A stretch of DNA of 64,000 bases from assembly GCA_947502835.1 (NCBI GenBank), contig CANNBJ010000002.1, forward strand, positions 124,001 to 188,000, given 5' to 3'. The stretch comes from Bdellovibrionales bacterium (GTDB lineage: Bacteria > Bdellovibrionota > UBA1018 > CAIMNF01). The number at the start of each line of letters is the position of its first letter. Position 1 is the stretch's first letter. Under the pieces are notes generated by a model. The model worked only from the letters and a program-made list of their open reading frames with translations, made no database searches and was not told the origin of the DNA. The translations under genes and the position numbers were made by a program. Of this stretch, positions 1-64,000 are shown piece by piece.

Positions 1-504
1 CTCTCCATCCACCAAAGCCCTGCCTTCGCCAATCAACACGAGGGCGAGATGCGCAAGCGGGGAGAGGTCACCGCTCGCCCCCACACTTCCCTGCTCGGGA
101 ATGTAGGGAATGATGTCGTGATTCAAAAGATCCAGGAGACCGTTCACCACAGGGAGACTCACGCCTGAGTTTCCCTGCGTAAGAGTTGCCGCACGAAGAA
201 GCACCATTGCCCGTACGAGCCCGGGTTCCAACGGATCCCCGGTTCCCACGGCGTGGGACCGGAGCAAATTGACCTGGAGTCGGGCAAGATCCTTTTCCTC
301 AATCCGAACATTCGACAGCAATCCGAAACCGGTATTCACTCCATAGATGGTTTCACCCGAGACCGCCTTCTTCAGGAGATAGCGGTTTGCCTTCTCGATT
401 CTTTTGATGGCCGAATGGGCAAGCCGCACCCTCACGCCTCCTCCGGAGATCCGATGCACATCCTCCAGAGTCAACTCCGATTTGCCGAGCTCAAATGTTC
501 TCAT
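1..504 (-). CDS. hutH: Histidine ammonia-lyase, N-terminal part (runs off left edge)
   Basis: The first 168 codons of an MIO-dependent aromatic ammonia-lyase are present. The segment VGASGDLSPLAHLALVLIGE contains the Ala-Ser-Gly triad that cyclises to the 4-methylideneimidazole-5-one cofactor, and the upstream GVNTGFG motif is also typical of HutH. The enzyme converts histidine to urocanate plus ammonia in the cytoplasm. The ATG at 504 overlaps the rpe stop as ATGA, so it is the last visible gene of the lptG-def-fmt-rpe operon. No other hut gene is in the window, so an alternative role (another aromatic amino-acid lyase) cannot be excluded without the missing C-terminal two thirds. Confidence 0.9.
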   Translation of the reverse strand, partial: MRTFELGKSELTLEDVHRISGGGVRVRLAHSAIKRIEKANRYLLKKAVSGETIYGVNTGFGLLSNVRIEEKDLARLQVNLLRSHAVGTGDPLEPGLVRAMVLLRAATLTQGNSGVSLPVVNGLLDLLNHDIIPYIPEQGSVGASGDLSPLAHLALVLIGEGRALVDGE

Positions 505-1151
505 GAGATCACCGCCTTCAATTCGTCCCATGCCTTTTTTCTGTCCTTTGCACCGAAAATCGCAGAACCCGCGACGAACACCTCGACTCCCGCATCCTTG
601 CATGCCTTCGCGGTCACCGCATTGATTCCGCCATCAATTTCAATCAGAAAGGAAAGGCCCTTGGCTTTCTTCATTTCGGACAGCCATTTCACCTTTTCCA
701 GCGACTCCGGCATGAACCCCTGCCCCCCGAACCCGGGTTCCACACTCATGACCAGAACGAGATCCAGTTCGGACAGATAGGGCTCGAGCATCGCTGCGGG
801 AGTTGCGGGCTTGATGGAAATACCTGCCTTTTTCCCCGATTGGCGGATCATTCTCAGGAGCTCAGGCACCCGCTCCACCGCTTCCAGGTGAAACGTGATC
901 ACATCCGCACCCGCACGCAAAAACCAGGGAATCATCTTCTCGGGCTCTTTGACCATGAGGTGGCAATCCAAGGTGCTCCTGGTTTTTGAGCGGATGGAAT
1001 TGACCACGACCGGACCGATGGTCAGGTTCGGAACAAAATGTCCGTCCATCACATCGACATGCAGCCAAGTGGCACCAAAGCCCTCGACCTCCTCGATTTC
1101 ATTTTGAAGTCGTGAAAAATCCGCCGACAGCAATGAGGGTGCAATGATCAT
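501..1151 (-). CDS. rpe: Ribulose-phosphate 3-epimerase
   Basis: This 216-residue TIM barrel has the usual Rpe length. It interconverts ribulose-5-phosphate and xylulose-5-phosphate in the pentose phosphate pathway. Family signatures are the N-terminal APSLLSADF, the metal-binding HVDVMDGHFVPNLTIGP block around residue 30, HLMV near 65, VMSVEPGFGGQ near 135 and the phosphate-binding IDGGIN and AGSAIF segments near the C terminus. It overlaps fmt upstream by 4 nt and hutH downstream by 4 nt, both as ATGA junctions, which points to translational coupling. Confidence 0.97.
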   Translation of the reverse strand: MIIAPSLLSADFSRLQNEIEEVEGFGATWLHVDVMDGHFVPNLTIGPVVVNSIRSKTRSTLDCHLMVKEPEKMIPWFLRAGADVITFHLEAVERVPELLRMIRQSGKKAGISIKPATPAAMLEPYLSELDLVLVMSVEPGFGGQGFMPESLEKVKWLSEMKKAKGLSFLIEIDGGINAVTAKACKDAGVEVFVAGSAIFGAKDRKKAWDELKAVIS

Positions 1152-2104
1152 GTTTCAAAAACCTCCTTGAGACCGAGGGGCATTTCCAAACCCCGTCCCT
1201 GAAGACCATTGAGGAAATCCTGCCCGCTCACCGGCTTTTTGCCTTCCTCCTGAAGCTCCAAAATCTGATAAGCGCCCTGTCCGCACTGAAGGAACAATTC
1301 CCCCCCAAAGGTGTGAAGCATGCCCGCAGGCCCCGGACGTCCCGGAGTGAATGCGACAAGCCTTCCTTTTTTGATCTTGATCTTGATCCCGGCCAGGGTC
1401 TCGATTCTCGTCCCGGGCCAAGGATTCAACGCCCGCACGGCAAGGTCAATTTGCCTTGCAGGTTTTTTCCAGTCAAGAAGCTCCATTTCTTTCTGAAGCT
1501 TGTGAGCGTACGTGACCTTGGATTCATCCTGTGGAATTCCGGAAAGCGTTTTCTCCAAAAGCCCCTTCAAGGTGGGCACAATCAGTTTCGCTCCAAGTTC
1601 GCTCAACCGGTCATGAAGCGTCTCGGCGGTATCATCCATCCTGATCGGGGTACTCTCTTGAAGAAGAATGTCACCCGCATCGAGCTTTGGCACAATCTTC
1701 ATCGTCGTAATACCGGTTTCGGCATCCCCCGCCAAAATCGACCACTGGATCGGCGCGGCTCCACGCCACCTGGGCAAAAGAGAGGAGTGGATGTTGATGG
1801 TTCCAAAGCGCGGAGCCTCAATCACGGGAAGCTTCAGGATCTGGCCATACGCCACCACCACGATGAAATCCGGATCGAAGGAACGGATCCGTTCGATCTC
1901 CTCGGGAATCGAGACTTTTTCCGGAGTAAAGACAGGCACTCCGGCATCAAGGGCGACCTCTTTCACGGGGGATGCCTTGAGCTTCAAACCACGCCCCACA
2001 GGACGGTCGGGCTGTGAATACACAGCGACGACTTGAGAGTTCCCGAGGAGCGTTTTGAGGGCGGGAACCGCAAACTCCGGGGTTCCCATGAAGACCACTC
2101 TCAT
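1148..2104 (-). CDS. fmt: Methionyl-tRNA formyltransferase
   Basis: The 318-residue protein matches full-length Fmt. It transfers a formyl group from 10-formyl-THF to initiator Met-tRNA. The N-terminal catalytic domain starts MRVVFMGTPEFAVPAL and carries the hallmark SLLPRWRGAAPIQW (around residues 108-121) and a TGITTMKI motif with LDAGDIL. A C-terminal OB-like tRNA-binding domain follows from about residue 205. It overlaps def by 4 nt. The def-fmt pairing, formylating initiator Met and then removing the formyl group, is widely conserved. Confidence 0.97.
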   Translation of the reverse strand: MRVVFMGTPEFAVPALKTLLGNSQVVAVYSQPDRPVGRGLKLKASPVKEVALDAGVPVFTPEKVSIPEEIERIRSFDPDFIVVVAYGQILKLPVIEAPRFGTINIHSSLLPRWRGAAPIQWSILAGDAETGITTMKIVPKLDAGDILLQESTPIRMDDTAETLHDRLSELGAKLIVPTLKGLLEKTLSGIPQDESKVTYAHKLQKEMELLDWKKPARQIDLAVRALNPWPGTRIETLAGIKIKIKKGRLVAFTPGRPGPAGMLHTFGGELFLQCGQGAYQILELQEEGKKPVSGQDFLNGLQGRGLEMPLGLKEVFET

Positions 2105-2685
2105 GAACCGCCCTCGAGCTTTCTTGCTTTCAACAGCTTCTTCTTTGCAAATTCCTTCTTCAGCTGGCTGAGTCGATCAATGAACAGAGTTCCGTCAAGG
2201 TGATCCATTTCGTGCTGCAGGCAAACTGCAAGCAGCCCTTCCGCGTCGAGGGTTTTCGCAAGACCATCGATGCTTTGATATTGAACTTTGATGATCTCGG
2301 CCCTTTGAACTTCGGCAGTATAGTCCGGCACCGAGAGGCATGCTTCCTTCATGGTGGACTTGCCCTCTCGCAGGATGATCTCCGGATTGATCAGGATCAG
2401 CGGTTTCTTGCCGGAGATGATCTGGCCGTTCACCACTTCTCCTGCCGGCGCCTGCTCGCCGGGCTTCAACTCGTCCGGATCCGTCACATCATACTCGGTG
2501 TCCACCACAATGATGCGCTCGAGGATTCCGACCTGGTTTGCCGCAAGACCGATTCCAGGGGCATCATACATGGTTTCGAGCATGTCATCCGCGAGCTTGT
2601 AGTACTCCTTTCCCACCCTCGAAACGGGCTGGGCTTTTTTTGCGAGAACATCATCCGGAAAGGTGTAAATCCTGAGCTTTGCCAT
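2101..2685 (-). CDS. def: Peptide deformylase
   Basis: The 194-residue metalloenzyme removes the N-formyl group from nascent proteins. All three family motifs are visible: GIGLAANQVG near residue 46, EACLSVPD near 117 (the Cys is a metal ligand; the usual EGCLS is here EACLS) and HEMDHLDG near 160 (two His ligands and the catalytic Glu). A roughly 15-residue insertion with PGEQAPAGEVVNG lies between motifs 1 and 2. The gene sits 4 nt downstream of the lptG-like gene and overlaps fmt, so it is inside one operon. Confidence 0.97.
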   Translation of the reverse strand: MAKLRIYTFPDDVLAKKAQPVSRVGKEYYKLADDMLETMYDAPGIGLAANQVGILERIIVVDTEYDVTDPDELKPGEQAPAGEVVNGQIISGKKPLILINPEIILREGKSTMKEACLSVPDYTAEVQRAEIIKVQYQSIDGLAKTLDAEGLLAVCLQHEMDHLDGTLFIDRLSQLKKEFAKKKLLKARKLEGGS

Positions 2686-2689
2686 CTCT

Positions 2690-3760
2690 TTATGCTTTCA
2701 TCCCTCTTAGCAAATAGAGCGCAAAAAAGCCAAAAATTACGGTCGGCGACCAGGCAGCCGCCACAGGCGGAAGTGCGCCATTCTGCCCGAGGGACATCGA
2801 AACGGAATTCGAGAGCCAATAGAAAAACGTGATGGCGAAGGCAATGGTGAGGTCCCGCCCCATCCGGCCTTCCCGCCCCCGGGAAACAGAGAAGGGAATC
2901 GCGAGCAAGAACATCACAATGGAAATGAAACTCAGGCTGAAACGACTGTGGAGCTTGACCTCAAGCCCCCGGGAGTCGATTCCGCTTTCACGGTTCGAGC
3001 GAATGAACCGCAGGAGATCCTTGATCCTGAGTCGATCCACCTCTTTTTCGATCATCTTGAAATCCTTCGGCGTTTCCTTGATGACCAATTCACGCGTGAC
3101 AAAAGGCTCGCTCTCCGGAAATCCAGTTTTCGGATTGAAAACGGTCTTTCTCCCGGACCTCAGTTCCCAAGTGCCATTCTTGAAAACGGCCTCATCTGCG
3201 TGCATCTCCTCTTTGATATTGAATGCATCGTCAAACTCGTAGATTCCCACACCCAGAATCCTTCCCTGCTGGGGGTCGAACTTCTGCAGATGGTAGATAT
3301 ACCGGTTCGAGCGGTACCAAATCTTTTCCTGCTTCACATCGAGGAAGAAGTCCTGGCGTTTCTTGATCTCCCTCCAATAAAAAACGCTCTTCTTTTCATT
3401 CACCGCAGGAAGAATCCGGTCCTGAAGCACGAGGGAAAAACAGCTGAAAACAAAAACGATGGGAAAGAGTACGCTCATCACCTGGCGGATTCCGATTCCG
3501 ATCGAATAGCACGCGACAAGCTCATTGGTTTTGCTCAAGGCGGAGAGTGTGAGAATCGTTGCCATCAGGACGGCAGGCGGGGCGACCATGATCCAAAGTC
3601 CCGGCACGTCATACAGGGTCATGATGACTCTTTGGGCTAAACTGTAGTCGTTGACTTGCGTGATGAGGGATTGAAAAAACAGCAACACCACCAGCCCCGA
3701 GGCGCTCAGGAGCAGATTCCGAAAATAGGCGACCGCAATGTATCGAGCTAGTATTTGCAT
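2690..3760 (-). CDS. lptG: LptF/LptG-family lipopolysaccharide export permease
   Basis: The 356-residue inner-membrane protein has the YjgP/YjgQ family layout: three N-terminal membrane helices, a periplasmic beta-jellyroll region (about residues 130-260, with the Trp/Tyr-rich IWYRSNRYIYHL strand) and three C-terminal helices. With LptB2 and LptC it extracts LPS and hands it to the periplasmic bridge. The periplasmic sequence is closer in style to LptG than LptF, but only one of the pair is present, so the exact name is inferred. It is divergent from lepB (26-bp gap) and heads the def-fmt-rpe-hutH operon. Confidence 0.85.
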   Translation of the reverse strand: MQILARYIAVAYFRNLLLSASGLVVLLFFQSLITQVNDYSLAQRVIMTLYDVPGLWIMVAPPAVLMATILTLSALSKTNELVACYSIGIGIRQVMSVLFPIVFVFSCFSLVLQDRILPAVNEKKSVFYWREIKKRQDFFLDVKQEKIWYRSNRYIYHLQKFDPQQGRILGVGIYEFDDAFNIKEEMHADEAVFKNGTWELRSGRKTVFNPKTGFPESEPFVTRELVIKETPKDFKMIEKEVDRLRIKDLLRFIRSNRESGIDSRGLEVKLHSRFSLSFISIVMFLLAIPFSVSRGREGRMGRDLTIAFAITFFYWLSNSVSMSLGQNGALPPVAAAWSPTVIFGFFALYLLRGMKA

Positions 3761-3786
3761 GAAATCAGGGTTAACTTGAAGCCATT

Positions 3787-4581
3787 ATGGCAGAAGAGAT
3801 CAAAGAGGGACAGCCGGGAATCCCTGTGCCTTCCAAGAAAAAGGTGATTTGGGACAATATAACCTCGCTGGGTTCGGCCCTACTCCTCGTCCTCGTCATC
3901 CGATCGAGCGTGATCGAGGCATTTAAAATCCCGTCGGGCTCCATGATTCCAACCCTTTTGATCGGGGACCAGATTTTCGTGAACAAATTCTCCTACGGAC
4001 TCAGGGTTCCCTTTACGGATTGGATCGGCAGCCGGCCGCTGTACTTCGTCCGCTTTGCCCCGCCATCGAGGGGTGACATCATTGTGTTCAAGTACCCCGA
4101 CCAACCCGATATTTATTTTATCAAGCGGGTGGTCGGCATTCCGGGTGACACCGTGGAGGTCAAGGAAAAGCGCGTATACATCAACGACAAGCCTTTTGAG
4201 CAGGTTGAGATCCCTGCAGAAAAGCTCTCTGAAATCTATGCTTCGATCGACAGCATGGGGAACGAGGGATCGCGGGAAAATCTCAAGGTTGTGTACGAAA
4301 AATTCGATCGCGATCAAGGCACCGTAATGGTGGACTCTCTTCGCTCGACCCCCGAATCCATGGGCAAGGTGACGGTACCCGCTGACAGCTACTTCGTCAT
4401 GGGAGACAACCGGGACAATTCGCGCGACAGCAGATTCTGGGATACCACTCATTTTGTGCCGTTTGACAATATCAAGGGCAAGGCCGTGGTCATCTGGCTT
4501 TCCATGTGCCTCTTTGGAGAAGAGTGTGAGCGCTTGAATTCAAAAACGCACTTCGAGAGAATCGGCAAGATTCTCCACTAA
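3787..4581 (+). CDS. lepB: Signal peptidase I
   Basis: The 264-residue membrane-anchored serine protease removes signal peptides of exported proteins. The catalytic Ser lies in KIPSGSMIPTL (about residue 51) just after the N-terminal membrane anchor. The general-base Lys is in YFIKRVVGIPGD (about residue 117), and the C-terminal box GDNRDNSRDSRFW is intact. An insertion of about 60 residues between the Lys motif and the C-terminal box is longer than in minimal SipS-type enzymes. Its 3' end overlaps the convergent CFI-box gene by 42 nt. Confidence 0.96.
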   Translation: MAEEIKEGQPGIPVPSKKKVIWDNITSLGSALLLVLVIRSSVIEAFKIPSGSMIPTLLIGDQIFVNKFSYGLRVPFTDWIGSRPLYFVRFAPPSRGDIIVFKYPDQPDIYFIKRVVGIPGDTVEVKEKRVYINDKPFEQVEIPAEKLSEIYASIDSMGNEGSRENLKVVYEKFDRDQGTVMVDSLRSTPESMGKVTVPADSYFVMGDNRDNSRDSRFWDTTHFVPFDNIKGKAVVIWLSMCLFGEECERLNSKTHFERIGKILH

Positions 4582-5262
4582 TCGCGCAAAGGCCTTTCGA
4601 ACTCTGATCGGGAGGCGAATCACGAGTCGCGCAAGACCGGGTCCGGCAAAGTAATACAGTCGCACGAAACCTCTCCCGGCCGGGGAGGCCATGAGTCGAT
4701 GGTCCCTGAACCGTCTCAATTGCGGAAGACTTCGCTCAGGCAAGTACTCCTCGACCGCTGTGGCAAGAAAGCACTTGCCGCCTCCGAGCTGCAAATGGGC
4801 CGCCTTGAACTCTTTCCGGTTTTTCGGGCTCCCGTTGACAAGGAATTTCCGGATCAATTCGGCCGAGACGTGTTGGAAGGGCATCCCTCTCGAAAACATC
4901 ACAAATCGGTCGAGGTAAAACCGGAAACGGTCAAACGCCTTTTTTCCTCCGAGGTCATGAACCTTGGAGAGATCCCAATAGACCCCGGTCAACAACAACA
5001 ACTCGGCCACATCCTTTTTCGGGTCGAAGTGTTTTGGCTGAAGTTCATCGCGGCCCACATCTTTTGCCTTTTCGAGGATCTCGATGTAGCCAAAGTAATT
5101 ATGAAGAGCTTCCTTCAGGTTCCCCTGCTTGAATGCAGAAGCACCGCTACGGGCGTATTCCATGCGCTTGACAAAGAGCTTGGTTGTGCGCTCCCGCTCG
5201 GCCTTTTCCATCTGCGTTTTTACTTTTTTTCGCGCCCTGCCCGAAAGAGTTTTTTCTTCCAC
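4540..5262 (-). CDS. CFI-box domain protein of unknown function
   Basis: This 240-residue protein starts with a Lys/Arg/Glu-rich, probably coiled-coil segment (residues 1-40). A helical TPR-like region follows (RSGASAFKQGNLKEALHNY). Around residue 164 the motif CFLATAVEEYLPE begins, followed by LRRFRDHRLM and RLYYFAGPGLARLV. This C/F/I/ATA-FRD-YY-P pattern is that of the 'CFI-box' C-terminal domain found in many uncharacterised bacterial proteins. No signal peptide is evident. It lies 9 nt downstream of priA in the same operon and overlaps lepB at the 3' ends. Its function is unknown. Confidence 0.85.
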   Translation of the reverse strand: MEEKTLSGRARKKVKTQMEKAERERTTKLFVKRMEYARSGASAFKQGNLKEALHNYFGYIEILEKAKDVGRDELQPKHFDPKKDVAELLLLTGVYWDLSKVHDLGGKKAFDRFRFYLDRFVMFSRGMPFQHVSAELIRKFLVNGSPKNRKEFKAAHLQLGGGKCFLATAVEEYLPERSLPQLRRFRDHRLMASPAGRGFVRLYYFAGPGLARLVIRLPIRVRKAFARLVENLADSLEVRF

Positions 5263-5271
5263 AGCCTCATT

Positions 5272-7284
5272 CTACGAATGATAGGGGTCCACGTCCACCA
5301 CTAGATTGATATCGCCATCGGCCGAGATTGCCCGAATCATCCTCGAGATCCTGAACAGAAGATCAAGACCCGGACTCTTGAGATACAGATCGTAACGATA
5401 CCGGTTCTGTGCGCGAAACAGCAGCGCTTCCGATGGCCCAAGCATCCGGTCCGCTAGCGACTCCCCAAGCTCATCGCGGACCCTGGCTGCAATGCCTGAA
5501 GCAAAATCACGGCATTTTCCCTCCTGCTCATGCTCGAAGCGGTAACGCACCAACCTCGAGTCGGGCGGATAATGGAGCATCTTCCGCATTTCAAGCTCAT
5601 CTTGAATGAACTCCGCGACTGAAGCCTCGCCCTTCAGGATTTTGATCACCGGGTGCTCGAGGTCATACCCCTGCAGATAGACCCTCCCCGGAAGACCCGA
5701 CCGGCCCGCACGACCCGAAACCTGGATCAAGGTCTGAAGCGCTCGCTCGGATGCCCTGAAATCGGGCCACTTCAAAAGGGCATCCACACTGGCCACGACC
5801 ACACAGGTCACCTTCGGAAAATCGTGACCCTTGACCAGCATCTGGGTTCCAATCAGTACATTTGCCCTGAGACTTCGAAACTCCTCGAGCGTTTCCTCGA
5901 GTCTTTTCTGGGAGGTGATCTGGTCGCGATCCAACCGGAGCGTCTTTGCACCGGTCAGGACGAGCGAGAGGTCATCCTCCAACGATTCCGTGCCCGACCC
6001 CATCCCGAAGAGCTCGCCACCTCCGCATTCGCCACACGTCTTTGGAACCCTTGTTTTCAATCCGCACACATGACACTTAAGTTCGTTTCGCTTCAGGTAA
6101 TGGGTCATCGAAATCGAGCATTGATCGCATTTCTTCACCCATCCACAGCTTTGGCACAGAAGGAACTGTGAATACCCTCGCCGATTCAGGAAGATCATGA
6201 CTTGCTCGCCCCGATCAATGGTCTCCTGCATCGCACGGATGGTTGTTTCGGCCAGCGGTGTTTTCACGGTTCCCGCGCCCACCGGAGGCTCCTCGATCAG
6301 GGAAACAGGGATGATGCCCGGAAGCGCGCTCCCTGCGAAGCGGCTCTCCAGCTTCAGATGAATCGCGCGCCCCTCCCGCACCCGATTCACACTCTCAAGG
6401 CTTGGCGTGGCACTGCCAAGGACAATCGGAATGCCTGCTTGTTTGGCACGAAAGAGTGCAAGATCCCGTGCATGATACCGGAAGCGCTCCTCCTGCTTAT
6501 AGGTCGAGTCGTGTTCCTCATCGACGACGATCAGGCCAAGATCATGAAAGGGCGCGAACAAAGCGGAGCGGGCGCCGACCACCACCTTGATCTCGCCGCT
6601 CTTGACCTTCCGCCACTGCGTCTGGCGCAGCCCATCCGAGAGGGCGGAATGCCAAAGCACCACCTTCTCCGGCAAACTGGATTGGAACCTCTCGCGAAGC
6701 TGGGCGGTAAGCGAAATTTCCGGTACGAGAATCAAAACAGATCTGCCTGCCCGAAGAATCGAGCGAGCAAGCTCAATGTAAACCTCGGTTTTTCCGCTTC
6801 CCGTCACCCCCTCAAGAACGAAGGCGGATTCCGGACGATCCTGAATCGAGGAGAGCATCTTTTCGAGCACGGTCTTTTGCTCATCCGAGAGTTGCCGCTC
6901 CCGCTTCGGAGCCGGGATCGAATCATCGCCGGCCTCTTTTCCGGATCGGGTTCCGAGGATCTTCTCCAGTTTGGGTGGAGCCGCAACGAACATCGCCTCA
7001 CCAATCGGATATTGGTAATATTCGGAGCCGAACCGACATAATTTCTGAATATCCGCGGGCAGCCTGAACTCCTCGTTCAATCGCTCGGCCACAGCCTTGA
7101 TCTCCACTCCCGGTGGCAGCTCGGGGGGTTCGGATGCGAGCTCTAGAACGCAGGCGTTCAGTTTTGTGCGCCCAAAAGGAACACGAACCCAATCCCCGAC
7201 CGAAACGGGACCAAGCGTGTCCACACTGTATTCATAGTCAAAAAGAGTCTCGAGCGGACGCGGGATCGCGACTTTAACGAACAA
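5272..7284 (-). CDS. priA: Primosomal replication helicase PriA
   Basis: The 670-residue superfamily 2 helicase restarts stalled forks by loading the replisome. It has an N-terminal DNA-binding domain, Walker A GVTGSGKTEVY near residue 159, a DEEH box near 254 and two zinc clusters (CQSCGWVKKCDQC, then CHVCG and CGECGG, around residues 385-425). Helicase motifs V and VI (QVSGRAGR) follow. It is somewhat short for the family (typically about 730). It overlaps the preceding secreted-protein gene by 11 nt. Confidence 0.96.
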   Translation of the reverse strand: MFVKVAIPRPLETLFDYEYSVDTLGPVSVGDWVRVPFGRTKLNACVLELASEPPELPPGVEIKAVAERLNEEFRLPADIQKLCRFGSEYYQYPIGEAMFVAAPPKLEKILGTRSGKEAGDDSIPAPKRERQLSDEQKTVLEKMLSSIQDRPESAFVLEGVTGSGKTEVYIELARSILRAGRSVLILVPEISLTAQLRERFQSSLPEKVVLWHSALSDGLRQTQWRKVKSGEIKVVVGARSALFAPFHDLGLIVVDEEHDSTYKQEERFRYHARDLALFRAKQAGIPIVLGSATPSLESVNRVREGRAIHLKLESRFAGSALPGIIPVSLIEEPPVGAGTVKTPLAETTIRAMQETIDRGEQVMIFLNRRGYSQFLLCQSCGWVKKCDQCSISMTHYLKRNELKCHVCGLKTRVPKTCGECGGGELFGMGSGTESLEDDLSLVLTGAKTLRLDRDQITSQKRLEETLEEFRSLRANVLIGTQMLVKGHDFPKVTCVVVASVDALLKWPDFRASERALQTLIQVSGRAGRSGLPGRVYLQGYDLEHPVIKILKGEASVAEFIQDELEMRKMLHYPPDSRLVRYRFEHEQEGKCRDFASGIAARVRDELGESLADRMLGPSEALLFRAQNRYRYDLYLKSPGLDLLFRISRMIRAISADGDINLVVDVDPYHS

Positions 7285-7975
7285 GTGAAACCCAATCCTT
7301 CACCGACGGCAACTGAGGGGCCGCTCCCGCGATCTTTTCTTTTTCCTTGGGGGCTGGAGAATCGGTTTTGATGGATTTCAATTCAAAGGAGAATGCGTCT
7401 TCCCCCTTGGAGCGCACCAGGGCATTTCTTGGAACCCTTGAGTTTGCGGAAGCGATGGCGAATCCCTGGAACTGCACAGAATCGGATTTTGGATCCAGCG
7501 TCTCGCGGTAAATCAAAGGAGAAAATTCATCCTTTTCAAAGCCGATCAATGCATCAACTCCCCACGCCCAAGCAACCTGACTCCCGATCCGTTCAAGGCG
7601 GGCCTCCTCGGCTTCAGCGGGAAGCACATGCAAGGTCTCAAGGGCCGACTTCACCCGGGCGATGTTCGGATCAAGGGATACACAGAGCCAGAAGCGCCCC
7701 AGCTTATTGATCAGTGCGATGGGACCCTGGATCGATCCCAAGGGCTCATCCGTCGGGGACTGATAACTGGCACTCACTTTTCCGGCAACAAAGTCCAGCC
7801 TCAAGGTTTCTTTGAAAACAGCACGATTCTTGAGATCAGTAACCTTTGCAGTCCACTCGAGACTCTTGAGCCCTGCCCGGGCCGTGACCGCATGACCCAA
7901 GACAAAGCCTGCCGGAGGCAGGTAGGCATTCGCAGTCGATGAAACCAACAAAACAGAAAGCAAAAAGGCTCTCAT
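7274..7975 (-). CDS. Predicted secreted protein, unknown function
   Basis: The 233-residue protein begins with a clear signal peptide (MRAFLLSVLLVSSTANA) and so is probably periplasmic. The mature part is beta-rich with alternating charged strands (LEWTAKVTDLKNRAVFKETL, VQFQGFAIASANSR), suggesting a small beta-sandwich or outer-membrane-associated domain. No enzyme motif was recognised. It overlaps galU by 4 nt (ATGA) and priA by 11 nt, so it is translated within a galU-X-priA-CFI operon. Confidence 0.75.
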   Translation of the reverse strand: MRAFLLSVLLVSSTANAYLPPAGFVLGHAVTARAGLKSLEWTAKVTDLKNRAVFKETLRLDFVAGKVSASYQSPTDEPLGSIQGPIALINKLGRFWLCVSLDPNIARVKSALETLHVLPAEAEEARLERIGSQVAWAWGVDALIGFEKDEFSPLIYRETLDPKSDSVQFQGFAIASANSRVPRNALVRSKGEDAFSFELKSIKTDSPAPKEKEKIAGAAPQLPSVKDWVSLVR

Positions 7976-8850
7976 CTCAAGGCCTTTCCGTGCTTTTCAA
8001 GCAGAGCGAGGATTCCCTCCCGCAGCTCGGGCCTGCGCAAGCCAAAGGTGAGAGTGGCATCAAGATACCCGATCCGGTCTCCGGTATCATATCGATCGCC
8101 CTCGAAGCGATGGGCAAGAAGGCCACGGCTTTTTGCAAGATCCAAAAGAGCATCCGTAAACTGGATCTCTCCATTTTTCCCGGGCTTGGTTCGAGCGATC
8201 GAATCAAAGATCGATGAATCGACAATGTATCTTCCGGGGATGGCAAAACGCGAAGGCGCATCCGCCGGAGCCGGCTTTTCAACCATGGTTTCGACCCGAA
8301 GAGTCCGGTCACCCATTGCCGTTCCCCCGACAATTCCGTACTTCGAGGTTTCGGAAAGCGGAACTTCCATCACACCAACCACGCTAAGTCCTGCGTTTGC
8401 ATGGACCTCCATCAATTGCCTGGTGCAGGGAATCTTCGCATCGATCAAATCATCACCCAGGAGAACGGCAAACGGTTCCTTGCCAACGACAGGTCGGGCA
8501 CATCCGACTGCATGACCAAGACCCGCCGGCTCCTTTTGGTAAACGCAAATGATGTTGCAACTCTCGGCTATGTTTCGAATCCCCCGGGCCATCTCGACCT
8601 TGCCCGCCTTCATCAGGCGATCTTCAAGCTCGTAATTGTAATCAAAATACCGCTCAAGATCCTCTTTATGCCGCGAGGTAACGAGGACAATGTCTTCGAT
8701 CCCGCTCTGAATCGCCTCTTCGACGATATAGTGGATCATGGGTTTGTCGATGATCGGGATCATCTCCTTGGAAACCGTCTTGGTCACAGGAAGAAACCGC
8801 GTACCCAAACCGGCAGCGGGGATGACGGCCTTTCTTACATTCGCTTTCAT
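7972..8850 (-). CDS. galU: UTP-glucose-1-phosphate uridylyltransferase
   Basis: The enzyme makes UDP-glucose for envelope polysaccharides. The nucleotide-binding signature AAGLGTRFLPVTKTVSKEM is at the N terminus, followed by DKPMIHYIVEEA, VTSRHKEDLERYFD, the LLGDDLID active-site segment and VEKPAP. The start is placed at ATG 8850 (MKANVRKAVIPAAG, 292 residues), the usual GalU start. An in-frame ATG at 8904 would add 18 non-conserved residues and run into the upstream gene's promoter region. It is the first gene of its operon and is divergent from the outer-membrane gene at 8890 (39-bp gap). Confidence 0.95.
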   Translation of the reverse strand: MKANVRKAVIPAAGLGTRFLPVTKTVSKEMIPIIDKPMIHYIVEEAIQSGIEDIVLVTSRHKEDLERYFDYNYELEDRLMKAGKVEMARGIRNIAESCNIICVYQKEPAGLGHAVGCARPVVGKEPFAVLLGDDLIDAKIPCTRQLMEVHANAGLSVVGVMEVPLSETSKYGIVGGTAMGDRTLRVETMVEKPAPADAPSRFAIPGRYIVDSSIFDSIARTKPGKNGEIQFTDALLDLAKSRGLLAHRFEGDRYDTGDRIGYLDATLTFGLRRPELREGILALLEKHGKALR

Positions 8851-8889
8851 ATTGCTAAGGCATCTTATCCACGTTAACCAAAGAATAGA

Positions 8890-9729
8890 ATGAAAAAAAC
8901 GCACCGGATCGGGACCCTTTTCCTATTGTTTTTCCTAATGATTTCAGGTGCAAACGCGGTCGAATTCCAGAGCCCGCGAACCCTGGGCCTCGGCGGTGCC
9001 GGTCGTGCTGCGCCCTGGCTTACCGATGCAATTTATCTGAACCCCTCCTTCGCCTCCTTCTCCCCCATCTATACCCTGAGCGGAACCTTCACGGGGTTTG
9101 ATCAGGGTCGCAATTACAACTTTTCCGTGCAGGACTCGCGGACAGAGCTGCTGCAAGCGGGCGTTGGTTTCACCAAACGAGAGGAAAACGCGGCCGTGAA
9201 CATCGGTGCGAGCAGGGCCTTTGCAAAAAAATGGGGAGTGGGTCTTGGCTCGAAGATCCTCCTCGATCAGCCCTCAAACCGGATGACTGCGGACTTCAAT
9301 GTCTCGGGCTCCGTCCTGGCAACAGAATGGTTGAACATTTCCTTGATTGTCGACAATCTGATTGCCAATGCGGATCAACGTTCACGCAATCTCCATCGTA
9401 CCCTGTATGCCGCCACAAGACTGATTGCCGCCCGGAAAATCCAGCTCTATTTTGATCCGTTTTTTTCCCCGGACTATCCGGGAGGAAGCAAGGGTGGCTT
9501 CACTGCCGGCGCCGAAATCGGGATGCTTGAGGATCTGTATTTGCGTATTGGACGGTCCGTCGATGCGGAGATCGCACATCTGAACACCCGGGGCTCCGGA
9601 TATGGGATCGGTGTCGGATGGGTCGGCCCCAAAATCTCTCTCGAGGGCGCGATCCACAAAACGCTGTCCGCCCATGGCGGGAGACCAACGGGCACAGCAC
9701 AATCGGCCGCAGTGCAAATCTACTTTTAG
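8890..9729 (+). CDS. Predicted outer-membrane beta-barrel protein
   Basis: The 279-residue protein has a signal peptide (cleavage near SGANA-VEF). The opening PRTLGLGGAGRAAPWLTDAIYLNPS is the pattern of PorV/FadL-like barrels, where an N-terminal segment of small residues ('GxGGAxxA...D..yxNPA') precedes the strands. Alternating amphipathic strands continue to the terminal aromatic residue (AVQIYF), which fits the C-terminal barrel signature recognised by BamA. The substrate is unknown. The gene is monocistronic, divergent from galU and convergent with the ABC ATPase gene (4-bp overlap). Confidence 0.75.
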   Translation: MKKTHRIGTLFLLFFLMISGANAVEFQSPRTLGLGGAGRAAPWLTDAIYLNPSFASFSPIYTLSGTFTGFDQGRNYNFSVQDSRTELLQAGVGFTKREENAAVNIGASRAFAKKWGVGLGSKILLDQPSNRMTADFNVSGSVLATEWLNISLIVDNLIANADQRSRNLHRTLYAATRLIAARKIQLYFDPFFSPDYPGGSKGGFTAGAEIGMLEDLYLRIGRSVDAEIAHLNTRGSGYGIGVGWVGPKISLEGAIHKTLSAHGGRPTGTAQSAAVQIYF

Positions 9730-10505
9730 TAGAGGATTTTTCGTTTCCCGGACTCAGGGCTTGTCACCACATGGGGTGCGACCTTCGTGAACAATTCACG
9801 AAGATTGGATTCGTTCAATACCGAGTCGACCGGACCTCCCGCGATGATCCTGCCCTCTTTCAGGAACACGAGCTGATCGGAAATCTCCGAGAGAAAATTG
9901 AGATCGTGGGAGGAGATCAAAAATGTCATCCCGCAATTGATCCAATCACGGATGATTCGAGTCACAGAAATCAGACGATCCAAATCGAGCTTTGAGAACG
10001 TTTCATCCAAAACCAGAACCTTGGGTGCCTGGATCAGAGCTCGTGCAAACATGACCATTTGCTTTTCGCCATCGCTGAGCGTTTGGAACACGCGTGGCAA
10101 AAGAGAAACCATCTGAAGACGCTCCACAACGCCGGCCATGCGATCACGCTCTCCCGGATTCAATCCAGGCCAGAACCTCCCCGATGCGGATTCGATCCCA
10201 AGCTCAAAGAGGTCCCGGACGGTCAGGTCGAAGGCCGAGCGAAAATCACTTCCGAGATACAAAACCCTCTTGATGCGATCTGCCGGTGAGGAAAGTAGGT
10301 TCAGGGGAACTCCATCAATCACAATCTCCCCCGACCGCACCACGGGAGATGCCTCTCCCGAAATTCCCCTGAGTAACGAACTCTTTCCGGAACCGTTCGG
10401 TCCATAGACGCCCAGAACAGCTTGCGCCGGAAGGTCAAGATCCGTGGACGAAAGAAGACTTTTGCCTGACTGACTCCTCACCTCGAATCCGGAAACCCGA
10501 ATCAT
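9726..10505 (-). CDS. btuD: ABC transporter ATP-binding protein, BtuD/FecE type
   Basis: The 259-residue ATPase has Walker A GPNGSGKSS near residue 36, a Q-loop region, the signature LSDGEKQMVMFARAL near 143 (LSDGE in place of LSGGE), Walker B VLVLDET and the switch His in ISSHDLNF. It would energise the permease encoded immediately upstream (4-nt overlap) for uptake of a cobalamin-, haem- or siderophore-like ligand. The symbol reflects family type only; the ligand is not determined by sequence. Confidence 0.85.
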   Translation of the reverse strand: MIRVSGFEVRSQSGKSLLSSTDLDLPAQAVLGVYGPNGSGKSSLLRGISGEASPVVRSGEIVIDGVPLNLLSSPADRIKRVLYLGSDFRSAFDLTVRDLFELGIESASGRFWPGLNPGERDRMAGVVERLQMVSLLPRVFQTLSDGEKQMVMFARALIQAPKVLVLDETFSKLDLDRLISVTRIIRDWINCGMTFLISSHDLNFLSEISDQLVFLKEGRIIAGGPVDSVLNESNLRELFTKVAPHVVTSPESGKRKILY

Positions 10506-11452
10506 GAGAATTGCCCTCGTCTTCCTCGCAAGAATAAAAGAATGAACACAGGGGCTCCGACAAGTGAAGTGACTGCGCCTACAGGCAACTCATGGGGACT
10601 CCCTATGGCGCGGGCCAGGGAATCACTGATTACGAGGATCGCGGCACCCCAGATCAGCGAAAACGGGATCAAGTGGAAGTGTCGCTGAAGTCCGAGCCAG
10701 CGCCTCACCAGATGCGGAACGATGAGCCCCACAAATCCGATCATTCCGGCAAGACTCACACTCAGCCCGACGAGCAGGGACACGAGGAGAATCGTGATCT
10801 TCCTGGTCCTCGGGAGCGAGACACCGAAACTTTCCACCATTTCGCCGCCAAACAAGAAGGCATCAAGATGCCTTGAAAACATAAGGAACGCCGCCCCCAC
10901 CAGGAGCACAACGACGAGTAAAAAGGCGGCAGGGCCCGTCGTAACCCTCGACAAATCCCCGAGGAGCCAGAAATTGATGCTTTGAACCCCGAGTGGGTCG
11001 GCAAGTGACATCCAGATGGCAAGCATGCTCGCTGAAACCAGACTCAGCATGACCCCAAGAAGAATCATCGACTCCTGTCCGGAACCCCCGCCTCCCACGC
11101 GAAGAAGCAGCCCGATACTCAGAGCCGCCCCCGCAATCGCTCCGGGGTTCATGCCGAAAATGACCGCGCTCGCCTTGAGGGAAACCCCGATGGCAGCACC
11201 AAGGGCCGCTCCGGATGCGATTCCCAGGGTGTAAGGCTCCGCAAGGGGATTCGACAAAACCGTCTGCAACACAAGCCCCGCAAGCGAGAGGGCGGCACCC
11301 ACAGCAACTCCGAGAAGCAATCGTGGAAACCTGAGTTCACCAATCAATAGAGATGCGTTTTTGAAATCAAGACCGAGAAACAGCGACATCAGGATCGCAA
11401 ACGCGAGAACTCCTGCGGCAATGAGGTATTTTTTACGGATTTCGTTCCTCAT
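10502..11452 (-). CDS. btuC: FecCD/BtuC-family ABC permease
   Basis: The 316-residue protein has about nine or ten membrane helices. Family signatures include RFPRLLLGVAVGAALSLAGLVLQ at the start, NPLAEPYTLGIASGAALGA, and the coupling region GFVGLIVPHLVRRWLG. It forms the transmembrane channel for the adjacent ATPase and binding protein. The gene overlaps the ATPase by 4 nt and the binding-protein gene by 20 nt. The pair is typical of vitamin B12 or iron-chelate importers; no TonB receptor is nearby. Confidence 0.88.
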   Translation of the reverse strand: MRNEIRKKYLIAAGVLAFAILMSLFLGLDFKNASLLIGELRFPRLLLGVAVGAALSLAGLVLQTVLSNPLAEPYTLGIASGAALGAAIGVSLKASAVIFGMNPGAIAGAALSIGLLLRVGGGGSGQESMILLGVMLSLVSASMLAIWMSLADPLGVQSINFWLLGDLSRVTTGPAAFLLVVVLLVGAAFLMFSRHLDAFLFGGEMVESFGVSLPRTRKITILLVSLLVGLSVSLAGMIGFVGLIVPHLVRRWLGLQRHFHLIPFSLIWGAAILVISDSLARAIGSPHELPVGAVTSLVGAPVFILLFLRGRRGQFS

Positions 11453-12266
11453 GCCTTGATCTTAGCCCTTTCAAGGCATTTAACAACCGAAGACTGCATC
11501 GGGCAAACTCATCCCCGGGCAGGGCATGGATTCCGCCATTCCGGACTGCGGGAAGAGAGGAAAATCGGGCCCAATCCCTCTTCGATTCGGCAATCCCGGA
11601 AGATTCACCCGCGTGATCAAGGATCAGGATCAACTCGGGTCGGGCACGAATCACGGATTCTGTCGAAACCTTTGGATATCCACTCGAAAGGGAGGAAAAG
11701 ATGTTTGAGTAGCCAACAAACGCAAGTGCCTCGCTCAAAAAACTTCCACCTCCGACCGAAATCAAGGGGGCGTGCTGAACCTCGATGAATATTTTTTTTT
11801 CGGGTTTCCGGTTTTTATCCAGCTCACCCCATGCCTTCGACCAACGCTCCCTTGCCCTCGATGCCGCCGGGGCCTCCATCAACGCGGCTCCAACCGTCGT
11901 GATCCAGCCTTCCATTGCGTGAAAAGATTCTTTTGGCAGACTCACCACATTGAGCTTCAGACGCTTCAACTGCTCCATCTGCACCTGAAGATTGTACTCG
12001 GCGGAACCCAAAACGAGATCAGGGTTCAGTGCCGCAATTTGCTCGATATGCAGCTTCGGATAGGGGCCGACCAGAGAAACCCCCCGAAGCACATCGGGAT
12101 GATTCGAGTACTCACTCACGCCCACCACTCTGGCAAGGGTCGCATCCTTCCCGAGGATTTCAGCAACCCATTCGCACACCAGGGGATTCAAGCAGACAAT
12201 CCTTTGATACGACCCGAACGCATTCCCTGCCTGCAACAGGAGAAAGAGGAAGAGCACGCGAATCAT
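11433..12266 (-). CDS. btuF: Periplasmic substrate-binding protein, BtuF type
   Basis: The start is placed at ATG 12266 (277 residues): it gives a clean signal peptide (MIRVLFLFLLLQAGNAFG) and an ATGA overlap with lgt, whereas the longer reading frame has a low-quality N terminus lying antisense-free inside lgt. The mature protein has the class III binding-protein fold: RIVCLNPLVCEWVAEIL, then LVGPYPKLHIEQIAALNPDLVLGS, a helical spacer, and an SVGGGSFLSEAL second lobe. It would deliver ligand to the BtuCD-like transporter encoded downstream. Cobalamin is the best guess from size and style. Confidence 0.85.
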   Translation of the reverse strand: MIRVLFLFLLLQAGNAFGSYQRIVCLNPLVCEWVAEILGKDATLARVVGVSEYSNHPDVLRGVSLVGPYPKLHIEQIAALNPDLVLGSAEYNLQVQMEQLKRLKLNVVSLPKESFHAMEGWITTVGAALMEAPAASRARERWSKAWGELDKNRKPEKKIFIEVQHAPLISVGGGSFLSEALAFVGYSNIFSSLSSGYPKVSTESVIRARPELILILDHAGESSGIAESKRDWARFSSLPAVRNGGIHALPGDEFARCSLRLLNALKGLRSRHEERNP

Positions 12267-13051
12267 CTCTTTGATTCCAAAATCTTGAGCCGGAACCTGA
12301 GAACCATCAGCGCTGCCAGGAAGACAAGCGCTGAAATGAACTGGCTCGTGGAAAGAAGACCCTCCACCACGAAGCCACGGATGGCATCTCCGCGAAATAC
12401 CTCGATCACGCTCCGAATGATGGGATACACCATGAAATACGTGAGTCCGACCTGCCCGTCGATCCTCTTGGTGCGGAACACCCAAATGAGTCCGGCGAAG
12501 AGGATCATCAGTGACACAAACTCATACAGCTGTGTGGGGTGCAACGGGATCCCCCTCAAGGAAAAATCGACCAACTCGGACTCAAGGCGAATCCCCCAAG
12601 GCGCACCTGTCGGCTTCCCGTAACAACACCCCGCACTCAAGCAACCCAAGCGACCAAAGGCATGGGCGATCACAAGCCCCGGCGACAGGAGATCCACCAT
12701 CTTCCAGGGATTCAGTTTGTGTTTCCTGAAGTACCAAATCGCAAAGCCTGTCGAGGAAATGAGCCCTCCGAAAAACACCAATCCGCCTTCCCAGACCTTG
12801 AAGACGTCCATCGGGTTCTCAAGAAAATAGGAAAACCGGGTCAAAACGAATAAAGCCCTGGATCCCACAAAGCCGAGCAAAAGGAGCCAAAAGGCCAGAT
12901 CAGCGCACTGATCGGGATCGAGCCCCGAGCTGCGGGCAAGGCGACGAACCGTGACCACCCCGAGAATGAACCCGATGGCAATCATCAAGCCATAGGTATG
13001 AAAAGGGATGGAAAGGCTTCCAAAATGCAATTCAAACAGAAGGGGATGCAT
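12263..13051 (-). CDS. lgt: Prolipoprotein diacylglyceryl transferase
   Basis: The 262-residue inner-membrane enzyme adds diacylglycerol to the lipobox Cys of prolipoproteins. The signature HAFGRLGCLSAGCCYG (around residue 133) holds the essential Arg and the conserved GRxGC..GCCYG pattern, and HPTQLYE is the second conserved block. About seven membrane helices are visible. It overlaps lspA by 20 nt, so the first two steps of lipoprotein maturation are encoded together. Confidence 0.96.
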   Translation of the reverse strand: MHPLLFELHFGSLSIPFHTYGLMIAIGFILGVVTVRRLARSSGLDPDQCADLAFWLLLLGFVGSRALFVLTRFSYFLENPMDVFKVWEGGLVFFGGLISSTGFAIWYFRKHKLNPWKMVDLLSPGLVIAHAFGRLGCLSAGCCYGKPTGAPWGIRLESELVDFSLRGIPLHPTQLYEFVSLMILFAGLIWVFRTKRIDGQVGLTYFMVYPIIRSVIEVFRGDAIRGFVVEGLLSTSQFISALVFLAALMVLRFRLKILESKR

Positions 13052-13541
13052 GCGTCTCCTTGCTTACGAGATTGGTAAGCAGAAGAATGCCGACTCCGAC
13101 ACAAATGGCGGAGTCCGCAACATTGAATGCGGGAAAGTAGTAATGGTTCTGATAATGGAAATCGAGGAAATCGACCACGTACCCGAGACGGATCCGGTCA
13201 ATGAGGTTCCCGATCGCACCCCCTGAAACCAAACCGAGCGCCATTCCACGCCATTTCGCATTGGAAGGCAGATCGCGATACAAAAACCCGAGTACGACCA
13301 TGGCAACAATCGGCACAATCAGAAAGAACGGAACCCTGAACGTAGGATTCGCGTTCGCAAGAAATCCAAAAGCCGCCCCCGTATTGCGCACATAGGTCAG
13401 ACTGAAGAAGTTTCCGAACACCGGAAGGGATTCCCCGTATTCAAACCTCGAAATGACAATGAACTTCGTCCATTGGTCGAAGATGATGATGAGCACAATG
13501 CTCAGAAAGAAAAAGAGCGGCTTTACCACGAAGATCCCCAA
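13032..13541 (-). CDS. lspA: Lipoprotein signal peptidase (signal peptidase II)
   Basis: The 169-residue, four-helix aspartic protease cleaves the signal peptide from diacylated prolipoproteins. Both catalytic Asp motifs are present: GNLIDRIRLGYVVDFLDFH and FNVADSAI. NTGAAFGF is the conserved block after helix 1. It overlaps the upstream nucleotidyltransferase-like gene by 19 nt and lgt by 20 nt. Confidence 0.96.
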   Translation of the reverse strand: MGIFVVKPLFFFLSIVLIIIFDQWTKFIVISRFEYGESLPVFGNFFSLTYVRNTGAAFGFLANANPTFRVPFFLIVPIVAMVVLGFLYRDLPSNAKWRGMALGLVSGGAIGNLIDRIRLGYVVDFLDFHYQNHYYFPAFNVADSAICVGVGILLLTNLVSKETHASPSV

Positions 13542-14095
13542 AGCGTGATCCCTGAATCAATGTGCTTTGAGAGCTCCTTATTCTTTGCATCGACCGAGGA
13601 GAACTCGTCCGGGGTCATCACCATCGAATCGAGCTTTTTCCCAAGAGGATGGCGTGAAGTGATTTTTTTGATCTCCTCCGGAGTCTCGGAAACCACCAGA
13701 AGGTTGTAGTTGCTGTCCGTCCGGGAGCGGCCCGAGGCGCGACTTCCGAAAAGCACTCCGCGAGTCGACATCGGCTCGATCATTTGCTTGAGACCCTCAA
13801 GATCCGAGATGGCACAGAACGTTTTCATGAGCTGGATCGCCGGATGGTCGTTCTGAAGGCACACCTCACGGTTGTTGTTCAGGAAGATCACCAGACCAAG
13901 CTCTTGAAGGGATTTCAGGATCTTGGTGATTCCCTCGACTCCACCCAGTCCACGAACGCCCTTCAATTTGGAGGACAGCACCCGCGGGGTAAATGCCGTG
14001 GTGGGCTCCGTCATCAGGAATCGAAGCAGCTTCTGCTCTGGAGTTACAAAACAAATAGTGTCCAAAGTGATCTGGGGCTTGTTGGTCCTTGCCAT
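13523..14095 (-). CDS. Winged-helix plus degenerate MNT-type nucleotidyltransferase-like protein
   Basis: The 190-residue protein has an N-terminal winged-helix-like region (FVTPEQKLLRFLMTEPTTAFTPRVLSSKLKG, then a wing at GLVIFLNNNREV). The C-terminal half has the minimal nucleotidyltransferase signature GSRASGRSRTDSNYNLLVV near residue 117. In active enzymes this reads GS..R(x)n-SDxDL; here both metal-binding Asp are Asn (SNYNL), so catalysis is doubtful. A later Asp (KLDSMVM) is kept. It is the first gene of the lspA-lgt-btuFCD operon. A DNA-binding or sensory role is more likely than nucleotidyl transfer. Confidence 0.75.
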   Translation of the reverse strand: MARTNKPQITLDTICFVTPEQKLLRFLMTEPTTAFTPRVLSSKLKGVRGLGGVEGITKILKSLQELGLVIFLNNNREVCLQNDHPAIQLMKTFCAISDLEGLKQMIEPMSTRGVLFGSRASGRSRTDSNYNLLVVSETPEEIKKITSRHPLGKKLDSMVMTPDEFSSVDAKNKELSKHIDSGITLWGSSW

Positions 14096-14166
14096 AGGGG
14101 GGTGACCTTACCTTATTTTGCAGGAATTTTCCACCTCTTGGAGATGACGCAGCTCTTGCAAAACAA

Positions 14167-14182
14167 CCCCGACCTTGCGGGG
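14167..14182 (-). terminator. Possible leader hairpin of the minus-strand MNT-like operon
   Basis: CCCCG and CGGGG form a 5-bp GC stem around a 6-nt loop. Read on the minus strand the stem is followed by TTGTTTTG, so it could act as a weak attenuator about 70 nt upstream of the start at 14095. No alternative antiterminator pairing was found. Confidence 0.3.
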
Positions 14183-14319
14183 ATTTAGAAAATTTTCACC
14201 GGTGCACTCTGACACTAATTTATTAAATTGGAAATGTTTATTCCGGTTTTTTGTATTTTTGGTCAATAATTACATGGCTTTGTGCGCATTCGTCTTTTGC
14301 CGGCCCGCCCCCGCCCGCT

Positions 14320-14335
14320 TGGCACACCTCTCGCA
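14320..14335 (+). promoter_or_regulatory. Sigma-54-type -24/-12 promoter for the dksA-type gene
   Basis: TGGCACACCTCTCGCA matches the RpoN consensus TGGCAC-N5-TTGCA except for TC instead of TT at -12. The GG and GC dinucleotides have the required 10-nt separation. The expected start point is near 14346, giving an 80-nt leader before the ATG at 14429. An enhancer site was not identified. Confidence 0.6.
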
Positions 14336-14428
14336 CTCTTAGGGGGTGTGAGGCAGCCAGGATGGCAGCAACACAAAAGAGAGCCCAGGGACACGGGGAA
14401 AGAGACGTAACCACAAGGAGTACCGAAT

Positions 14429-14842
14429 ATGATGAAGCAAGAACAGGTGATGAAATTCAAAAAACTATTTGAAGATCAAAAGGCCGCGCTCCTCTACTCC
14501 TACAAGTTCATCAACGAGGATTTCACCATCCAAAGCGACGAGATGTCAGACGAAGTCGACCTCACGTGCGCAGAGATGGAACAAGGAATGAAGATGCGCC
14601 TTCGCAGCCGCGAGGCCCTCTTCCTGAAAAAGATCGATGAAGCTCTAGAAAAGATTCAAGCGGGTACCTTCGGAGTCTGTGAGTGTTGCGATCAGACCAT
14701 TGAAGCGTCCCGCCTTGAAGTTCGTCCGACCGCGAACCTCTGCCTCAGCTGTAAAGAGGAAGAGGAGCTGCGGGAACAGCGTTCCGCTGACGGACGGAAA
14801 TCAAAAAGCATGGGTCTGAAGCCAAACCTTCGGATCGCATAG
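14429..14842 (+). CDS. dksA: DksA/TraR-family RNA polymerase-binding protein (copy 1)
   Basis: The 137-residue protein has the DksA architecture: an antiparallel coiled coil whose tip holds two Asp in the right spacing (DEVD near residue 42, like the DxxD of E. coli DksA), then a four-Cys zinc finger CECC...CLSC near residues 88-110 and an acidic tail. Such proteins enter the polymerase secondary channel and work with ppGpp in the stringent response. The start is ATG 14429 with AAGGAG 8 nt upstream. A paralogue lies at 17563-17946. The predicted promoter is of sigma-54 type. Confidence 0.9.
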   Translation: MMKQEQVMKFKKLFEDQKAALLYSYKFINEDFTIQSDEMSDEVDLTCAEMEQGMKMRLRSREALFLKKIDEALEKIQAGTFGVCECCDQTIEASRLEVRPTANLCLSCKEEEELREQRSADGRKSKSMGLKPNLRIA

Positions 14843-14872
14843 CTTCCCTCGGGCGCCGGGGCAGACTTATGG

Positions 14873-15013
14873 ATGAGTCGTTTGACTTTTAAATGGTTCA
14901 GAATGAACCTGACCAATCTGCCTACCAAACCCAAAAACGAAACCCAGCCTCAGGAAGAGGCGGGTAAAGACCGGAACTTCAGGATGAAGCAACGGTCGCT
15001 CAAACGGAATTGA
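14873..15013 (+). CDS. Possible small basic protein (46 residues)
   Basis: An ATG at 14873 opens 46 codons ending in TGA at 15013. The product starts MSRLTFKWFRMNL and is Lys/Arg/Gln/Asn rich with no recognised domain. It lies 30 nt after the dksA-type gene and just before a strong terminator, so it would be on the same transcript. The ribosome site is weak (GGGG, 10-12 nt upstream). It may be a genuine small gene or chance. Confidence 0.3.
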   Translation: MSRLTFKWFRMNLTNLPTKPKNETQPQEEAGKDRNFRMKQRSLKRN

Positions 15014-15043
15014 GTGTCCCCCCCCTTGTGAGAGAAGTACAAG

Positions 15044-15080
15044 AACCCCTGGTTCTCAAGGATGAGAATCGGGGGTTTTT
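15044..15080 (+). terminator. Rho-independent terminator after the dksA-type gene
   Basis: AACCCCTGGTTCTC pairs with GAGAATCGGGGGTT over 14 positions (two G-T wobbles) around the 6-nt loop AAGGAT, followed by a T run. It ends the dksA transcript and insulates the glycosyltransferase gene. Confidence 0.9.
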
Positions 15081-15090
15081 GATTTTTGAG

Positions 15091-15116
15091 CTAGCGTTAT
15101 CCGAGTTCTGCGCTAG
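15091..15116. repeat. Inverted repeat just upstream of the glycosyltransferase gene
   Basis: CTAGCG and CGCTAG are perfect 6-bp arms separated by 14 nt, 11-36 nt before the ATG at 15127, where no Shine-Dalgarno sequence is visible. It could be an operator or a mRNA hairpin that masks initiation. Confidence 0.35.
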
Positions 15117-15126
15117 ATTTCAAAAA

Positions 15127-16721
15127 ATGTCGACCCCGCTGACTCTAAGACCTGTTTTCATCCTATTCTCCCTCTCTTGCCTTCTCTATATGTCCAAACC
15201 CTGGGAGTCTTCCCTTCAGGCGATGGACTCCGCCATCCATGCGCGCGTCGCTCTTGAAATTGCCGGATCGGGCTTCATCCCGAATCTTCCCGCACAGGAA
15301 TTGAATCTTGATTCGCCCCTGCCCTTTTTCAATGATCAACCATTTCCTTTCCTTTGGATCACAGGACTCATCATGCGATTGCTCGGACCAGACGCATGGA
15401 GTGCGCGAATTCTCTCCTCTCTTTTTTCGGGGGGCGCTGTCTGTTTGCTGTACATTTACATGAGAAGGTTCTTTTCAGGTTTCGCAGCCCTTTGTGCCGC
15501 ATTCCTCTTTCTGGTGAACCCCCTTTGGATCAGGTTCTCTGCGAGATTCCAACTCGACCCTCCCATGATTTTCTTTATCCTAGGATCCTTCTATGCGTGG
15601 TCACTCTATCTTTCAGACCTTAAAAAATTTCGGTTCGCACTTTATGCCGGATTGTCGGCGGGCTTTGCGGTATGCGCAAAGTCCCCCGTGGGGCTTCTGA
15701 TCTTCCCGGCGGCTTTTATCAATGAGGGCCTTTCGTGGAGATTCAAAAGAACTCGCGTGATTCTTTCTCTTGCCCTCGCAGCGTTTTCCGCCTTTGCAAT
15801 CATCAGCGGAATGTGGCTTCTTGCGAATCATCTCAGCGGCATCAATCTTTTCAAAGACTACCTTGAGCGTCAGGTTTTCGGAACTGCCGTTGGAGGAAGA
15901 GGGATGGGACAGGGCTCGAGCATCCTCGACGGGATTGCAATTCTTGGTCGATTTTGCCGATTGGAGATTCTTTGTCTTCTCATCTCAGCTTTGTTTTGGT
16001 TCCGGAAAGCAACTCCCAAGCAACTCACAAGATCCGAACACTTCACGCTCATTCTTTCAGGATTTTTCGGCTTTTGCTTGTTATCTCGAATCTTAAATTC
16101 AAATTCCCGCATTATTTTCTGCCTGGCTTTCCTCTCCTCGCCGCAGTTACCGGCATTTTTTTGAGCGAGTCCCTTGGAAATCTCGAGTCAAAAGAGTCAA
16201 GACTCAGGACTTTCCTCTCAGCGACGGCACCTATTCTTGCTTTGGCCCTCCTCACAATTCCCATCAAGACTGTGCCCGAGCAGTTCGAGGCCTTAAAACG
16301 CTTCATTCCGTACATGCAGACCCACGGCTCAAAGGCCGACTCGGTTTTGTTCATCGATCACAAGCAACCATACGGAAGCGAGGGCGATTATTTTTGTGAA
16401 TTGATTTTCTATACTCGCTTTAAATTCATGAGCTCAGAATGCAATCAGGCCGACCTGAAAACACGGAAAACCTCACCAGAGTGGATTCTTACCTCCGGGG
16501 ACCAAGAGAGCGATCTCTGCCTATCCGCTGAAACCCTTCGCCTTTACCCATCAAGATTGCGATTCGGAAACCAAGTGATTCTCTCAAAAAGGGCGTCCAT
16601 GACCTCGAGCGCCGAGTTTGATCTAACTCCTAGCATCAATGAACTCAGGGCCAATCAAAATGGCGAAGGAATCCCATACAGAAAAAACATGTATTTTACT
16701 CCAAGGGTCAACCAAGAGTGA
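15127..16721 (+). pseudogene. GT39/ArnT-like membrane glycosyltransferase, interrupted by a frameshift
   Basis: The first frame, from ATG 15127 (MSTPLTLRPVF), encodes about eight hydrophobic helices with the GT39-type loop (MDSAIHARVALEIAGSGFIP, then FFNDQPFPFLWI). It loses the family pattern near 16080 and stops at 16164. The continuation is in the -1 frame: FKFPHYFLPGFPLLAAV, the typical KxPHYxLPxxP block of this family, runs to a stop at 16721. One missing T in the T5 run at 16063-16067 would explain the break, so it is either a recent pseudogene or a sequencing error. An intact protein would have about 531 residues. Such enzymes transfer sugars from polyprenyl-phosphate donors at the periplasmic face. 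Base composition is more AT-rich than that of neighbours. Confidence 0.75.
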
Positions 16722-16741
16722 TCCTCCGGTTCTCAATCCCA

Positions 16742-17500
16742 TTACTTTTTCGAATTCACTTTCACGTAGATCAATCCCCGGTTTTTTCCAACACTCTGAT
16801 CAGGCGTTGCCATCCCCGCAAGGAAATCTGAAACCGAAATCCAATAGGGCTCGTAATACTCGCGGTCCGGATCAAAGATCAACACCCGTTCCTTCTCTGA
16901 ATCATACGCCGCAACCGGTGACACATGCCCGACCTGTGTGTCATCGGTGAACACCTTCTGATCAAAGTTCGCAATGATGAAATCATCTGCGGATGCCTCA
17001 TTCTTTTTGAGGAGTGAAACGAGGGATTTTTTCGTGGCTGGGCTCCGGTCATCCATGTGTCGCACCTCAACACTTGCCTGCGGGAATCCATACGCCCGAA
17101 AGGCAGCCTCGGTCGCCTTGCCGAGACGATCAAGATCCATTCCATGGGATCCTTGGAAGCCTGCACGCGAGAGCCGCTCCTTCCATTGTTCCACGGAAAC
17201 CTTTTCCAACATCTCAGGCTGAAGAACGACCTGATCGTCGGCAGATCGAACAAGTCTCGTTCGTGCCGCATTTAGGACCATGGCCACACTTGCAGCCGAG
17301 CATGCCGCCCCATTGAATTGGGGAACGTAATACCCGGCAAGATTCCAATAATCAGGTGCGGGATGCGCCCTCGAGCGGAAGTACTCCGGAGATGCGAACA
17401 ACGGGACTGCAACGGGCTTTGAAGCCGGGCCATATTTTGGTTTGGGCTCAGCCGCTGCACTCAGGGTTGAAAACAATAGGGCCAAAAGAATGACTTTCAT
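16742..17500 (-). CDS. Secreted phytochelatin-synthase-like cysteine peptidase
   Basis: The 252-residue protein starts at ATG 17500, which gives a signal peptide (MKVILLALLFSTLSAAA). A longer in-frame start upstream would bury it. The mature part shows the papain-like triad of the phytochelatin synthase family: Cys67 in FNGAACSAASVAMVLNA, His192 in GHVSPVAAYD and Asp210 in VLIFDPDREY. Bacterial members usually only hydrolyse glutathione to gamma-Glu-Cys. The exported location would put this activity in the periplasm or outside. It is convergent with the frameshifted glycosyltransferase. Confidence 0.8.
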   Translation of the reverse strand: MKVILLALLFSTLSAAAEPKPKYGPASKPVAVPLFASPEYFRSRAHPAPDYWNLAGYYVPQFNGAACSAASVAMVLNAARTRLVRSADDQVVLQPEMLEKVSVEQWKERLSRAGFQGSHGMDLDRLGKATEAAFRAYGFPQASVEVRHMDDRSPATKKSLVSLLKKNEASADDFIIANFDQKVFTDDTQVGHVSPVAAYDSEKERVLIFDPDREYYEPYWISVSDFLAGMATPDQSVGKNRGLIYVKVNSKK

Positions 17501-17562
17501 GAAGGCCTTATCGCACGGGAAGAAGTCCCCGCGCAACCCGATCCCGTTCCGGGCTTGGATGC

Positions 17563-17946
17563 TCAGTGAACCGCGAGAGCCCGATGCCCGAGAATCGCGG
17601 AGGCCGCCATCTTTTCCTCTTCCTCCTTGCATGAAATGCAAAGAGTCGTGGTAGGCCGCGCCTGGAGACGTCTCAGCTCGATGTACTCATCGCAGCTTTC
17701 ACAACGCCCGAAGGAGCCTTCATCGATTCGCCTGATCGCGTCATTGATTCGGGACAGCGTAAAGCTCTCCCGATTCCTCAACTGCAACCTCATGGCCTGT
17801 TCGATATTGGCGTTCGCCTGATCGACTTCATCCTTGTCTTCGGGACTGTTGACGAACCCCTCGTCAAGCATTCCAGAATTCAAAAGGATCTGGTTTTTTT
17901 GTTCTGTAAAAATACGCCGAAATCTGACCAAGTCAGTTTTGCGCAT
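17563..17946 (-). CDS. DksA/TraR-family protein (copy 2)
   Basis: The 127-residue paralogue of the protein at 14429 has the same layout: coiled coil with the DEVD tip, then a zinc finger with CESC and CISC near residues 83-105 and an acidic KEEEE stretch. Retention of the paired Asp suggests it can act on RNA polymerase. It lies 52 nt downstream of mglA on the same strand. The C-terminal tail differs from copy 1. Confidence 0.88.
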   Translation of the reverse strand: MRKTDLVRFRRIFTEQKNQILLNSGMLDEGFVNSPEDKDEVDQANANIEQAMRLQLRNRESFTLSRINDAIRRIDEGSFGRCESCDEYIELRRLQARPTTTLCISCKEEEEKMAASAILGHRALAVH

Positions 17947-17998
17947 GTTGATTCCCCAATCTCAAACCCCTGGTGTTGAACTTAGCTGTAAATCAATT

Positions 17999-18595
17999 TC
18001 AAGGATTTGCCCTCAACCCTCTTAAAGCATCCATCACCATTTGGCTAATGCTTTCTAAGGTCTCCATGACACCCTCTCCCCGATTGGCCACTGCGTCGAA
18101 AGATGGTTTTTTCGCTAAATTAAAGGTTTTTTCCAGATCTTCTCGCGATGCCGCATTGAGCAAATCCCGCTTATTGTACTGAATCACAATTGGTATACGC
18201 GCCAAATCATAACCTTGCCGAATCAGGGCCTGTTGGAACTGATCCCAGGCCTCAAGATTCGCATCCATTCGCTCGGGCGCCGAATCCACAACAAAGACCA
18301 CCCCGTCCACACCCTTCAGGATGAAATCACGGGAGGCCTCGTAAAAGGTCTGACCCGGGATCGTATAGAGGTGAAACCTTGTCTTGTAACCCCGTACCTC
18401 ACCCACGCTGAGAGGGAGAAAATCAAAAAACAGGGTCCGCTCATTCTCGGTGCTGAGACTGACCAGCTTGCCTGCGCGATCAGTCTGGGTATTCTCGTAA
18501 ATGTACTGCACATTGGTGGTCTTCCCCGAAAGACCGGTTCCCACATAGACGATCTTGCAGTTCACTTCGCGCGTGACCGAATTCACAAAGCTCAT
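17999..18595 (-). CDS. mglA: MglA-type Ras-like GTPase
   Basis: The 198-residue small GTPase has the MglA P-loop GTGLSGKTTN, a switch region RTLFFDFLP, and TIPGQ in place of the DxxGQ of other Ras proteins, a hallmark of MglA. NKRDL is the guanine-specificity motif. MglA sets the leading cell pole for gliding in Myxococcus and is needed for prey invasion in Bdellovibrio. No mglB (GAP) gene is in the window. It overlaps recR by 4 nt, an odd partner that implies coupled expression. Confidence 0.94.
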   Translation of the reverse strand: MSFVNSVTREVNCKIVYVGTGLSGKTTNVQYIYENTQTDRAGKLVSLSTENERTLFFDFLPLSVGEVRGYKTRFHLYTIPGQTFYEASRDFILKGVDGVVFVVDSAPERMDANLEAWDQFQQALIRQGYDLARIPIVIQYNKRDLLNAASREDLEKTFNLAKKPSFDAVANRGEGVMETLESISQMVMDALRGLRANP

Positions 18596-19185
18596 TTGTT
18601 CAGCTCCGTTCGGTTTTCAAGCGCCTTGCCGAGTGTCTGGCGATCCGTGAATTCGATCGTGCCGCCAAACGGAATCCCGTATGCCACCTGCGAAACGCGC
18701 ACTCCAATCGGGCGCAAAAGCCTTGAAAGATAAAGCGCGGTAGCCTCGCCTTCCACAGAAGGATTCAGTGCGAATACCACTTCCTTCACATCACGGACCT
18801 TGAGCCTCGTGAAAAGCTCCTTCATTTTGATGTCCTCGGGCCCGACCCCGTCCATCGGCGAGAGCAGCCCATGCAGGACATGAAACACTCCACGATAGGA
18901 ACCGGTTCGCTCAATCGGAATTACATCGCTGGGACGCTCGACGATACAAATGATCCCCTGATCACGTTTCGGATCCGAGCAAGTTTCACAGGTTTCAACT
19001 TCTGAAAAGTTATAGCATTCATGACAGTACCTGAGTTTCGTCTTCGCGTCCTTGAGCGCGGCCGCCAGATCTTCCGCATAAACATCATCCTGATTCAGGA
19101 TGTAATAGGCCAAACGGGTCGCACTCTTCTCCCCGATCCCGGGAAGTTTGGAGAGTTCAAAGATCAGCTTCGACAAAGGATTCAT
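18592..19185 (-). CDS. recR: Recombination mediator protein RecR
   Basis: The 197-residue protein matches full-length RecR, which with RecO/RecF loads RecA at gaps. It has an N-terminal helix-hairpin-helix (LSKLPGIGEKSATRLAYYIL), a four-Cys zinc finger (CHECYNFSEVETCETC), a Toprim domain (ICIVERPSD) and a Walker B-like C-terminal region. It overlaps dnaX by 4 nt; the ybaB gene that usually sits between them is absent. Confidence 0.97.
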   Translation of the reverse strand: MNPLSKLIFELSKLPGIGEKSATRLAYYILNQDDVYAEDLAAALKDAKTKLRYCHECYNFSEVETCETCSDPKRDQGIICIVERPSDVIPIERTGSYRGVFHVLHGLLSPMDGVGPEDIKMKELFTRLKVRDVKEVVFALNPSVEGEATALYLSRLLRPIGVRVSQVAYGIPFGGTIEFTDRQTLGKALENRTELNK

Positions 19186-20996
19186 GCTTCTCTTTCCGCC
19201 ATCTTGATTTCAGTGAGCTCGACTCCAAACAAGGACCTGGCCTCGAGCACGATCTGATGATTCAAAATCGACTGCATCTTGAGGTCTCTGGCTTCGCGCT
19301 TGATGCGAGCGTTCTTTTCCGCAAGACTTTCCCCTGTCTTGGTTGAGATGAACCCTTCGGGGATCGCCTTGAATCCGAGTTTGGGCTCTGTCAAAAGGCC
19401 GAACTGCTCACGAACCGCCTTGTGGGTAAGCTGATCCATCTTGGGTCGATCCTGCTCGCGAAACCCGAGCAGGAAGCGATCGTCGCGGGTTTTCGGGAAC
19501 GCCCACTCCACCACCGACTCAAGAAGGATCGCAAGCACAGGGCGAGTGGCAAAACAGACCTCGATCATTTCATTCCAAATCGCCTCGGAATTCCCTTCAA
19601 TCCTTACCGGAGCGGGCTCCTGCGGCTTTGCCGGGGCTTTCCGGTCCATGCCCGAAAACGAAAACCCGAGGCCGGGGGGCGCCTCTTGCGCGGGCGTCGG
19701 ATTCTCGGCCGCCCGATTGGATTCGGTCGACTCCTGCTGTCGCAGCTCGAGTGCCCCGGGTCCTCCGGAGACGGCAGCCTTTGATTTTTCGACAAGCTCG
19801 CGTTTTTCCGGATCCTCTACCGTCGCGCCGGGCCGGGGAGCCCTCCGGGGGCTGTGGGATTCGTGCCCGGATTTGAGCACATCCGCAGGAATGATCGCCT
19901 CCGCCAGAGACGACTTGATGACCAGAAGATCAAAAATCAACTTGGGCTGCGACGCCCGGGAAACAAGCTCCAACCCGTGGTGCAATACTTGGAAGATGAG
20001 CTCGTTTTCTTCAAGCGCCCGATGAGTCGCCAATCCCCGAATGAGCGTGATCTCATCCTCATTGAACTCGGTTTCCGGCTTCTCGATCCCGACTTGGATC
20101 AGGATCAGGGCGTGGAGCATTTCCGAGAGCGACTTCAGCAAGGTTTTCAAATCCACACCCTGATTGAACGCGGTCTGGACGATTGCGAGCGCGGACTTCG
20201 CATCCCGAACAAGAATCCCCTTCAACAATTCAAACACGAGCTCGGTACCGATCATCCCGATGCTCTCCCGGACTCCTGCAGCCGTGATCTTGGAGCCGGA
20301 AAAGGAAATCACCTGATCCAGGATCGAGAGCGCATCCCGCATGGAGCCTTCCGCCGCCCTCGCCACAAGACCTAAAGCCGCCTCTTCCGCTTCGATTCCC
20401 TCAGACTTCAGCACTTCGCGAACCCGCTCGGTGATCTGAGCCACCGTTACACGCTTGAAATCAAACCTCTGGCAGCGCCCGAGAATGGTTTCGGGAATCT
20501 TGTGCGGCTCCGTGGTGGCAAAAATAAAGACCACATGTTCCGGCGGCTCTTCCAGGGTTTTCAGAAGTGCATTGAATGCGGAAACCGAAAGCATGTGAAC
20601 TTCATCAACGATGTAAATCTTGTACTTCCCGCTTGAGGGAAGAAATTTCGCGCTCTCGCGGATTTCCCGAACGCTATCGACCCCGTTGTTGGAAGCGCCG
20701 TCGATTTCAAGAACATTGACGCTGCTTCCCGCCGCGATCTCCGTACAATCCGGACACTGATCGCAGGAATGGAGGAGACCCTCTTTCATCTGAACATTCG
20801 GACACCGAAGGGCTTTTGAGAAAATCCGGGCAATGGATGTTTTGCCGATCCCGCGGGATCCCGAAAACACATAGGCCTGATGCGTCCGGTTCATTTGAAT
20901 GGCATTGACCAGGGTTCGGACCACCGACTGTTGGCCGACCATGTCTGAAAACTGCTTGGGACGATATTTGCGCGCTAAGACCAAGTAAGAACTCAC
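19182..20996 (-). CDS. dnaX: DNA polymerase III subunit gamma/tau
   Basis: The 604-residue AAA+ clamp-loader subunit has Walker A GSRGIGKTSIARIF near residue 45, a four-Cys zinc module (CPNVQMKEGLLHSCDQCPDC), Walker B VDEVHMLS, the sensor 1 region and the Arg-finger segment of the LGRCQRF type. A Pro/Ala-rich linker (about residues 375-460) leads to a tau-type C-terminal domain. No A-rich slippery heptamer was seen for making gamma by frameshift. Upstream is only 97 bp to the next gene, so its promoter should lie there. Confidence 0.96.
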   Translation of the reverse strand: MSSYLVLARKYRPKQFSDMVGQQSVVRTLVNAIQMNRTHQAYVFSGSRGIGKTSIARIFSKALRCPNVQMKEGLLHSCDQCPDCTEIAAGSSVNVLEIDGASNNGVDSVREIRESAKFLPSSGKYKIYIVDEVHMLSVSAFNALLKTLEEPPEHVVFIFATTEPHKIPETILGRCQRFDFKRVTVAQITERVREVLKSEGIEAEEAALGLVARAAEGSMRDALSILDQVISFSGSKITAAGVRESIGMIGTELVFELLKGILVRDAKSALAIVQTAFNQGVDLKTLLKSLSEMLHALILIQVGIEKPETEFNEDEITLIRGLATHRALEENELIFQVLHHGLELVSRASQPKLIFDLLVIKSSLAEAIIPADVLKSGHESHSPRRAPRPGATVEDPEKRELVEKSKAAVSGGPGALELRQQESTESNRAAENPTPAQEAPPGLGFSFSGMDRKAPAKPQEPAPVRIEGNSEAIWNEMIEVCFATRPVLAILLESVVEWAFPKTRDDRFLLGFREQDRPKMDQLTHKAVREQFGLLTEPKLGFKAIPEGFISTKTGESLAEKNARIKREARDLKMQSILNHQIVLEARSLFGVELTEIKMAEREA

Positions 20997-21093
20997 AAAA
21001 ACCCTCGGATGATTCTGGTGGAAAACTAGCCCATCCAGACGGGAATTTCAAACCCCAATTCGGCACACCAAAGATGCTGAAATCATAATGCTT

Positions 21094-23322
21094 TCAGGGG
21101 TCCTGCTCGTCTGGAAAATTTAGGTTCCAGATTTCGCGGAGCTGCCGCGAATCCCAACCCGAAACCCTCAGCCTCTCCCGGGCAAGCGCCGGCGAACCCG
21201 ACCTTGTGCGGAAAAGATCCTTCCAAAGTCTCGAAAATGCCTCGCTGGTGGACTCTCCATCGTCATGAGTATCCACGAGATCCCAGAAAAATCCGATGAC
21301 TCTCCATTCGTTGGTGGATTTTCCACACACATCGGCCGGAACATTCTCGAACCGGATCGGCGCGCGGCGTTTGACCATGTACTCGAACTTTGCGTCAGGA
21401 TCGGACAAATCAAGATTCAGCCATGCGGAGAAAAAGGAAGCCCACCCCTCCGACAATGCGAGGGCACCCGAATAACATTGATCAATGTAATGTTGGCCTC
21501 CCCCAAAAGCCCCGATTCCCGCCTGATCATAGATCGCGTGCCCGAGCTCGTGGGCGACCACATCCCAATAATGACCGCGGGTCAGATTCACCACATCACC
21601 CGAATAATAATCTCCTTTGCCAGGCCAGATCATCCCGATCTGACGCTTCCAAAACGAAAGGCCGACCGAATCCGAAAGCCTCCGCTCCGCCCGAACCAGG
21701 GTTTGCCAAATTGCGATTGCCTGTCCTGCCTCGGATTCCTCCTCAAAGACCATCGTTTGAGCAACCCCGCACTTCAGGTTGAGCAAAAGCTCATAGGGCG
21801 CAGCCCCGGGAGCGACCAGGAACCTCGGTGTCTCCAGAGTGACCGAAACCGAAAGAGACGGCTTTTTGCATTCCGGATCCCGGATCATTCCATCCTGATC
21901 CGATCGATAGGTCTTGCTCGAACCATCCAAAACGGTTTGTGTGCGAAAACCCAATCCCTCGATGGGTGTTTCCATGCCCTTCACACGCCTTACGAATCTC
22001 ACCTGAAGCCCCTGGCTCAAGGCTCCCGACTCGCTGGAATCAGGCCGGATCAGGTTTCCCGAGCTGGTCATTCCAACGATGGGCCCTTTTTCACCCGAGA
22101 GATCCGAGTCATCCGCAAAAGGGTTCGACTCGCGCAACAGCCTCATCGCCGCACGGGCCGACTCGAGCGCATACACCCTTCCCCCGGTGATCGTCTTCTC
22201 TTTCAGGGACGGGGACGGATGAACTGTGCTTGTCAAAATCCGCTTGAGATCCTGCGCTTTCAACTCCGGATGGATCAAAAGAAGGAGGGCTGCAATTCCG
22301 CTCACATTCGCTGCTGCCATCGACGTTCCGGTGAGCTCACCATACTGCCGATCCATGAGGGTACTCAGAATTGCCTTCCCGGGGGCTCCGAGCTCCACTT
22401 GGCTTGCTCCATAATTGGAGTAGGCTTCGAGCCGATCCTGCTCATCGGTGCTCGCAACCGAGATCACATTCGAGAATCGGAGATTTGCGGGATGTCTTGG
22501 TTTCCGGTCGTTGTCGGAATGACCGTTTCCAGCCGAAGCAACGAAGAGCACTCCCCTTGCCTCCGCCGAGCGAACGGCTTCCTCAAGCGCCTTTGAGTAA
22601 CCGATTCCGCCCCAACTTGCGTTGATGATCCTGGCCCCCATGTTCACGGCGTAGTGGATCGCGGCGATCGCATCAGACCCCCAGCCGGCCCCCTTCTTTG
22701 TCCACCGAACGGGCAAAATCTCCACTCGGGGCGAAACTCCGCTCACACCGATTCCGTTTCCCATGCTTGCACCGATGATGCCCGCAACATGGGTTCCGTG
22801 ATGAAAATCATCAGAAACGTCGGGGTTTGAGGCTTCGAAGTTCCAGCCCCTCACGTCATCAACCAATCCATTTCCATCATCATCCCTTCCATTGAAAGGA
22901 ATCTCACCCGGGTTGACGAAGATACGGTCCACGAGATCCGGATGTGAAAAATCCACTCCCGTATCGATGACCGCGACCCGGACAACGGAAGTCCCTTCCG
23001 GCACAAGCTCACGGGCCTTGTGCACCCCCAACTTGGAAAGCGCCCACTGTTCGGACTCCCGGGGATCTGCAACCGGATCCGTCTTCAAGGGGTCGAGTGA
23101 AATCCTGGCATCCTCTTCCACCCACTCGACGGAGGGATCCATCTGAAGCGTGCGAATGAGCTTTCGCCTCTCGCCCCTCGAGGTTCGGAGGAGGTGCCAA
23201 CCGGGCAACCCGGGGAGCGACTCTGCACCCACCACTTCCGCACCGGATTTCACAAGCAACCGGACTTCAGCGAACACGGGTTGAACGAAAAGAAAAGCGA
23301 GCAAAAACGGAATTTTCGACAT
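21094..23322 (-). CDS. Secreted subtilisin-like protease fused to an HExxH metalloprotease-like domain
   Basis: The protein has 742 residues from ATG 23322, chosen because it gives a clean signal peptide (MSKIPFLLAFLFVQPVFA). Residues 20-85 look like an inhibitor-I9-type propeptide. The S8 domain has the complete triad: Asp in VIDTGVDFSHPD (about 117), His in HGTHVAGI (about 174) and Ser in GTSMAAANVSG (about 332). A beta-rich linker follows. The C-terminal part carries WDVVAHELGHAIYD (about 589) and, some 30 residues on, ALSEGWASFF (about 622), the HExxH...E arrangement of gluzincins. Two protease classes in one chain is unusual; secretion suggests a role in degrading external protein, perhaps prey. 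Confidence 0.85.
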   Translation of the reverse strand: MSKIPFLLAFLFVQPVFAEVRLLVKSGAEVVGAESLPGLPGWHLLRTSRGERRKLIRTLQMDPSVEWVEEDARISLDPLKTDPVADPRESEQWALSKLGVHKARELVPEGTSVVRVAVIDTGVDFSHPDLVDRIFVNPGEIPFNGRDDDGNGLVDDVRGWNFEASNPDVSDDFHHGTHVAGIIGASMGNGIGVSGVSPRVEILPVRWTKKGAGWGSDAIAAIHYAVNMGARIINASWGGIGYSKALEEAVRSAEARGVLFVASAGNGHSDNDRKPRHPANLRFSNVISVASTDEQDRLEAYSNYGASQVELGAPGKAILSTLMDRQYGELTGTSMAAANVSGIAALLLLIHPELKAQDLKRILTSTVHPSPSLKEKTITGGRVYALESARAAMRLLRESNPFADDSDLSGEKGPIVGMTSSGNLIRPDSSESGALSQGLQVRFVRRVKGMETPIEGLGFRTQTVLDGSSKTYRSDQDGMIRDPECKKPSLSVSVTLETPRFLVAPGAAPYELLLNLKCGVAQTMVFEEESEAGQAIAIWQTLVRAERRLSDSVGLSFWKRQIGMIWPGKGDYYSGDVVNLTRGHYWDVVAHELGHAIYDQAGIGAFGGGQHYIDQCYSGALALSEGWASFFSAWLNLDLSDPDAKFEYMVKRRAPIRFENVPADVCGKSTNEWRVIGFFWDLVDTHDDGESTSEAFSRLWKDLFRTRSGSPALARERLRVSGWDSRQLREIWNLNFPDEQDP

Positions 23323-23406
23323 GCTCGAAGCATAGTCCGGAGAGCCGTTGAAACTCAAGCTTCAAAGCCATTGTCTTCCCGCACAATCCACCCCATGATG
23401 GTGCCC

Positions 23407-24909
23407 ATGAAACCGACCCTGATCCTTGGTAACCAACTGTTTCCAGAATGGACATCCGCAGGTCCGTTGAAGCTCGGACCAAAAGAGCGTGTGTTGATGA
23501 TCGAGGATCCGGGGATCGCCGGCCGTTTCCGATATCATCGGTCCCGGATCCATCACACCTTCGTTGCCATGCGGGATTTCAGGGATCATCTGCTTCACGC
23601 GAAGATCAAGGTGGATTACTTCGAGCTTGAATCCTCACTCAAGACCCCCTTCGAGCAGCGGCTTTTGCAGGAAGTCGGAACGGGTGGCTCTTTGCGCGTG
23701 GCCGCGATTCCGGACCGAAGCTTCCGGGCAGAACTTGAAACCCTTTGTTCAAAACACGGCATCGAGCTTGAAACCTTGCCGAGCCCGCAGTTCCTCTGCG
23801 GGGAAACCGGGTTCCGGACCTATCTCAAGACCGTGAAAAAGCCCTTCATGAAAACGTTTTACGAACGGGAGCGGAAACGCCTTGGAATCCTCGTCGACAA
23901 AAACGGGAAACCCGTGGGCGGCCAGTGGAGCTTTGACGTCGAGAACCGGAAAAAACTCCCGAAGGATTACCGGGAACCCGCCCTTCCTTCGATTCCGCCC
24001 GGGCCACATGACGCTGCGGTCGCGGAACTCGTGGCGAAACATTTCAAGAATCATCCGGGAACCGACGCTCCCCGATTTCTGCCCGCAAACCGGAAGGAAG
24101 CCCTGCACTGGCTTCAGACTTTCCTGAAAGAGCGCCTGCGGGATTTCGGTCCTTATGAAGATGCGATTTCACGGGATCATTCGACCCTGAACCACTCGCT
24201 CCTCTCCCCTCTTCTCAATCTCGGTCTTCTGAGTCCAGAAGAAGTTGTACGGGCTGCATTGAAAGATGGTGAAACAAAAAAAACTCCGCTCGCATCCCTC
24301 GAAGGATTCATTCGCCAGGTGATCGGATGGAGGGAGTTCATTTTCGGAATCGATGCCGTCTACGGTGAAACCCAGCACCAGTCGAATTTTTTTTCCCACA
24401 CCCGGATGCTCTCCCCCGCTTGGTATGACGGGACCACGGGGATTCCTCCCCTGGATGATGCAATCCGGAAGGCGGATCGCACAGCTTACCTGCACCACAT
24501 CGAACGGCTCATGATCGTGGGCAACCTGATGCTGCTTTGCCAGATTCATCCACAAGAAGTTTACCGGTGGTTCATGGAGATGCAGATTGACTCCTACGAG
24601 TGGGTCATGGGCCCGAACGTGTTCGGGATGGGCCAAATGAGCGATGGCGGGATCTTTGCAACCAAACCTTACATTTCGGGCTCCAATTACATCCTCAAGA
24701 TGAGCAACTACGAAAAAGGCCCCTGGTGTGAGATCTGGGACGGATTGTACTGGAGCTTCATTGATCGGAACCGACCGTTTTTCTCAAAAAATCCGAGACT
24801 CTCGATGATGGTGAAGTTGCTCGACAAAATGCCTTCCGCCCGCAGAAAGGATCTGTTCACCCTGGCCCGCGAGTTCACGGAGAAGGTCGCCCCGGAAGGA
24901 TCAAAATAA
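23407..24909 (+). CDS. Photolyase/cryptochrome-related protein (DPRP type)
   Basis: The protein has 500 residues from ATG 23407 (MKPTLILGNQLFP); two ATGs at 23395 and 23398 are alternatives. The N-terminal Rossmann domain and the C-terminal FAD-binding helical domain (QVIGWREFIFGID, HHIERLMIVGNLMLL, YEWVMGPNVFGMGQM) place it with the deoxyribodipyrimidine-photolyase-related family, whose studied members (PhrB, CryB) bind FAD and a [4Fe-4S] cluster. Here the region that holds CxxC...C in those proteins reads NYEKGPWCEIWDGLYWSF with a single Cys, so the cluster is probably absent. It is monocistronic, opposite the subtilase gene (84-bp gap). Confidence 0.85.
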   Translation: MKPTLILGNQLFPEWTSAGPLKLGPKERVLMIEDPGIAGRFRYHRSRIHHTFVAMRDFRDHLLHAKIKVDYFELESSLKTPFEQRLLQEVGTGGSLRVAAIPDRSFRAELETLCSKHGIELETLPSPQFLCGETGFRTYLKTVKKPFMKTFYERERKRLGILVDKNGKPVGGQWSFDVENRKKLPKDYREPALPSIPPGPHDAAVAELVAKHFKNHPGTDAPRFLPANRKEALHWLQTFLKERLRDFGPYEDAISRDHSTLNHSLLSPLLNLGLLSPEEVVRAALKDGETKKTPLASLEGFIRQVIGWREFIFGIDAVYGETQHQSNFFSHTRMLSPAWYDGTTGIPPLDDAIRKADRTAYLHHIERLMIVGNLMLLCQIHPQEVYRWFMEMQIDSYEWVMGPNVFGMGQMSDGGIFATKPYISGSNYILKMSNYEKGPWCEIWDGLYWSFIDRNRPFFSKNPRLSMMVKLLDKMPSARRKDLFTLAREFTEKVAPEGSK

Positions 24910-24959
24910 ATAAATCATTTTTATTTACAAAATAAACGGTTTCCGCTAAAACCGCGGCC

Positions 24960-25748
24960 ATGAAGAAACCCATTTTTACTTTTTTCGTCATGGCACAGTT
25001 CCTCAATGTTCAAATCCAGAGCGCCTTCGGCTCACAAGGACTCCAGCAAGCCTTGTCTCCCGAATTGAATTCGCGAATCGCACTCATTGAATCGCGGATT
25101 GCCAACCGTCTCGACAACCTCGGAGAAAAAGCGCAACTCAAACTCGCCTACCGTCTCTACAAGCTCGATGTTCGCCTCAGGAACAAAGCTCATTTCATGA
25201 GTGACGACCAACTCAACCGCGCAGCAAACGGTGAGGGACTCCTTCAGGAGTCGCTCAGCAGGGCGGATGAGGAGATCGTGACCGAGGCGAAGGATCTTGC
25301 CGTGCTCGAGGACATCGGGAACGAGCCGCTTCCGGAATTCCAAAAGCAGACCGTGTCGGGCGAACGGGTGAAGCAACAGGCGGATCCGCTCCTCCTCCAG
25401 CTGGGCTCCTCCCTGGATGACAATGGACTTCTCACCCGGGCGAGTTTCGATCAATTCCAAGACCGGATCCTTGGCCTGCAGGAGAAATCGCTGCGTGAGC
25501 CCGCCGGGTTCGGCCGCCTCTTGGTGAAGGTAATCCTCTCCCTTCTCATTATCATGATGGCACTTTCCCTGATCACAGCGATGATCAGCTACATCATCGG
25601 GTACGCGCTGATTGGCCTCTTCTTCGGCGGCGGCTGGGTATTCCTGCTGATGACCGGCGTCGTATTCAGTATCATGTTCTCGGTCCGCGTCTTCATCCGG
25701 GTCGGATCGACAGGAGCTTCGGTTATTCCACAGCCCCTTCCGGCTTGA
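24960..25748 (+). CDS. Predicted membrane protein with coiled-coil domain, unknown function
   Basis: The 262-residue protein begins with a hydrophobic signal or anchor, followed by about 160 residues of charged helical sequence (IALIESRIANRLDNLGEKAQ, ADEEIVTEAKDL). Two or three strongly hydrophobic helices follow (residues 185-250, VILSLLIIMMALSLITAMIS and GWVFLLMTGVVFSIMF). No family was recognised. The AT-rich 50-bp leader contains two small hairpins (AAATAAA/TTTATTT and CGGTTT/AAACCG) and no clear Shine-Dalgarno site. The 3' end overlaps convergent mltG by 26 nt. Confidence 0.65.
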   Translation: MKKPIFTFFVMAQFLNVQIQSAFGSQGLQQALSPELNSRIALIESRIANRLDNLGEKAQLKLAYRLYKLDVRLRNKAHFMSDDQLNRAANGEGLLQESLSRADEEIVTEAKDLAVLEDIGNEPLPEFQKQTVSGERVKQQADPLLLQLGSSLDDNGLLTRASFDQFQDRILGLQEKSLREPAGFGRLLVKVILSLLIIMMALSLITAMISYIIGYALIGLFFGGGWVFLLMTGVVFSIMFSVRVFIRVGSTGASVIPQPLPA

Positions 25749-26805
25749 CCTTTCCTTGTTTTGACAAATCCCTCCAGCTCTTTCCCGCACGCGCGCGAGG
25801 ATCGAGCTGGAGTTTTCTTACCCAATCACTGTGTTCTTCATAGGTCTTCGAGAACATGTGAGTTCCATCGTTTTTCGAAACGAAATAGAGATAATCGGTA
25901 TCGGCAGGGTAAAGCACCGCCCGCACGGACTCGGGATTCGGATTCGAGATCGGACCCACCGGAAGTCCGGGCACAGTATAGGTATTGTAGGGAGATGGCC
26001 GCCTGAGGTCTTCTCTTGTGAGATTTCCGGTATACGCTTCCCCCATTCCATAGGCCGTGGTGGGATCACTCTGGAATTTCATCTTCTTCTTCATCCGGTT
26101 GAAGAATACGGAAGCAATGACCGGCCGTTCAAAAGAAGCTCCCGTTTCCTTTTCAACCATCGAGGCAAGAATCACCACTTCTCTCCGCGAAAGACCGATC
26201 TCCCTGGCACGGGCCTCGTATTCGGGCGTCCAGGTGTGCAAAAAGGCATCCACCATCCGCTTGATCAGATTGAGTGCTGTTTCCTTGCGATCGAAATAAT
26301 AGGTGTTGGGATAAAGATACCCCTCAAGACTCCTGACCCCCTCTTCCCGCAACCCGAAGGAAACAATGAGCTCAGGCGAGCGAAGGATCTTGAGCACCGC
26401 GTCCCGCGTTCCCAAGCCCTCCTTTTCGAAAATCTCAGCCACCTGAAAAATGTTGTTTCCCTCACGAATCAGAATGGAGCGCTGGATTCCGATTCCGCTC
26501 TTCAGGATTTTGAAGATCTGAAGCGGGGTAAGCGAAGGACTCAACTCATAGTCGGCGGCGCGAATTCCGCTCCATCCCCCTGTGATTCGGCCAAGCCAGT
26601 AAAAGAGCGCACTGTTCTTGATCACACCCTCTTTCTCGAGCGCGAATGAAATCTCGTGCGGGCGCATTCCCTTCAAGACATCAATTTCAACTTTTTTGCT
26701 TGTTGCCGCTGCATCCTTTGCTTCATTCGCAAACCGGTAAAATACGAAAGAAGTGGAAGCGATTCCGAGAAACGAAAGAAACACGAGGAGCTTTGCCCAT
26801 TTCAT
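25723..26805 (-). CDS. mltG: Endolytic murein transglycosylase MltG
   Basis: The 360-residue protein has an N-terminal membrane anchor and a periplasmic YceG domain. The catalytic Glu lies in ILASMVEKETGASFERPVIASVFFNRM (about residue 220), and PSPYNTYTVPGLPVGPISNP is the second family signature. MltG cuts nascent glycan strands and sets their length. A C-terminal extension of about 30 charged residues follows the conserved domain. It is divergent from rho (149-bp gap). Confidence 0.95.
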   Translation of the reverse strand: MKWAKLLVFLSFLGIASTSFVFYRFANEAKDAAATSKKVEIDVLKGMRPHEISFALEKEGVIKNSALFYWLGRITGGWSGIRAADYELSPSLTPLQIFKILKSGIGIQRSILIREGNNIFQVAEIFEKEGLGTRDAVLKILRSPELIVSFGLREEGVRSLEGYLYPNTYYFDRKETALNLIKRMVDAFLHTWTPEYEARAREIGLSRREVVILASMVEKETGASFERPVIASVFFNRMKKKMKFQSDPTTAYGMGEAYTGNLTREDLRRPSPYNTYTVPGLPVGPISNPNPESVRAVLYPADTDYLYFVSKNDGTHMFSKTYEEHSDWVRKLQLDPRARAGKSWRDLSKQGKVKPEGAVE

Positions 26806-26892
26806 GATGGACTCAGGATACCACCTAATTTTCGCTGGACTAGACTAAAAACCTCTGTTAATTTTTCGCGGTCGTTCGAAAAATCCAAATTT

Positions 26893-26898
26893 TTGACA
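26893..26898 (+). promoter_or_regulatory. Possible -35 box of the rho operon promoter
   Basis: TTGACA lies in a very AT-rich stretch 57 nt upstream of the proposed rho start at 26955. A convincing -10 at 16-18 nt was not found (TCATTC is at 17), so the promoter assignment is weak. The rest of the 149-bp mltG-rho gap is AT-rich without other recognised signals. Confidence 0.3.
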
Positions 26899-26954
26899 AT
26901 TTTTTAATCAAATCCTCATTCCGCTTTCTGCTCAAGTAACAAAGGAGTTCTCCC

Positions 26955-28457
26955 ATTAGTACTCAAAACACCCCCCAGAAAAAGCCGGCACAAAAACCCC
27001 CTCACGCAAAGGGGCGACCCCAGCAGCGCATCATTCCCGGAAAAAGGCCCGGGCAGGACATGACCGGACTTCCAGCGGATGAAGATGTGGTTGAAATGGA
27101 TTCAGGCCTGGAAGCCGTTGAAAATCAACACGCCTCACCTGAATCGGAGGTCATTCACTCCACTCCGTCCACGGAGGTTCAAAACGGCGAAGCAGGACAA
27201 AAACGCTCCATGCACCTCAAGGAGCTCAAGAACAAGAAGGCACACGAGCTCATCGAAATGGCGAGCGCCCTTGGAATTGAGAATTCCGGAAGCCTCCGGA
27301 AACAGGACCTCATTTTTGTCATCCTTCAGAAAAAAGCCGAAAAAGACGAACATATTTTTGCGGACGGCGTTCTCGAATGCCTTCCGGACGGTTTCGGATT
27401 CTTGCGTGCTCCCGAGTACAACTATCTTCCCGGGCCCGACGATGTCTATGTGTCACCGTCCCAGATCCGTCGCTTCGGTCTCCGCACCGGGGATACGGTG
27501 AGTGGATCCGTCCGGGCTCCGAAAGAAGGCGAACGCTACTTTGCCCTTCTGAAGGTCGAGCAAGTCAACTTCCAGCCCTCCGAACTCAATTCCGAGCGCA
27601 CACTGTTTGACAATCTCACGCCCCTGTACCCGAAGCAGCGCCTGAACCTCGAATACGTTCCCACCAACTACAGCACCCGGATCATCGACCTCATGGTTCC
27701 ACTCGGAAAGGGACAACGCTGTTTGATCGTCGCCCCTCCTCGGGCAGGAAAAACCGTACTTTTGCAAGACATTGCAAATGCGATCACTTCGAATCATCCC
27801 GAAGTGAAACTGATCGTTCTCTTGATCGATGAGCGTCCGGAGGAAGTTACCGACATGCAACGCTCCGTCAAGGGCGAGGTCATCTCCTCCACCTTCGACG
27901 AACAAGCTTCCCGTCACGTGCAGGTTGCCGAGATGGTCATCGAAAAAGCCAAACGCTTGGTCGAAAACAAATACGACGTGGTGATCCTTCTTGATTCCAT
28001 CACCCGTCTTGCCCGCGCCTACAATGCTGTTGTGCCTCCGTCCGGGAAGATCCTTTCCGGGGGGGTGGATTCAAATGCGCTTCACAAGCCGAAGCGTTTC
28101 TTCGGCGCCGCGCGCAACATCGAAGAGGGCGGATCACTGACCATCATCGCGACAGCTCTAGTCGACACGGGGTCAAGAATGGACGAAGTGATTTTCGAGG
28201 AATTCAAAGGGACCGGCAATTCCGAAATCGTTCTCGACCGAAAGCTCATGGAGAAGCGCGTGTTTCCTTGTCTTGACATCAACAAGTCCGCGACCCGGAA
28301 AGAGGATCTCCTTCTTCCCAAGGAAGTCATCAATCGGATCTGGATCCTTCGCAAGGTTCTGCATCCCATGAACACCGTGGATGCAATGGAGTTCCTCCTC
28401 GACCGGGTGGCCCAGACCAAAACCAACGAAGACTTTGTAAAATCGATGAGTAACTGA
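26955..28457 (+). CDS. rho: Transcription termination factor Rho, probably starting at AUU
   Basis: The hexameric RNA helicase has an N-terminal helical domain ([16 protein letters not shown]), the RNA-binding cold-shock fold ([21 protein letters not shown]), Walker [12 protein letters not shown], Walker [17 protein letters not shown] and the Q/R-loop region. The first in-frame ATG is 27060, with only a poor ribosome site. Upstream the frame stays open to TAA at 26937 and contains AAAGGAG (26941-26947) 7 nt before ATT 26955, followed by codons reading (M)[19 protein letters not shown] is therefore the likely start, giving 500 residues with a basic Pro/Gln-rich N terminus. The rho stop overlaps the prfA ATG. 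Confidence 0.9.
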
Positions 28458-29533
28458 TGTTCGACAAACTCGAGGCGGTTGAATCGCGCTTTTTGGAGAT
28501 TGAGCACAAACTCGGCGATCCATCGCTTGCCGACCGCCCGGACGAGTTTCGCCGGCTCTCCAAGGAACACGCATCGCTTCAGGAAGTTGTGTCGGAGTTC
28601 CGGAATTATCGAAGACTCAAGAACGAGATCAACTCCAATCGTGAGCTCCTTGCCGAGGGAGACGCCGATTTTTCAGCCATGGCCAAGGAGGAACTGAAGA
28701 GCCTCGAGCCCGAACTCGAGGCAAGCACCAAGCGTCTCCAGGTGCTCCTTCTTCCGCAGGATCCAAACGATCAGAAAAACATCCTGCTTGAAATCCGTGC
28801 CGGGGCCGGAGGGGAAGAGGCTGCGCTCTTCGCGGGCGAACTCTACCGTCTGTATCAAAAATTCTCCGAACGCCAAGGTTGGCGCACCGAGGTGATGTCG
28901 GTGAGTCAAGCCGAGAAGGGTGGCTTAAAAGAAGTCATCATGATGATCGAAGGCCAGAAGGTTTTCTCAAGGCTCAAGTTCGAGGCCGGGGTTCACCGTG
29001 TCCAAAGAGTCCCTGAAACCGAGGCGCAGGGTCGGGTGCACACTTCCACCGTCACCGTGGCAGTTTTGCCCGAAGCCGAGGAAGTGGATATCAACATCAA
29101 TCCGGCCGACCTTAGAATCGACGTGTTCCGCTCAAGCGGTGCCGGCGGACAATCCGTAAATACCACCGATTCTGCAGTTCGAATTACCCACATTCCATCA
29201 GGTGTGGTGGTTGCATGTCAGGACGAGCGTTCTCAACTCAAGAACAAGGAAAAGGCGATGAAGATCCTGCGCTCCCGAATCCTTGAAGCAGAACAGGAAA
29301 AAGCCGCAAAAGAACATGCCGATTCAAGGCGCGCCATGGTCGGAACCGGCGATCGTTCCGAACGGATCCGCACCTACAATTTCCCCCAGGGTCGACTGAC
29401 GGACCACCGAATCGGATTCACACTGTATCAGCTCGGCGATGTGATGGAGGGACATGTGGATCAGCTCCTCGATGCCCTGCAAACCCATTACCAAGCGGAA
29501 GCCTTGAAACAGGCCGGATATGCAAGCACTTAA
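28457..29533 (+). CDS. prfA: Peptide chain release factor 1
   Basis: The 358-residue protein releases nascent chains at UAA and UAG. The GGQ motif, in [20 protein letters not shown] at about residue 230, catalyses peptidyl-tRNA hydrolysis. [17 protein letters not shown] and the [20 protein letters not shown]-terminal block are typical of RF1. The start codon overlaps the rho stop by one base (TGATG), and the gene overlaps prmC by 14 nt. Confidence 0.97.
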
Positions 29534-30434
29534 GAAGAAGGTCCTCGAGCTGCTCGGATCCACATCCCATTCGAAGTCGCCTGAAGCCGAAGCCGAACAG
29601 ATTCTTTTTCACGTCGCACGGATGAGTAACCACCGCATCAGAAAGCCGAACGACCTGAGTATTCATGAAGTCTCCTTTGGCGCGGGCCAAACCATTGAGG
29701 TTTTGGAAATCGCCGGGAAACGAGCCAAAGGCGTTCCGCTTCAGCACTTGCTCGGGTATCAGTTTTTTTATTCCCGCGAGTACGCAGTGAATTCATCGAC
29801 TTTGATTCCAAGGCCAGAAACAGAGATCCTCGTGGATGAGGCCATTCGCTTTCTGCGCACGCGGGCACCACGTCCGGATTTCCGCTTCGCGGAGCTCGGA
29901 ATCGGCTCCGGGATCATTTCGTGCGAGATTCTGGCTCATTTTCTCGAATCAAAGGGGGTTGCATCCGATGCGAGCCCCGATTCGATTGCGCTGGCCAGAG
30001 GAAATCTCATGGAGCATCTGGGGCCTGACTCCGTCTCCCGGATCCAGATCCTCCAGAGTCCCTCCAGCACCACGGGGTTTGAGATCTTCGAACCCTTCGC
30101 CCCTTTCGATTTGATCCTGTCGAACCCGCCATATCTTTGCCCCGAGGACGAGATCGACCCCGAGGTAGGCCTTTACGAGCCGGCCTCTGCCCTTTTTCCA
30201 CTCACCAATGGAACCCCTTCCAATCCACTTCACTTTTACGAAAGTCTCTTCAATCATGCCCCTCGACTTCTCTCTCGGGGTGGCGCGATCTTTTTGGAAA
30301 TCCCTCACGAACGCGCCGAAAAGATTCTGGCGCTTTTCTCGGGTGGTGGGTTCGATGAACCTCGCCTGATTCCGGACCTTACAGGAAGAAACCGTCTTTT
30401 GTTTGCAACACGGGCCGAGGCTCAAGGAGAATGA
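29520..30434 (+). CDS. prmC: Release factor glutamine methyltransferase
   Basis: The 304-residue SAM-dependent enzyme methylates the Gln of the GGQ motif in release factors, which explains its position directly after prfA. An N-terminal helical substrate-binding domain precedes the Rossmann domain. The latter has FAELGIGSGIISCEILAHF (SAM loop) and LILSNPPYLCPEDE (catalytic NPPY, about residue 200). PLQHLLGYQFF and IPRPETEILV are further family blocks. Relative to the common LDLGTGSG the SAM loop has ELGIGSG. Confidence 0.95.
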   Translation: MQALKKKVLELLGSTSHSKSPEAEAEQILFHVARMSNHRIRKPNDLSIHEVSFGAGQTIEVLEIAGKRAKGVPLQHLLGYQFFYSREYAVNSSTLIPRPETEILVDEAIRFLRTRAPRPDFRFAELGIGSGIISCEILAHFLESKGVASDASPDSIALARGNLMEHLGPDSVSRIQILQSPSSTTGFEIFEPFAPFDLILSNPPYLCPEDEIDPEVGLYEPASALFPLTNGTPSNPLHFYESLFNHAPRLLSRGGAIFLEIPHERAEKILALFSGGGFDEPRLIPDLTGRNRLLFATRAEAQGE

Positions 30435-30435
30435 A

Positions 30436-31701
30436 ATGGAAAAATTGAGAATCATGGGAGGGAGTCGCCTCGAGGGTTCTGTCGGGATCAGTGGAGCAAA
30501 GAATGCAGCTCTCCCCATCCTCTTCGCCACTCTCTTGAGCACTGAAAAATCAACCATCCGAAATGTCCCCGCCCTTGCCGACATCCGCACGACACTCAAA
30601 GTGCTCGAGGCATTGGGGGTTCGCACCAGTTTCGACGAAAACTCCCATACGATTCTGGCAGACGGCACTTTGATCGAATCGATCGAGGCGCCCTATGACC
30701 TGGTGCGGACGATGCGCGCTTCGGTACTTACCCTTGGTCCTCTGCTTGCGAGAAAGGGAGAGGCAAAGGTGAGCCTTCCCGGCGGTTGTGCGATCGGAGC
30801 GCGCCCGGTTGATTTCCACCTCTCAGCACTCGAGGCTCTCGGGGCGAGTTTTTCGATCGAGAACGGATACATTCACGGAACTGCGAAACAGGGTCTCCGC
30901 GGAGGGATCATGAAACTCCCGTTCCCAAGCGTGGGAGCGACCGAAAATGCCTTGATGGCGGCGGCGCTTGCTGAAGGGACATCGATCATTGAAAACGCCG
31001 CACGCGAGCCGGAAATCATTGATTTGAGCGAGGCCCTCCGGACCATGGGTGCCGAGATCGAGGGAGCAGGGGACTCGAGCATTGCCATCAGGGGGAAAGC
31101 CTCCTTGCGGGGAATGAATCACACTGTAGCGCCCGACCGTGTGGAAGCCGCCACCTTCCTGTGCGCAGGCCTGATCACCGGTGGAAGCGTCGAGACCAAG
31201 GGGATTGCACCAGGCTTTCTCGGCTCCGCACTCGACACCCTTGAAAAAATGGGAGCGCGAATCGAACGCATGCCTCATTCGGTTCGAGCCTCGTTTTCGG
31301 GGTCTCTTGAGCCTGTTTCCCTTGAAACTGCGCCTTTCCCGGGTTTTCCTACCGACATGCAGGCCCAATTCATGGCCCTTGCCGTGCGAGCGAATGGCCA
31401 ATCAACCATCAAGGAAAGTATTTTTGAGAATCGGTTCATGCATGTGCCCGAGCTCTGCCGCCTGGGTGCGAAAATCAGAGTCCAGGGAAGCGTGGCCGTT
31501 GTCGACGGTCCGTGCGCACTCACAGGGGCAACGGTCATGGCAACCGATCTGCGTGCAAGTGCGTCCCTGATCCTTGCCGGGCTTGCCGCCAAAGGTGAGA
31601 CAAATGTGAGGAGAATCTATCATCTCGATCGGGGTTACGAGCGAATCGAAGAAAAGCTCCAATCCCTTGGTGCGAACATTCAACGGGATTTCGACAAGTG
31701 A
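30436..31701 (+). CDS. murA: UDP-N-acetylglucosamine 1-carboxyvinyltransferase
   Basis: The protein has 421 residues from ATG 30436, preceded by AAGGAG at a good distance; an earlier in-frame ATG at 30403 lies within prmC. The enzyme adds enolpyruvyl from PEP to UDP-GlcNAc, the first committed step of peptidoglycan synthesis. The catalytic Cys118 in LPGGCAIGARPVDFH marks fosfomycin-sensitive MurA. GISGAKNAALPI and the PGFPTDMQAQFMAL block are also present. It overlaps the next gene by 4 nt (GTGA). Confidence 0.97.
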   Translation: MEKLRIMGGSRLEGSVGISGAKNAALPILFATLLSTEKSTIRNVPALADIRTTLKVLEALGVRTSFDENSHTILADGTLIESIEAPYDLVRTMRASVLTLGPLLARKGEAKVSLPGGCAIGARPVDFHLSALEALGASFSIENGYIHGTAKQGLRGGIMKLPFPSVGATENALMAAALAEGTSIIENAAREPEIIDLSEALRTMGAEIEGAGDSSIAIRGKASLRGMNHTVAPDRVEAATFLCAGLITGGSVETKGIAPGFLGSALDTLEKMGARIERMPHSVRASFSGSLEPVSLETAPFPGFPTDMQAQFMALAVRANGQSTIKESIFENRFMHVPELCRLGAKIRVQGSVAVVDGPCALTGATVMATDLRASASLILAGLAAKGETNVRRIYHLDRGYERIEEKLQSLGANIQRDFDK

Positions 31702-32354
31702 TCACTCCCAAGGAAATCGAAGTGTATTGCGAAGCCCACTCGTCACCCTCACCCGCAATTTTTTCGGCTCTGGACAGTGAGACCAGATCTCACGCACCCG
31801 GCGCTTGGCACATGCAAGTGGGAAGCCTGGAGGGCCGCTTCTTATCACTTTTTGCTCGCGGGATTGGCGCAGTCCGCGTCTTGGAGTTTGGTACCTTCAC
31901 AGGGTGCAGCACACTTCATGTTGCCTTGTCACTTCCAGAGAACGGTAAAATCACAACCCTCGATCGTGATCCTGCGGCACTTTCAATTGCAAAAAAATTC
32001 TGGGAACAAGCAGGTGTGACTCACAAAGTGGAAAGCCTGCTCGGTGATGCCACGGCCAGCTCTGAGCGCCTGGAAAAGGAAATCCGGTCGGGGACTCGAC
32101 CTCATTTTGACTTCGCATTCATTGATGCGGACAAAAGGGCCTATCCCGCCTATTTTGAGCGCGCCCTGGCGTGTGTAAAAAAGGGGGGCTGGATCCTCGT
32201 CGACAATGTGCTTTGGAGTGGACGAGTTCTCAACCCCCGGGATCCAAGCGATCACGCTCTTCACCGCTTCAATGAGCTACGCAAATCAGACCAAAGAGTT
32301 GAACAGGTCATTCTGCCGATTCGAGACGGGGTCATGCTCTGCCTGGTTCTCTAG
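31698..32354 (+). CDS. Class I SAM-dependent O-methyltransferase (family 3)
   Basis: The protein has 218 residues from a GTG start that overlaps the murA stop. It has the catechol/caffeoyl-CoA O-methyltransferase layout: VLEFGTFTGCSTLHVALSL (SAM loop), ITTLDRDPAAL, FDFAFIDADKRAYPAYFE (metal-binding Asp) and ILVDNVLWSGRVLNP (Asp-Asn metal ligands). The substrate is unknown; bacterial members act on catechols or tRNA hydroxyuridine (TrmR-like), and the operon with rho, prfA and prmC makes an RNA or translation-related role worth considering. Confidence 0.85.
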   Translation: MITPKEIEVYCEAHSSPSPAIFSALDSETRSHAPGAWHMQVGSLEGRFLSLFARGIGAVRVLEFGTFTGCSTLHVALSLPENGKITTLDRDPAALSIAKKFWEQAGVTHKVESLLGDATASSERLEKEIRSGTRPHFDFAFIDADKRAYPAYFERALACVKKGGWILVDNVLWSGRVLNPRDPSDHALHRFNELRKSDQRVEQVILPIRDGVMLCLVL

Positions 32355-32519
32355 GGGACCAAACCTTCCTCATTCAATGAATCTCACTGTATACTTTTGT
32401 GCACACCTGCCTGTGAACGAGAGTAGACAGAGACACATGCGTCAGATAAGCCGAACGCTAGCTCGATTTTAACTGTTTGTAATCTATGTGTTTTTATTGC
32501 GCACCCTCCTGGGAACAAG

Positions 32520-32535
32520 TGGCACGAGGGTTGCA
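32520..32535 (+). promoter_or_regulatory. Near-perfect sigma-54 promoter upstream of lpxC
   Basis: TGGCACGAGGGTTGCA matches the RpoN consensus TGGCACG-N4-TTGCA at every fixed position, with 10 nt between the GG and GC dinucleotides. The predicted start point is near 32546, 18 nt before the lpxC ATG. The remaining 165 bp of the gap after the O-methyltransferase gene has AT-rich segments and no gene; no enhancer palindrome was identified. Confidence 0.8.
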
Positions 32536-32563
32536 TTAAACTGGTTGAGGGACAATTTCATCC

Positions 32564-33523
32564 ATGTTCAGGCGTTTTGACCCAAAATCACACCACCAGG
32601 TCACAATTCGGCGCGAAGCTCGAATTGAGGGGGTCGGTTTGCATTCTGGAAAAACCGCATCCATCACACTGAAGCCCGCCCTTCCGAATACAGGAATCAT
32701 TTTTGTTCGTCGAGATCTGGAGAAACCTGTCGCGATTCCTGCAACCTTCGAGTTTGTGACTCAAACCCGTCTTGCGACCACACTTGGCCGCGGAGATGTG
32801 ACCATTTCAACTGTGGAACATCTTCTTTCTGCGTTCAGACTTCTTGGAGTCGACAACGCGCTGGTGGAAGTGGATGGCCCTGAAGTTCCGATCATGGACG
32901 GCTCCGCCTCAAAATTCTGTGATGCCATTCTTTCAGCCGGATTTTTTGATCAGTCCGTCCCTCGGAAAGTTGCGGCCGTGAAGAAGCGCATCGAAGTACG
33001 CAAAGGCGACAAAGTCGCCCTGATCGAGCCCTCGAATCGACTTCAGATCAAGGCGCGGATTGAATGGTCCCATCCCGCAATCGGTGTGCAAGAGCTCTCC
33101 TACACCCTTGGAAAATCGGACTTTCAAGAAATTTCAAAAGCTCGAACCTTTGGCTTCCTGAAGGATGTCGAAGCCCTCAAGAAAGCGGGCTTGGTTCAGG
33201 GTGGCTCCTATGAAAATGCAATCGTTCTCGATGACTCCCGCGTGGTGAACCCCGAAGGGCTCCGCTACGAGGACGAATTCGTTCGCCACAAGGTACTGGA
33301 TGCGATCGGCGACTTCGCTCTTTCCCCAATCCCCATTGTGGGCAATGTCACCCTCGTCAAGGCAGGGCATGAGATTCACGCTGAACTGGTTCAGTCGATT
33401 TTCTCAAATCCCGAGAACTACGAGGTTAAAACCCTTGACGAGATTGAGGCTCCATTGGATTCTCCCTTTGCAGTTGGCCAGCGGATCATGAAACCCGCTA
33501 GGGTCCTGCAGGGCTCCTTTTAG
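32564..33523 (+). CDS. lpxC: UDP-3-O-acyl-N-acetylglucosamine deacetylase
   Basis: The 319-residue zinc enzyme catalyses the committed step of lipid A synthesis. Zinc ligands are visible as His in STVEHLLSAF (about residue 86) and HKVLDAIGDFAL (His and Asp, about 245), and the catalytic His lies in KAGHEIHAELV. EGVGLHSGKTA is the N-terminal signature. It stands alone between a sigma-54 promoter and tRNA-Pro, away from its usual fts/mur context, so lipid A synthesis may be under growth-phase or regulator control here. Confidence 0.97.
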   Translation: MFRRFDPKSHHQVTIRREARIEGVGLHSGKTASITLKPALPNTGIIFVRRDLEKPVAIPATFEFVTQTRLATTLGRGDVTISTVEHLLSAFRLLGVDNALVEVDGPEVPIMDGSASKFCDAILSAGFFDQSVPRKVAAVKKRIEVRKGDKVALIEPSNRLQIKARIEWSHPAIGVQELSYTLGKSDFQEISKARTFGFLKDVEALKKAGLVQGGSYENAIVLDDSRVVNPEGLRYEDEFVRHKVLDAIGDFALSPIPIVGNVTLVKAGHEIHAELVQSIFSNPENYEVKTLDEIEAPLDSPFAVGQRIMKPARVLQGSF

Positions 33524-33551
33524 GAATCCCTACCCCTGATTCTGATTCAGT

Positions 33552-33629
<78 letters not shown>

Positions 33630-33632
33630 TTC

Positions 33633-33668
33633 AAAAGGCCCGCTGATCTTGGAATCAACGGGCCTTTT
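33633..33668. terminator. Terminator between tRNA-Pro and the convergent barrel gene
   Basis: AAAAGGCCCG pairs with CGGGCCTTTT, extended by TGAT/ATCA across one C-A mismatch, around a 6-nt loop. The symmetrical A and T tracts mean it can terminate transcription from both sides. Confidence 0.9.
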
Positions 33669-33687
33669 GAATTCTAGATCCTTCTCC

Positions 33688-34710
33688 TTACAAGAGCGTT
33701 CCCGAAATCCACATTCCCACTCGCAAGGTCTCCGCAAATGAAGCCTGGCTCCCCGTGGACGCACTCACCCGCTGCGCCCCGATGGGCACGCCTTGAATGA
33801 AGGGATAAATCCGCAAAGAGGAGCTCGGCTCGTAGGTCACCCCCATTTGCATGGAGATCGGCTGCAGTCTCCATGCCGTCGAGTTTCCGTTGTTCACCAT
33901 GCTTGCTTGGAAAGGGTTCCAACTCGATCCAACCTGCTTGCGATAATCCAGTACAACTCCTGATGTAATGTAGGTTTTTTCGCTCACCTGGTAGTTGATC
34001 GTTGGACTGAGAGCAAGGGCAAGCTCTGGCTTGTTCAATCCGGAAAAGTTCGCTCGCCTCGATTGTGGCTCCAAGGCGTTGTCGTCCGCATAGAAGAAAT
34101 ATCTCGGAGACAGGACCGAAAACACAGACCACCTTGATCCGCTGGGCTGATAAGAGAAATTCGCAAATACTCCTGGATTGAAAAGGATCTGTCGTTCTCT
34201 TGAGGTATACCCCGTGAATGGAGAGGGCAACACATAGGGCAAATCGGTATTGACTGCACCCGAGAGCTTCCAATCCTTGCCGGCAGCAAGCTTTCCTGAA
34301 ACTCCAACCCGGGGAGATTCCCACCGAAATGGAGTGAACTGCTTGGACTCAACCCCGTTATTGAGGAGAATCACGCTTCGAGTCTGAAGATCGAGGGCAA
34401 TGTCCTCATTCAACTTGTATCGAAAGGAGATGACGTTAAAGAAATTCAAACCGTCATCGCTGGGCCGTCCAAACTGGTTTGGAGGAAATGCCCGGAGATC
34501 AGGATCGAGGCCGGGCCCGTCGAAAAAACTGAAATACGTAATCCCGATCCTGGATTTAAGACCCGACTTTATCCGCTCCCCATCCGCCTGACTTTGCCCC
34601 GTTGGAGCTATACTGGACGAGCTTCCCTTGATTTGCGCAACCGAATCGCCCCCGCAGATCAAAATCGCGGACGCAATGACCCCATTGATACATGAAGATA
34701 TTTTCCCCAT
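33688..34710 (-). CDS. Predicted outer-membrane beta-barrel protein
   Basis: The protein has 340 residues from ATG 34710, chosen for its signal peptide (MGKISSCINGVIASAILICGGDSVAQ). A GTG at 34728 would add six residues read from a G9 tract. The mature part is a run of amphipathic strands with aromatic ends (GITYFSFFDGPGLDP, VISFRYKLNEDIALDLQTRS, WSVFSVLSPRYFFYADD) and looks like a 12- to 16-strand barrel. No family was recognised. The last residues (MWISGTLL) do not end in an aromatic residue. It is monocistronic. Confidence 0.7.
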   Translation of the reverse strand: MGKISSCINGVIASAILICGGDSVAQIKGSSSSIAPTGQSQADGERIKSGLKSRIGITYFSFFDGPGLDPDLRAFPPNQFGRPSDDGLNFFNVISFRYKLNEDIALDLQTRSVILLNNGVESKQFTPFRWESPRVGVSGKLAAGKDWKLSGAVNTDLPYVLPSPFTGYTSRERQILFNPGVFANFSYQPSGSRWSVFSVLSPRYFFYADDNALEPQSRRANFSGLNKPELALALSPTINYQVSEKTYITSGVVLDYRKQVGSSWNPFQASMVNNGNSTAWRLQPISMQMGVTYEPSSSLRIYPFIQGVPIGAQRVSASTGSQASFAETLRVGMWISGTLL

Positions 34711-34712
34711 AT

Positions 34713-34721
34713 CCCCCCCCC
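34713..34721 (-). repeat. G9 homopolymer at the start of the barrel gene
   Basis: Nine C on the plus strand (nine G on the coding strand) begin 3 nt before the proposed ATG at 34710 and would form the Shine-Dalgarno region. Tracts of this length are prone to slippage; see the finding on phase variation. Confidence 0.85.
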
Positions 34722-34846
34722 TTGCCACGCGGATCCTAGTCGAAGGGCATCAATGAAAATAGTTGATATTTTCTAGCTGAAGCTTCGCTTTTTTAGAACT
34801 CAAATGGACACATGGTTCAGTGGCGTTCAACGGCAAGACCGTTTCT

Positions 34847-35506
34847 TCACCTTCCCTCCCATTCGGGAGCGTCGTTCCTCAAGTCATTGAGGTATTTTTG
34901 CCAGGAGTCGTTATTGTTGCCTTGATCATCCAAGGAAAGCTTTCCAATCACAGTTGAATTTCTGCAATTGTCGCGAACCCGCTGAGCCAAGGCATCGGAA
35001 ATCCGCACCGGGGGCTTTCTCTTCAGGCAGGTGGCTTTAATCTCGTTTTTCACAGCTTCGTTGTCCTCTTCACTGTGGCTGTACTCATCGCCATGCGACT
35101 GCGTCTGAAGGGCCGAAAAACTGGAAAAATGATAACAGTCTTTTCCTGTGATTCTCACACTTGATGCATTTCCTTTTGCGTCATAGGTAAAGAAATCAAT
35201 GAACGCCAAGCCGCACTTGTGGTTGGGATTGAGAACAAACGTGACATCCCTCTTGCTGTTCTTGGTGTGGGAAATAATGGGGTACATGGTAATCCCCGCT
35301 TTGGAGTGGTACACCCGCGCCACTCCCTTCGGAGTTGTTACCTTGAAATCCTCGTAACCGCTCTTCAATCCTTTGCGTGCAGTTGCCTCCGCATCTGCAC
35401 CCCAGATTCCGACCAACTTGGTGACACTATCGGAACAAGCGATCTCGGCACGGGACTCGGCTTGAAAAACCTGAGAAATCAGAACTAACGCAAGAAGCAC
35501 CTTCAT
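34847..35506 (-). CDS. Predicted secreted protein with conserved-looking Cys, unknown function
   Basis: The 219-residue protein has a signal peptide (MKVLLALVLISQVFQAESRA). The mature part has six or so Cys (ACSDS, HKCGLAF, GKDCYHF, ATCLKRK, DNCRNS), consistent with periplasmic disulfides, and beta-rich segments around ITMYPIISHTKNSKRDVTF. No domain was recognised. It lies 136 nt upstream of the barrel gene on the same strand and is divergent from the 98-residue gene at 35691. Confidence 0.65.
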   Translation of the reverse strand: MKVLLALVLISQVFQAESRAEIACSDSVTKLVGIWGADAEATARKGLKSGYEDFKVTTPKGVARVYHSKAGITMYPIISHTKNSKRDVTFVLNPNHKCGLAFIDFFTYDAKGNASSVRITGKDCYHFSSFSALQTQSHGDEYSHSEEDNEAVKNEIKATCLKRKPPVRISDALAQRVRDNCRNSTVIGKLSLDDQGNNNDSWQKYLNDLRNDAPEWEGR

Positions 35507-35545
35507 TCCAAAAAAATATCACTCCTCAAGGCACGCCTCAATCAC

Positions 35546-35573
35546 CGATGCAGGGTAGGCAATCATTGCATCG
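35546..35573. repeat. Inverted repeat in the divergent promoter region
   Basis: CGATGCA and TGCATCG are perfect 7-bp arms separated by 14 nt, in the 184-bp gap between the divergent genes at 35506 and 35691. The 28-bp span is compatible with a dimeric repressor site covering two helical turns. Confidence 0.35.
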
Positions 35574-35690
35574 TCGGCAGCACTCGATCGTCAAAACACT
35601 GTCAAAACCACCAGGCTTATTTTTCTCATGCAGGACTCAGAATCCTCCGAAATGTAAAGAACAACCCTGCTTAACCAAGGAGACCATTGA

Positions 35691-35987
35691 ATGAGCAAGA
35701 AAAAAGGAAAATTCGACCTGACACGCATCGTGCACGAAGGCTATTTGAAAGACGGTGAGACGATTTTTTTTGTGAGCAATCCTTCATTGACCGCGAAGGT
35801 GCAGAAACAACCAAACGGGGAGTTCAAGATCTGGACAAACGAAGGAACCACCACGGTTCATGCATTCGCCGTGAAATGTCTCGGCTCGGAGCCACCTGAA
35901 CATGCATCAAGATGGTTTCGGAATGAAAAAGGCGCAACACTCTATCAACTTTGGCACATGGCTGAGGGTGAGGAAATGGCCGCCTGA
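35691..35987 (+). CDS. Small conserved-looking protein, RAMA-like
   Basis: The 98-residue cytoplasmic protein is preceded by AAGGAG at 8 nt. The sequence (LTRIVHEGYLKDGETIFFVS, then KIWTNEGTTTVHAFAVKCLG) resembles the RAMA-type fold, a small beta domain found near restriction methylases: 'L..I..G.L..GE.L......A.V...G.......G......A'. The similarity is weak and judged by eye. It is followed by a strong terminator and is probably monocistronic. Confidence 0.65.
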   Translation: MSKKKGKFDLTRIVHEGYLKDGETIFFVSNPSLTAKVQKQPNGEFKIWTNEGTTTVHAFAVKCLGSEPPEHASRWFRNEKGATLYQLWHMAEGEEMAA

Positions 35988-36011
35988 TCCAGCTTGGTGA
36001 TCATTCAAAAA

Positions 36012-36047
36012 CAAAAGCTCCTCCGGATCATTCCTGAGGGGCTTTTG
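36012..36047. terminator. Bidirectional terminator between the 98-residue gene and ruvB
   Basis: CAAAAGCTCCTC pairs with GAGGGGCTTTTG over 12 positions (one G-T wobble) around a 12-nt loop. On the minus strand it is followed by TTTTTG, directly after the ruvB stop. Confidence 0.85.
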
Positions 36048-36048
36048 T

Positions 36049-37071
36049 CTATAGAAGAGTCCTAGGCGGAAACCCGAGGTGCGTGAACGCCAGATGCGTG
36101 GCCACTCGACCCCTTGGCGTTCGCTGAATGAATCCCTCTTGAACAAGAAATGGCTCGTACACATCCTCAAGAGTGTCTCTTTCTTCAGAAACCACACTCG
36201 AGAGAGTTTCAATTCCGACCGGTCCGCCGTCGAATTTTTCAATCATGGCGGTAAGCAGCTTTCGATCCATGGAATCAAGCCCCCGCTGATCGATCTCAAA
36301 CAGATTCAGCGCTTCATTTGCGGTCTTTTGATCAATGGAGAATCCGGTGACCTGCTTGAACTTCACTTGGGCGAAATCCCGCACACGTCGTATCAGGCGA
36401 TTTGCAATCCTCGGGGTTCCTCTTGCGCGGGTGGCGATCTCAAGCGCTCCCTCAGGGGTAATTTCGACATTCATGATCCGTGCGGAACGGACCACAATTT
36501 TGGCGAGATCCATGGGTGAATAGAAATCGAGTCTCATTTCCACCCCGAACCGACCCCTGAGCGGACTCGACAACAACCCCGTTCTCGTTGTGGCTCCTAC
36601 CAAGGTGAACTTTGGAAGGTCGATCCGGATTGTGCGGGCGCTCGGACCCTGCCCGATGATCAAATCCAGTTTGTAATCCTCCATCGCTCCGTACAGAACT
36701 TCTTCGATTGCCATGTGCAAGCGATGAATCTCATCAATGAACAACACATCTCCCGGCTGAAGATTGGTGAGGATCGCCGCTAGATCGCCCTTTTTTTCAA
36801 CCGTAGGACCGGTGACCACATGAATCTGAGATCCCATCTCGCGCGCAATGATCTGGGCAAGAGTGGTTTTTCCCAAGCCTGGCGGTCCGGCGAGAAGAAC
36901 GTGATCAAGCGCATCACCGCGTTGCTTTGCGGCCTTGATGAAAAGCTCGATTTTTTCACGTACTGCATCTTGACCGATGTATTCCTCGAGCGCTTGGGGC
37001 CTGAGCGTTTGCTCAACCTGCACTTCGTTGGATTCCTGATGCACACGGGGATTCAGCTCACGATTCTCCAT
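36049..37071 (-). CDS. ruvB: Holliday junction branch-migration ATPase RuvB
   Basis: The 340-residue AAA+ motor has Walker [17 protein letters not shown] near residue 60, Walker [10 protein letters not shown] near 110, sensor 1 [19 protein letters not shown] and the C-terminal winged helix ([16 protein letters not shown]). With RuvA it drives branch migration of Holliday junctions. It is the last gene of the ruvC-ruvA-ruvB run, 2 nt after ruvA. Confidence 0.98.
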
Positions 37072-37073
37072 GG

Positions 37074-37742
37074 TCAGGCTCCTCCCTGAAGCGCGAATTT
37101 CACCACATCTTCAACTCTCTCGAGTTTGAGCTCTTTCTTGAAGGCGGCCTCAACCATCTGTTTGGCCTGGATCTCTTTGAACCCCAGACCCTGAAGGGCA
37201 AGATACGCTTCGATGAAGAGCTTGCTCCCGCGATCGATCGCACCTTCCGCAGTTGCCCCTGCCGCCTGGCCTGTGGAGGCACGATCCTTTGCCGACCTGC
37301 CTCGAAGAATGCCCGATTCGATCTTCTTTTGTATTCCGTCCTTGAGCTCGAGAATCATCCGCTCTGCGGTCTTCTTTCCAACTCCCGAAATGGAGGTCAA
37401 TCCCGCCTTGTCCTCCGAGAGAATCATCTCAATGAGGTTTCCATCGTCTGTGTGAGAAAGTAGAGCCAAGGCCATTTTCGGTCCGACCCCTGAAACAGAG
37501 AGGAGAGTGGTAAAGAGATTCTTCTCGAAGCTGCCAAGAAACCCGTAAAGGTCAAAAGCATCCTCGCGCACGTGGGAGTACACATGAACTGCGGCGCGAT
37601 CACCGGGAATCAAGGTTTCATAGCGGGGATGATCAGGTGTCTTTACCTGATACCCCACGAAGCCCTGGCCGGCACTGCCCACCAGAACAATCATTTCGCC
37701 ATTTTGCCGCTCTTTGATGATTCCCTCGAGATATGCCAACAT
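37074..37742 (-). CDS. ruvA: Holliday junction-binding protein RuvA
   Basis: The 222-residue protein has an N-terminal OB fold ([19 protein letters not shown]), helix-hairpin-helix motifs ([17 protein letters not shown] and [19 protein letters not shown]) and a C-terminal three-helix domain that contacts RuvB ([18 protein letters not shown]). The linker between domains II and III is about 20 residues longer than in E. coli and Ala/Gly-rich. Confidence 0.97.
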
Positions 37743-37773
37743 GGGCTCATCATGACGCGAATGCCAGGAGTTT

Positions 37774-38361
37774 TCAACGCTTCATTGGACGGCTCGTTGC
37801 GAGGGCAGCCTGAGCGACATCCTTCAGGCTGCGGCCGGCGCGGGTAGGGGATTGACCGCGGATTTCAGAGGTTTTCGAACCAATCGCATGAGCAACCGCA
37901 AGGGCAAGGGCGTCGGATGCATCCGCGGTCGCAAAGTCCTGGGCACCGAGCATCAAGGTCAACATTTTTGCAACCTGCTCCTTGTCCGCCCGCCCGTGTC
38001 CTGTAATCACGCTTTTTACTTCCGTCACACTGTACTCATGAATTTCAAGATCATGAACCGCCGCCGTAAGCAACACAACCCCGCGGGCCTGCCCCAATTT
38101 AAGTGCGGAAACTGCGTTTTTCGCGAAAAAAACCTTCTCCACGGCCATGACTTGGGGTCGATACTGCTGGATCACCTCGGAAAGCTTGATGTGGATTTCC
38201 TTGAGACGCGACGGAGTGGTCTCGTCGACAGGAATGTCCTTGTATTCCTTGTGATACAGCTGGATGGTTCCGTGATCCACGACACGGATCCGGTTCCCGG
38301 TTTTTTCAACCAAACCGTAACCCAACAAACGGGATCCGGGATCGACCCCGAGAATGATCAT
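37774..38361 (-). CDS. ruvC: Holliday junction resolvase RuvC
   Basis: The 195-residue endonuclease starts MIILGVDPGSRLLGYGLV with the first catalytic Asp. The second is the Glu of MAVEKVFFAKNAVSALKLGQARGV, and the last are in TADASDALALAVAHA (Asp pair). All four acidic residues appear present. The C-terminal tail is about 20 residues longer than usual. Its ATG overlaps the stop of the preceding serine-palmitoyltransferase-like gene (ATGA). Confidence 0.97.
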   Translation of the reverse strand: MIILGVDPGSRLLGYGLVEKTGNRIRVVDHGTIQLYHKEYKDIPVDETTPSRLKEIHIKLSEVIQQYRPQVMAVEKVFFAKNAVSALKLGQARGVVLLTAAVHDLEIHEYSVTEVKSVITGHGRADKEQVAKMLTLMLGAQDFATADASDALALAVAHAIGSKTSEIRGQSPTRAGRSLKDVAQAALATSRPMKR

Positions 38362-39623
38362 AGAACAGCGTGGTGACCGAAATTCTCAACAGCGATCCGC
38401 TTCAAACGCTCTGTCGCCTCGTTGCTTCCCAGGATCCCAAACTCGCGACCCACCTTTTCAAGATGCTCGAGAGCATAATCAAGATCATCTTTTGTATGGG
38501 AGGCCATGTAGCTGGTCCGAATCAGGGAGCATCCTTCCGGAACCGCGGGACGAACCACCGGAGTCACAAACACTCCTTCGGCACAAAGCTTCTGGGTCAT
38601 CGCAAACGAGGCTGCATCATCACCGATCAAAAGAGGAATGATCGGGGTGCGGCTGTTCAGAGTGTTGTACCCCATGGCCTTCAGGTTTTTGCTCATATAT
38701 GCGGCGTTTTTGCGAAGGTGCTCGAGGTGTTCAGGCTCGCTTTCCATGATGTCGAGGCACTTCAACACTGTGGCCGTTGCCGCGGGGGACATCGCCGCAG
38801 AGAACATGAAGGGGCGGGCTTTGTGCTTGATGTAATGAACCACATCCGAGGTACCCGCAATGAATCCACCAATCGATGCAAAAGATTTGGAGAAGGTCCC
38901 CATCACAAGATCGACGTCCTTGTGCATGCCGAAATGCTGGCCTGTTCCTTCGCCCTTGGGTCCAAGAACCCCGAGCGCATGGGCATCATCCACATACACC
39001 TTGCAATTGTACTTCTTGCCGAGCTCGACAATCCCCGGAAGATTGAGAATGTCTCCTGACATTGAGAAGACCCCGTCTGCGATGATCAAGGCACCATCGT
39101 ACTTTTCACGGGTTGCCTTGAGGATCCGCTCGAGGTCCTCCATGTCATTGTGCTTGAATCGAAGCGTGTCGCCCAAGGCAACCTGCGTTCCTTCAACAAT
39201 GGATGCATGATTCTCCCGGTCACTGTAAATGACATCGCTTCGCCCGATCAATGCGCCAAGGGTTCCCTGGTTCACAAAAAATCCGGTGGAAAAACAAAGT
39301 GCCGCCTCTTTCCCGACGAACTTGGCAAGGCGATCCTCCAGCTGTTCATGGAGGTCAAGGTTGCCATTCAGGAATCTTGAACCGGTACATCCGGTGCCGT
39401 ACTTTTCAATGGCGTCCTTCGCCGCTTCCATGACGCGAGGATCATGGGTAAGTCCAAGATAATTGTTCGAACCGATCATCACTTGGCGCTTTCCACCCGT
39501 GACAACGTTGTTTCCGGTGGATGCTGTGATCGCTCGGAAATAGGGATACAAACCCATTGCCTGAAGCTTCTTTGCATCCTCGAACTTGTAACACTTTGAA
39601 AACAGATCACCCGTTGAACTCAT
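38358..39623 (-). CDS. spt: Serine palmitoyltransferase-like alpha-oxoamine synthase
   Basis: The protein has 421 residues from ATG 39623, which has GGAAAGG 6 nt upstream; an ATG 15 nt earlier uses up that site. It is a fold-type I PLP enzyme: GSNNYLGLTHDPRV, GTGCTGSRFLNGNLDLH, SDRENHASIVEG, VDDAHALGVLG and the PLP-Lys in GTFSKSFASIGGF. The TFSKS.AS.GGF form is that of serine palmitoyltransferase rather than BioF or Kbl. SPT condenses serine with palmitoyl-CoA, the first step of sphingolipid synthesis. It heads an operon with ruvCAB and has a good sigma-70-type promoter. Kbl-type activity remains an alternative. Confidence 0.8.
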   Translation of the reverse strand: MSSTGDLFSKCYKFEDAKKLQAMGLYPYFRAITASTGNNVVTGGKRQVMIGSNNYLGLTHDPRVMEAAKDAIEKYGTGCTGSRFLNGNLDLHEQLEDRLAKFVGKEAALCFSTGFFVNQGTLGALIGRSDVIYSDRENHASIVEGTQVALGDTLRFKHNDMEDLERILKATREKYDGALIIADGVFSMSGDILNLPGIVELGKKYNCKVYVDDAHALGVLGPKGEGTGQHFGMHKDVDLVMGTFSKSFASIGGFIAGTSDVVHYIKHKARPFMFSAAMSPAATATVLKCLDIMESEPEHLEHLRKNAAYMSKNLKAMGYNTLNSRTPIIPLLIGDDAASFAMTQKLCAEGVFVTPVVRPAVPEGCSLIRTSYMASHTKDDLDYALEHLEKVGREFGILGSNEATERLKRIAVENFGHHAVL

Positions 39624-39646
39624 AAAATGCCTTTCCAATTCAAGTG

Positions 39647-39676
39647 GTTATAATACATGACCGCTTTGTTTTGCAA
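39647..39676 (-). promoter_or_regulatory. Sigma-70-type promoter of the SPT-ruvCAB operon
   Basis: On the minus strand TTGCAA (39676-39671) is separated by 18 nt from TATAAC (39652-39647), 24 nt before the ATG at 39623. It is the best match to a housekeeping promoter in the window. Confidence 0.6.
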
Positions 39677-39738
39677 CTTAAATCCAGAACATTGCATTAT
39701 TTGATTAAAATGATACACTAATAACGGGAGATAACCAC

Positions 39739-40068
39739 TTGATCCATAAAGTAAATCGACCCGAATTCCGGTTGGTGGTGAATTCGACAAAATCCACCCA
39801 GAATGACCCCGGCTCAAGCCAAGGGGGCGGGGTGGCCTATGAAGGCCTCCCTGACAAGGGGGAAAGCCGGGACCAAGGGAATAGGGATGACGAGGGGAGT
39901 GCCGAAGACGAACGAAAAGCTCGCCGGGGGCTCCTTGAGTTCGGAGAGCTCGTCCTGGAGCTTCAGGGGGTAAAGAGAGAACCTCAACCCAATCCGGGAC
40001 TGACCACGCAGTACCAAAGAGAAGGCTCCGTCACGAAGGGACTCCTCCTGAACAAAAAAGCGGAATGA
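39739..40068 (+). CDS. Doubtful 109-residue hydrophilic protein
   Basis: A TTG start with GGGAG 9 nt upstream opens 109 codons, giving a Gly/Glu/Asp/Arg-rich, probably disordered protein (DQGNRDDEGSAEDERKARRG) with a more ordered segment LLEFGELVLELQGVKREP. Supporting it are a purine-rich sense strand, a possible promoter (TTGCAT-N16-TACACT) and a clean divergent/convergent position. Against it are the rare start, low complexity and an equally long frame on the opposite strand. Confidence 0.3.
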   Translation: MIHKVNRPEFRLVVNSTKSTQNDPGSSQGGGVAYEGLPDKGESRDQGNRDDEGSAEDERKARRGLLEFGELVLELQGVKREPQPNPGLTTQYQREGSVTKGLLLNKKAE

Positions 40069-40096
40069 ATTCTTTGAAGAAGGACGGCTGCCAGTT

Positions 40097-43069
40097 TCAA
40101 CGTCGATACTGGTCATAATCCGTCCGATCCGGGGCGTCCGGAGCAAGATCGAGATACCCCTGGAAAAATTGTCGCGCTTTTTCCGGATCGCCGCTATCCC
40201 GGTAGGCCAAGCCCATCTTTTTGTAAATATCCGGATTCCCCCGATCAAGCGCCATCGCGGACTGATACAATGCGATCGCCGAGGAATATTGGCGTTTGAG
40301 ATAGTTGGCGTATCCCGCTCCTACCTTGGCCTGGGCATTTCTCGGATTCAACTCCATCGCCTTCTTGAAACTCTTGAAAGCTTCCTCCAAATTGCCGGCC
40401 CTTGTCTGGATATTTCCCTGTTCAGTCCATGCAGCATCCATTCGCGGGTTCAACTTGATTTCGGAGGCCAACTCCCGAAGCGCATCCTTTACCCTTCCCA
40501 TCTTGCCGAACATGATGGCCCGTTTATAGTGCAGCTCGGGAAACCTCGGGGAGACCTGAAAAACCTTGTCGAGTTCGGCTTCTGCTTTCTCGAAATTGGA
40601 GTCCGTGACAAAAATCTCAAATCTCTTGAGATAGCCATAGGGATCGGAAACCTTCCGATCCGAGTAGCCTCTCAAGGCATCCAGCGCCTGGTCCTTCACA
40701 TCTTTTTTGACCAGCATCTGTCGAAGGTAAAGGTCACCTTCTATTTTGTAGGACTCAGGGTAATCTGGATCGACAGACTTGGCCTGTTCAATGAACTGAA
40801 GACTTTTCTCGTCCTCATATGCAAGAAAATAAAGATCGGCAATTCCTGCAAGAAGGTCGGCTCTTGCCTTGGGAAGTTTGGTCAACTCCTCCTGCACCCG
40901 AGCCACCGCAGCCTCAATTCCATCGGTCTTCAACATGCATTTCGCGGATCCCATGATGGCACGCAGGGAAAATGGATCAAGTCGTTGGGCCAAGGAGTAG
41001 AAGAACTGGGCATCCCGGCACTCTCCGGCCTCACGCATGACATCCGCATAGGAAGAGTAAACGTCCGTATCAATGGTGTCGCGCGACATCGCCTTTCGAT
41101 AAAACATGACGGCGGCCTTGAGATTGTTCTGATGAAGAGCGAGATCACCCGCAAGCCGATCCACCGAACTCTTCAACTTCGGATGCGTGCGGTATTTCGC
41201 AAGACTCTTCTCGGCCTCCTCCCACTCATGGTTCTGAATCAGGGCATCGATCATCTTGATCGCAATTTCCCCGGAGTCGGGATTGATCTTCAGTGCCTTC
41301 TTGTAATTGGTTTGGGCCCGCAGGAACTCTCCACCCTTGTAAAGCAGGTCACCCATTTTCTCAAAGGGAACCGTCGAATCGGAGAAGGCATCCTGTGCCT
41401 GAAAAAAAACGGATTTCGCCTCATGAATCCTTCCCGCCTTGAGGTCCCGCTCTCCCTGAAGCACAAGCGCATACATTTGGGCGAGCTTCTGGTATTTCGG
41501 GTTCTTTCCGGAACTTGAAAGAAGCGAGTAGTACTCCAACCGCAAAGTCTCGTTCCTTGGATCGATCGAAATTGCAACCTCCAGGGTCTTGATTGCGCCC
41601 TCGACATTCTGGTCGATCAAAAAAATCTTGGATCGGTAGATCAGTGATTCCACATACTCACTCGGACTTTGATAGCTCGGGTTCGCAACAAGGAAACCCA
41701 CATCCCCTTCGCGCTTCTTCAGCTCGCCCTTTTTTTCACTGATTCGAACCAAGCCAAGTCTTGCCTTGGCATGGTACTTCGAAAGAGAAAGTGCTCTGCC
41801 GTATTCGGCTTCCGCTTCGTCGAATTCCTTGTTTTCCTCATGAAGGTGGCCGCGCAAATAGTAGAGCCTCGGGATCTTCAAGGCACTTGCCGGGATCAAG
41901 TTCAGGTACTTCATCGCACTCGAGTACTCACCTTTGAGCGAGTAGAGCCAGCTCAGGTAAAAATACAATGCGGGATCGAACTTTCCTGTTCTCTTTGAGT
42001 GCTCAACCAAGCGCTGAATTCCCGCGTCGTATCGGCCCTGAACGGCTAGAAACTCCACCTCCGCAAGAAGTGTTTCCACCAGGTCCAGCTGTTTTGAACT
42101 GGAAAGGTCGATCAGCTTCTTGATGACTGAAAAAGTGAACTCGTCCTTGTTCGACGACTCAATCAGGTTCAAGTAACTTGACGCAAGCATTGCCAGCGCC
42201 TTCACATTCTGCGAATCAACACTCAGCGCCTTGTGAAACACGGTCGCAGCATTGCGGTAACCCTGAACATGATCTTCGGCATAGAAGGCCAACCCGCGGT
42301 CATAGATCTTCGAGCCGGCCTCGGGGTCCGGCCTGTCCGCACCGGAGGCCGGGAGCTTTGGCCGAATGGGAACCATTTGCACCTTTGGGCGGGATCCCTG
42401 CATGGCATCCTCATCATCCTCGACAATGAGTTCGTAAAACAGGTATCCAAGACAAAGAAAGCCGAGGAGCCCCACGCCAGGGAGGAGCTTTTTTCCGCTC
42501 TTTCTGCCTCCCGAAAGATCCTTTGAGATGAGCTCTTTCGGTCGTTCGAGCACGACAGTCTTCTCCGAAGAGGTCCTGAGACTCGAAAAATCGTCCATGG
42601 GCACTGGTTCGATGGCCTGAGGCGCTGGTGTGCCCGGTGCTTGGGCGATCCCTGTCTTTGTCACCTCTTGAATTCGCGTTCTCTGATTCTCCGGCAAGGC
42701 ACTCAGCCGGGTGTTGAGCTGAGTGCTTTCATCCCCTGCAAACTCGTTTCGTTCGGTCCGAGCAGTTTCACCCGCGGGGTCAATCGGACTCGTTTTGATG
42801 AGGATCGATTTCGTGGGGTCGAGAGGGGTTACGCTTTCTTGCCGGGGTTCGACACCACTCGTGGTTTGCTCGCGCACGGGTGCAGTATCCCGGAAAAGAC
42901 CCTCAAACTCGGGATAGTCCTTCACCTCAAGCGCGAACTTCGCAGGATACAAGGAAAGCTCGTCGTTCTCCTTGAGCTCTCCGCTTTTAATTCGCCTGAT
43001 GATTTGTTCCGTACTGAGAGGGGTGCTCGAATTCCCGTCCCGGTATCGGATCACATACAATTTCGCCAT
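40097..43069 (-). CDS. Large TPR protein with N-terminal GYF-like domain and membrane anchor
   Basis: This 990-residue protein starts with a GYF_2-like domain (KLYVIRYRDGNSSTPLSTEQ, residues 3-60). A disordered Thr/Glu/Pro-rich stretch follows, then a single membrane helix near residue 205 (LLPGVGLLGFLCLGYLFYEL), and from about 250 to the end at least 15 tetratricopeptide repeats such as RGHLHEENKEFDEAEAEYGRAL and AGYANYLKRQYSSAIALYQSAM. The topology suggests a cytoplasmic GYF-like domain and periplasmic TPR solenoid. It starts 6 nt after nuoN, so it is the last gene of the complex I transcript and could be an assembly or scaffolding factor; that link is inferred from position only. Confidence 0.85.
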   Translation of the reverse strand: MAKLYVIRYRDGNSSTPLSTEQIIRRIKSGELKENDELSLYPAKFALEVKDYPEFEGLFRDTAPVREQTTSGVEPRQESVTPLDPTKSILIKTSPIDPAGETARTERNEFAGDESTQLNTRLSALPENQRTRIQEVTKTGIAQAPGTPAPQAIEPVPMDDFSSLRTSSEKTVVLERPKELISKDLSGGRKSGKKLLPGVGLLGFLCLGYLFYELIVEDDEDAMQGSRPKVQMVPIRPKLPASGADRPDPEAGSKIYDRGLAFYAEDHVQGYRNAATVFHKALSVDSQNVKALAMLASSYLNLIESSNKDEFTFSVIKKLIDLSSSKQLDLVETLLAEVEFLAVQGRYDAGIQRLVEHSKRTGKFDPALYFYLSWLYSLKGEYSSAMKYLNLIPASALKIPRLYYLRGHLHEENKEFDEAEAEYGRALSLSKYHAKARLGLVRISEKKGELKKREGDVGFLVANPSYQSPSEYVESLIYRSKIFLIDQNVEGAIKTLEVAISIDPRNETLRLEYYSLLSSSGKNPKYQKLAQMYALVLQGERDLKAGRIHEAKSVFFQAQDAFSDSTVPFEKMGDLLYKGGEFLRAQTNYKKALKINPDSGEIAIKMIDALIQNHEWEEAEKSLAKYRTHPKLKSSVDRLAGDLALHQNNLKAAVMFYRKAMSRDTIDTDVYSSYADVMREAGECRDAQFFYSLAQRLDPFSLRAIMGSAKCMLKTDGIEAAVARVQEELTKLPKARADLLAGIADLYFLAYEDEKSLQFIEQAKSVDPDYPESYKIEGDLYLRQMLVKKDVKDQALDALRGYSDRKVSDPYGYLKRFEIFVTDSNFEKAEAELDKVFQVSPRFPELHYKRAIMFGKMGRVKDALRELASEIKLNPRMDAAWTEQGNIQTRAGNLEEAFKSFKKAMELNPRNAQAKVGAGYANYLKRQYSSAIALYQSAMALDRGNPDIYKKMGLAYRDSGDPEKARQFFQGYLDLAPDAPDRTDYDQYRR

Positions 43070-43075
43070 TTTCCC

Positions 43076-44524
43076 TTAATGGATCAGCGGGATCCCTTTC
43101 AGGTATTGTAACATGGCATTGGGAATTATCCCGAGGAAGAGAACGAAAACCGCCGCACCCACGGCAACTAATTGACTCCCGGGAGTGAGCTCCCATTCAC
43201 CCGACGTCGGGGCGGCTTCCCGCATGGTCATCAGAGCAATTGCTCGAAGATAGGCATATGCTCCTACGACAGTACAAAGTGCGGCGATCACCACAACTAC
43301 GGTTTCCCCTCCATTCATGGAGGCCATGAACACGAAGTACTTTGCGAAAAATCCAACAGTGAAAGGCATCCCTGCCATTGAAAACAGGAAGATCGTCCAG
43401 AGACCGGTCAAATAGGGCGAACGTTTCATGAGGCCCGTCAGGTCGATCAATTCAGTCCCCGTATCTGCCGGGGATTTGGAAAGCGCAAGCAGCACAAAGG
43501 CTCCCGTGCTCATCACACAATATCCACACAAATAGATCAGAACAGAGGATGCGGATGCCCCGGAGTCGAAGCTGCCGAGGACACCAAGCATGAGGTAGCC
43601 CGTGTGGGTGATCGATGAATAGGCAAACAATCTCTTGAGGCTTCTTTGAGTAATCATGACTGTTGAGCCCACAATCAGGCTCGCCACAGTAACGAACCGG
43701 AGAGCCGACTTCAGCCATGCCAGATAATTGCCCATTTCAGCGGCACCATAATCAATCATATGGATCAGCCGAACCAGCGTGAGAAAGGACGCTGCTGTGA
43801 TGATGGTTGCCATGATCCCCGTCACCGGGGTGGGAGCGCCCTCGTACACATCGGGTTTCCAAAAGTGAAGGGGCGCGGCTGCAACCTTGAACAAGAAGGA
43901 GACGAGGAGCAACAAATGCCCGAGTTCCAGCATGACTCCACCTGATTTGGAAGCCGAAAACACGCCCGAATAGGTCAGGGTTCCCGTTGCGCCAAATACA
44001 AATGAGCTTCCCAACAAAAACACCGCTCCCATGGCTCCCCCGAGAATGAAGTACTTGAGAGCGGCCTCATTGGATCTGGAATCGTTTCGGCGAAATCCTG
44101 CAAGGGTATAGGCGGGCAGGGACATCACTTCGAGCGCAATGAAGGTAAGGATGAGATTGCGCGAAGCAACCATGACCGATGCCCCCAATACCAAAATCAG
44201 GAGCAAATGATAGTAGTCGGAAATATGAATGCGCTCCCGGCTGAGGTAGTGCCCGGTCCCGAGAATGAACATCGCTGCAAGAGCGCACAGGCCTCCCAGA
44301 ACAAGAAGGGTGAGAGAAGAGATCTCAAAAGACCCTGCAAATACCAAAGCCGCCTCGGACGGCTGCTTCCCCAAACTCAGGACTGCCGTACCAACCACCG
44401 TGATCAAGGCGGAGATCTGTGCCGGACGCTTCGACTCGGTTCGAATCACGCTGATCAGCAAAGTAAGGAGGATCCCTGCACAAAGAGAAATCCACGGACC
44501 CAACAAGTCAAATTCTGCGCTCAT
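43076..44524 (-). CDS. nuoN: NADH-quinone oxidoreductase subunit N
   Basis: The 482-residue antiporter-like membrane subunit has 14 predicted helices. The proton-path residues are present: Glu132 in ALEVMSLPAYTL (helix 5) and Lys213 in FLFKVAAAPLHFWKPDVYEGAP (helix 7), plus the AYSSITHTGYLMLG motif. It contrasts with its diverged relative at 56117, which lacks both. It is 1 nt from nuoM. Confidence 0.96.
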   Translation of the reverse strand: MSAEFDLLGPWISLCAGILLTLLISVIRTESKRPAQISALITVVGTAVLSLGKQPSEAALVFAGSFEISSLTLLVLGGLCALAAMFILGTGHYLSRERIHISDYYHLLLILVLGASVMVASRNLILTFIALEVMSLPAYTLAGFRRNDSRSNEAALKYFILGGAMGAVFLLGSSFVFGATGTLTYSGVFSASKSGGVMLELGHLLLLVSFLFKVAAAPLHFWKPDVYEGAPTPVTGIMATIITAASFLTLVRLIHMIDYGAAEMGNYLAWLKSALRFVTVASLIVGSTVMITQRSLKRLFAYSSITHTGYLMLGVLGSFDSGASASSVLIYLCGYCVMSTGAFVLLALSKSPADTGTELIDLTGLMKRSPYLTGLWTIFLFSMAGMPFTVGFFAKYFVFMASMNGGETVVVVIAALCTVVGAYAYLRAIALMTMREAAPTSGEWELTPGSQLVAVGAAVFVLFLGIIPNAMLQYLKGIPLIH

Positions 44525-44525
44525 C

Positions 44526-45992
44526 TCAGTTTCCCTTCAGAAAAATCGACGTTTGAAACCCGAAAACCACTACCGCCATGATCAAGAGGAAGACCAGAAC
44601 CAGTTCAAATCCGCTAAGGTCCTCGGCATGCGCCCCTTGTTTGCCAGGGTCAGTGGAGGAGGCTCCGAAACCCATCTGCTGATAAAACTTCAACATATAC
44701 GCCGCTCCCAGAACTGCACCGAATCCGGCCACGACGGTGCTCAGGGTGCTCACAGGCCATGAATTCAGGAGAACCAGGAACTCTCCCGCGAAATTCAATG
44801 TTCCTGGAAGGGACACGGAGGCAAGCATCACCACAAACAAGGCTGTGAAGAGCACGGGGAACTGTTGCGAGAGGCCGCGAGGCACCCCAAGATCGAGACC
44901 CTCCGATCTTTCATCAATTTTTGAGAGAAGAAAGAACAGGAGCGCACTCACCATGGTGTGTCCGACGCTCAAGAAAATCGCCGAGAGCGCACCCTGGTTC
45001 TTCATGGTGAACACACCCAACATGACGAATCCGAGATGGCTGATGGAGGAGTACGCAAGAAGTGCCTTTGGTTGATTTGAGCGATACGCAAGGAGTGCCG
45101 CGTAGACAACGGAACAAGCCGCAATGGCCATGAGCACACCCTGATATGTCCCCATCGTTTGTGGAAACAGAGGCATCACGAAGCGGATCATTCCATACAC
45201 GCCAAGCTTGGAGAGGATCGCCGACATCCAGATTGTGGCCGGGAACGGGGCAAGAACATACACATCCTTCAACCAGGAATGAAAGGGCACGAGGGGAACC
45301 TTGATTGCAAAGGCAAGAAAGAACCCGAAAAAAGCGAGCTTCGCATGAAGCTCCGGGAGCCCACCCGCTACCGGGATCAGGCTCCCCAGATGGGAAGAGA
45401 CTGCTCCTCCATCCTTCACCTGGCGAGAGAGAAGGAAGAAAACCGATACCAACATCAAAATGGAACCGAGGAAACTCATCAGGAAGAATCGGAAGACTGC
45501 AGAAGCCTTTTGATTTTCACCCCAAATGCCGACCATGAAGATCATAGGGATAAACACCGACTCATATCCCAGATAAAAGACAATCAAGTCTTGGCTCAAA
45601 AAGGCGGTATTCAATCCAAACAGCAGGAAAAATCCGAGGGCTGTGAAAAGCTTGGGACTTTTCCTGTACCACACGCCTTTGGAACTGAACGCGATCACAG
45701 CTGTCAAGGCGTTCATCACGACGAACCACGCGGACACGGAATCAAGCCGAAGCGAAAGCTTCGCTCCGATCTGGGGAAGCCACTGTAATTGGTGCTCAAC
45801 AGCAAACCGGGCCGCCGTCGCGGCTGAAGTGGCAAAGAGGATCCCGGAGGACTCGTACACCGTAAGGGCCAGGAACAAGAGACTTGCAAAAATCGCATAT
45901 CCCCTTTGAACCGCTCTCGGAACCACCAGGCTCAGCACCATCGCAAACAAGGGCAACGTCAGAAGAAAACTCAAAGAATCGCTAATTTCCAT
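44526..45992 (-). CDS. nuoM: NADH-quinone oxidoreductase subunit M
   Basis: The start is placed at ATG 45992 (MEISDSLSFLL, 488 residues), where GGAG is 9 nt upstream; the ATG two codons earlier is too close to that site. Proton-path residues are present: Glu in YLGYESVFIPMIF and Lys in FAIKVPLVPFHSWL. AYSSISHLGFVMLG is the conserved broken-helix block. It overlaps nuoL by 11 nt. Confidence 0.96.
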   Translation of the reverse strand: MEISDSLSFLLTLPLFAMVLSLVVPRAVQRGYAIFASLLFLALTVYESSGILFATSAATAARFAVEHQLQWLPQIGAKLSLRLDSVSAWFVVMNALTAVIAFSSKGVWYRKSPKLFTALGFFLLFGLNTAFLSQDLIVFYLGYESVFIPMIFMVGIWGENQKASAVFRFFLMSFLGSILMLVSVFFLLSRQVKDGGAVSSHLGSLIPVAGGLPELHAKLAFFGFFLAFAIKVPLVPFHSWLKDVYVLAPFPATIWMSAILSKLGVYGMIRFVMPLFPQTMGTYQGVLMAIAACSVVYAALLAYRSNQPKALLAYSSISHLGFVMLGVFTMKNQGALSAIFLSVGHTMVSALLFFLLSKIDERSEGLDLGVPRGLSQQFPVLFTALFVVMLASVSLPGTLNFAGEFLVLLNSWPVSTLSTVVAGFGAVLGAAYMLKFYQQMGFGASSTDPGKQGAHAEDLSGFELVLVFLLIMAVVVFGFQTSIFLKGN

Positions 45993-47829
45993 ACCCATTG
46001 ACTCCAAACACAAGGCCAAACATCAAACCAAGCAAAGCAAGAACCATCATCAGAAGATATCCCTGGGCTGAACCGGTCTGAACGGTCTTGAAGAGATTTC
46101 CCCCGAGGTCCACCGCTGCACCGGAGACCTGAAGGATCTTCTGAAAGAACCCGTCTTCCAGATAACGACCGAAGAAGGACGCTAGCGATTTCACGCCCCG
46201 ACCCACCACGGCTCCATAAAACTCATCCACCCGAAATGGATCCTTCGTCGCTTCAACCTGGATGGTGCCGGAATATTTACGATAGCCGAGAAAGGCACCC
46301 ACGCCTGCGATCAAAAGGCTCAAGGCCATGATCACGGCAGGTGAAACCGAGGATGCCCCTTCCCCGTGAGCGGTCTCAAGATGCACAGGGACCCCGAACC
46401 AGCCTCCCGCCAGTGATGCCACCGCAAGAATGACCAGAGGAAGTATCATCACCAACGGGGACTCATGAACATGACTCCCGGCTTCCTCGGACAATCGTGA
46501 TTCACCGAAGAAAACCAATACATAAAGGCGCGTCATGTAGAATGCGGTCAGAAGGGCGGAAAATGCCAGGACACCGAAGACCCACGGATTCCCGTGCGCG
46601 GCGACGAGTGCCTCGTGCAGGATCATGTCCTTGGAAAAAAATCCGCTGAAGGGAAACAAGCCAAGAATTGCCGCCCAACCAGCGGTGAAAGTCCAAAACG
46701 TGAAGGGCAATCGCTTTCGAAGTCCGCCCATCTTGAAGACATCCTGGGTTCCGGAAAGGGCGTGGATGACACTCCCGGCACCGAGAAAAAGAAGCGCTTT
46801 GAAGAATGCGTGGGTTACCACATGAAACACGCCCGCTTCCGCCGCACCCACTCCGCATGCAGCAAACATGAATCCCAATTGGGAAATGGTGGAATAGGCC
46901 AAGACCTTCTTGATGTCGGACTGAAAACAGGCTGTGATGGCGGCCATCAGAGCGGTTGCCGCTCCTACCGCTGAAATCACCAACAGCACGGTAGTGGACT
47001 GGGAGATGACCGGGTTCAATCTCGCGAGTAGGTAAATTCCGCTGGTGACCATTGTGGCGGCATGAATCAGGGCAGACACAGGAGTCGGCCCGGCCATCGC
47101 ATCAGGAAGCCAGGTGAAAAGAGGAATCTGTGCAGACTTTCCGGTACAAGCCAAAAAGATCAGCAGACCAAAGACCGTTGCAACATCGGGCCTGAACTCG
47201 AAGCCGGCGAGGCGGGCCAAATCAAGCGTGCCCGCAAACTTGAATGCAATGAACATTGCAAACAGAAGGCCCAAATCTCCAATCCGATTCATGAGAAACG
47301 CCTTTTGTGCTGCAGCGATATTTGCCATCTCCTTGGACCAGAACCCGATCAACAAATAACTGGCAAGACCTACGCCTTCCCATCCGAGGAACACCTGGGG
47401 CAGGGAGGAGCCCAGGACCAGATTGAGCATCATGAAGCAAAACAGATTCAGGTAGCAAAAATACCGGGCGGAACCCCTGTTTTCCATATACCCGATTGAA
47501 TAAAAATGGATGAGCGCTCCCACTCCGGTGATCACCAGCGTGAATGCAGCACTCAGGCGATCAAAACGGTACCCGAACTCGACATGCAAGGCCCCGAGAT
47601 TCATCCATGAAAAGAGGCTCTCTTCCAAAACCGGTCCGACACCAGCGGAGCCCTTGAGCCTGGCCCAGGCGATGAGTGCGCACACAAAAGCGGCAACCAT
47701 TGCCGACGAGGCTATCAGTCCGGCAACCCATACCGAGGGCTCCCGTTTCCGGGCTGCAGAATTGAAATGATAAAATGCGTTCAGGGCGAACCCCAATAGA
47801 GGCAAAAATACCAACAAAGTGATGATCAT
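45982..47829 (-). CDS. nuoL: NADH-quinone oxidoreductase subunit L
   Basis: The 615-residue distal antiporter-like subunit carries the canonical GWEGVGLASYLLIGFW (Glu, helix 5), GKSAQIPLFTWLPDAMAGPTPVSALIHAATMV (Lys and His, helices 7-8) and AYSTISQLGFM motifs. The C-terminal lateral helix HL and final anchor (residues 540-615) are present. It is 3 nt from nuoK. Confidence 0.97.
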   Translation of the reverse strand: MIITLLVFLPLLGFALNAFYHFNSAARKREPSVWVAGLIASSAMVAAFVCALIAWARLKGSAGVGPVLEESLFSWMNLGALHVEFGYRFDRLSAAFTLVITGVGALIHFYSIGYMENRGSARYFCYLNLFCFMMLNLVLGSSLPQVFLGWEGVGLASYLLIGFWSKEMANIAAAQKAFLMNRIGDLGLLFAMFIAFKFAGTLDLARLAGFEFRPDVATVFGLLIFLACTGKSAQIPLFTWLPDAMAGPTPVSALIHAATMVTSGIYLLARLNPVISQSTTVLLVISAVGAATALMAAITACFQSDIKKVLAYSTISQLGFMFAACGVGAAEAGVFHVVTHAFFKALLFLGAGSVIHALSGTQDVFKMGGLRKRLPFTFWTFTAGWAAILGLFPFSGFFSKDMILHEALVAAHGNPWVFGVLAFSALLTAFYMTRLYVLVFFGESRLSEEAGSHVHESPLVMILPLVILAVASLAGGWFGVPVHLETAHGEGASSVSPAVIMALSLLIAGVGAFLGYRKYSGTIQVEATKDPFRVDEFYGAVVGRGVKSLASFFGRYLEDGFFQKILQVSGAAVDLGGNLFKTVQTGSAQGYLLMMVLALLGLMFGLVFGVNGYGN

Positions 47830-47832
47830 GTT

Positions 47833-48141
47833 TCAATCCCTCAAAATCTGAATTTGATCGGAATCGACCGTTTTCAAAGTTCTAAACAGTGCGATCACAA
47901 GGCCCAGACCCACTGCGGACTCCGCTGCTGCGACTGTCATCACAAAGAGAACGGCCAGGTGCCCGTCCAATGAGTTGTGGATCTTCGAGAATGCCACAAA
48001 ACTCAAATTGACACCGTTCAACATCAGCTCCACGCACATCAACATGACGAGGAGATTCTTCCGGACCAAAAGACCGAAAAGGCCAACACCGAAAATGACC
48101 AGGGAAACCACCAGCATCATCCAAGGCTCTAGCATCGTCAT
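47833..48141 (-). CDS. nuoK: NADH-quinone oxidoreductase subunit K
   Basis: The 102-residue, three-helix subunit has both essential Glu: CVELMLNGVNL (helix 2) and AAAESAVGLGL (helix 3), which belong to the E-channel/central hydrophilic axis. It overlaps nuoJ by 4 nt (ATGA). Confidence 0.96.
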   Translation of the reverse strand: MTMLEPWMMLVVSLVIFGVGLFGLLVRKNLLVMLMCVELMLNGVNLSFVAFSKIHNSLDGHLAVLFVMTVAAAESAVGLGLVIALFRTLKTVDSDQIQILRD

Positions 48142-48683
48142 GGCGCGGTCCTCCCCGACGATCCTTTGCGTTTTGCAATTGCGATGGTCGCCACAATGGC
48201 ACCAAGGAGCAAAAAGGATGTAAGTTCGAATTGAAGAATGTGGTCAGAGAAGAGTGCATTCGCAATGCTCTTCACGTTGCCTCCCTGCTCCTCCATTTTT
48301 TCGACGGTCCAATCCCCGGCAGGAACGATCCCGCGCGCAAGAAAAGCAACCTTTACGAACAAGAAGACAAGAAAGGAAACTGCCACTCCGGAAATCACCT
48401 TGAAGGTTCCGCTCGAGGACTTGAAGTCCTCCACCGGACGATCCTGATTCAGGAGCATGATCACAAACACAAAAAGAACCATGATCGCCCCCGTGTAAAC
48501 GAGGATTTGCAGAGCAGCCACCAAATGGGCGGACATCAGGGCATAGAGCCCCGCAAACGCGAAAAACACCGCCACCAGTGCAAAGGCGGACGCGACGGGA
48601 TTCTTTTTGAAGATCACCATGAGGGAACCTAGAATGGCGATGGTGGAAAAAGCGACAAAGGCCAGAAAGGGGTAGTCGATCAT
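48138..48683 (-). CDS. nuoJ: NADH-quinone oxidoreductase subunit J
   Basis: The 181-residue, five-helix subunit contains the helix 3 block LQILVYTGAIMVLFVFVIML, whose Tyr/Gly form the pi-bulge that switches during turnover. It overlaps nuoK and nuoI by 4 nt each. Confidence 0.96.
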   Translation of the reverse strand: MIDYPFLAFVAFSTIAILGSLMVIFKKNPVASAFALVAVFFAFAGLYALMSAHLVAALQILVYTGAIMVLFVFVIMLLNQDRPVEDFKSSSGTFKVISGVAVSFLVFLFVKVAFLARGIVPAGDWTVEKMEEQGGNVKSIANALFSDHILQFELTSFLLLGAIVATIAIAKRKGSSGRTAP

Positions 48684-49123
48684 TTGTTACCCCTTTGCTC
48701 GAGAAGAAAATCCTTCTCATACACAGTTCTTGATTGCTGGCTCATCTCGTAAATATTGGAAAGCTTGATCGCATCCTTCGGGCAGGCCTCCTCGCACATG
48801 CCACAAAAACAACACCTGAGAGAATCGATCTCGAACTTCACCGGATACTTCTCCTTGTCCTCTCTTTCACCTGCGACGATGTGAATGCACTCGGCAGGAC
48901 ACACTGTGGGGCACAACATGCACGCCGTGCAATTCTCAACACCGTTGACCGCTTTGATGTAGTGCTGGCCGCGGTAGCGGCCCGAATAATCCCGCCTTTG
49001 CTCCGGAAACTGCAGTGTTACCTTCTTATGGAACAAAAAATTCTTCATCGTGATCCACAGACCGCGGATGATCTCAATCAAATAGAGCCGGTTCAAGAAA
49101 CCGGGCTTGCGAATTGCCAACAT
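48680..49123 (-). CDS. nuoI: NADH-quinone oxidoreductase subunit I
   Basis: The 147-residue ferredoxin-like subunit holds clusters N6a and N6b: CTACMLCPTVCP and CCFCGMCEEACP. The N-terminal amphipathic helix anchors it on the membrane arm near the quinone site. It overlaps nuoJ by 4 nt and lies 2 nt after nuoH. Confidence 0.97.
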   Translation of the reverse strand: MLAIRKPGFLNRLYLIEIIRGLWITMKNFLFHKKVTLQFPEQRRDYSGRYRGQHYIKAVNGVENCTACMLCPTVCPAECIHIVAGEREDKEKYPVKFEIDSLRCCFCGMCEEACPKDAIKLSNIYEMSQQSRTVYEKDFLLEQRGNK

Positions 49124-49125
49124 AA

Positions 49126-50217
49126 TCAGAGCACTCCTTTATAAATCAGGAAGCCGGTCACAAGGACGTTCAGTAAGCCAAGAGGAAACAAAACCTTCCA
49201 GCCAAAATTCATGAGCTGATCAAAGCGAAATCGGGGAAGCGTCCATCGCACCCAGACAAAGAACCACATCCAAGACGCAACCTTGATCACAAAAGACAAC
49301 CCTTGAAACAATACCTCGACAAGACCCGGATTCGGAAAGAGGTCGAGAGCCTGCACTTTGGAAACCACAATTGAAAAGAAGGGCAGGAGCTGCCACCCGC
49401 CGAAAAACAAGGTGGCGATCAGCGCCGACGCGACTGCCATGTTGATGAACTCCGCCATCATGAACATCGCAAACCGCATGGATCCGTACTCGAGATGATA
49501 TCCCGCTATCAACTCGGACTCGCCCTCAGGAAGATCAAAGGGGAGCCGGTTCGTCTCGGCGAACACCGACACGAGGAACAACAGGAAACCAACGGGTTGT
49601 ATGAAAACCCCCCACTTTGGAATGGCGATCGAGCCCAGCATGAAAAGAGTCTCCCCTTGGGCAGATGCGATGTCACCGAGCTTCACGGATTGAAACACCA
49701 TCATCAAACCAACCAGAGACAAACCCAGGGTGAGTTCGTAGCTGATCATCTGTGCGGAACTCCTGAGGCTTCCGAGAAGGGAATAGTGGTTGTTGGACGC
49801 CCAACCCGCCATGATGATTCCGTAGACCCCGAGCGATGCAATTGAAAAGCAATACAGGACCCCGACATCGAGATTGGCGATTTGAAACTGGGTTGTGGTG
49901 CCCTCCAGGGAAAGGGATCCGGCAAATGGAATCACAGCAAAGGTCATGAAGGCGGGAATGACCGCCACCCACGGCGCGATGGTGTAATAGAACTTGTTCA
50001 CGTGTGCCGGCGCACGATCCTCCTTGAAGATGAATTTAATCACGTCGCAGGCCGCCTGAAACAATCCGAACGGACCCATTCGATTCGGTCCGAGACGGTT
50101 CTGCATCAGGGCTGAGCCTCTCCGCTCGACAAACAACATGATCGGAACTGTGGCCAGCAACCCGGCAAGCACGATGCCGATTTTGATGAACATCAGGGTC
50201 TGCTCAAGGGTGCTCAC
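49126..50217 (-). CDS. nuoH: NADH-quinone oxidoreductase subunit H
   Basis: The 363-residue subunit forms the quinone chamber. Conserved blocks are VERRGSALMQNRLGPNRMG, the acidic loop ETNRLPFDLPEGESELIAGY and the C-terminal RFRFDQLMNFGWKVLFPL. The acidic loop and GP motif are present here but lost in the diverged relative at 60276. It overlaps nuoG by 4 nt. Confidence 0.97.
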   Translation of the reverse strand: MSTLEQTLMFIKIGIVLAGLLATVPIMLFVERRGSALMQNRLGPNRMGPFGLFQAACDVIKFIFKEDRAPAHVNKFYYTIAPWVAVIPAFMTFAVIPFAGSLSLEGTTTQFQIANLDVGVLYCFSIASLGVYGIIMAGWASNNHYSLLGSLRSSAQMISYELTLGLSLVGLMMVFQSVKLGDIASAQGETLFMLGSIAIPKWGVFIQPVGFLLFLVSVFAETNRLPFDLPEGESELIAGYHLEYGSMRFAMFMMAEFINMAVASALIATLFFGGWQLLPFFSIVVSKVQALDLFPNPGLVEVLFQGLSFVIKVASWMWFFVWVRWTLPRFRFDQLMNFGWKVLFPLGLLNVLVTGFLIYKGVL

Positions 50218-51632
50218 GGATTCACCTCGCTGCTCTTTTGATTCAACACTAACATCAGGATCTCACCCAATGCTTTCGACTTTCCTCGCGGCAGGAGTGC
50301 ACGCTTGAGAGTCTGCGAGGTGCCTTGGTGATTGAGGATCGTTCCATCCTTTTCGAGAAAGCTGAGACCGGGAAGAATTGCATGAACGCTGTTTCTTTCC
50401 TTCTCAAGAAAGACACCCACTCCATATGCTTTTTTCGCCTCGATCCGAGGCAATTCGGCACGCCCCCCCCGGAACACGACAACCACGGTGGACTTTGCCG
50501 CTCCCAGCAGGGGAGGGATTCCCAAGGTTTCTGCACCCTTGAGATTGGAGGTCTTGCTCTTCATTTTGAGAATTCCATCTTTCGGACCATCTTGTGCCGA
50601 GGACTCCACACCGGGAGTTCCGAAGCTCCGGATTGCCGCACGCGGCGCCCAGATCCGTGCCGCCTCTTGGACCGATTTCATTTCCTCAAGCGTCAGATCG
50701 GTCCCCACAAGGAAAAGAACATCCTCTCCACCCGAATCATTTCGAAGGGCGGTGAGCAGCTCATCCCAGCGGGTCACGAGCCAGGACTCACCGGCCTTCC
50801 GCATGGGATCCACAATCCTGCTCGGATCTTGGGCGTACTGATAATTGAACCTGCCTTCATCGCACATCCAATACTTGTTGATCTCTAGATTCTCGCGGGG
50901 AACACACCGGTACACGACATTGCCTTCGTGCTGTACCTCCATGTTGCACCCCTTCGAACAACCCTCGCAAACCGTCGGGGTTTTCTTCAACATCCACGCC
51001 CGCTTCCTGAAGCGGAAATCCTTCAGGGTAAGCGATCCGGTCGGACAGATGTCGGAGTAATTGCCTGCATATTCGGTCTTCAGCTGTTTTCCGTCGATGG
51101 TGGTGATGTCGATATTGTTTCCACGTTTGATTGCGACCATCTCATGGATTCCCGCAACTTCCTCTCCGAAACGAATACAACGCGTGCAGTGAATGCAACG
51201 ATTCATGTTCTTTTGAATCACCGGTCCCATGTCGACGTCCACATAAGTGCGGCGCTCTTCACTGTGTCTCATAAATTCGCTGCCATGCCCGAAGGAGTTG
51301 TCCTGAAGGTCGCATTCGCCTGCCTTGTCGCAAATCGGGCAATCCAGCGGGTGATTCAAAAGCAGGAACTCCATGGTTCCAGCCCGGCCCTTTTTCACGG
51401 CTTCGGATTGGGTCTTTACCACCATGCCCTCGGCGGCCTGGGTCGAGCATGCGGTCTGCAACTTGGGCATTTTTTCAACTTCTACGTAACACATCCGGCA
51501 CTGGGCAACCACGGACAGTCCGGGGTGATAACAGAATACAGGAATCTCGATTCCCGCCCTTTTTGCGACTGTGACCAGATTTTCCCCGGCCTTGAAGTCC
51601 ACCTCTTTTCCGTCAATGGTACACTTAGGCAT
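50214..51632 (-). CDS. nuoG: NADH-quinone oxidoreductase subunit G, short form
   Basis: The 472-residue protein has a complete Fe-S part: an N-terminal [2Fe-2S] domain (CYHPGLSVVAQCRMC), the His-Cys3 cluster (HPLDCPICDKAGECDLQ), CIHCTRCIRFGEEVAG for further [4Fe-4S] clusters and CEGCSKGCNM. After about residue 290 only a shrunken remnant of the molybdopterin-oxidoreductase-like domain follows (family members are commonly 680-910 residues). A G8 tract lies in the coding strand at 50463-50470. It overlaps nuoF by 8 nt. Confidence 0.94.
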   Translation of the reverse strand: MPKCTIDGKEVDFKAGENLVTVAKRAGIEIPVFCYHPGLSVVAQCRMCYVEVEKMPKLQTACSTQAAEGMVVKTQSEAVKKGRAGTMEFLLLNHPLDCPICDKAGECDLQDNSFGHGSEFMRHSEERRTYVDVDMGPVIQKNMNRCIHCTRCIRFGEEVAGIHEMVAIKRGNNIDITTIDGKQLKTEYAGNYSDICPTGSLTLKDFRFRKRAWMLKKTPTVCEGCSKGCNMEVQHEGNVVYRCVPRENLEINKYWMCDEGRFNYQYAQDPSRIVDPMRKAGESWLVTRWDELLTALRNDSGGEDVLFLVGTDLTLEEMKSVQEAARIWAPRAAIRSFGTPGVESSAQDGPKDGILKMKSKTSNLKGAETLGIPPLLGAAKSTVVVVFRGGRAELPRIEAKKAYGVGVFLEKERNSVHAILPGLSFLEKDGTILNHQGTSQTLKRALLPRGKSKALGEILMLVLNQKSSEVNP

Positions 51633-52905
51633 GACTGCGCTGTCCCTTCACATAAGCATCAAATTCGGACCTGAATTTTTTCACAAAACTCTGCACCGGC
51701 ATTGCGGCGGCGTCCCCGAGTGCACACAACGTTTTCCCGCCGATGTTGCCCGCAACATCCACAAGCAAATCGACATCCGTTGATTTTGCTTCGCCATGGA
51801 CCATCTTGTGAAGCAAAGACTCCATCCAATGACACCCCTCTCGACAAGGTGTGCATTGGCCGCATGACTCATGGGCGTAGAACTTGGTGATCCGGAGGAG
51901 CAACTTCACCAAATCGGTATCCTCGTCAACAACCATGATCGCAGCGGATCCCATCATGGTACCGATCTTCATCAACGGCTCCACGTCGTACACCGCATCG
52001 ATCTCGTCGGCAGTCAAAACGGGGGAGGAGGAGCCTCCTGGGATCACAGCTTTCAGCTTTTTACCCTTCCAAACTCCACCACCAAGCTCCTCGATGATTT
52101 GTCTGAGCGTCATCGATCCCGCCGGCACCTCGTAGACTCCTGGACGATTCACGTGACCTGAAAGGGAAATCAGGCGCGTGCCACCGGACTTGTCAATCTT
52201 TCCGAGCTGGGCAAAGGCCTCACCACCCATGCGGATGATGTGCGGCACATTGGCAATCGACTCGACATTGTTCACCGCAGTCGGACACGAAAACGCGCCG
52301 GATACTGCGGGAAACGGAGGCTTCACGCGCGGCTCTCCGCGCTTGCCCTCGAGGGAGTTCAGAAGGCCGGTCTCCTCTCCGCAGATGTAGGCACCGGCAC
52401 CCCGATGTACGGTGATTTCAAGCTCGAATCCGGATCCGAAAATATTCTTCCCGAGAAAACCTTTCGCACGGGCCTCTTCGATCGCCGCTTCCAGCAGAAG
52501 CGCTTCCCGGACATATTCCCCCCGAATGTAGACATACGCGTGTTTGCATCCGATCGCATAGGAACCGATCAAAAGCCCTTCGATCAAAAGGTGAGGGGTG
52601 TAGCGGATGATCTGCCTGTCCTTGCAGGTGCCGGGCTCGGATTCATCGGCGTTGCAGACAAGATATTTGGGCTTTTCGGAGTTCTTCGGAATGAAGCTCC
52701 ACTTCATTCCCATCGGAAAGCCGGCTCCTCCGCGTCCGCGGATGTTCGCCTTCTTCACCTCTTCCACCACCTGGTCGGGAGTCATCCCGCCGAGCACCTT
52801 GCGTGCTGCTTCATACCCGTTCATTTCCGCGAGGTAATAATCAAGGGTGCGATTCGAGTCCTTCCAAAAATGCTGAACAAAAAGGGTTTTTGCATTAGTG
52901 CTCAT
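51625..52905 (-). CDS. nuoF: NADH-quinone oxidoreductase subunit F
   Basis: The 426-residue subunit binds NADH, FMN and cluster N3. GRGGAGFPMGMKWSF is the FMN/NAD loop, YICGEETGLLNSLEG the second nucleotide block and ESCGQCTPCREGC the [4Fe-4S] ligands. It overlaps nuoE by 11 nt and nuoG by 8 nt. Confidence 0.97.
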   Translation of the reverse strand: MSTNAKTLFVQHFWKDSNRTLDYYLAEMNGYEAARKVLGGMTPDQVVEEVKKANIRGRGGAGFPMGMKWSFIPKNSEKPKYLVCNADESEPGTCKDRQIIRYTPHLLIEGLLIGSYAIGCKHAYVYIRGEYVREALLLEAAIEEARAKGFLGKNIFGSGFELEITVHRGAGAYICGEETGLLNSLEGKRGEPRVKPPFPAVSGAFSCPTAVNNVESIANVPHIIRMGGEAFAQLGKIDKSGGTRLISLSGHVNRPGVYEVPAGSMTLRQIIEELGGGVWKGKKLKAVIPGGSSSPVLTADEIDAVYDVEPLMKIGTMMGSAAIMVVDEDTDLVKLLLRITKFYAHESCGQCTPCREGCHWMESLLHKMVHGEAKSTDVDLLVDVAGNIGGKTLCALGDAAAMPVQSFVKKFRSEFDAYVKGQRSHA

Positions 52906-53380
52906 GCTTCACCTTCTCCAAGAAATGATTCAGGGACTGAATGTCCAGATTCTCGACATAGTCGTCATTGGCCATCATGACGGGAGCTGTTGTGCACGCT
53001 CCGAGGCACTCTTCCTCGGAAAGGGTGAACATCCCGTCCGGAGTCGTTTCCCCGCACTTTACCCCGAGTTTTTTTTCCGCATACTCCATCAACTCGTCGG
53101 CACCCCTCAGGCAGCACGCCACATTGGTGCAGATCTTCAAATGCATCTTCCCGACCGGCTTCAGGTTGTACATGGTGTAAAAGCTTGCGACCTCGCGGAT
53201 CTGCGCTTCGTGAACCCCGATGTACTCGGCAACCTCGGCCAAAATCTCCTTGGGCAGCCAACCATACTCGGCCTGCGCTTGGTGAAGCGCTGGCAAGATC
53301 AGAGCCTTCCGGTTCGGATACCTCGGCTCCTTGCTTTTCATCGCTTGGTAAAATTTCTCGGAAAGAAGTTTCTCCTTCAT
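52895..53380 (-). CDS. nuoE: NADH-quinone oxidoreductase subunit E
   Basis: The protein has 161 residues from ATG 53380 (MKEKLLSEKFYQAM), which overlaps the nuoD stop as ATGA; the longer open frame lies within nuoD. The thioredoxin-like fold holds the [2Fe-2S] cluster N1a with ligands in CTNVACCLRG and CLGACTTAP. Confidence 0.96.
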   Translation of the reverse strand: MKEKLLSEKFYQAMKSKEPRYPNRKALILPALHQAQAEYGWLPKEILAEVAEYIGVHEAQIREVASFYTMYNLKPVGKMHLKICTNVACCLRGADELMEYAEKKLGVKCGETTPDGMFTLSEEECLGACTTAPVMMANDDYVENLDIQSLNHFLEKVKHEH

Positions 53381-54657
53381 CGATCCAGTTCTCCCGCAAT
53401 CACATTGATGCTTCCAAGAGCCGCCACGAGATCCGCGATGTATTCGCCTTGAATCATCGGATCCAATCCCTGGTAATGCCAAAACGAAGGAGAACGGATC
53501 CTCATCCGGTGAGCGGAGGGCCCGCCCTTGCTGATGATATAAAACCCCAGCTCCCCGTTGGCCGCCTCAAACGGCGTGTAGGCCTCACCCGTTGGAACAT
53601 CAAACCCGGTCATGAAGAACTTGAAATGGTGAATCAAGCCTTCCATCGTATTGTAGACTCGTTCCTTTTCCGGAATGCGGGTTCTTTTGTCCTCCGACCA
53701 GATCGGCCCTTTTTTGATTCGATCCGCACATTGGGTGAGAATGTTGAGGCTTTGCCGGATCTCCTCGAGCCTCACGTAGTAGCGATCGAACACATCTCCG
53801 GTTTGGGCAACTGGAACATCAAACTCCACCCTGTCGTAGAACATGCAAGGTTGGTCCCGTCTCAAATCAATGTCGAGCCCGGCGGCACGGGCGTTTGGAC
53901 CCGTGTAGCTGTATTTCAGGCAATCTTCCTTGTTGAAAATGGCTACGCCCTTCGTCCGCTTCAGCCAGATGCGATTTTCTGTGAGCAAACGATCCATTTC
54001 ATCGATCACATCGCGGGTTTCCTTGACCCACTCCTTGACCTCGCGCTCCCAACCTTCGGGGGCATCACCCATCAAACCGCCGATGCGCGTGTAGGAGGTC
54101 GTAAGGCGGGCTCCGCAGAGCTTCTCGATCAGTGTGTAAGCCCGCTCCCGCTGATGGTATCCATAGAGAAAATACGAGAACGCACCAAGATCGACCGCGT
54201 TGATCCCGACGCAAATGAGGTGGTCAATCACCCGGGCCAACTCGGCACACATCATCCGGATCCAAATCGCCCGTTCAGGCACTTCAATCCCCATCAAGCG
54301 CTCAACGGACATGGCGTAGGCAACATTGTTCGCAAGTGCCGAGCAATAATTCAGCCGATCCGTATAAACCACAAATTGGTGGTAGGTCCGGTTCTCTCCC
54401 AGCTTTTCCTTGGCCCGGTGTGTGTAACCGAACTCACTGACCGATTTTTCAATCACCTCTCCATTCAGTCGAGCCATGCATCGAAAGGCTCCGTGCATCG
54501 CGGGATGGGTAGGGCCGATATTCACGAGGACCTTTGAGTCCTCAAAAATATCATCCGAATCTTTTTTCAAGGTTACATCATAGGTCGCGGGAAACCCCCA
54601 TCTTGCGATGTCGAGAGGGGCATCCACTTTGAAGTTCCTGGAATTTTCGTGATTCAT
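53377..54657 (-). CDS. nuoD: NADH-quinone oxidoreductase subunit D
   Basis: The 426-residue 49-kDa subunit lines the quinone pocket. Residues equivalent to T. thermophilus Nqo4 His38, Tyr87 and Asp139 are all present: His55 in GPTHPAMHG, Tyr104 in TDRLNY and Asp156 in NAVDLGAF. GGPSAHRMRIRSPSF near the C terminus is also canonical. It overlaps nuoC by 4 nt. Confidence 0.97.
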   Translation of the reverse strand: MNHENSRNFKVDAPLDIARWGFPATYDVTLKKDSDDIFEDSKVLVNIGPTHPAMHGAFRCMARLNGEVIEKSVSEFGYTHRAKEKLGENRTYHQFVVYTDRLNYCSALANNVAYAMSVERLMGIEVPERAIWIRMMCAELARVIDHLICVGINAVDLGAFSYFLYGYHQRERAYTLIEKLCGARLTTSYTRIGGLMGDAPEGWEREVKEWVKETRDVIDEMDRLLTENRIWLKRTKGVAIFNKEDCLKYSYTGPNARAAGLDIDLRRDQPCMFYDRVEFDVPVAQTGDVFDRYYVRLEEIRQSLNILTQCADRIKKGPIWSEDKRTRIPEKERVYNTMEGLIHHFKFFMTGFDVPTGEAYTPFEAANGELGFYIISKGGPSAHRMRIRSPSFWHYQGLDPMIQGEYIADLVAALGSINVIAGELDR

Positions 54658-55214
54658 TTGAACAGCTCCGGATCAATCGGTTCGGGAGTGAGAAACACCT
54701 GGTACCCCCGCAGCGGGTAATCTTTTCGCAATGGATGCCCCTCCCAGCGCACATCCATGAGAATCCTTCTCAAGTCTGGGTGCCCGTCAAAGCGGATTCC
54801 AAACATGTCGAAAATCTCCCTCTCGGCCCAATTCGCTCCCTCCCAGAGAGGAATCAGTGTCGGAAACGTTTCCTGCTCCGAAAGTTGGATTTTCATCCGG
54901 ATTCTGGCTTTGCTCGAAAGATTCATCAAATGGATGATCAAATGGAAGCGCTTCTGTCCACCCTCATCGGACGCGGTATAATCGGTCAGGAAGCTGAAGC
55001 CATGGACCTCCTTGAGCTCCCGGAGAACCGCCAAGGACCCGGCTTTCGACACAAAAAAAGTCGGGATGTCGACGGGATGGGATTCCGGGAGGAGAACCTC
55101 CTCGATCGCTTCAGGAAATTGATTCTTCAGCGCCTCCAGGACCGAAGCCCACTGGGAGGAAAACTTTTCTTTCCAATTTCCGTAAATGCTTGAAACCGGT
55201 TTCTGAATGTTCAT
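54654..55214 (-). CDS. nuoC: NADH-quinone oxidoreductase subunit C
   Basis: The 186-residue 30-kDa subunit shows the signature [20 protein letters not shown] and the following [20 protein letters not shown]. It is separate from nuoD, not fused as in E. coli. It overlaps nuoB by 4 nt. The upstream diverged cluster has no counterpart. Confidence 0.97.
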
Positions 55215-55714
55215 GCGCCCGACTCCTTCAGCGCCCGCTCTCTTCTTTGGGAGTGGGTTTCACCATGGGCGATCATTTCCTTCAAGCGAAGAAGCCCGTT
55301 CAAGAGCCCTTCCGGGGCGGGCGGGCATCCGGGAACGTACACATCCACGGGAACCACGGTATCAATCCCCTGGGTCACACTGTAGACATTGAAAATGCCT
55401 CCAGAGGAGGCGCAGGCCCCCATCGAAATCACCCATTTTGGATCCGCCATTTGGTCATAGATGTTTCTCAAAACGGGAGCCATCTTGAGATTCACGATTC
55501 CCGCCACGATCAAGAGGTCGCTTTGCCGGGGCGAAAACCGAACAACTTCCGCTCCAAAACGAGCCATGTCATATCCTGATGCCAGTGTCGACATCAGCTC
55601 AATTCCGCAACAACTGGTTCCAAAGGGCAGGGGAAACAGGGAGTGCTTCCGCGCCCAATTAACCATGTCCTCAAGTTTGGTTGTAAAAAAATCCGAAGCT
55701 CCATCCTTACTCAT
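55211..55714 (-). CDS. nuoB: NADH-quinone oxidoreductase subunit B
   Basis: The 167-residue subunit carries cluster N2, the last carrier before quinone: Cys35-Cys36 in [10 protein letters not shown], a third Cys in [10 protein letters not shown] and the fourth in [11 protein letters not shown]. It starts 3 nt after nuoA. Confidence 0.97.
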
Positions 55715-55717
55715 GAC

Positions 55718-56080
55718 TCACTCCCACTCCAGGGCGCCCTTTCGAAGCACGTACACATACCCCACAAAAAGCACAGCAACGAAGGCAAGCATCTCAAAGA
55801 GAATGAAGGTGCCCGTGCTCATGAATTTTTTGTAAATCACTGCCCACGGATAAAAGAAAACTGTTTCGACGTCGAAGAGAAGAAAGAGAATCGCAACGAG
55901 ATAAAAACGAACAGAAACCCTTTGTTTCTTTACGTTTTCAGTGATGGGCACGCCGCATTCCGCGGGTGAATCTTTCGTTTTGTTCGGCAACTTGGGTCCA
56001 AGCCACGTGGTGATCAGCAATACGGCCCCGCCAATGACCACTCCCGCTGCCATAAGGACCAGCACAGGAAGGTACTCCAT
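55718..56080 (-). CDS. nuoA: NADH-quinone oxidoreductase subunit A
   Basis: The 120-residue, three-helix subunit has the ECGVP block in the loop near the quinone site and FDVETVFFYPWA in helix 2. It follows the diverged nuoN-like gene by 36 nt, so the whole canonical operon may depend on transcripts from upstream or on a promoter in that short gap. Confidence 0.95.
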   Translation of the reverse strand: MEYLPVLVLMAAGVVIGGAVLLITTWLGPKLPNKTKDSPAECGVPITENVKKQRVSVRFYLVAILFLLFDVETVFFYPWAVIYKKFMSTGTFILFEMLAFVAVLFVGYVYVLRKGALEWE

Positions 56081-56116
56081 TCTCGTTTCCTTTCTGATGT
56101 TGTAACGGGTAAGACC

Positions 56117-57481
56117 CTACCACAAATTCAGGGGCGGATGACGATTTAAAACCGCAACCAACTGCGGCCGAAGGGAGGAAAGGGCAATGACTCCCATTAA
56201 ATAGAAACCTAGGAAAAAAACCTCGCCGCGGGTAAAGGATCTTTGATTTCCTTTTGAGACCCGTACAAGCAGGATTTTTCCAATGATTTGAGTTGAGGCG
56301 AGGAGAAGCATCAACCAGACCACGGCCAAACCGGCAGCGGCAACAAAGTTTGATGAACCCAACAAGTCAAAGATCATCTGATAATATCGCTCTCCCATTA
56401 CGAGCGGAGGGGCCCCGGGAACTGCAATCAGTGCAAACAGAATGAGTGCCTTGTTCCGATACTCCGATTCCAAGAATGCATGAGACACCAGAAGGAGCGT
56501 GAACAAGGTGCCGATGGTAAGCACAAACAGCGCCGGCACCGCCAGCTCACCCGGAAGCAGGATGGAAAAAACGGGGATTCCACCCAGAACAGGGTAGATC
56601 GCCGAGATCCATGCATGATGCTCTCTGGTCAAAATCGCATAAACAGCTGAACGGATTGCCAGGAAGGAAAGAACCACTCCCAGGATCCATCGTGGAACCG
56701 GGTTGGCTCCCTCGGTGAAGACCCCCAATACCGGAACTCCGATCCTGATCCAAAAAGTGCTCGTGACCAAAAGCAAACCGAAAGCCAACACCGCCAATCC
56801 CAAAGGGGCTTTTCCGACAAAGACTGAACTCACGGACGGCACGATTCCGCACAGGAATACAAGGACGACGAATGTCGCCACCAGCCAGTTCTGGCCGGAA
56901 AGATCCCGAAGAGCCACGGGCCACGTGGAAAAGTTGATGGAATCAAAGAGCGAGGAGGAGAGCACGAACAGCATTGCGATCAAAACAGCCCAGATCGAAA
57001 ACCACACTGATTTTTCCCTGAACACGGTTACCCAAGACGGGGACTCGGCGGATTCAATGAGGGTGATGCTCATCGAGGAGATATAGATCCCGAGAGCTGA
57101 AACAAGAAATGCGACGAGGTTCTGGGACAAAGCCATTCCGCAAAGAAAAAGAGAGAAAAACTGAAGAAACAAAACAGACCGCTGCTTGTCCCTCACGCTG
57201 ATTCCTGTGTGGAAAAAAACCCCGAAAGAAAACGCACCCAAGGCCAAAAGGGCAACCACCCTGAGAAAAAAAGACATGGAATCCGAAAGGATCATTGAAT
57301 CCGGGGAGTCAAAAAACGAGAGATCCGGCCTCAGGACAAAATACAACAAACCGCCAAATGCCACCGATGAAACCAACAAAGGCATGGCGCCACGGGTGTG
57401 CCGCGAGAACGCCATCAAAAAGAGCGACCCGAAGAGGGACATGACGATGAAAATCTCAGGAACAAAATTCAAAAGGATCAC
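56117..57481 (-). CDS. Diverged NuoN-like membrane protein
   Basis: The start is GTG 57481 (454 residues): GGGAGGT lies 5 nt upstream and the codon overlaps the preceding stop (GTGA). It has about 13-14 hydrophobic helices and starts like NuoN (LLNFVPEIFIVMSLFGSLF). In helix 5 the proton-path Glu is gone (VSALGIYISSMSIT against ALEVMSLPAYT in the real NuoN), and helix 7 has FLCGIVPSVSSVF where NuoN has FLFKVAAAPLHFW, so the Lys is also lost. It is the last gene of the ten-gene diverged set. Confidence 0.75.
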   Translation of the reverse strand: MILLNFVPEIFIVMSLFGSLFLMAFSRHTRGAMPLLVSSVAFGGLLYFVLRPDLSFFDSPDSMILSDSMSFFLRVVALLALGAFSFGVFFHTGISVRDKQRSVLFLQFFSLFLCGMALSQNLVAFLVSALGIYISSMSITLIESAESPSWVTVFREKSVWFSIWAVLIAMLFVLSSSLFDSINFSTWPVALRDLSGQNWLVATFVVLVFLCGIVPSVSSVFVGKAPLGLAVLAFGLLLVTSTFWIRIGVPVLGVFTEGANPVPRWILGVVLSFLAIRSAVYAILTREHHAWISAIYPVLGGIPVFSILLPGELAVPALFVLTIGTLFTLLLVSHAFLESEYRNKALILFALIAVPGAPPLVMGERYYQMIFDLLGSSNFVAAAGLAVVWLMLLLASTQIIGKILLVRVSKGNQRSFTRGEVFFLGFYLMGVIALSSLRPQLVAVLNRHPPLNLW

Positions 57482-58470
57482 TTGAGACCTCCCGACATTA
57501 CCCATAGCATTCCGCATCCGGTGGCGACTTGAACCGCCACTACAACCCAAAAGCGCAGCATGGTACTGCGAAGCGCGGTCAAGGGAGTTCGAGGCTCACA
57601 CAGGACGAACACCATCGCCTGCATGAAAAATCCAAGGAACCCCAAACCCACCCAGGGAATTCCCAATTCGAAAAGAATGCGCCCCACACTTTGAAGAGTG
57701 ACGAATCCAATCAAGCCCGGGAGACCAAGGGTGGAAACCCTGGAAAAGGTGAAATGCCCCTTCCCCATGCGGGCAGCAGAGCTCATCAGGACGACGGAAG
57801 TAATGGAGGCAACCGCGAGAGATGCCAACGCCTGACGCATCAAGGTCTCATCCGACGAAGCAAGCGAAATCAACGCAAATCCGACCATGGACTGGGTCCA
57901 GAATACGATTGCCGGCCTGATTCTCAAACGTGCAAGACTCATCAGACCGGAAACCAGGACTGTGACGCCTCCCACCAACAAAACCGCAACCTGCCAAACA
58001 TCCCCGATTTCCCCTTGAATCTCGCTTTTCCATCGGGCGAGAACCTCCAATGTCGCAAATGCAGGAATCAAAACCGAACCGACGTAGGATCGAAGGGTGA
58101 GGCGCTCGAAAAAACGCGAGAAAAAGAGTCCCGTCACTCCGTTCGGTATCACCAGCAAAAGCCCAACCAACCCGAGCGTTCGCCCGGGCCCATTCGCTCC
58201 GAGGGCATGCCCGAAGATGGCGAGCATGGAACCGGCCATCACGACAGCAAACCGTTTTTGGGTGACGCCGTTATTCTCCCTTCTTGTTCCAACCGAGGCC
58301 TGCACAAACGCCAGAACCTGGAGAAGAATCAGCATCAGAATGCCAAACGAAATGGAAGGGGAACAATAAATCAACAACGCGAGAAGCACGGGCACCAAAT
58401 GCTGCCTGGAAACACTCAACAACCACGAGAGAATGACCATGGCTCCCCAAAGGGTGAACTGAAAGATCAA
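57478..58470 (-). CDS. Diverged, shortened NuoM-like membrane protein
   Basis: The start is TTG 58470 with GGAGGT 5 nt upstream, overlapping the previous stop (TTGA). At 330 residues it is much shorter than real NuoM (488). By eye, segments align with NuoM: LLQVLAFVQASVG with GYESVFIPMIFMVG (Glu replaced by Gln), LVIPNGVTGLFFSRFF with AIKVPLVPFHSWL (no Lys), and TQSMVGFALISLAS with SSISHLGFVMLGVF. The helices thus persist but the charged proton path does not. Confidence 0.65.
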   Translation of the reverse strand: MIFQFTLWGAMVILSWLLSVSRQHLVPVLLALLIYCSPSISFGILMLILLQVLAFVQASVGTRRENNGVTQKRFAVVMAGSMLAIFGHALGANGPGRTLGLVGLLLVIPNGVTGLFFSRFFERLTLRSYVGSVLIPAFATLEVLARWKSEIQGEIGDVWQVAVLLVGGVTVLVSGLMSLARLRIRPAIVFWTQSMVGFALISLASSDETLMRQALASLAVASITSVVLMSSAARMGKGHFTFSRVSTLGLPGLIGFVTLQSVGRILFELGIPWVGLGFLGFFMQAMVFVLCEPRTPLTALRSTMLRFWVVVAVQVATGCGMLWVMSGGLK

Positions 58471-59309
58471 AAAACACCTCCGAGAAAAGCGACACTCAAG
58501 CCGGCGAGAATGGTCAGCCCGAGGAGCCACCAAAACAAACGTTCGAGTCCATTCTCGATTTCGAGACTCGGGGAGGGCAGAAAACGCCGGCTCCAAGGCT
58601 CCTCTCCCGAAATCAGACGGCCGCCCCAAAAAATGAACCCATCCGGCTTCGGACGTATGCGCCTGCAAAAGCTGAGAAAGCCCTCCGGACGGAGACGGAT
58701 CCAGACACTCATCCCCAACAGCGCCATGAGAATGATCGTGGAAATGGCGACCAGCTCTGGATTGCCAATCAACTCCTCAACTTCGGCCCGGAAGCTCGCG
58801 AGAACCAGGATGGAACCGAAAAGCTCGGCCCAGGAAAGCACCTGATGCCCACGGGGAATTTCTGTCCAACGCGACACCTCGGCCAGAACCCAGTACAATC
58901 CCTGTCCAACCAAGGCAACTTCCAGGAATTCCGGGGCGGGATGGTACTGGCGAAGAAAAAGGAATGCGGGCAGGGTTCCCAGTGCTCCACCGCCAAAATT
59001 TACGGAAATCAAGACGACACCGATGAGGGAAAAGAACGCTCGTCCGGGATCACTCGCAATGGAACCCGCAAGGATGAAAAAAAACCCTGCAAGGTCCCTG
59101 ACTTGAATCCATCTTCTGCAACCGAGGTCCATTCTGTGCCAAATCACGAGTGCCGCGAGCCAACACGAAACAAGAGGACCCTGGAAAAAGGCCCCGGCCA
59201 GCACCATCGCAAAAGGCAGAATCCGCCGTTCGCGCACCAGAGCCACTGCACAAAAAAGGGAGAGCACGATTGCATTCTGATCAAACCGGGTGAGCTCAAT
59301 TCCGTTCAT
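58467..59309 (-). CDS. Diverged, half-length NuoL-like membrane protein
   Basis: At 280 residues it is less than half of NuoL. It has about seven hydrophobic helices and a final anchor preceded by an amphipathic, charged stretch (SLEIENGLERLFWWLLGLT), reminiscent of the NuoL C-terminal HL helix and anchor. None of the NuoL signature motifs is recognisable, so the assignment relies on order (between K-like and M-like genes), size class and hydrophobicity. It overlaps neighbours by 14 and 4 nt. Confidence 0.45.
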   Translation of the reverse strand: MNGIELTRFDQNAIVLSLFCAVALVRERRILPFAMVLAGAFFQGPLVSCWLAALVIWHRMDLGCRRWIQVRDLAGFFFILAGSIASDPGRAFFSLIGVVLISVNFGGGALGTLPAFLFLRQYHPAPEFLEVALVGQGLYWVLAEVSRWTEIPRGHQVLSWAELFGSILVLASFRAEVEELIGNPELVAISTIILMALLGMSVWIRLRPEGFLSFCRRIRPKPDGFIFWGGRLISGEEPWSRRFLPSPSLEIENGLERLFWWLLGLTILAGLSVAFLGGVF

Positions 59310-59535
59310 GGTCGAGCCTCACTTCCATCCGCACAAAAGACAACAGAGCCAATTGGATCACCCCGAAGATCAAAACCACACCCTCAAGGGCAACTTGGTC
59401 TGAAAAACGGTAAACCACAACCAGAACAAGGGTGAGAAGGACCCTCATCGCGCCTCGAGCCAGATCGAGGGCGTCCATCGCGGTAAACATCGAAAAGAGC
59501 GAATAGAAAAGCAGAACCACAAACAGAACGATCAT
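59296..59535 (-). CDS. Diverged NuoK-like membrane protein
   Basis: The protein has 79 residues from ATG 59535 (ATGA overlap with the J-like gene) and three short hydrophobic segments, as in NuoK. Alignment by position puts GVIQLALLSF against NuoK AAAESAVGLG, so the helix 3 Glu is Gln, and no Glu replaces that of helix 2. HyfE/MnhC-like identity is an alternative. Confidence 0.5.
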   Translation of the reverse strand: MIVLFVVLLFYSLFSMFTAMDALDLARGAMRVLLTLVLVVVYRFSDQVALEGVVLIFGVIQLALLSFVRMEVRLDHERN

Positions 59536-59891
59536 CGTTGCCGCCTCTCCACTCCCAGAACAATCATCAACATCGCACTGAAGAAGCCCAGCAGAACCAC
59601 GACCGGAAGAGCCCAATCCAGACCCGCAATCCCTCCGGATTCCGCTTCCGCCGGATCACCTGCGAGAACGGGCAACAAGAATGAGACAAGTACAGCGGTC
59701 AGGATCCCGGCCCTGATTTTCGAAACAAAATTGGACTTTTTCTCGTTCGAGCCGAGCAAAAGCCGGGTTCTTCCCATTTGGAATTCAAACAGAATTCCGA
59801 ACACGAAGAGCATGACGCCGAGGAAGGGAACCCGCCATCCGAGCCACACGGAAATGCCGGTGAGAATCGCCAGGTCAATCCGGAGAATCAT
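59532..59891 (-). CDS. Diverged NuoJ-like membrane protein
   Basis: The protein has 119 residues from ATG 59891 (ATGA overlap with the I-like gene) and about four hydrophobic helices (real NuoJ has 181 residues and five). The pi-bulge helix of NuoJ (VYTGAIMVLF) is not recognisable. The J assignment rests on its place between I-like and K-like genes. Confidence 0.45.
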   Translation of the reverse strand: MILRIDLAILTGISVWLGWRVPFLGVMLFVFGILFEFQMGRTRLLLGSNEKKSNFVSKIRAGILTAVLVSFLLPVLAGDPAEAESGGIAGLDWALPVVVLLGFFSAMLMIVLGVERRQR

Positions 59892-60283
59892 GACAACGTC
59901 CCCCGTCCGAAACTCATTTTCAGGTCTTTTTTGTCGAACACCGCTGCTTGAACCTCTTTCGTTTGAATCAAGGAATTCGGCTCGCACACATCGATGCATA
60001 ACCCGCAAAAAATGCAGTTTGAGAAATCGATGTCAAACCGGGATACCCAAGGCCGCTGATTGCGCTCTTTGATCTGGGAGTCCACCTCGATGCACTTCGT
60101 GGGGCAGGCCTTTGCACAATCCCCGCAGCCCGTGCATTTTTCAATCTCGTTGAAAACCAAGCCTCTTGCCCGCGCTGGAAAATCATCCTTTCCACGGGAG
60201 GAAACCGGATCGGGATAGAACTCCGTGTCCACCTTGCGGGTCCCGCGTATGTTGAAAAAATGCTCCAGAATCCGCCTAACCAT
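59888..60283 (-). CDS. Diverged NuoI-like two-[4Fe-4S] ferredoxin
   Basis: The start is ATG 60283 with GGAGGAG 3-4 nt upstream (131 residues); an in-frame GTG 12 nt earlier uses up that site. Both four-Cys motifs of NuoI are intact: CTGCGDCAKACPTKC and CIFCGLCIDVCEPNSL (the final Pro is Glu). The N-terminal helix MVRRILEHFFN matches the membrane-surface helix of NuoI. It can carry two [4Fe-4S] clusters, so the complex keeps an electron wire. Confidence 0.85.
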   Translation of the reverse strand: MVRRILEHFFNIRGTRKVDTEFYPDPVSSRGKDDFPARARGLVFNEIEKCTGCGDCAKACPTKCIEVDSQIKERNQRPWVSRFDIDFSNCIFCGLCIDVCEPNSLIQTKEVQAAVFDKKDLKMSFGRGTLS

Positions 60284-61073
60284 CCACTCCTCCACCGGCG
60301 GTCAACGCCAAAACCAACATCACCATGAGCCATAGGGCTCCGGTGAGGGGAAGAAAATACATGATGCCAATCTTGAGCAGGTCCTTTTGTCGCATGCGGG
60401 GAAAATACACCGCCAACACCCTTGATCCCATGAACAAGGCGGACGTCTTGAGGTTCGTATCAAAGAAATACTCTCCACCCCCCAGGAAAACCCGTGTGGT
60501 CACCATGCACCAACCGTAAAAACGGACGGACTCCAGCCAAGAGGCTTTTTCAAGAAACCCCCGGAAGGGATGCTCTTGAAACAGGATCATTCCTGCAATT
60601 TGGAAGGGAATCACAAAAAAGAGATGCAAGGGCGACCACATGGCCGCACCAAGATCCGCATTTCCGGAGAGGGCGAAGGCCCCCAGAAGGCAAAGGAGTG
60701 CGACCGCGGACGAGATCGCGAATGAAACCTGCTTTTGGTCCGAATCAATTCGCTCGAAAACCTTTCCCGCACCCGATTCCGAAGCAACCAATGTGAATCC
60801 GACGAGTGCGAGCCAAGGAAAGACAAGATACTCGAATCGAATCCCGCAAACAAAAGGCAGGGAGCATTGAAAGGTGAACAACACCCAATACCAACTCGAT
60901 TTCCGGACCTTGACTTCAAGAAGGGTGTCGATCCACGTCTGCCAGATGAATGCGGGAAGGGCAATATCCTTCCCCACGCGGGATTCGTGCCGTGCGAGCT
61001 CCCTCTCAGACCAGGAATAAATCAGAAATGAGAACGGAAAGACCGATACCAAAGAAAAAATCGTATCAATCAT
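60276..61073 (-). CDS. Diverged NuoH-like membrane protein
   Basis: The protein has 265 residues (real NuoH 363). The order of landmarks is that of NuoH: SERELARHESRVGKDIALP corresponds to ERRGSALMQNRLGPNRMGP (GPNR-GP lost), EHPFRGFLEKASWLESVRFYG replaces RLPFDLPEGESELIAGYHLEYG (acidic quinone loop lost), and PRMRQKDLLKIGIMYFLPL matches PRFRFDQLMNFGWKVLFPL. It overlaps the D-like gene by 4 nt. Confidence 0.7.
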   Translation of the reverse strand: MIDTIFSLVSVFPFSFLIYSWSERELARHESRVGKDIALPAFIWQTWIDTLLEVKVRKSSWYWVLFTFQCSLPFVCGIRFEYLVFPWLALVGFTLVASESGAGKVFERIDSDQKQVSFAISSAVALLCLLGAFALSGNADLGAAMWSPLHLFFVIPFQIAGMILFQEHPFRGFLEKASWLESVRFYGWCMVTTRVFLGGGEYFFDTNLKTSALFMGSRVLAVYFPRMRQKDLLKIGIMYFLPLTGALWLMVMLVLALTAGGGVDG

Positions 61074-62083
61074 CGATCCACCTCCGAAAGAGACAACGAG
61101 AGACTTTCCAGAATCACCGGAAGATCCTCGAGCGACTCCCCTTCAAGCGCGGGAAATATCGAGTCCTTGATTCGATCGGACGGGGTTTGCACGGCAATCG
61201 TTTCCACGCGATGCTCCCGATCGAGCGTCAATTCAACGCACCAATCTCCGCGGGTGGACTCAAGTGACTCCTCCACCCTGACGTCCAACGAACTTTCCGG
61301 CAGAGGGTGCCGGTATTCGCCCTGCGGACTTTGCCGAACCAGGTTCTTCAGGTGTGTGGAAATCCTGGTGCAGCTCTCCAAGGAATAGAGAAGGCGGGAC
61401 TCGACATGACTCACCTGTCCGTACCTGGTGTTCTCCACTGCGGAACGACTGACAAATCCGTACTCCGATCCGTCGAGCACGACACCAAGAGCATTCAGAC
61501 GATCGTGGAACGGGTGGGTCCAACAAAAAAGCTCGCTGATTCTCCCGTGATCCTGCAAAAAAACGTCAAGCCAGAGCTCCAGGCGAACCTGGAATCCTTC
61601 GGTCAAATCATACCGGGCTCCACCCGGGATCAAGAAAAAGTATCCAAACCTGGATCCCGACAAAAGCTCAATCAGGTCCAAAAGCTGTTCCCGATGTTTC
61701 AAGATGGAATGGTAGAGGATCCGAAGGCCAAACCGATGTGCCATTCGCGAAAGATACTTGAGCTGGAGATTGAGCTCACTCAACTGACTCGCAATTTCCC
61801 GAAGCCACAAGACCCTCTCGCCGACCTCGACTTCCACGGCAGACTCCACCGCCTCACTGTAAAGTCGATCAAGCAAAAAGGCGCTCTCAGGCTCGATTCG
61901 ACTGAAAAAAACCTGTGCCTCCCGGAAGTGCTTTCCCAACATCCTCGACTCGATCCCGCGGGACGCATACCCGAAACCTGCACTTGCCTCGCGAATCAAA
62001 TCCCCGCTCATCCCCAGCTGAAGGCGCATGGGCCCCGGCAACCAGACATGCACCGGACCAATCTCGATGGATTGCTGGATCAC
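61070..62083 (-). CDS. Diverged NuoD-like (49-kDa) subunit without quinone-site residues
   Basis: The protein has 337 residues from a GTG start that overlaps the B-like stop (GTGA). Residues 8-150 align without gaps to the real NuoD (offset 39): IGPVHVWLPG with IGPTHPAMHG, FGYASRGIES with FGYTHRAKEK, and HREQLLDLIELLSGSRF with QRERAYTLIEKLCGARL. In this alignment NuoD His55, Tyr104 and Asp156 become Pro16, Pro65 and Arg117. No CxxC pair exists, so it is not a [NiFe]-hydrogenase large subunit either. The C-terminal third is poorly conserved. Confidence 0.8.
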   Translation of the reverse strand: MIQQSIEIGPVHVWLPGPMRLQLGMSGDLIREASAGFGYASRGIESRMLGKHFREAQVFFSRIEPESAFLLDRLYSEAVESAVEVEVGERVLWLREIASQLSELNLQLKYLSRMAHRFGLRILYHSILKHREQLLDLIELLSGSRFGYFFLIPGGARYDLTEGFQVRLELWLDVFLQDHGRISELFCWTHPFHDRLNALGVVLDGSEYGFVSRSAVENTRYGQVSHVESRLLYSLESCTRISTHLKNLVRQSPQGEYRHPLPESSLDVRVEESLESTRGDWCVELTLDREHRVETIAVQTPSDRIKDSIFPALEGESLEDLPVILESLSLSLSEVDR

Positions 62084-62457
62084 GACTGCACCTCACGAAG
62101 GGAGATCACCCCATTCATGATCGCCTCCGGGCGGGGAGGGCAACCGGTAACATAAACATTCACTGGCAGCTCCCCTTCTTCTCCGCCGGGGAACAATCCT
62201 CCTCCGCATGCGCAAGTTCCTACAGCCATCACATATCTCGGGAGAGGCATCGCCTCATAAAACTTGACCACCTCCCCAAGCAATAATGGATTCAACGAGC
62301 CTTGGATGATCAAAAGATTCGCATCGCCATCCTGCTCGGCGGGAACGCATCCCAAACGTTCCAGGTCATATCGACTGGATTCGGTTTGGATCCAGTCATC
62401 GCCACAACAGGAGATTCCCACACGGATGTATTTCAGGGTTGGCTTAAAGTGCCTCAT
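62080..62457 (-). CDS. Diverged NuoB-like subunit with all cluster N2 ligands
   Basis: The start is ATG 62457 (125 residues), placed 6 nt after AAGAAGG; an ATG two codons earlier abuts that site. Cys17-Cys18 (GISCCGDDW), Cys82 (AVGTCACGGGLF) and Cys106 (VTGCPPRPEAIM) match the four N2 ligands of NuoB. GTCACGGG and CPPRPEAI are closer to the small subunit of group 4 hydrogenase-like complexes than to the neighbouring NuoB. It should bind one [4Fe-4S] cluster. Confidence 0.85.
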   Translation of the reverse strand: MRHFKPTLKYIRVGISCCGDDWIQTESSRYDLERLGCVPAEQDGDANLLIIQGSLNPLLLGEVVKFYEAMPLPRYVMAVGTCACGGGLFPGGEEGELPVNVYVTGCPPRPEAIMNGVISLREVQS

Positions 62458-62668
62458 GATCATCCTTCTTCGTTGAATCTCGCGTCACGTGGAAGAACGA
62501 CAAAAACACTACCATCATGACCAAAATCAAGATTAAATACGGAATGATCCGGATCCTCTCCGTGACAAAAACCGGGATGGTGACAAGCGTTGCGACCCAA
62601 AGATAAACGATCACTTGTGTGAACTGTGTGGTTCTGAGTTCAAAGGGTAAAATTCGTTTCGGATCCAT
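62444..62668 (-). CDS. Small two-helix membrane protein in the NuoA position
   Basis: The 74-residue protein has two hydrophobic helices (TQVIVYLWVATLVTIPVFV and PYLILILVMMVVFLSFF) and charged ends. It is the first gene of the diverged cluster, where nuoA would be, but lacks the ECGVP and FDVE motifs, so homology to NuoA is not shown. Only 40 bp separate it from divergent mfd, so the promoter of the 25-gene run should lie there or inside mfd. Confidence 0.5.
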   Translation of the reverse strand: MDPKRILPFELRTTQFTQVIVYLWVATLVTIPVFVTERIRIIPYLILILVMMVVFLSFFHVTRDSTKKDDHEAL

Positions 62669-62708
62669 TTGTTACGGAAAAGGCTACTGAGAATGAAAGG
62701 GCGAGTCA

Positions 62709-64000
62709 ATGCCTCGTGGCGGCCAAGAGTTAAAATTCTCCTCTCCCCTGACACAGGCGTTTGCCGCTGTTGAGCGGGCTCGTTCAAGTGCCCGCTCGGT
62801 TCAACTTCTTTGCTTCCCGAGATCGGAATGGATTGATGAGTTTCAGCAACTGCTCGAAAGCCTGACCCGTTCGGGTCGTGACGAGTCTCCTTCCGTGGAG
62901 ATTTGCATTTGGAGTCCGTGGGACCATTCGCCCTATTCCCCGATCGCTTCCTCGCTGAACCCGAGGCGCGAGCGCCTCCGAACCCTCTCCTCGCTCCATC
63001 ACCGCAGGAGCCCGATCATCATTCTTGCCTCGGTGGAGGCATGGAGCTTGCCCACCATCAACCGGCGGGAATATTCCGGATCCATCCTTGATCTCATTCC
63101 GGGACAGGAGCCCGTTTCTCGGGATTCCCTGAAGAAGCGCCTCAAATCCCTCGGATACATCCCCACTGACCTTGTGGAGGAGCCGGGTCAGTTTGCATTG
63201 CGGGGTGAGATTCTCGACCTCTTCGATCCCGCATCCAATCTTCCGAATCGAGTCGAATTTTTTGATACGATTGTCGAGTCCATTCGAACCTTCCACCCGG
63301 AAACCCAGCGCACCCTCAAGGATCGCCCGGATCTGGGTATTTTGAATATTCATCCCGCGGAAGAGTTGCTTTTCCCATGGGAAAGGGGTGAGGACGTTCT
63401 GGAAAGGATCAAGGAATACGCGGACCGTTTCCAGATCTCGAGGAAAATCCGGGACCCCATCTTTGAGAGCATTCGAAGCGGCTATTTACCGGAACACCAT
63501 AGATCCTGGTTCCCCTTTGTCCACGGCTCCATTGAAAGACTCGAGCACCATTTGCCTCCAGACACGACGCGGATTCTCTTCGAACCAGAACAGTTCCCGA
63601 TTGAGCTCGAAAGATTCCTGGCCGGCTTGGAGAAAGAACGGCTCAAATACTCAAGCCCTCACTGGATCTCTCCGGATCCCGATCTTCTTTTTGCGGGAAT
63701 TTCAAACTCGGTCGCTCATCTTTTGGAAAACGCGAACCTGCTGGTTCGCGCGAGCCCCGAAGACCCCCTTTCACCCCCGCCTCTCGCTTCCGAGCAGATT
63801 CCACCGGGAAGGTTGGACATCGGGACCATACGCGAAAGATTGAGTGAGGGCTTCGGGATCTGGATCGGCTGCCGGGGATTGAGCCAACAAGAGCGAGTTC
63901 GACATCTGCTCAAGGAAGATGCATTGAATCCACTCTTCCGGATTCTCCCGCACGATTGCGGCGAATCCCTTCTTTTCCCCGAGCAAAAGCTGTTGGTTCT
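62709..64000 (+). CDS. mfd: Transcription-repair coupling factor Mfd, N-terminal part (runs off right edge)
   Basis: The frame opens at ATG 62709 (AAAGGG 8 nt upstream) and stays open for 430 codons to the window edge. The N-terminal UvrB-like part shows the Mfd signature: residues around 155-200 read VEEPGQFALRGEILDLFDP, then RVEFFDTIVESIRTFHPETQ. Mfd removes stalled RNA polymerase and recruits UvrA. The polymerase-interaction, helicase and translocase domains lie outside. The first 150 residues are less conserved. Confidence 0.93.
   Translation, partial: MPRGGQELKFSSPLTQAFAAVERARSSARSVQLLCFPRSEWIDEFQQLLESLTRSGRDESPSVEICIWSPWDHSPYSPIASSLNPRRERLRTLSSLHHRRSPIIILASVEAWSLPTINRREYSGSILDLIPGQEPVSRDSLKKRLKSLGYIPTDLVEEPGQFALRGEILDLFDPASNLPNRVEFFDTIVESIRTFHPETQRTLKDRPDLGILNIHPAEELLFPWERGEDVLERIKEYADRFQISRKIRDPIFESIRSGYLPEHHRSWFPFVHGSIERLEHHLPPDTTRILFEPEQFPIELERFLAGLEKERLKYSSPHWISPDPDLLFAGISNSVAHLLENANLLVRASPEDPLSPPPLASEQIPPGRLDIGTIRERLSEGFGIWIGCRGLSQQERVRHLLKEDALNPLFRILPHDCGESLLFPEQKLLV

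Follow-up and report, generated by a model that had tools for sequence, protein, structure and literature searches.

A conserved sigma-54 promoter and putative tandem-dyad enhancer upstream of lpxC, with an NtrYX-like pair as probable activator

The lpxC locus and its upstream region

The analyzed window is a stretch of 64,000 nucleotides from the 2.73 Mb draft genome of a Bdellovibrionales bacterium. It contains lpxC, assigned to its family by PF03331 (336 bits) as well as TIGR00325 (326 bits; cut-off 187). LpxC catalyzes the committed step in the synthesis of lipid A of the outer membrane and the gene is normally essential; its control is best known as FtsH-type proteolysis in enterobacteria. 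The gene is preceded by an intergenic gap of 209 bp (32355-32563), and the features recognized in the gap and behind it are as follows.

32388-32405, no strand assigned: putative enhancer dyad A, TGTATACTTTTGTGCACA (genus alignment; TGT-N12-ACA in 48/49 loci)
32412-32429, no strand assigned: putative enhancer dyad B, TGTGAACGAGAGTAGACA (same basis as dyad A)
32470-32479, plus strand: YAA-N4-TTG, a possible IHF-like site in the stretch that separates enhancer and promoter (block conserved across the genus)
32520-32535, plus strand: sigma-54 promoter core, TGGCACGAGGGTTGCA, with -24 element TGGCACG and -12 element TTGCA (12/12 consensus match, conserved in 49/49 loci)
32546-32563, plus strand: predicted transcription start (about 32546) and 18-nt leader, placed by the usual spacing of sigma-54 promoters
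32548-32552, plus strand: GAGGG, a ribosome-binding-like sequence within the predicted leader
32564-33523, plus strand: lpxC, UDP-3-O-acyl-N-acetylglucosamine deacetylase, 319 aa (Pfam PF03331, NCBIfam TIGR00325)

A tRNA-Pro(GGG) gene (33552-33629) begins 28 bp past the lpxC stop codon on the same strand, a position kept in 7 of the 11 loci of the genus, and it may be co-transcribed with lpxC from the sigma-54 promoter.

A sigma-54 promoter core in front of lpxC

The 16-mer at 32520-32535 agrees with the pattern TGGCACG-N4-TTGCW at every scored position, with GG at -24, GC at -12 and the fixed spacing between them, and 28 nt separate its end from the lpxC ATG at 32564. The first-pass annotation had described a near-perfect sigma-54 promoter at this place; its coordinates and spacing were confirmed, and the match is fuller than had been claimed. 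The gene rpoN, whose absence would have counted against the promoter, is encoded in the genome (PF04552, 219 bits), together with about 11 complete sigma-54 activator proteins (enhancer-binding proteins, EBPs). In genome-wide scans, restricted to exact patterns, the full pattern occurs twice and the looser TGGCAY-N5-TTGCW 15 times, compared to none for the reversed control in either case.

The genes behind several other sigma-54-like sites look envelope-related when judged by eye, without family search, their products including predicted lipoproteins, an outer-membrane protein, a secretin-like protein, a GspC-like protein and an EBP. The EBP gene L142 has the site TGGCATGCGGATTGCT immediately in front of it (L166/L178, G000:C4:403701), which suggests that expression of this EBP gene is itself sigma-54-dependent.

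When one mismatch is allowed, 0.49 matches to the pattern are expected by chance in the window, so that a match of this kind is unremarkable by itself, and a functionless chance sequence has to be weighed as an explanation. We therefore rely on conservation. A search for LpxC covered 58 genomes, and the upstream DNA was read at 49 loci (the present one included) that range from the same genus to the same class and span eight families (f1-f8). To count as a core, a sequence lying from -110 to +30 relative to the expected lpxC start had to agree at 9 or more of the 12 positions and to keep both GG and TTGC. Such a core was found at all 49 loci, as compared to 21 of 2183 equal-size control windows from the same loci (1%), and the windows under test gave none on their reverse strand. 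Conservation of the -24/-12 element upstream of lpxC orthologues, which the first-pass annotation had named as a check, is thus borne out. The N4 spacer of the core varies among these loci while the core itself is kept, and an upstream enhancer is conserved as well (see below); the difference from the control windows contradicts a chance match, which we regard as extremely improbable.

Among the 40 lpxC loci read in a phylum-wide sample, the core was also present in f10 (5/5), f11 (2/2), f18 (1/1) and f19 (1/1), and it was not found at lpxC in f9, f13, f14, f15, f17 and f20-f24. Two of the latter, with counts of 0/8 in f15 and 0/6 in f13, bear on the suggestion of the first-pass annotation that the promoter belongs with development or predatory growth phases. 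The LpxC of f15 reaches 89.5% identity with the protein of a record named Bacteriovoracaceae, for which reason we call this family Bacteriovoracaceae-like and take the phylum to be probably Bdellovibrionota; f13 is probably Bdellovibrionaceae (Bdellovibrio). Since the promoter was not found in these two families, and is common to all sampled families of the class plus f10, f11, f18 and f19, the link to predation or development is unsupported. The literature searched on Bdellovibrio rpoN or EBPs with a promoter yielded nothing.

Outside the phylum-wide sample, both core and dyad were found upstream of lpxC in two records named deltaproteobacterial (L036 and L086). Three Myxococcaceae lpxC loci (L034, L035 and L038) have sigma-54-like cores upstream, at 10-12 of 12 positions depending on the scoring, and show no TGT-N12-ACA dyads there; possibly lpxC is under separate EBP control in Myxococcaceae. 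No LpxC match was obtained in three genomes (G006, G013, G032) nor in any of the four sampled f16 genomes (G065, G071, G077, G082), and most of the genomes without a match are listed as at least 90% complete. Family f16 may be without lipid A synthesis or may have a very divergent LpxC.

A putative tandem-dyad enhancer

A second conserved block, which the first-pass annotation had missed, stands out in the genus alignment about 90-130 bp ahead of the -24 element. It spans 32388-32429 and consists of two dyads in tandem, each 18 bp long and of the form TGTNNAC-N4-GTNNACA. Of the 49 loci, 48 have one or more TGT-N12-ACA, compared to 3.4 expected in shuffled sequence, and 32 have two or more (0.17 in shuffled sequence). 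The strict form occurs in the 2.73 Mb of the present genome only as dyads A and B, a uniqueness stated for the strict form, whose consensus was derived from these same 49 loci. This confinement to lpxC would be in keeping with a single-target activator. Within the genus the starts of the two dyads are separated by 23-25 bp; at the other loci the distance is mostly 34-35 bp, a difference of about one helical turn, which fits two dimers facing the same side of the DNA. RNA structure across the element is nothing special (z = -1.2), and the dyads are therefore better read as DNA sites. The pair resembles an EBP enhancer of the classical kind that serves a single target. The upstream enhancer expected of a sigma-54-dependent promoter would be represented here by conserved dyad sequence.

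The possible IHF-like site between enhancer and promoter is suggestive only. Its score over the 49 loci (mean 7.4 of 9) is slightly above that of shuffled sequence (7.0), a weak signal, and HU/IHF-family proteins are encoded in the genome.

Another explanation of the region is that lpxC, being usually essential, is transcribed mainly by housekeeping means, either through read-through from the genes upstream or by use of a sigma-70 promoter located within the gap, with sigma-54 providing a conditional boost. The largest upstream frame is co-directional with lpxC in 36 of the 49 loci, including the present one, and a terminator search in the gap found none, so that basal read-through into lpxC is possible. 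On the other hand, in the remaining 13 loci the largest upstream frame is opposite to lpxC and the sigma-54 core is present nonetheless. A TATACT hexamer in the gap (32390-32395) could be taken for part of a housekeeping promoter, but it falls within enhancer dyad A, and a sigma-70 scan of the plus strand of the gap gave no site. We consider a mainly housekeeping transcription of lpxC possible but doubtful. Control of lpxC by an EBP, as read from the sequence, is strongly supported because the sigma-54 core and the tandem-dyad enhancer are both conserved.

A candidate activator

One of the EBPs encoded in the present genome (L134; C5:190207-191610) has receiver, AAA+ and Fis-type HTH domains and the GAFTGA motif, and its gene is overlapped by that of its kinase. 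The best-scoring NCBIfam model for this EBP is NtrX, at 504 bits and thus below the equivalog cut-off of 600 bits, while the NtrY_N region of the kinase (PF19312) scores 25.2 bits, above the cut-off of 23.2. On these grounds we call the pair NtrYX-like. The kinase at locus L259 has 19.0 bits for NtrY_N, which is below the same cut-off.

Genes for a membrane histidine kinase and an EBP come next after lpxC, in the same orientation, in families f11, f18 and f14. At L259 the order is ruvC, ruvA, ruvB, lpxC, kinase and EBP, then genes resembling ispG and proS; lpxC-kinase-EBP is also the order in Deltaproteobacteria bacterium IMCC39146 (L036). In a Desulfobacteraceae record (L102), the gene behind lpxC encodes a related kinase. 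EBPs were compared reciprocally with one promoter-bearing genome each from f10, f11 and f18. The lpxC-linked EBP of f11 and of f18 is the best match to the NtrX-like EBP, and a reciprocal best hit for the genomes compared. Only L134 and two further EBPs, L137 and L138, have reciprocal best hits in all three genomes, and among these only L134 was seen linked to lpxC.

The promoter and enhancer could nevertheless be real and serve a different EBP, namely L137, L138 or L135. The first two share with L134 the reciprocal best hits in f10, f11 and f18, but no linkage of either to lpxC was seen; by eye, no receiver domain was seen in them. L135 is the partner of a CHASE2-type kinase, and genome G055 has such a kinase together with an L135-type EBP at about 3 kb behind lpxC (L252:3178-6619), the NtrX-like pair of that genome being located elsewhere, away from lpxC. 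Against L135, EBPs of its type occur all over the phylum, also in f13 and f15, where the promoter was not found, and neither the f11 nor the f18 genome has a reciprocal best hit for it; the L135-type EBP was set aside for its phylum-wide occurrence. Activation by one of these three EBPs appears rather unlikely.

The distribution of the NtrX-like pair and that of the promoter do not coincide throughout. The pair is present in f13 and f17, both without the lpxC promoter; no match to it above the cut-off used was found in f15; and in f14 lpxC is linked to kinase and EBP while a sigma-54 core was not detectable. No difference in the recognition helix was seen between promoter-positive and promoter-negative lineages. 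On balance, the NtrX-like EBP is the probable activator of lpxC in this genome.

Comparison with known systems

In Desulfovibrio vulgaris Hildenborough the sigma-54-dependent response regulator DVU2934 acts on one target only, lpxC (DVU2917); in Syntrophobacter the operon orthologous to that of DVU2934 directly follows lpxC (PMC3333781). Within the sigma-54 regulome, DVU2934 and lpxC have been listed as the part concerned with lipid A (PMC4641369). The present system resembles the first in having, as probable activator, a sigma-54-dependent response regulator with GAFTGA, for which lpxC may be the only target, and resembles the second in that lpxC adjoins a kinase-EBP pair in f11, f14, f18 and IMCC39146. 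Unlike the arrangement here, the DVU2934 operon also encodes an HD-GYP regulator. Outside close Desulfovibrio relatives the DVU2934 motif was not found in front of lpxC, whereas the present promoter and enhancer are conserved across a class and four more families.

Alphaproteobacterial NtrYX lowers the lpxC transcript, apparently indirectly and as part of a wide regulon (PMC7240162, PMC12444477), and a review of 2025 names NtrYX and ChvGI as transcriptional regulators of lpxC in this group, the regulons of both being too broad for specificity (PMC12444477). The pair described here is comparable in that its kinase has an NtrY-like N-terminal region and its regulator is closest to NtrX, although the EBP scores below the equivalog cut-off. 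There is no NtrX site upstream of lpxC in the alphaproteobacterial case; the NtrYX-like pair described here would act positively, via sigma-54 and apparently on one target, where the alphaproteobacterial system lowers the transcript.

The layout of a -24/-12 core with paired EBP dyads about 100 bp upstream is that of NtrC-type sigma-54 promoters (PMC4641369), which differ in that their targets belong to conditional pathways and not to the committed, normally essential step of lipid A synthesis. In the literature searched, the only direct precedent was the Desulfovibrio work. Given this precedent, control of lpxC by a sigma-54 EBP belongs to a known kind. New is the breadth of its conservation, which takes in a class and four more families, the earlier report having concerned one sulfate reducer and not a whole lineage. 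The enhancer of tandem dyads, which is nearly unique within the genome, and the connection with an NtrYX-like pair are likewise new.

Proposed mechanism and significance

We consider it likely that lpxC is driven by the sigma-54 promoter through an EBP bound at the tandem dyads, with the NtrYX-like pair as activator. The kinase would sense an envelope or metabolic cue, a signal that we infer, and phosphorylate the EBP, which would then assemble on the two dyads at 32388-32429. Looping or bending of the DNA between enhancer and promoter would bring the EBP into contact with the polymerase, and ATP hydrolysis by the EBP would open the polymerase-sigma-54 complex at 32520-32535, so that transcription of lpxC would start near 32546. 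Use of this start, as well as the role of the NtrX-like EBP as activator here, is inferred.

The first-pass annotation had proposed that lipid A synthesis is switched by an EBP. Control by an EBP agrees with the conserved core and dyads, but "switched" says more than the evidence does: it would fit equally well if a highly expressed lpxC were fine-tuned, which is what has been proposed for Desulfovibrio (PMC3333781).

A more far-reaching possibility, which we offer tentatively and hold to be doubtful, is that lpxC has no other effective promoter in this class, that RpoN and one NtrYX-like system are consequently essential and form a single-target rheostat of lipid A that replaces FtsH-type proteolysis, and that the module is ancestral in several deltaproteobacterial lineages, the DVU2934 case included.

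If the proposed control of lpxC is true, a normally essential envelope gene stands under an otherwise optional sigma factor, and a little-understood NtrYX-like pair gains a concrete, testable output.
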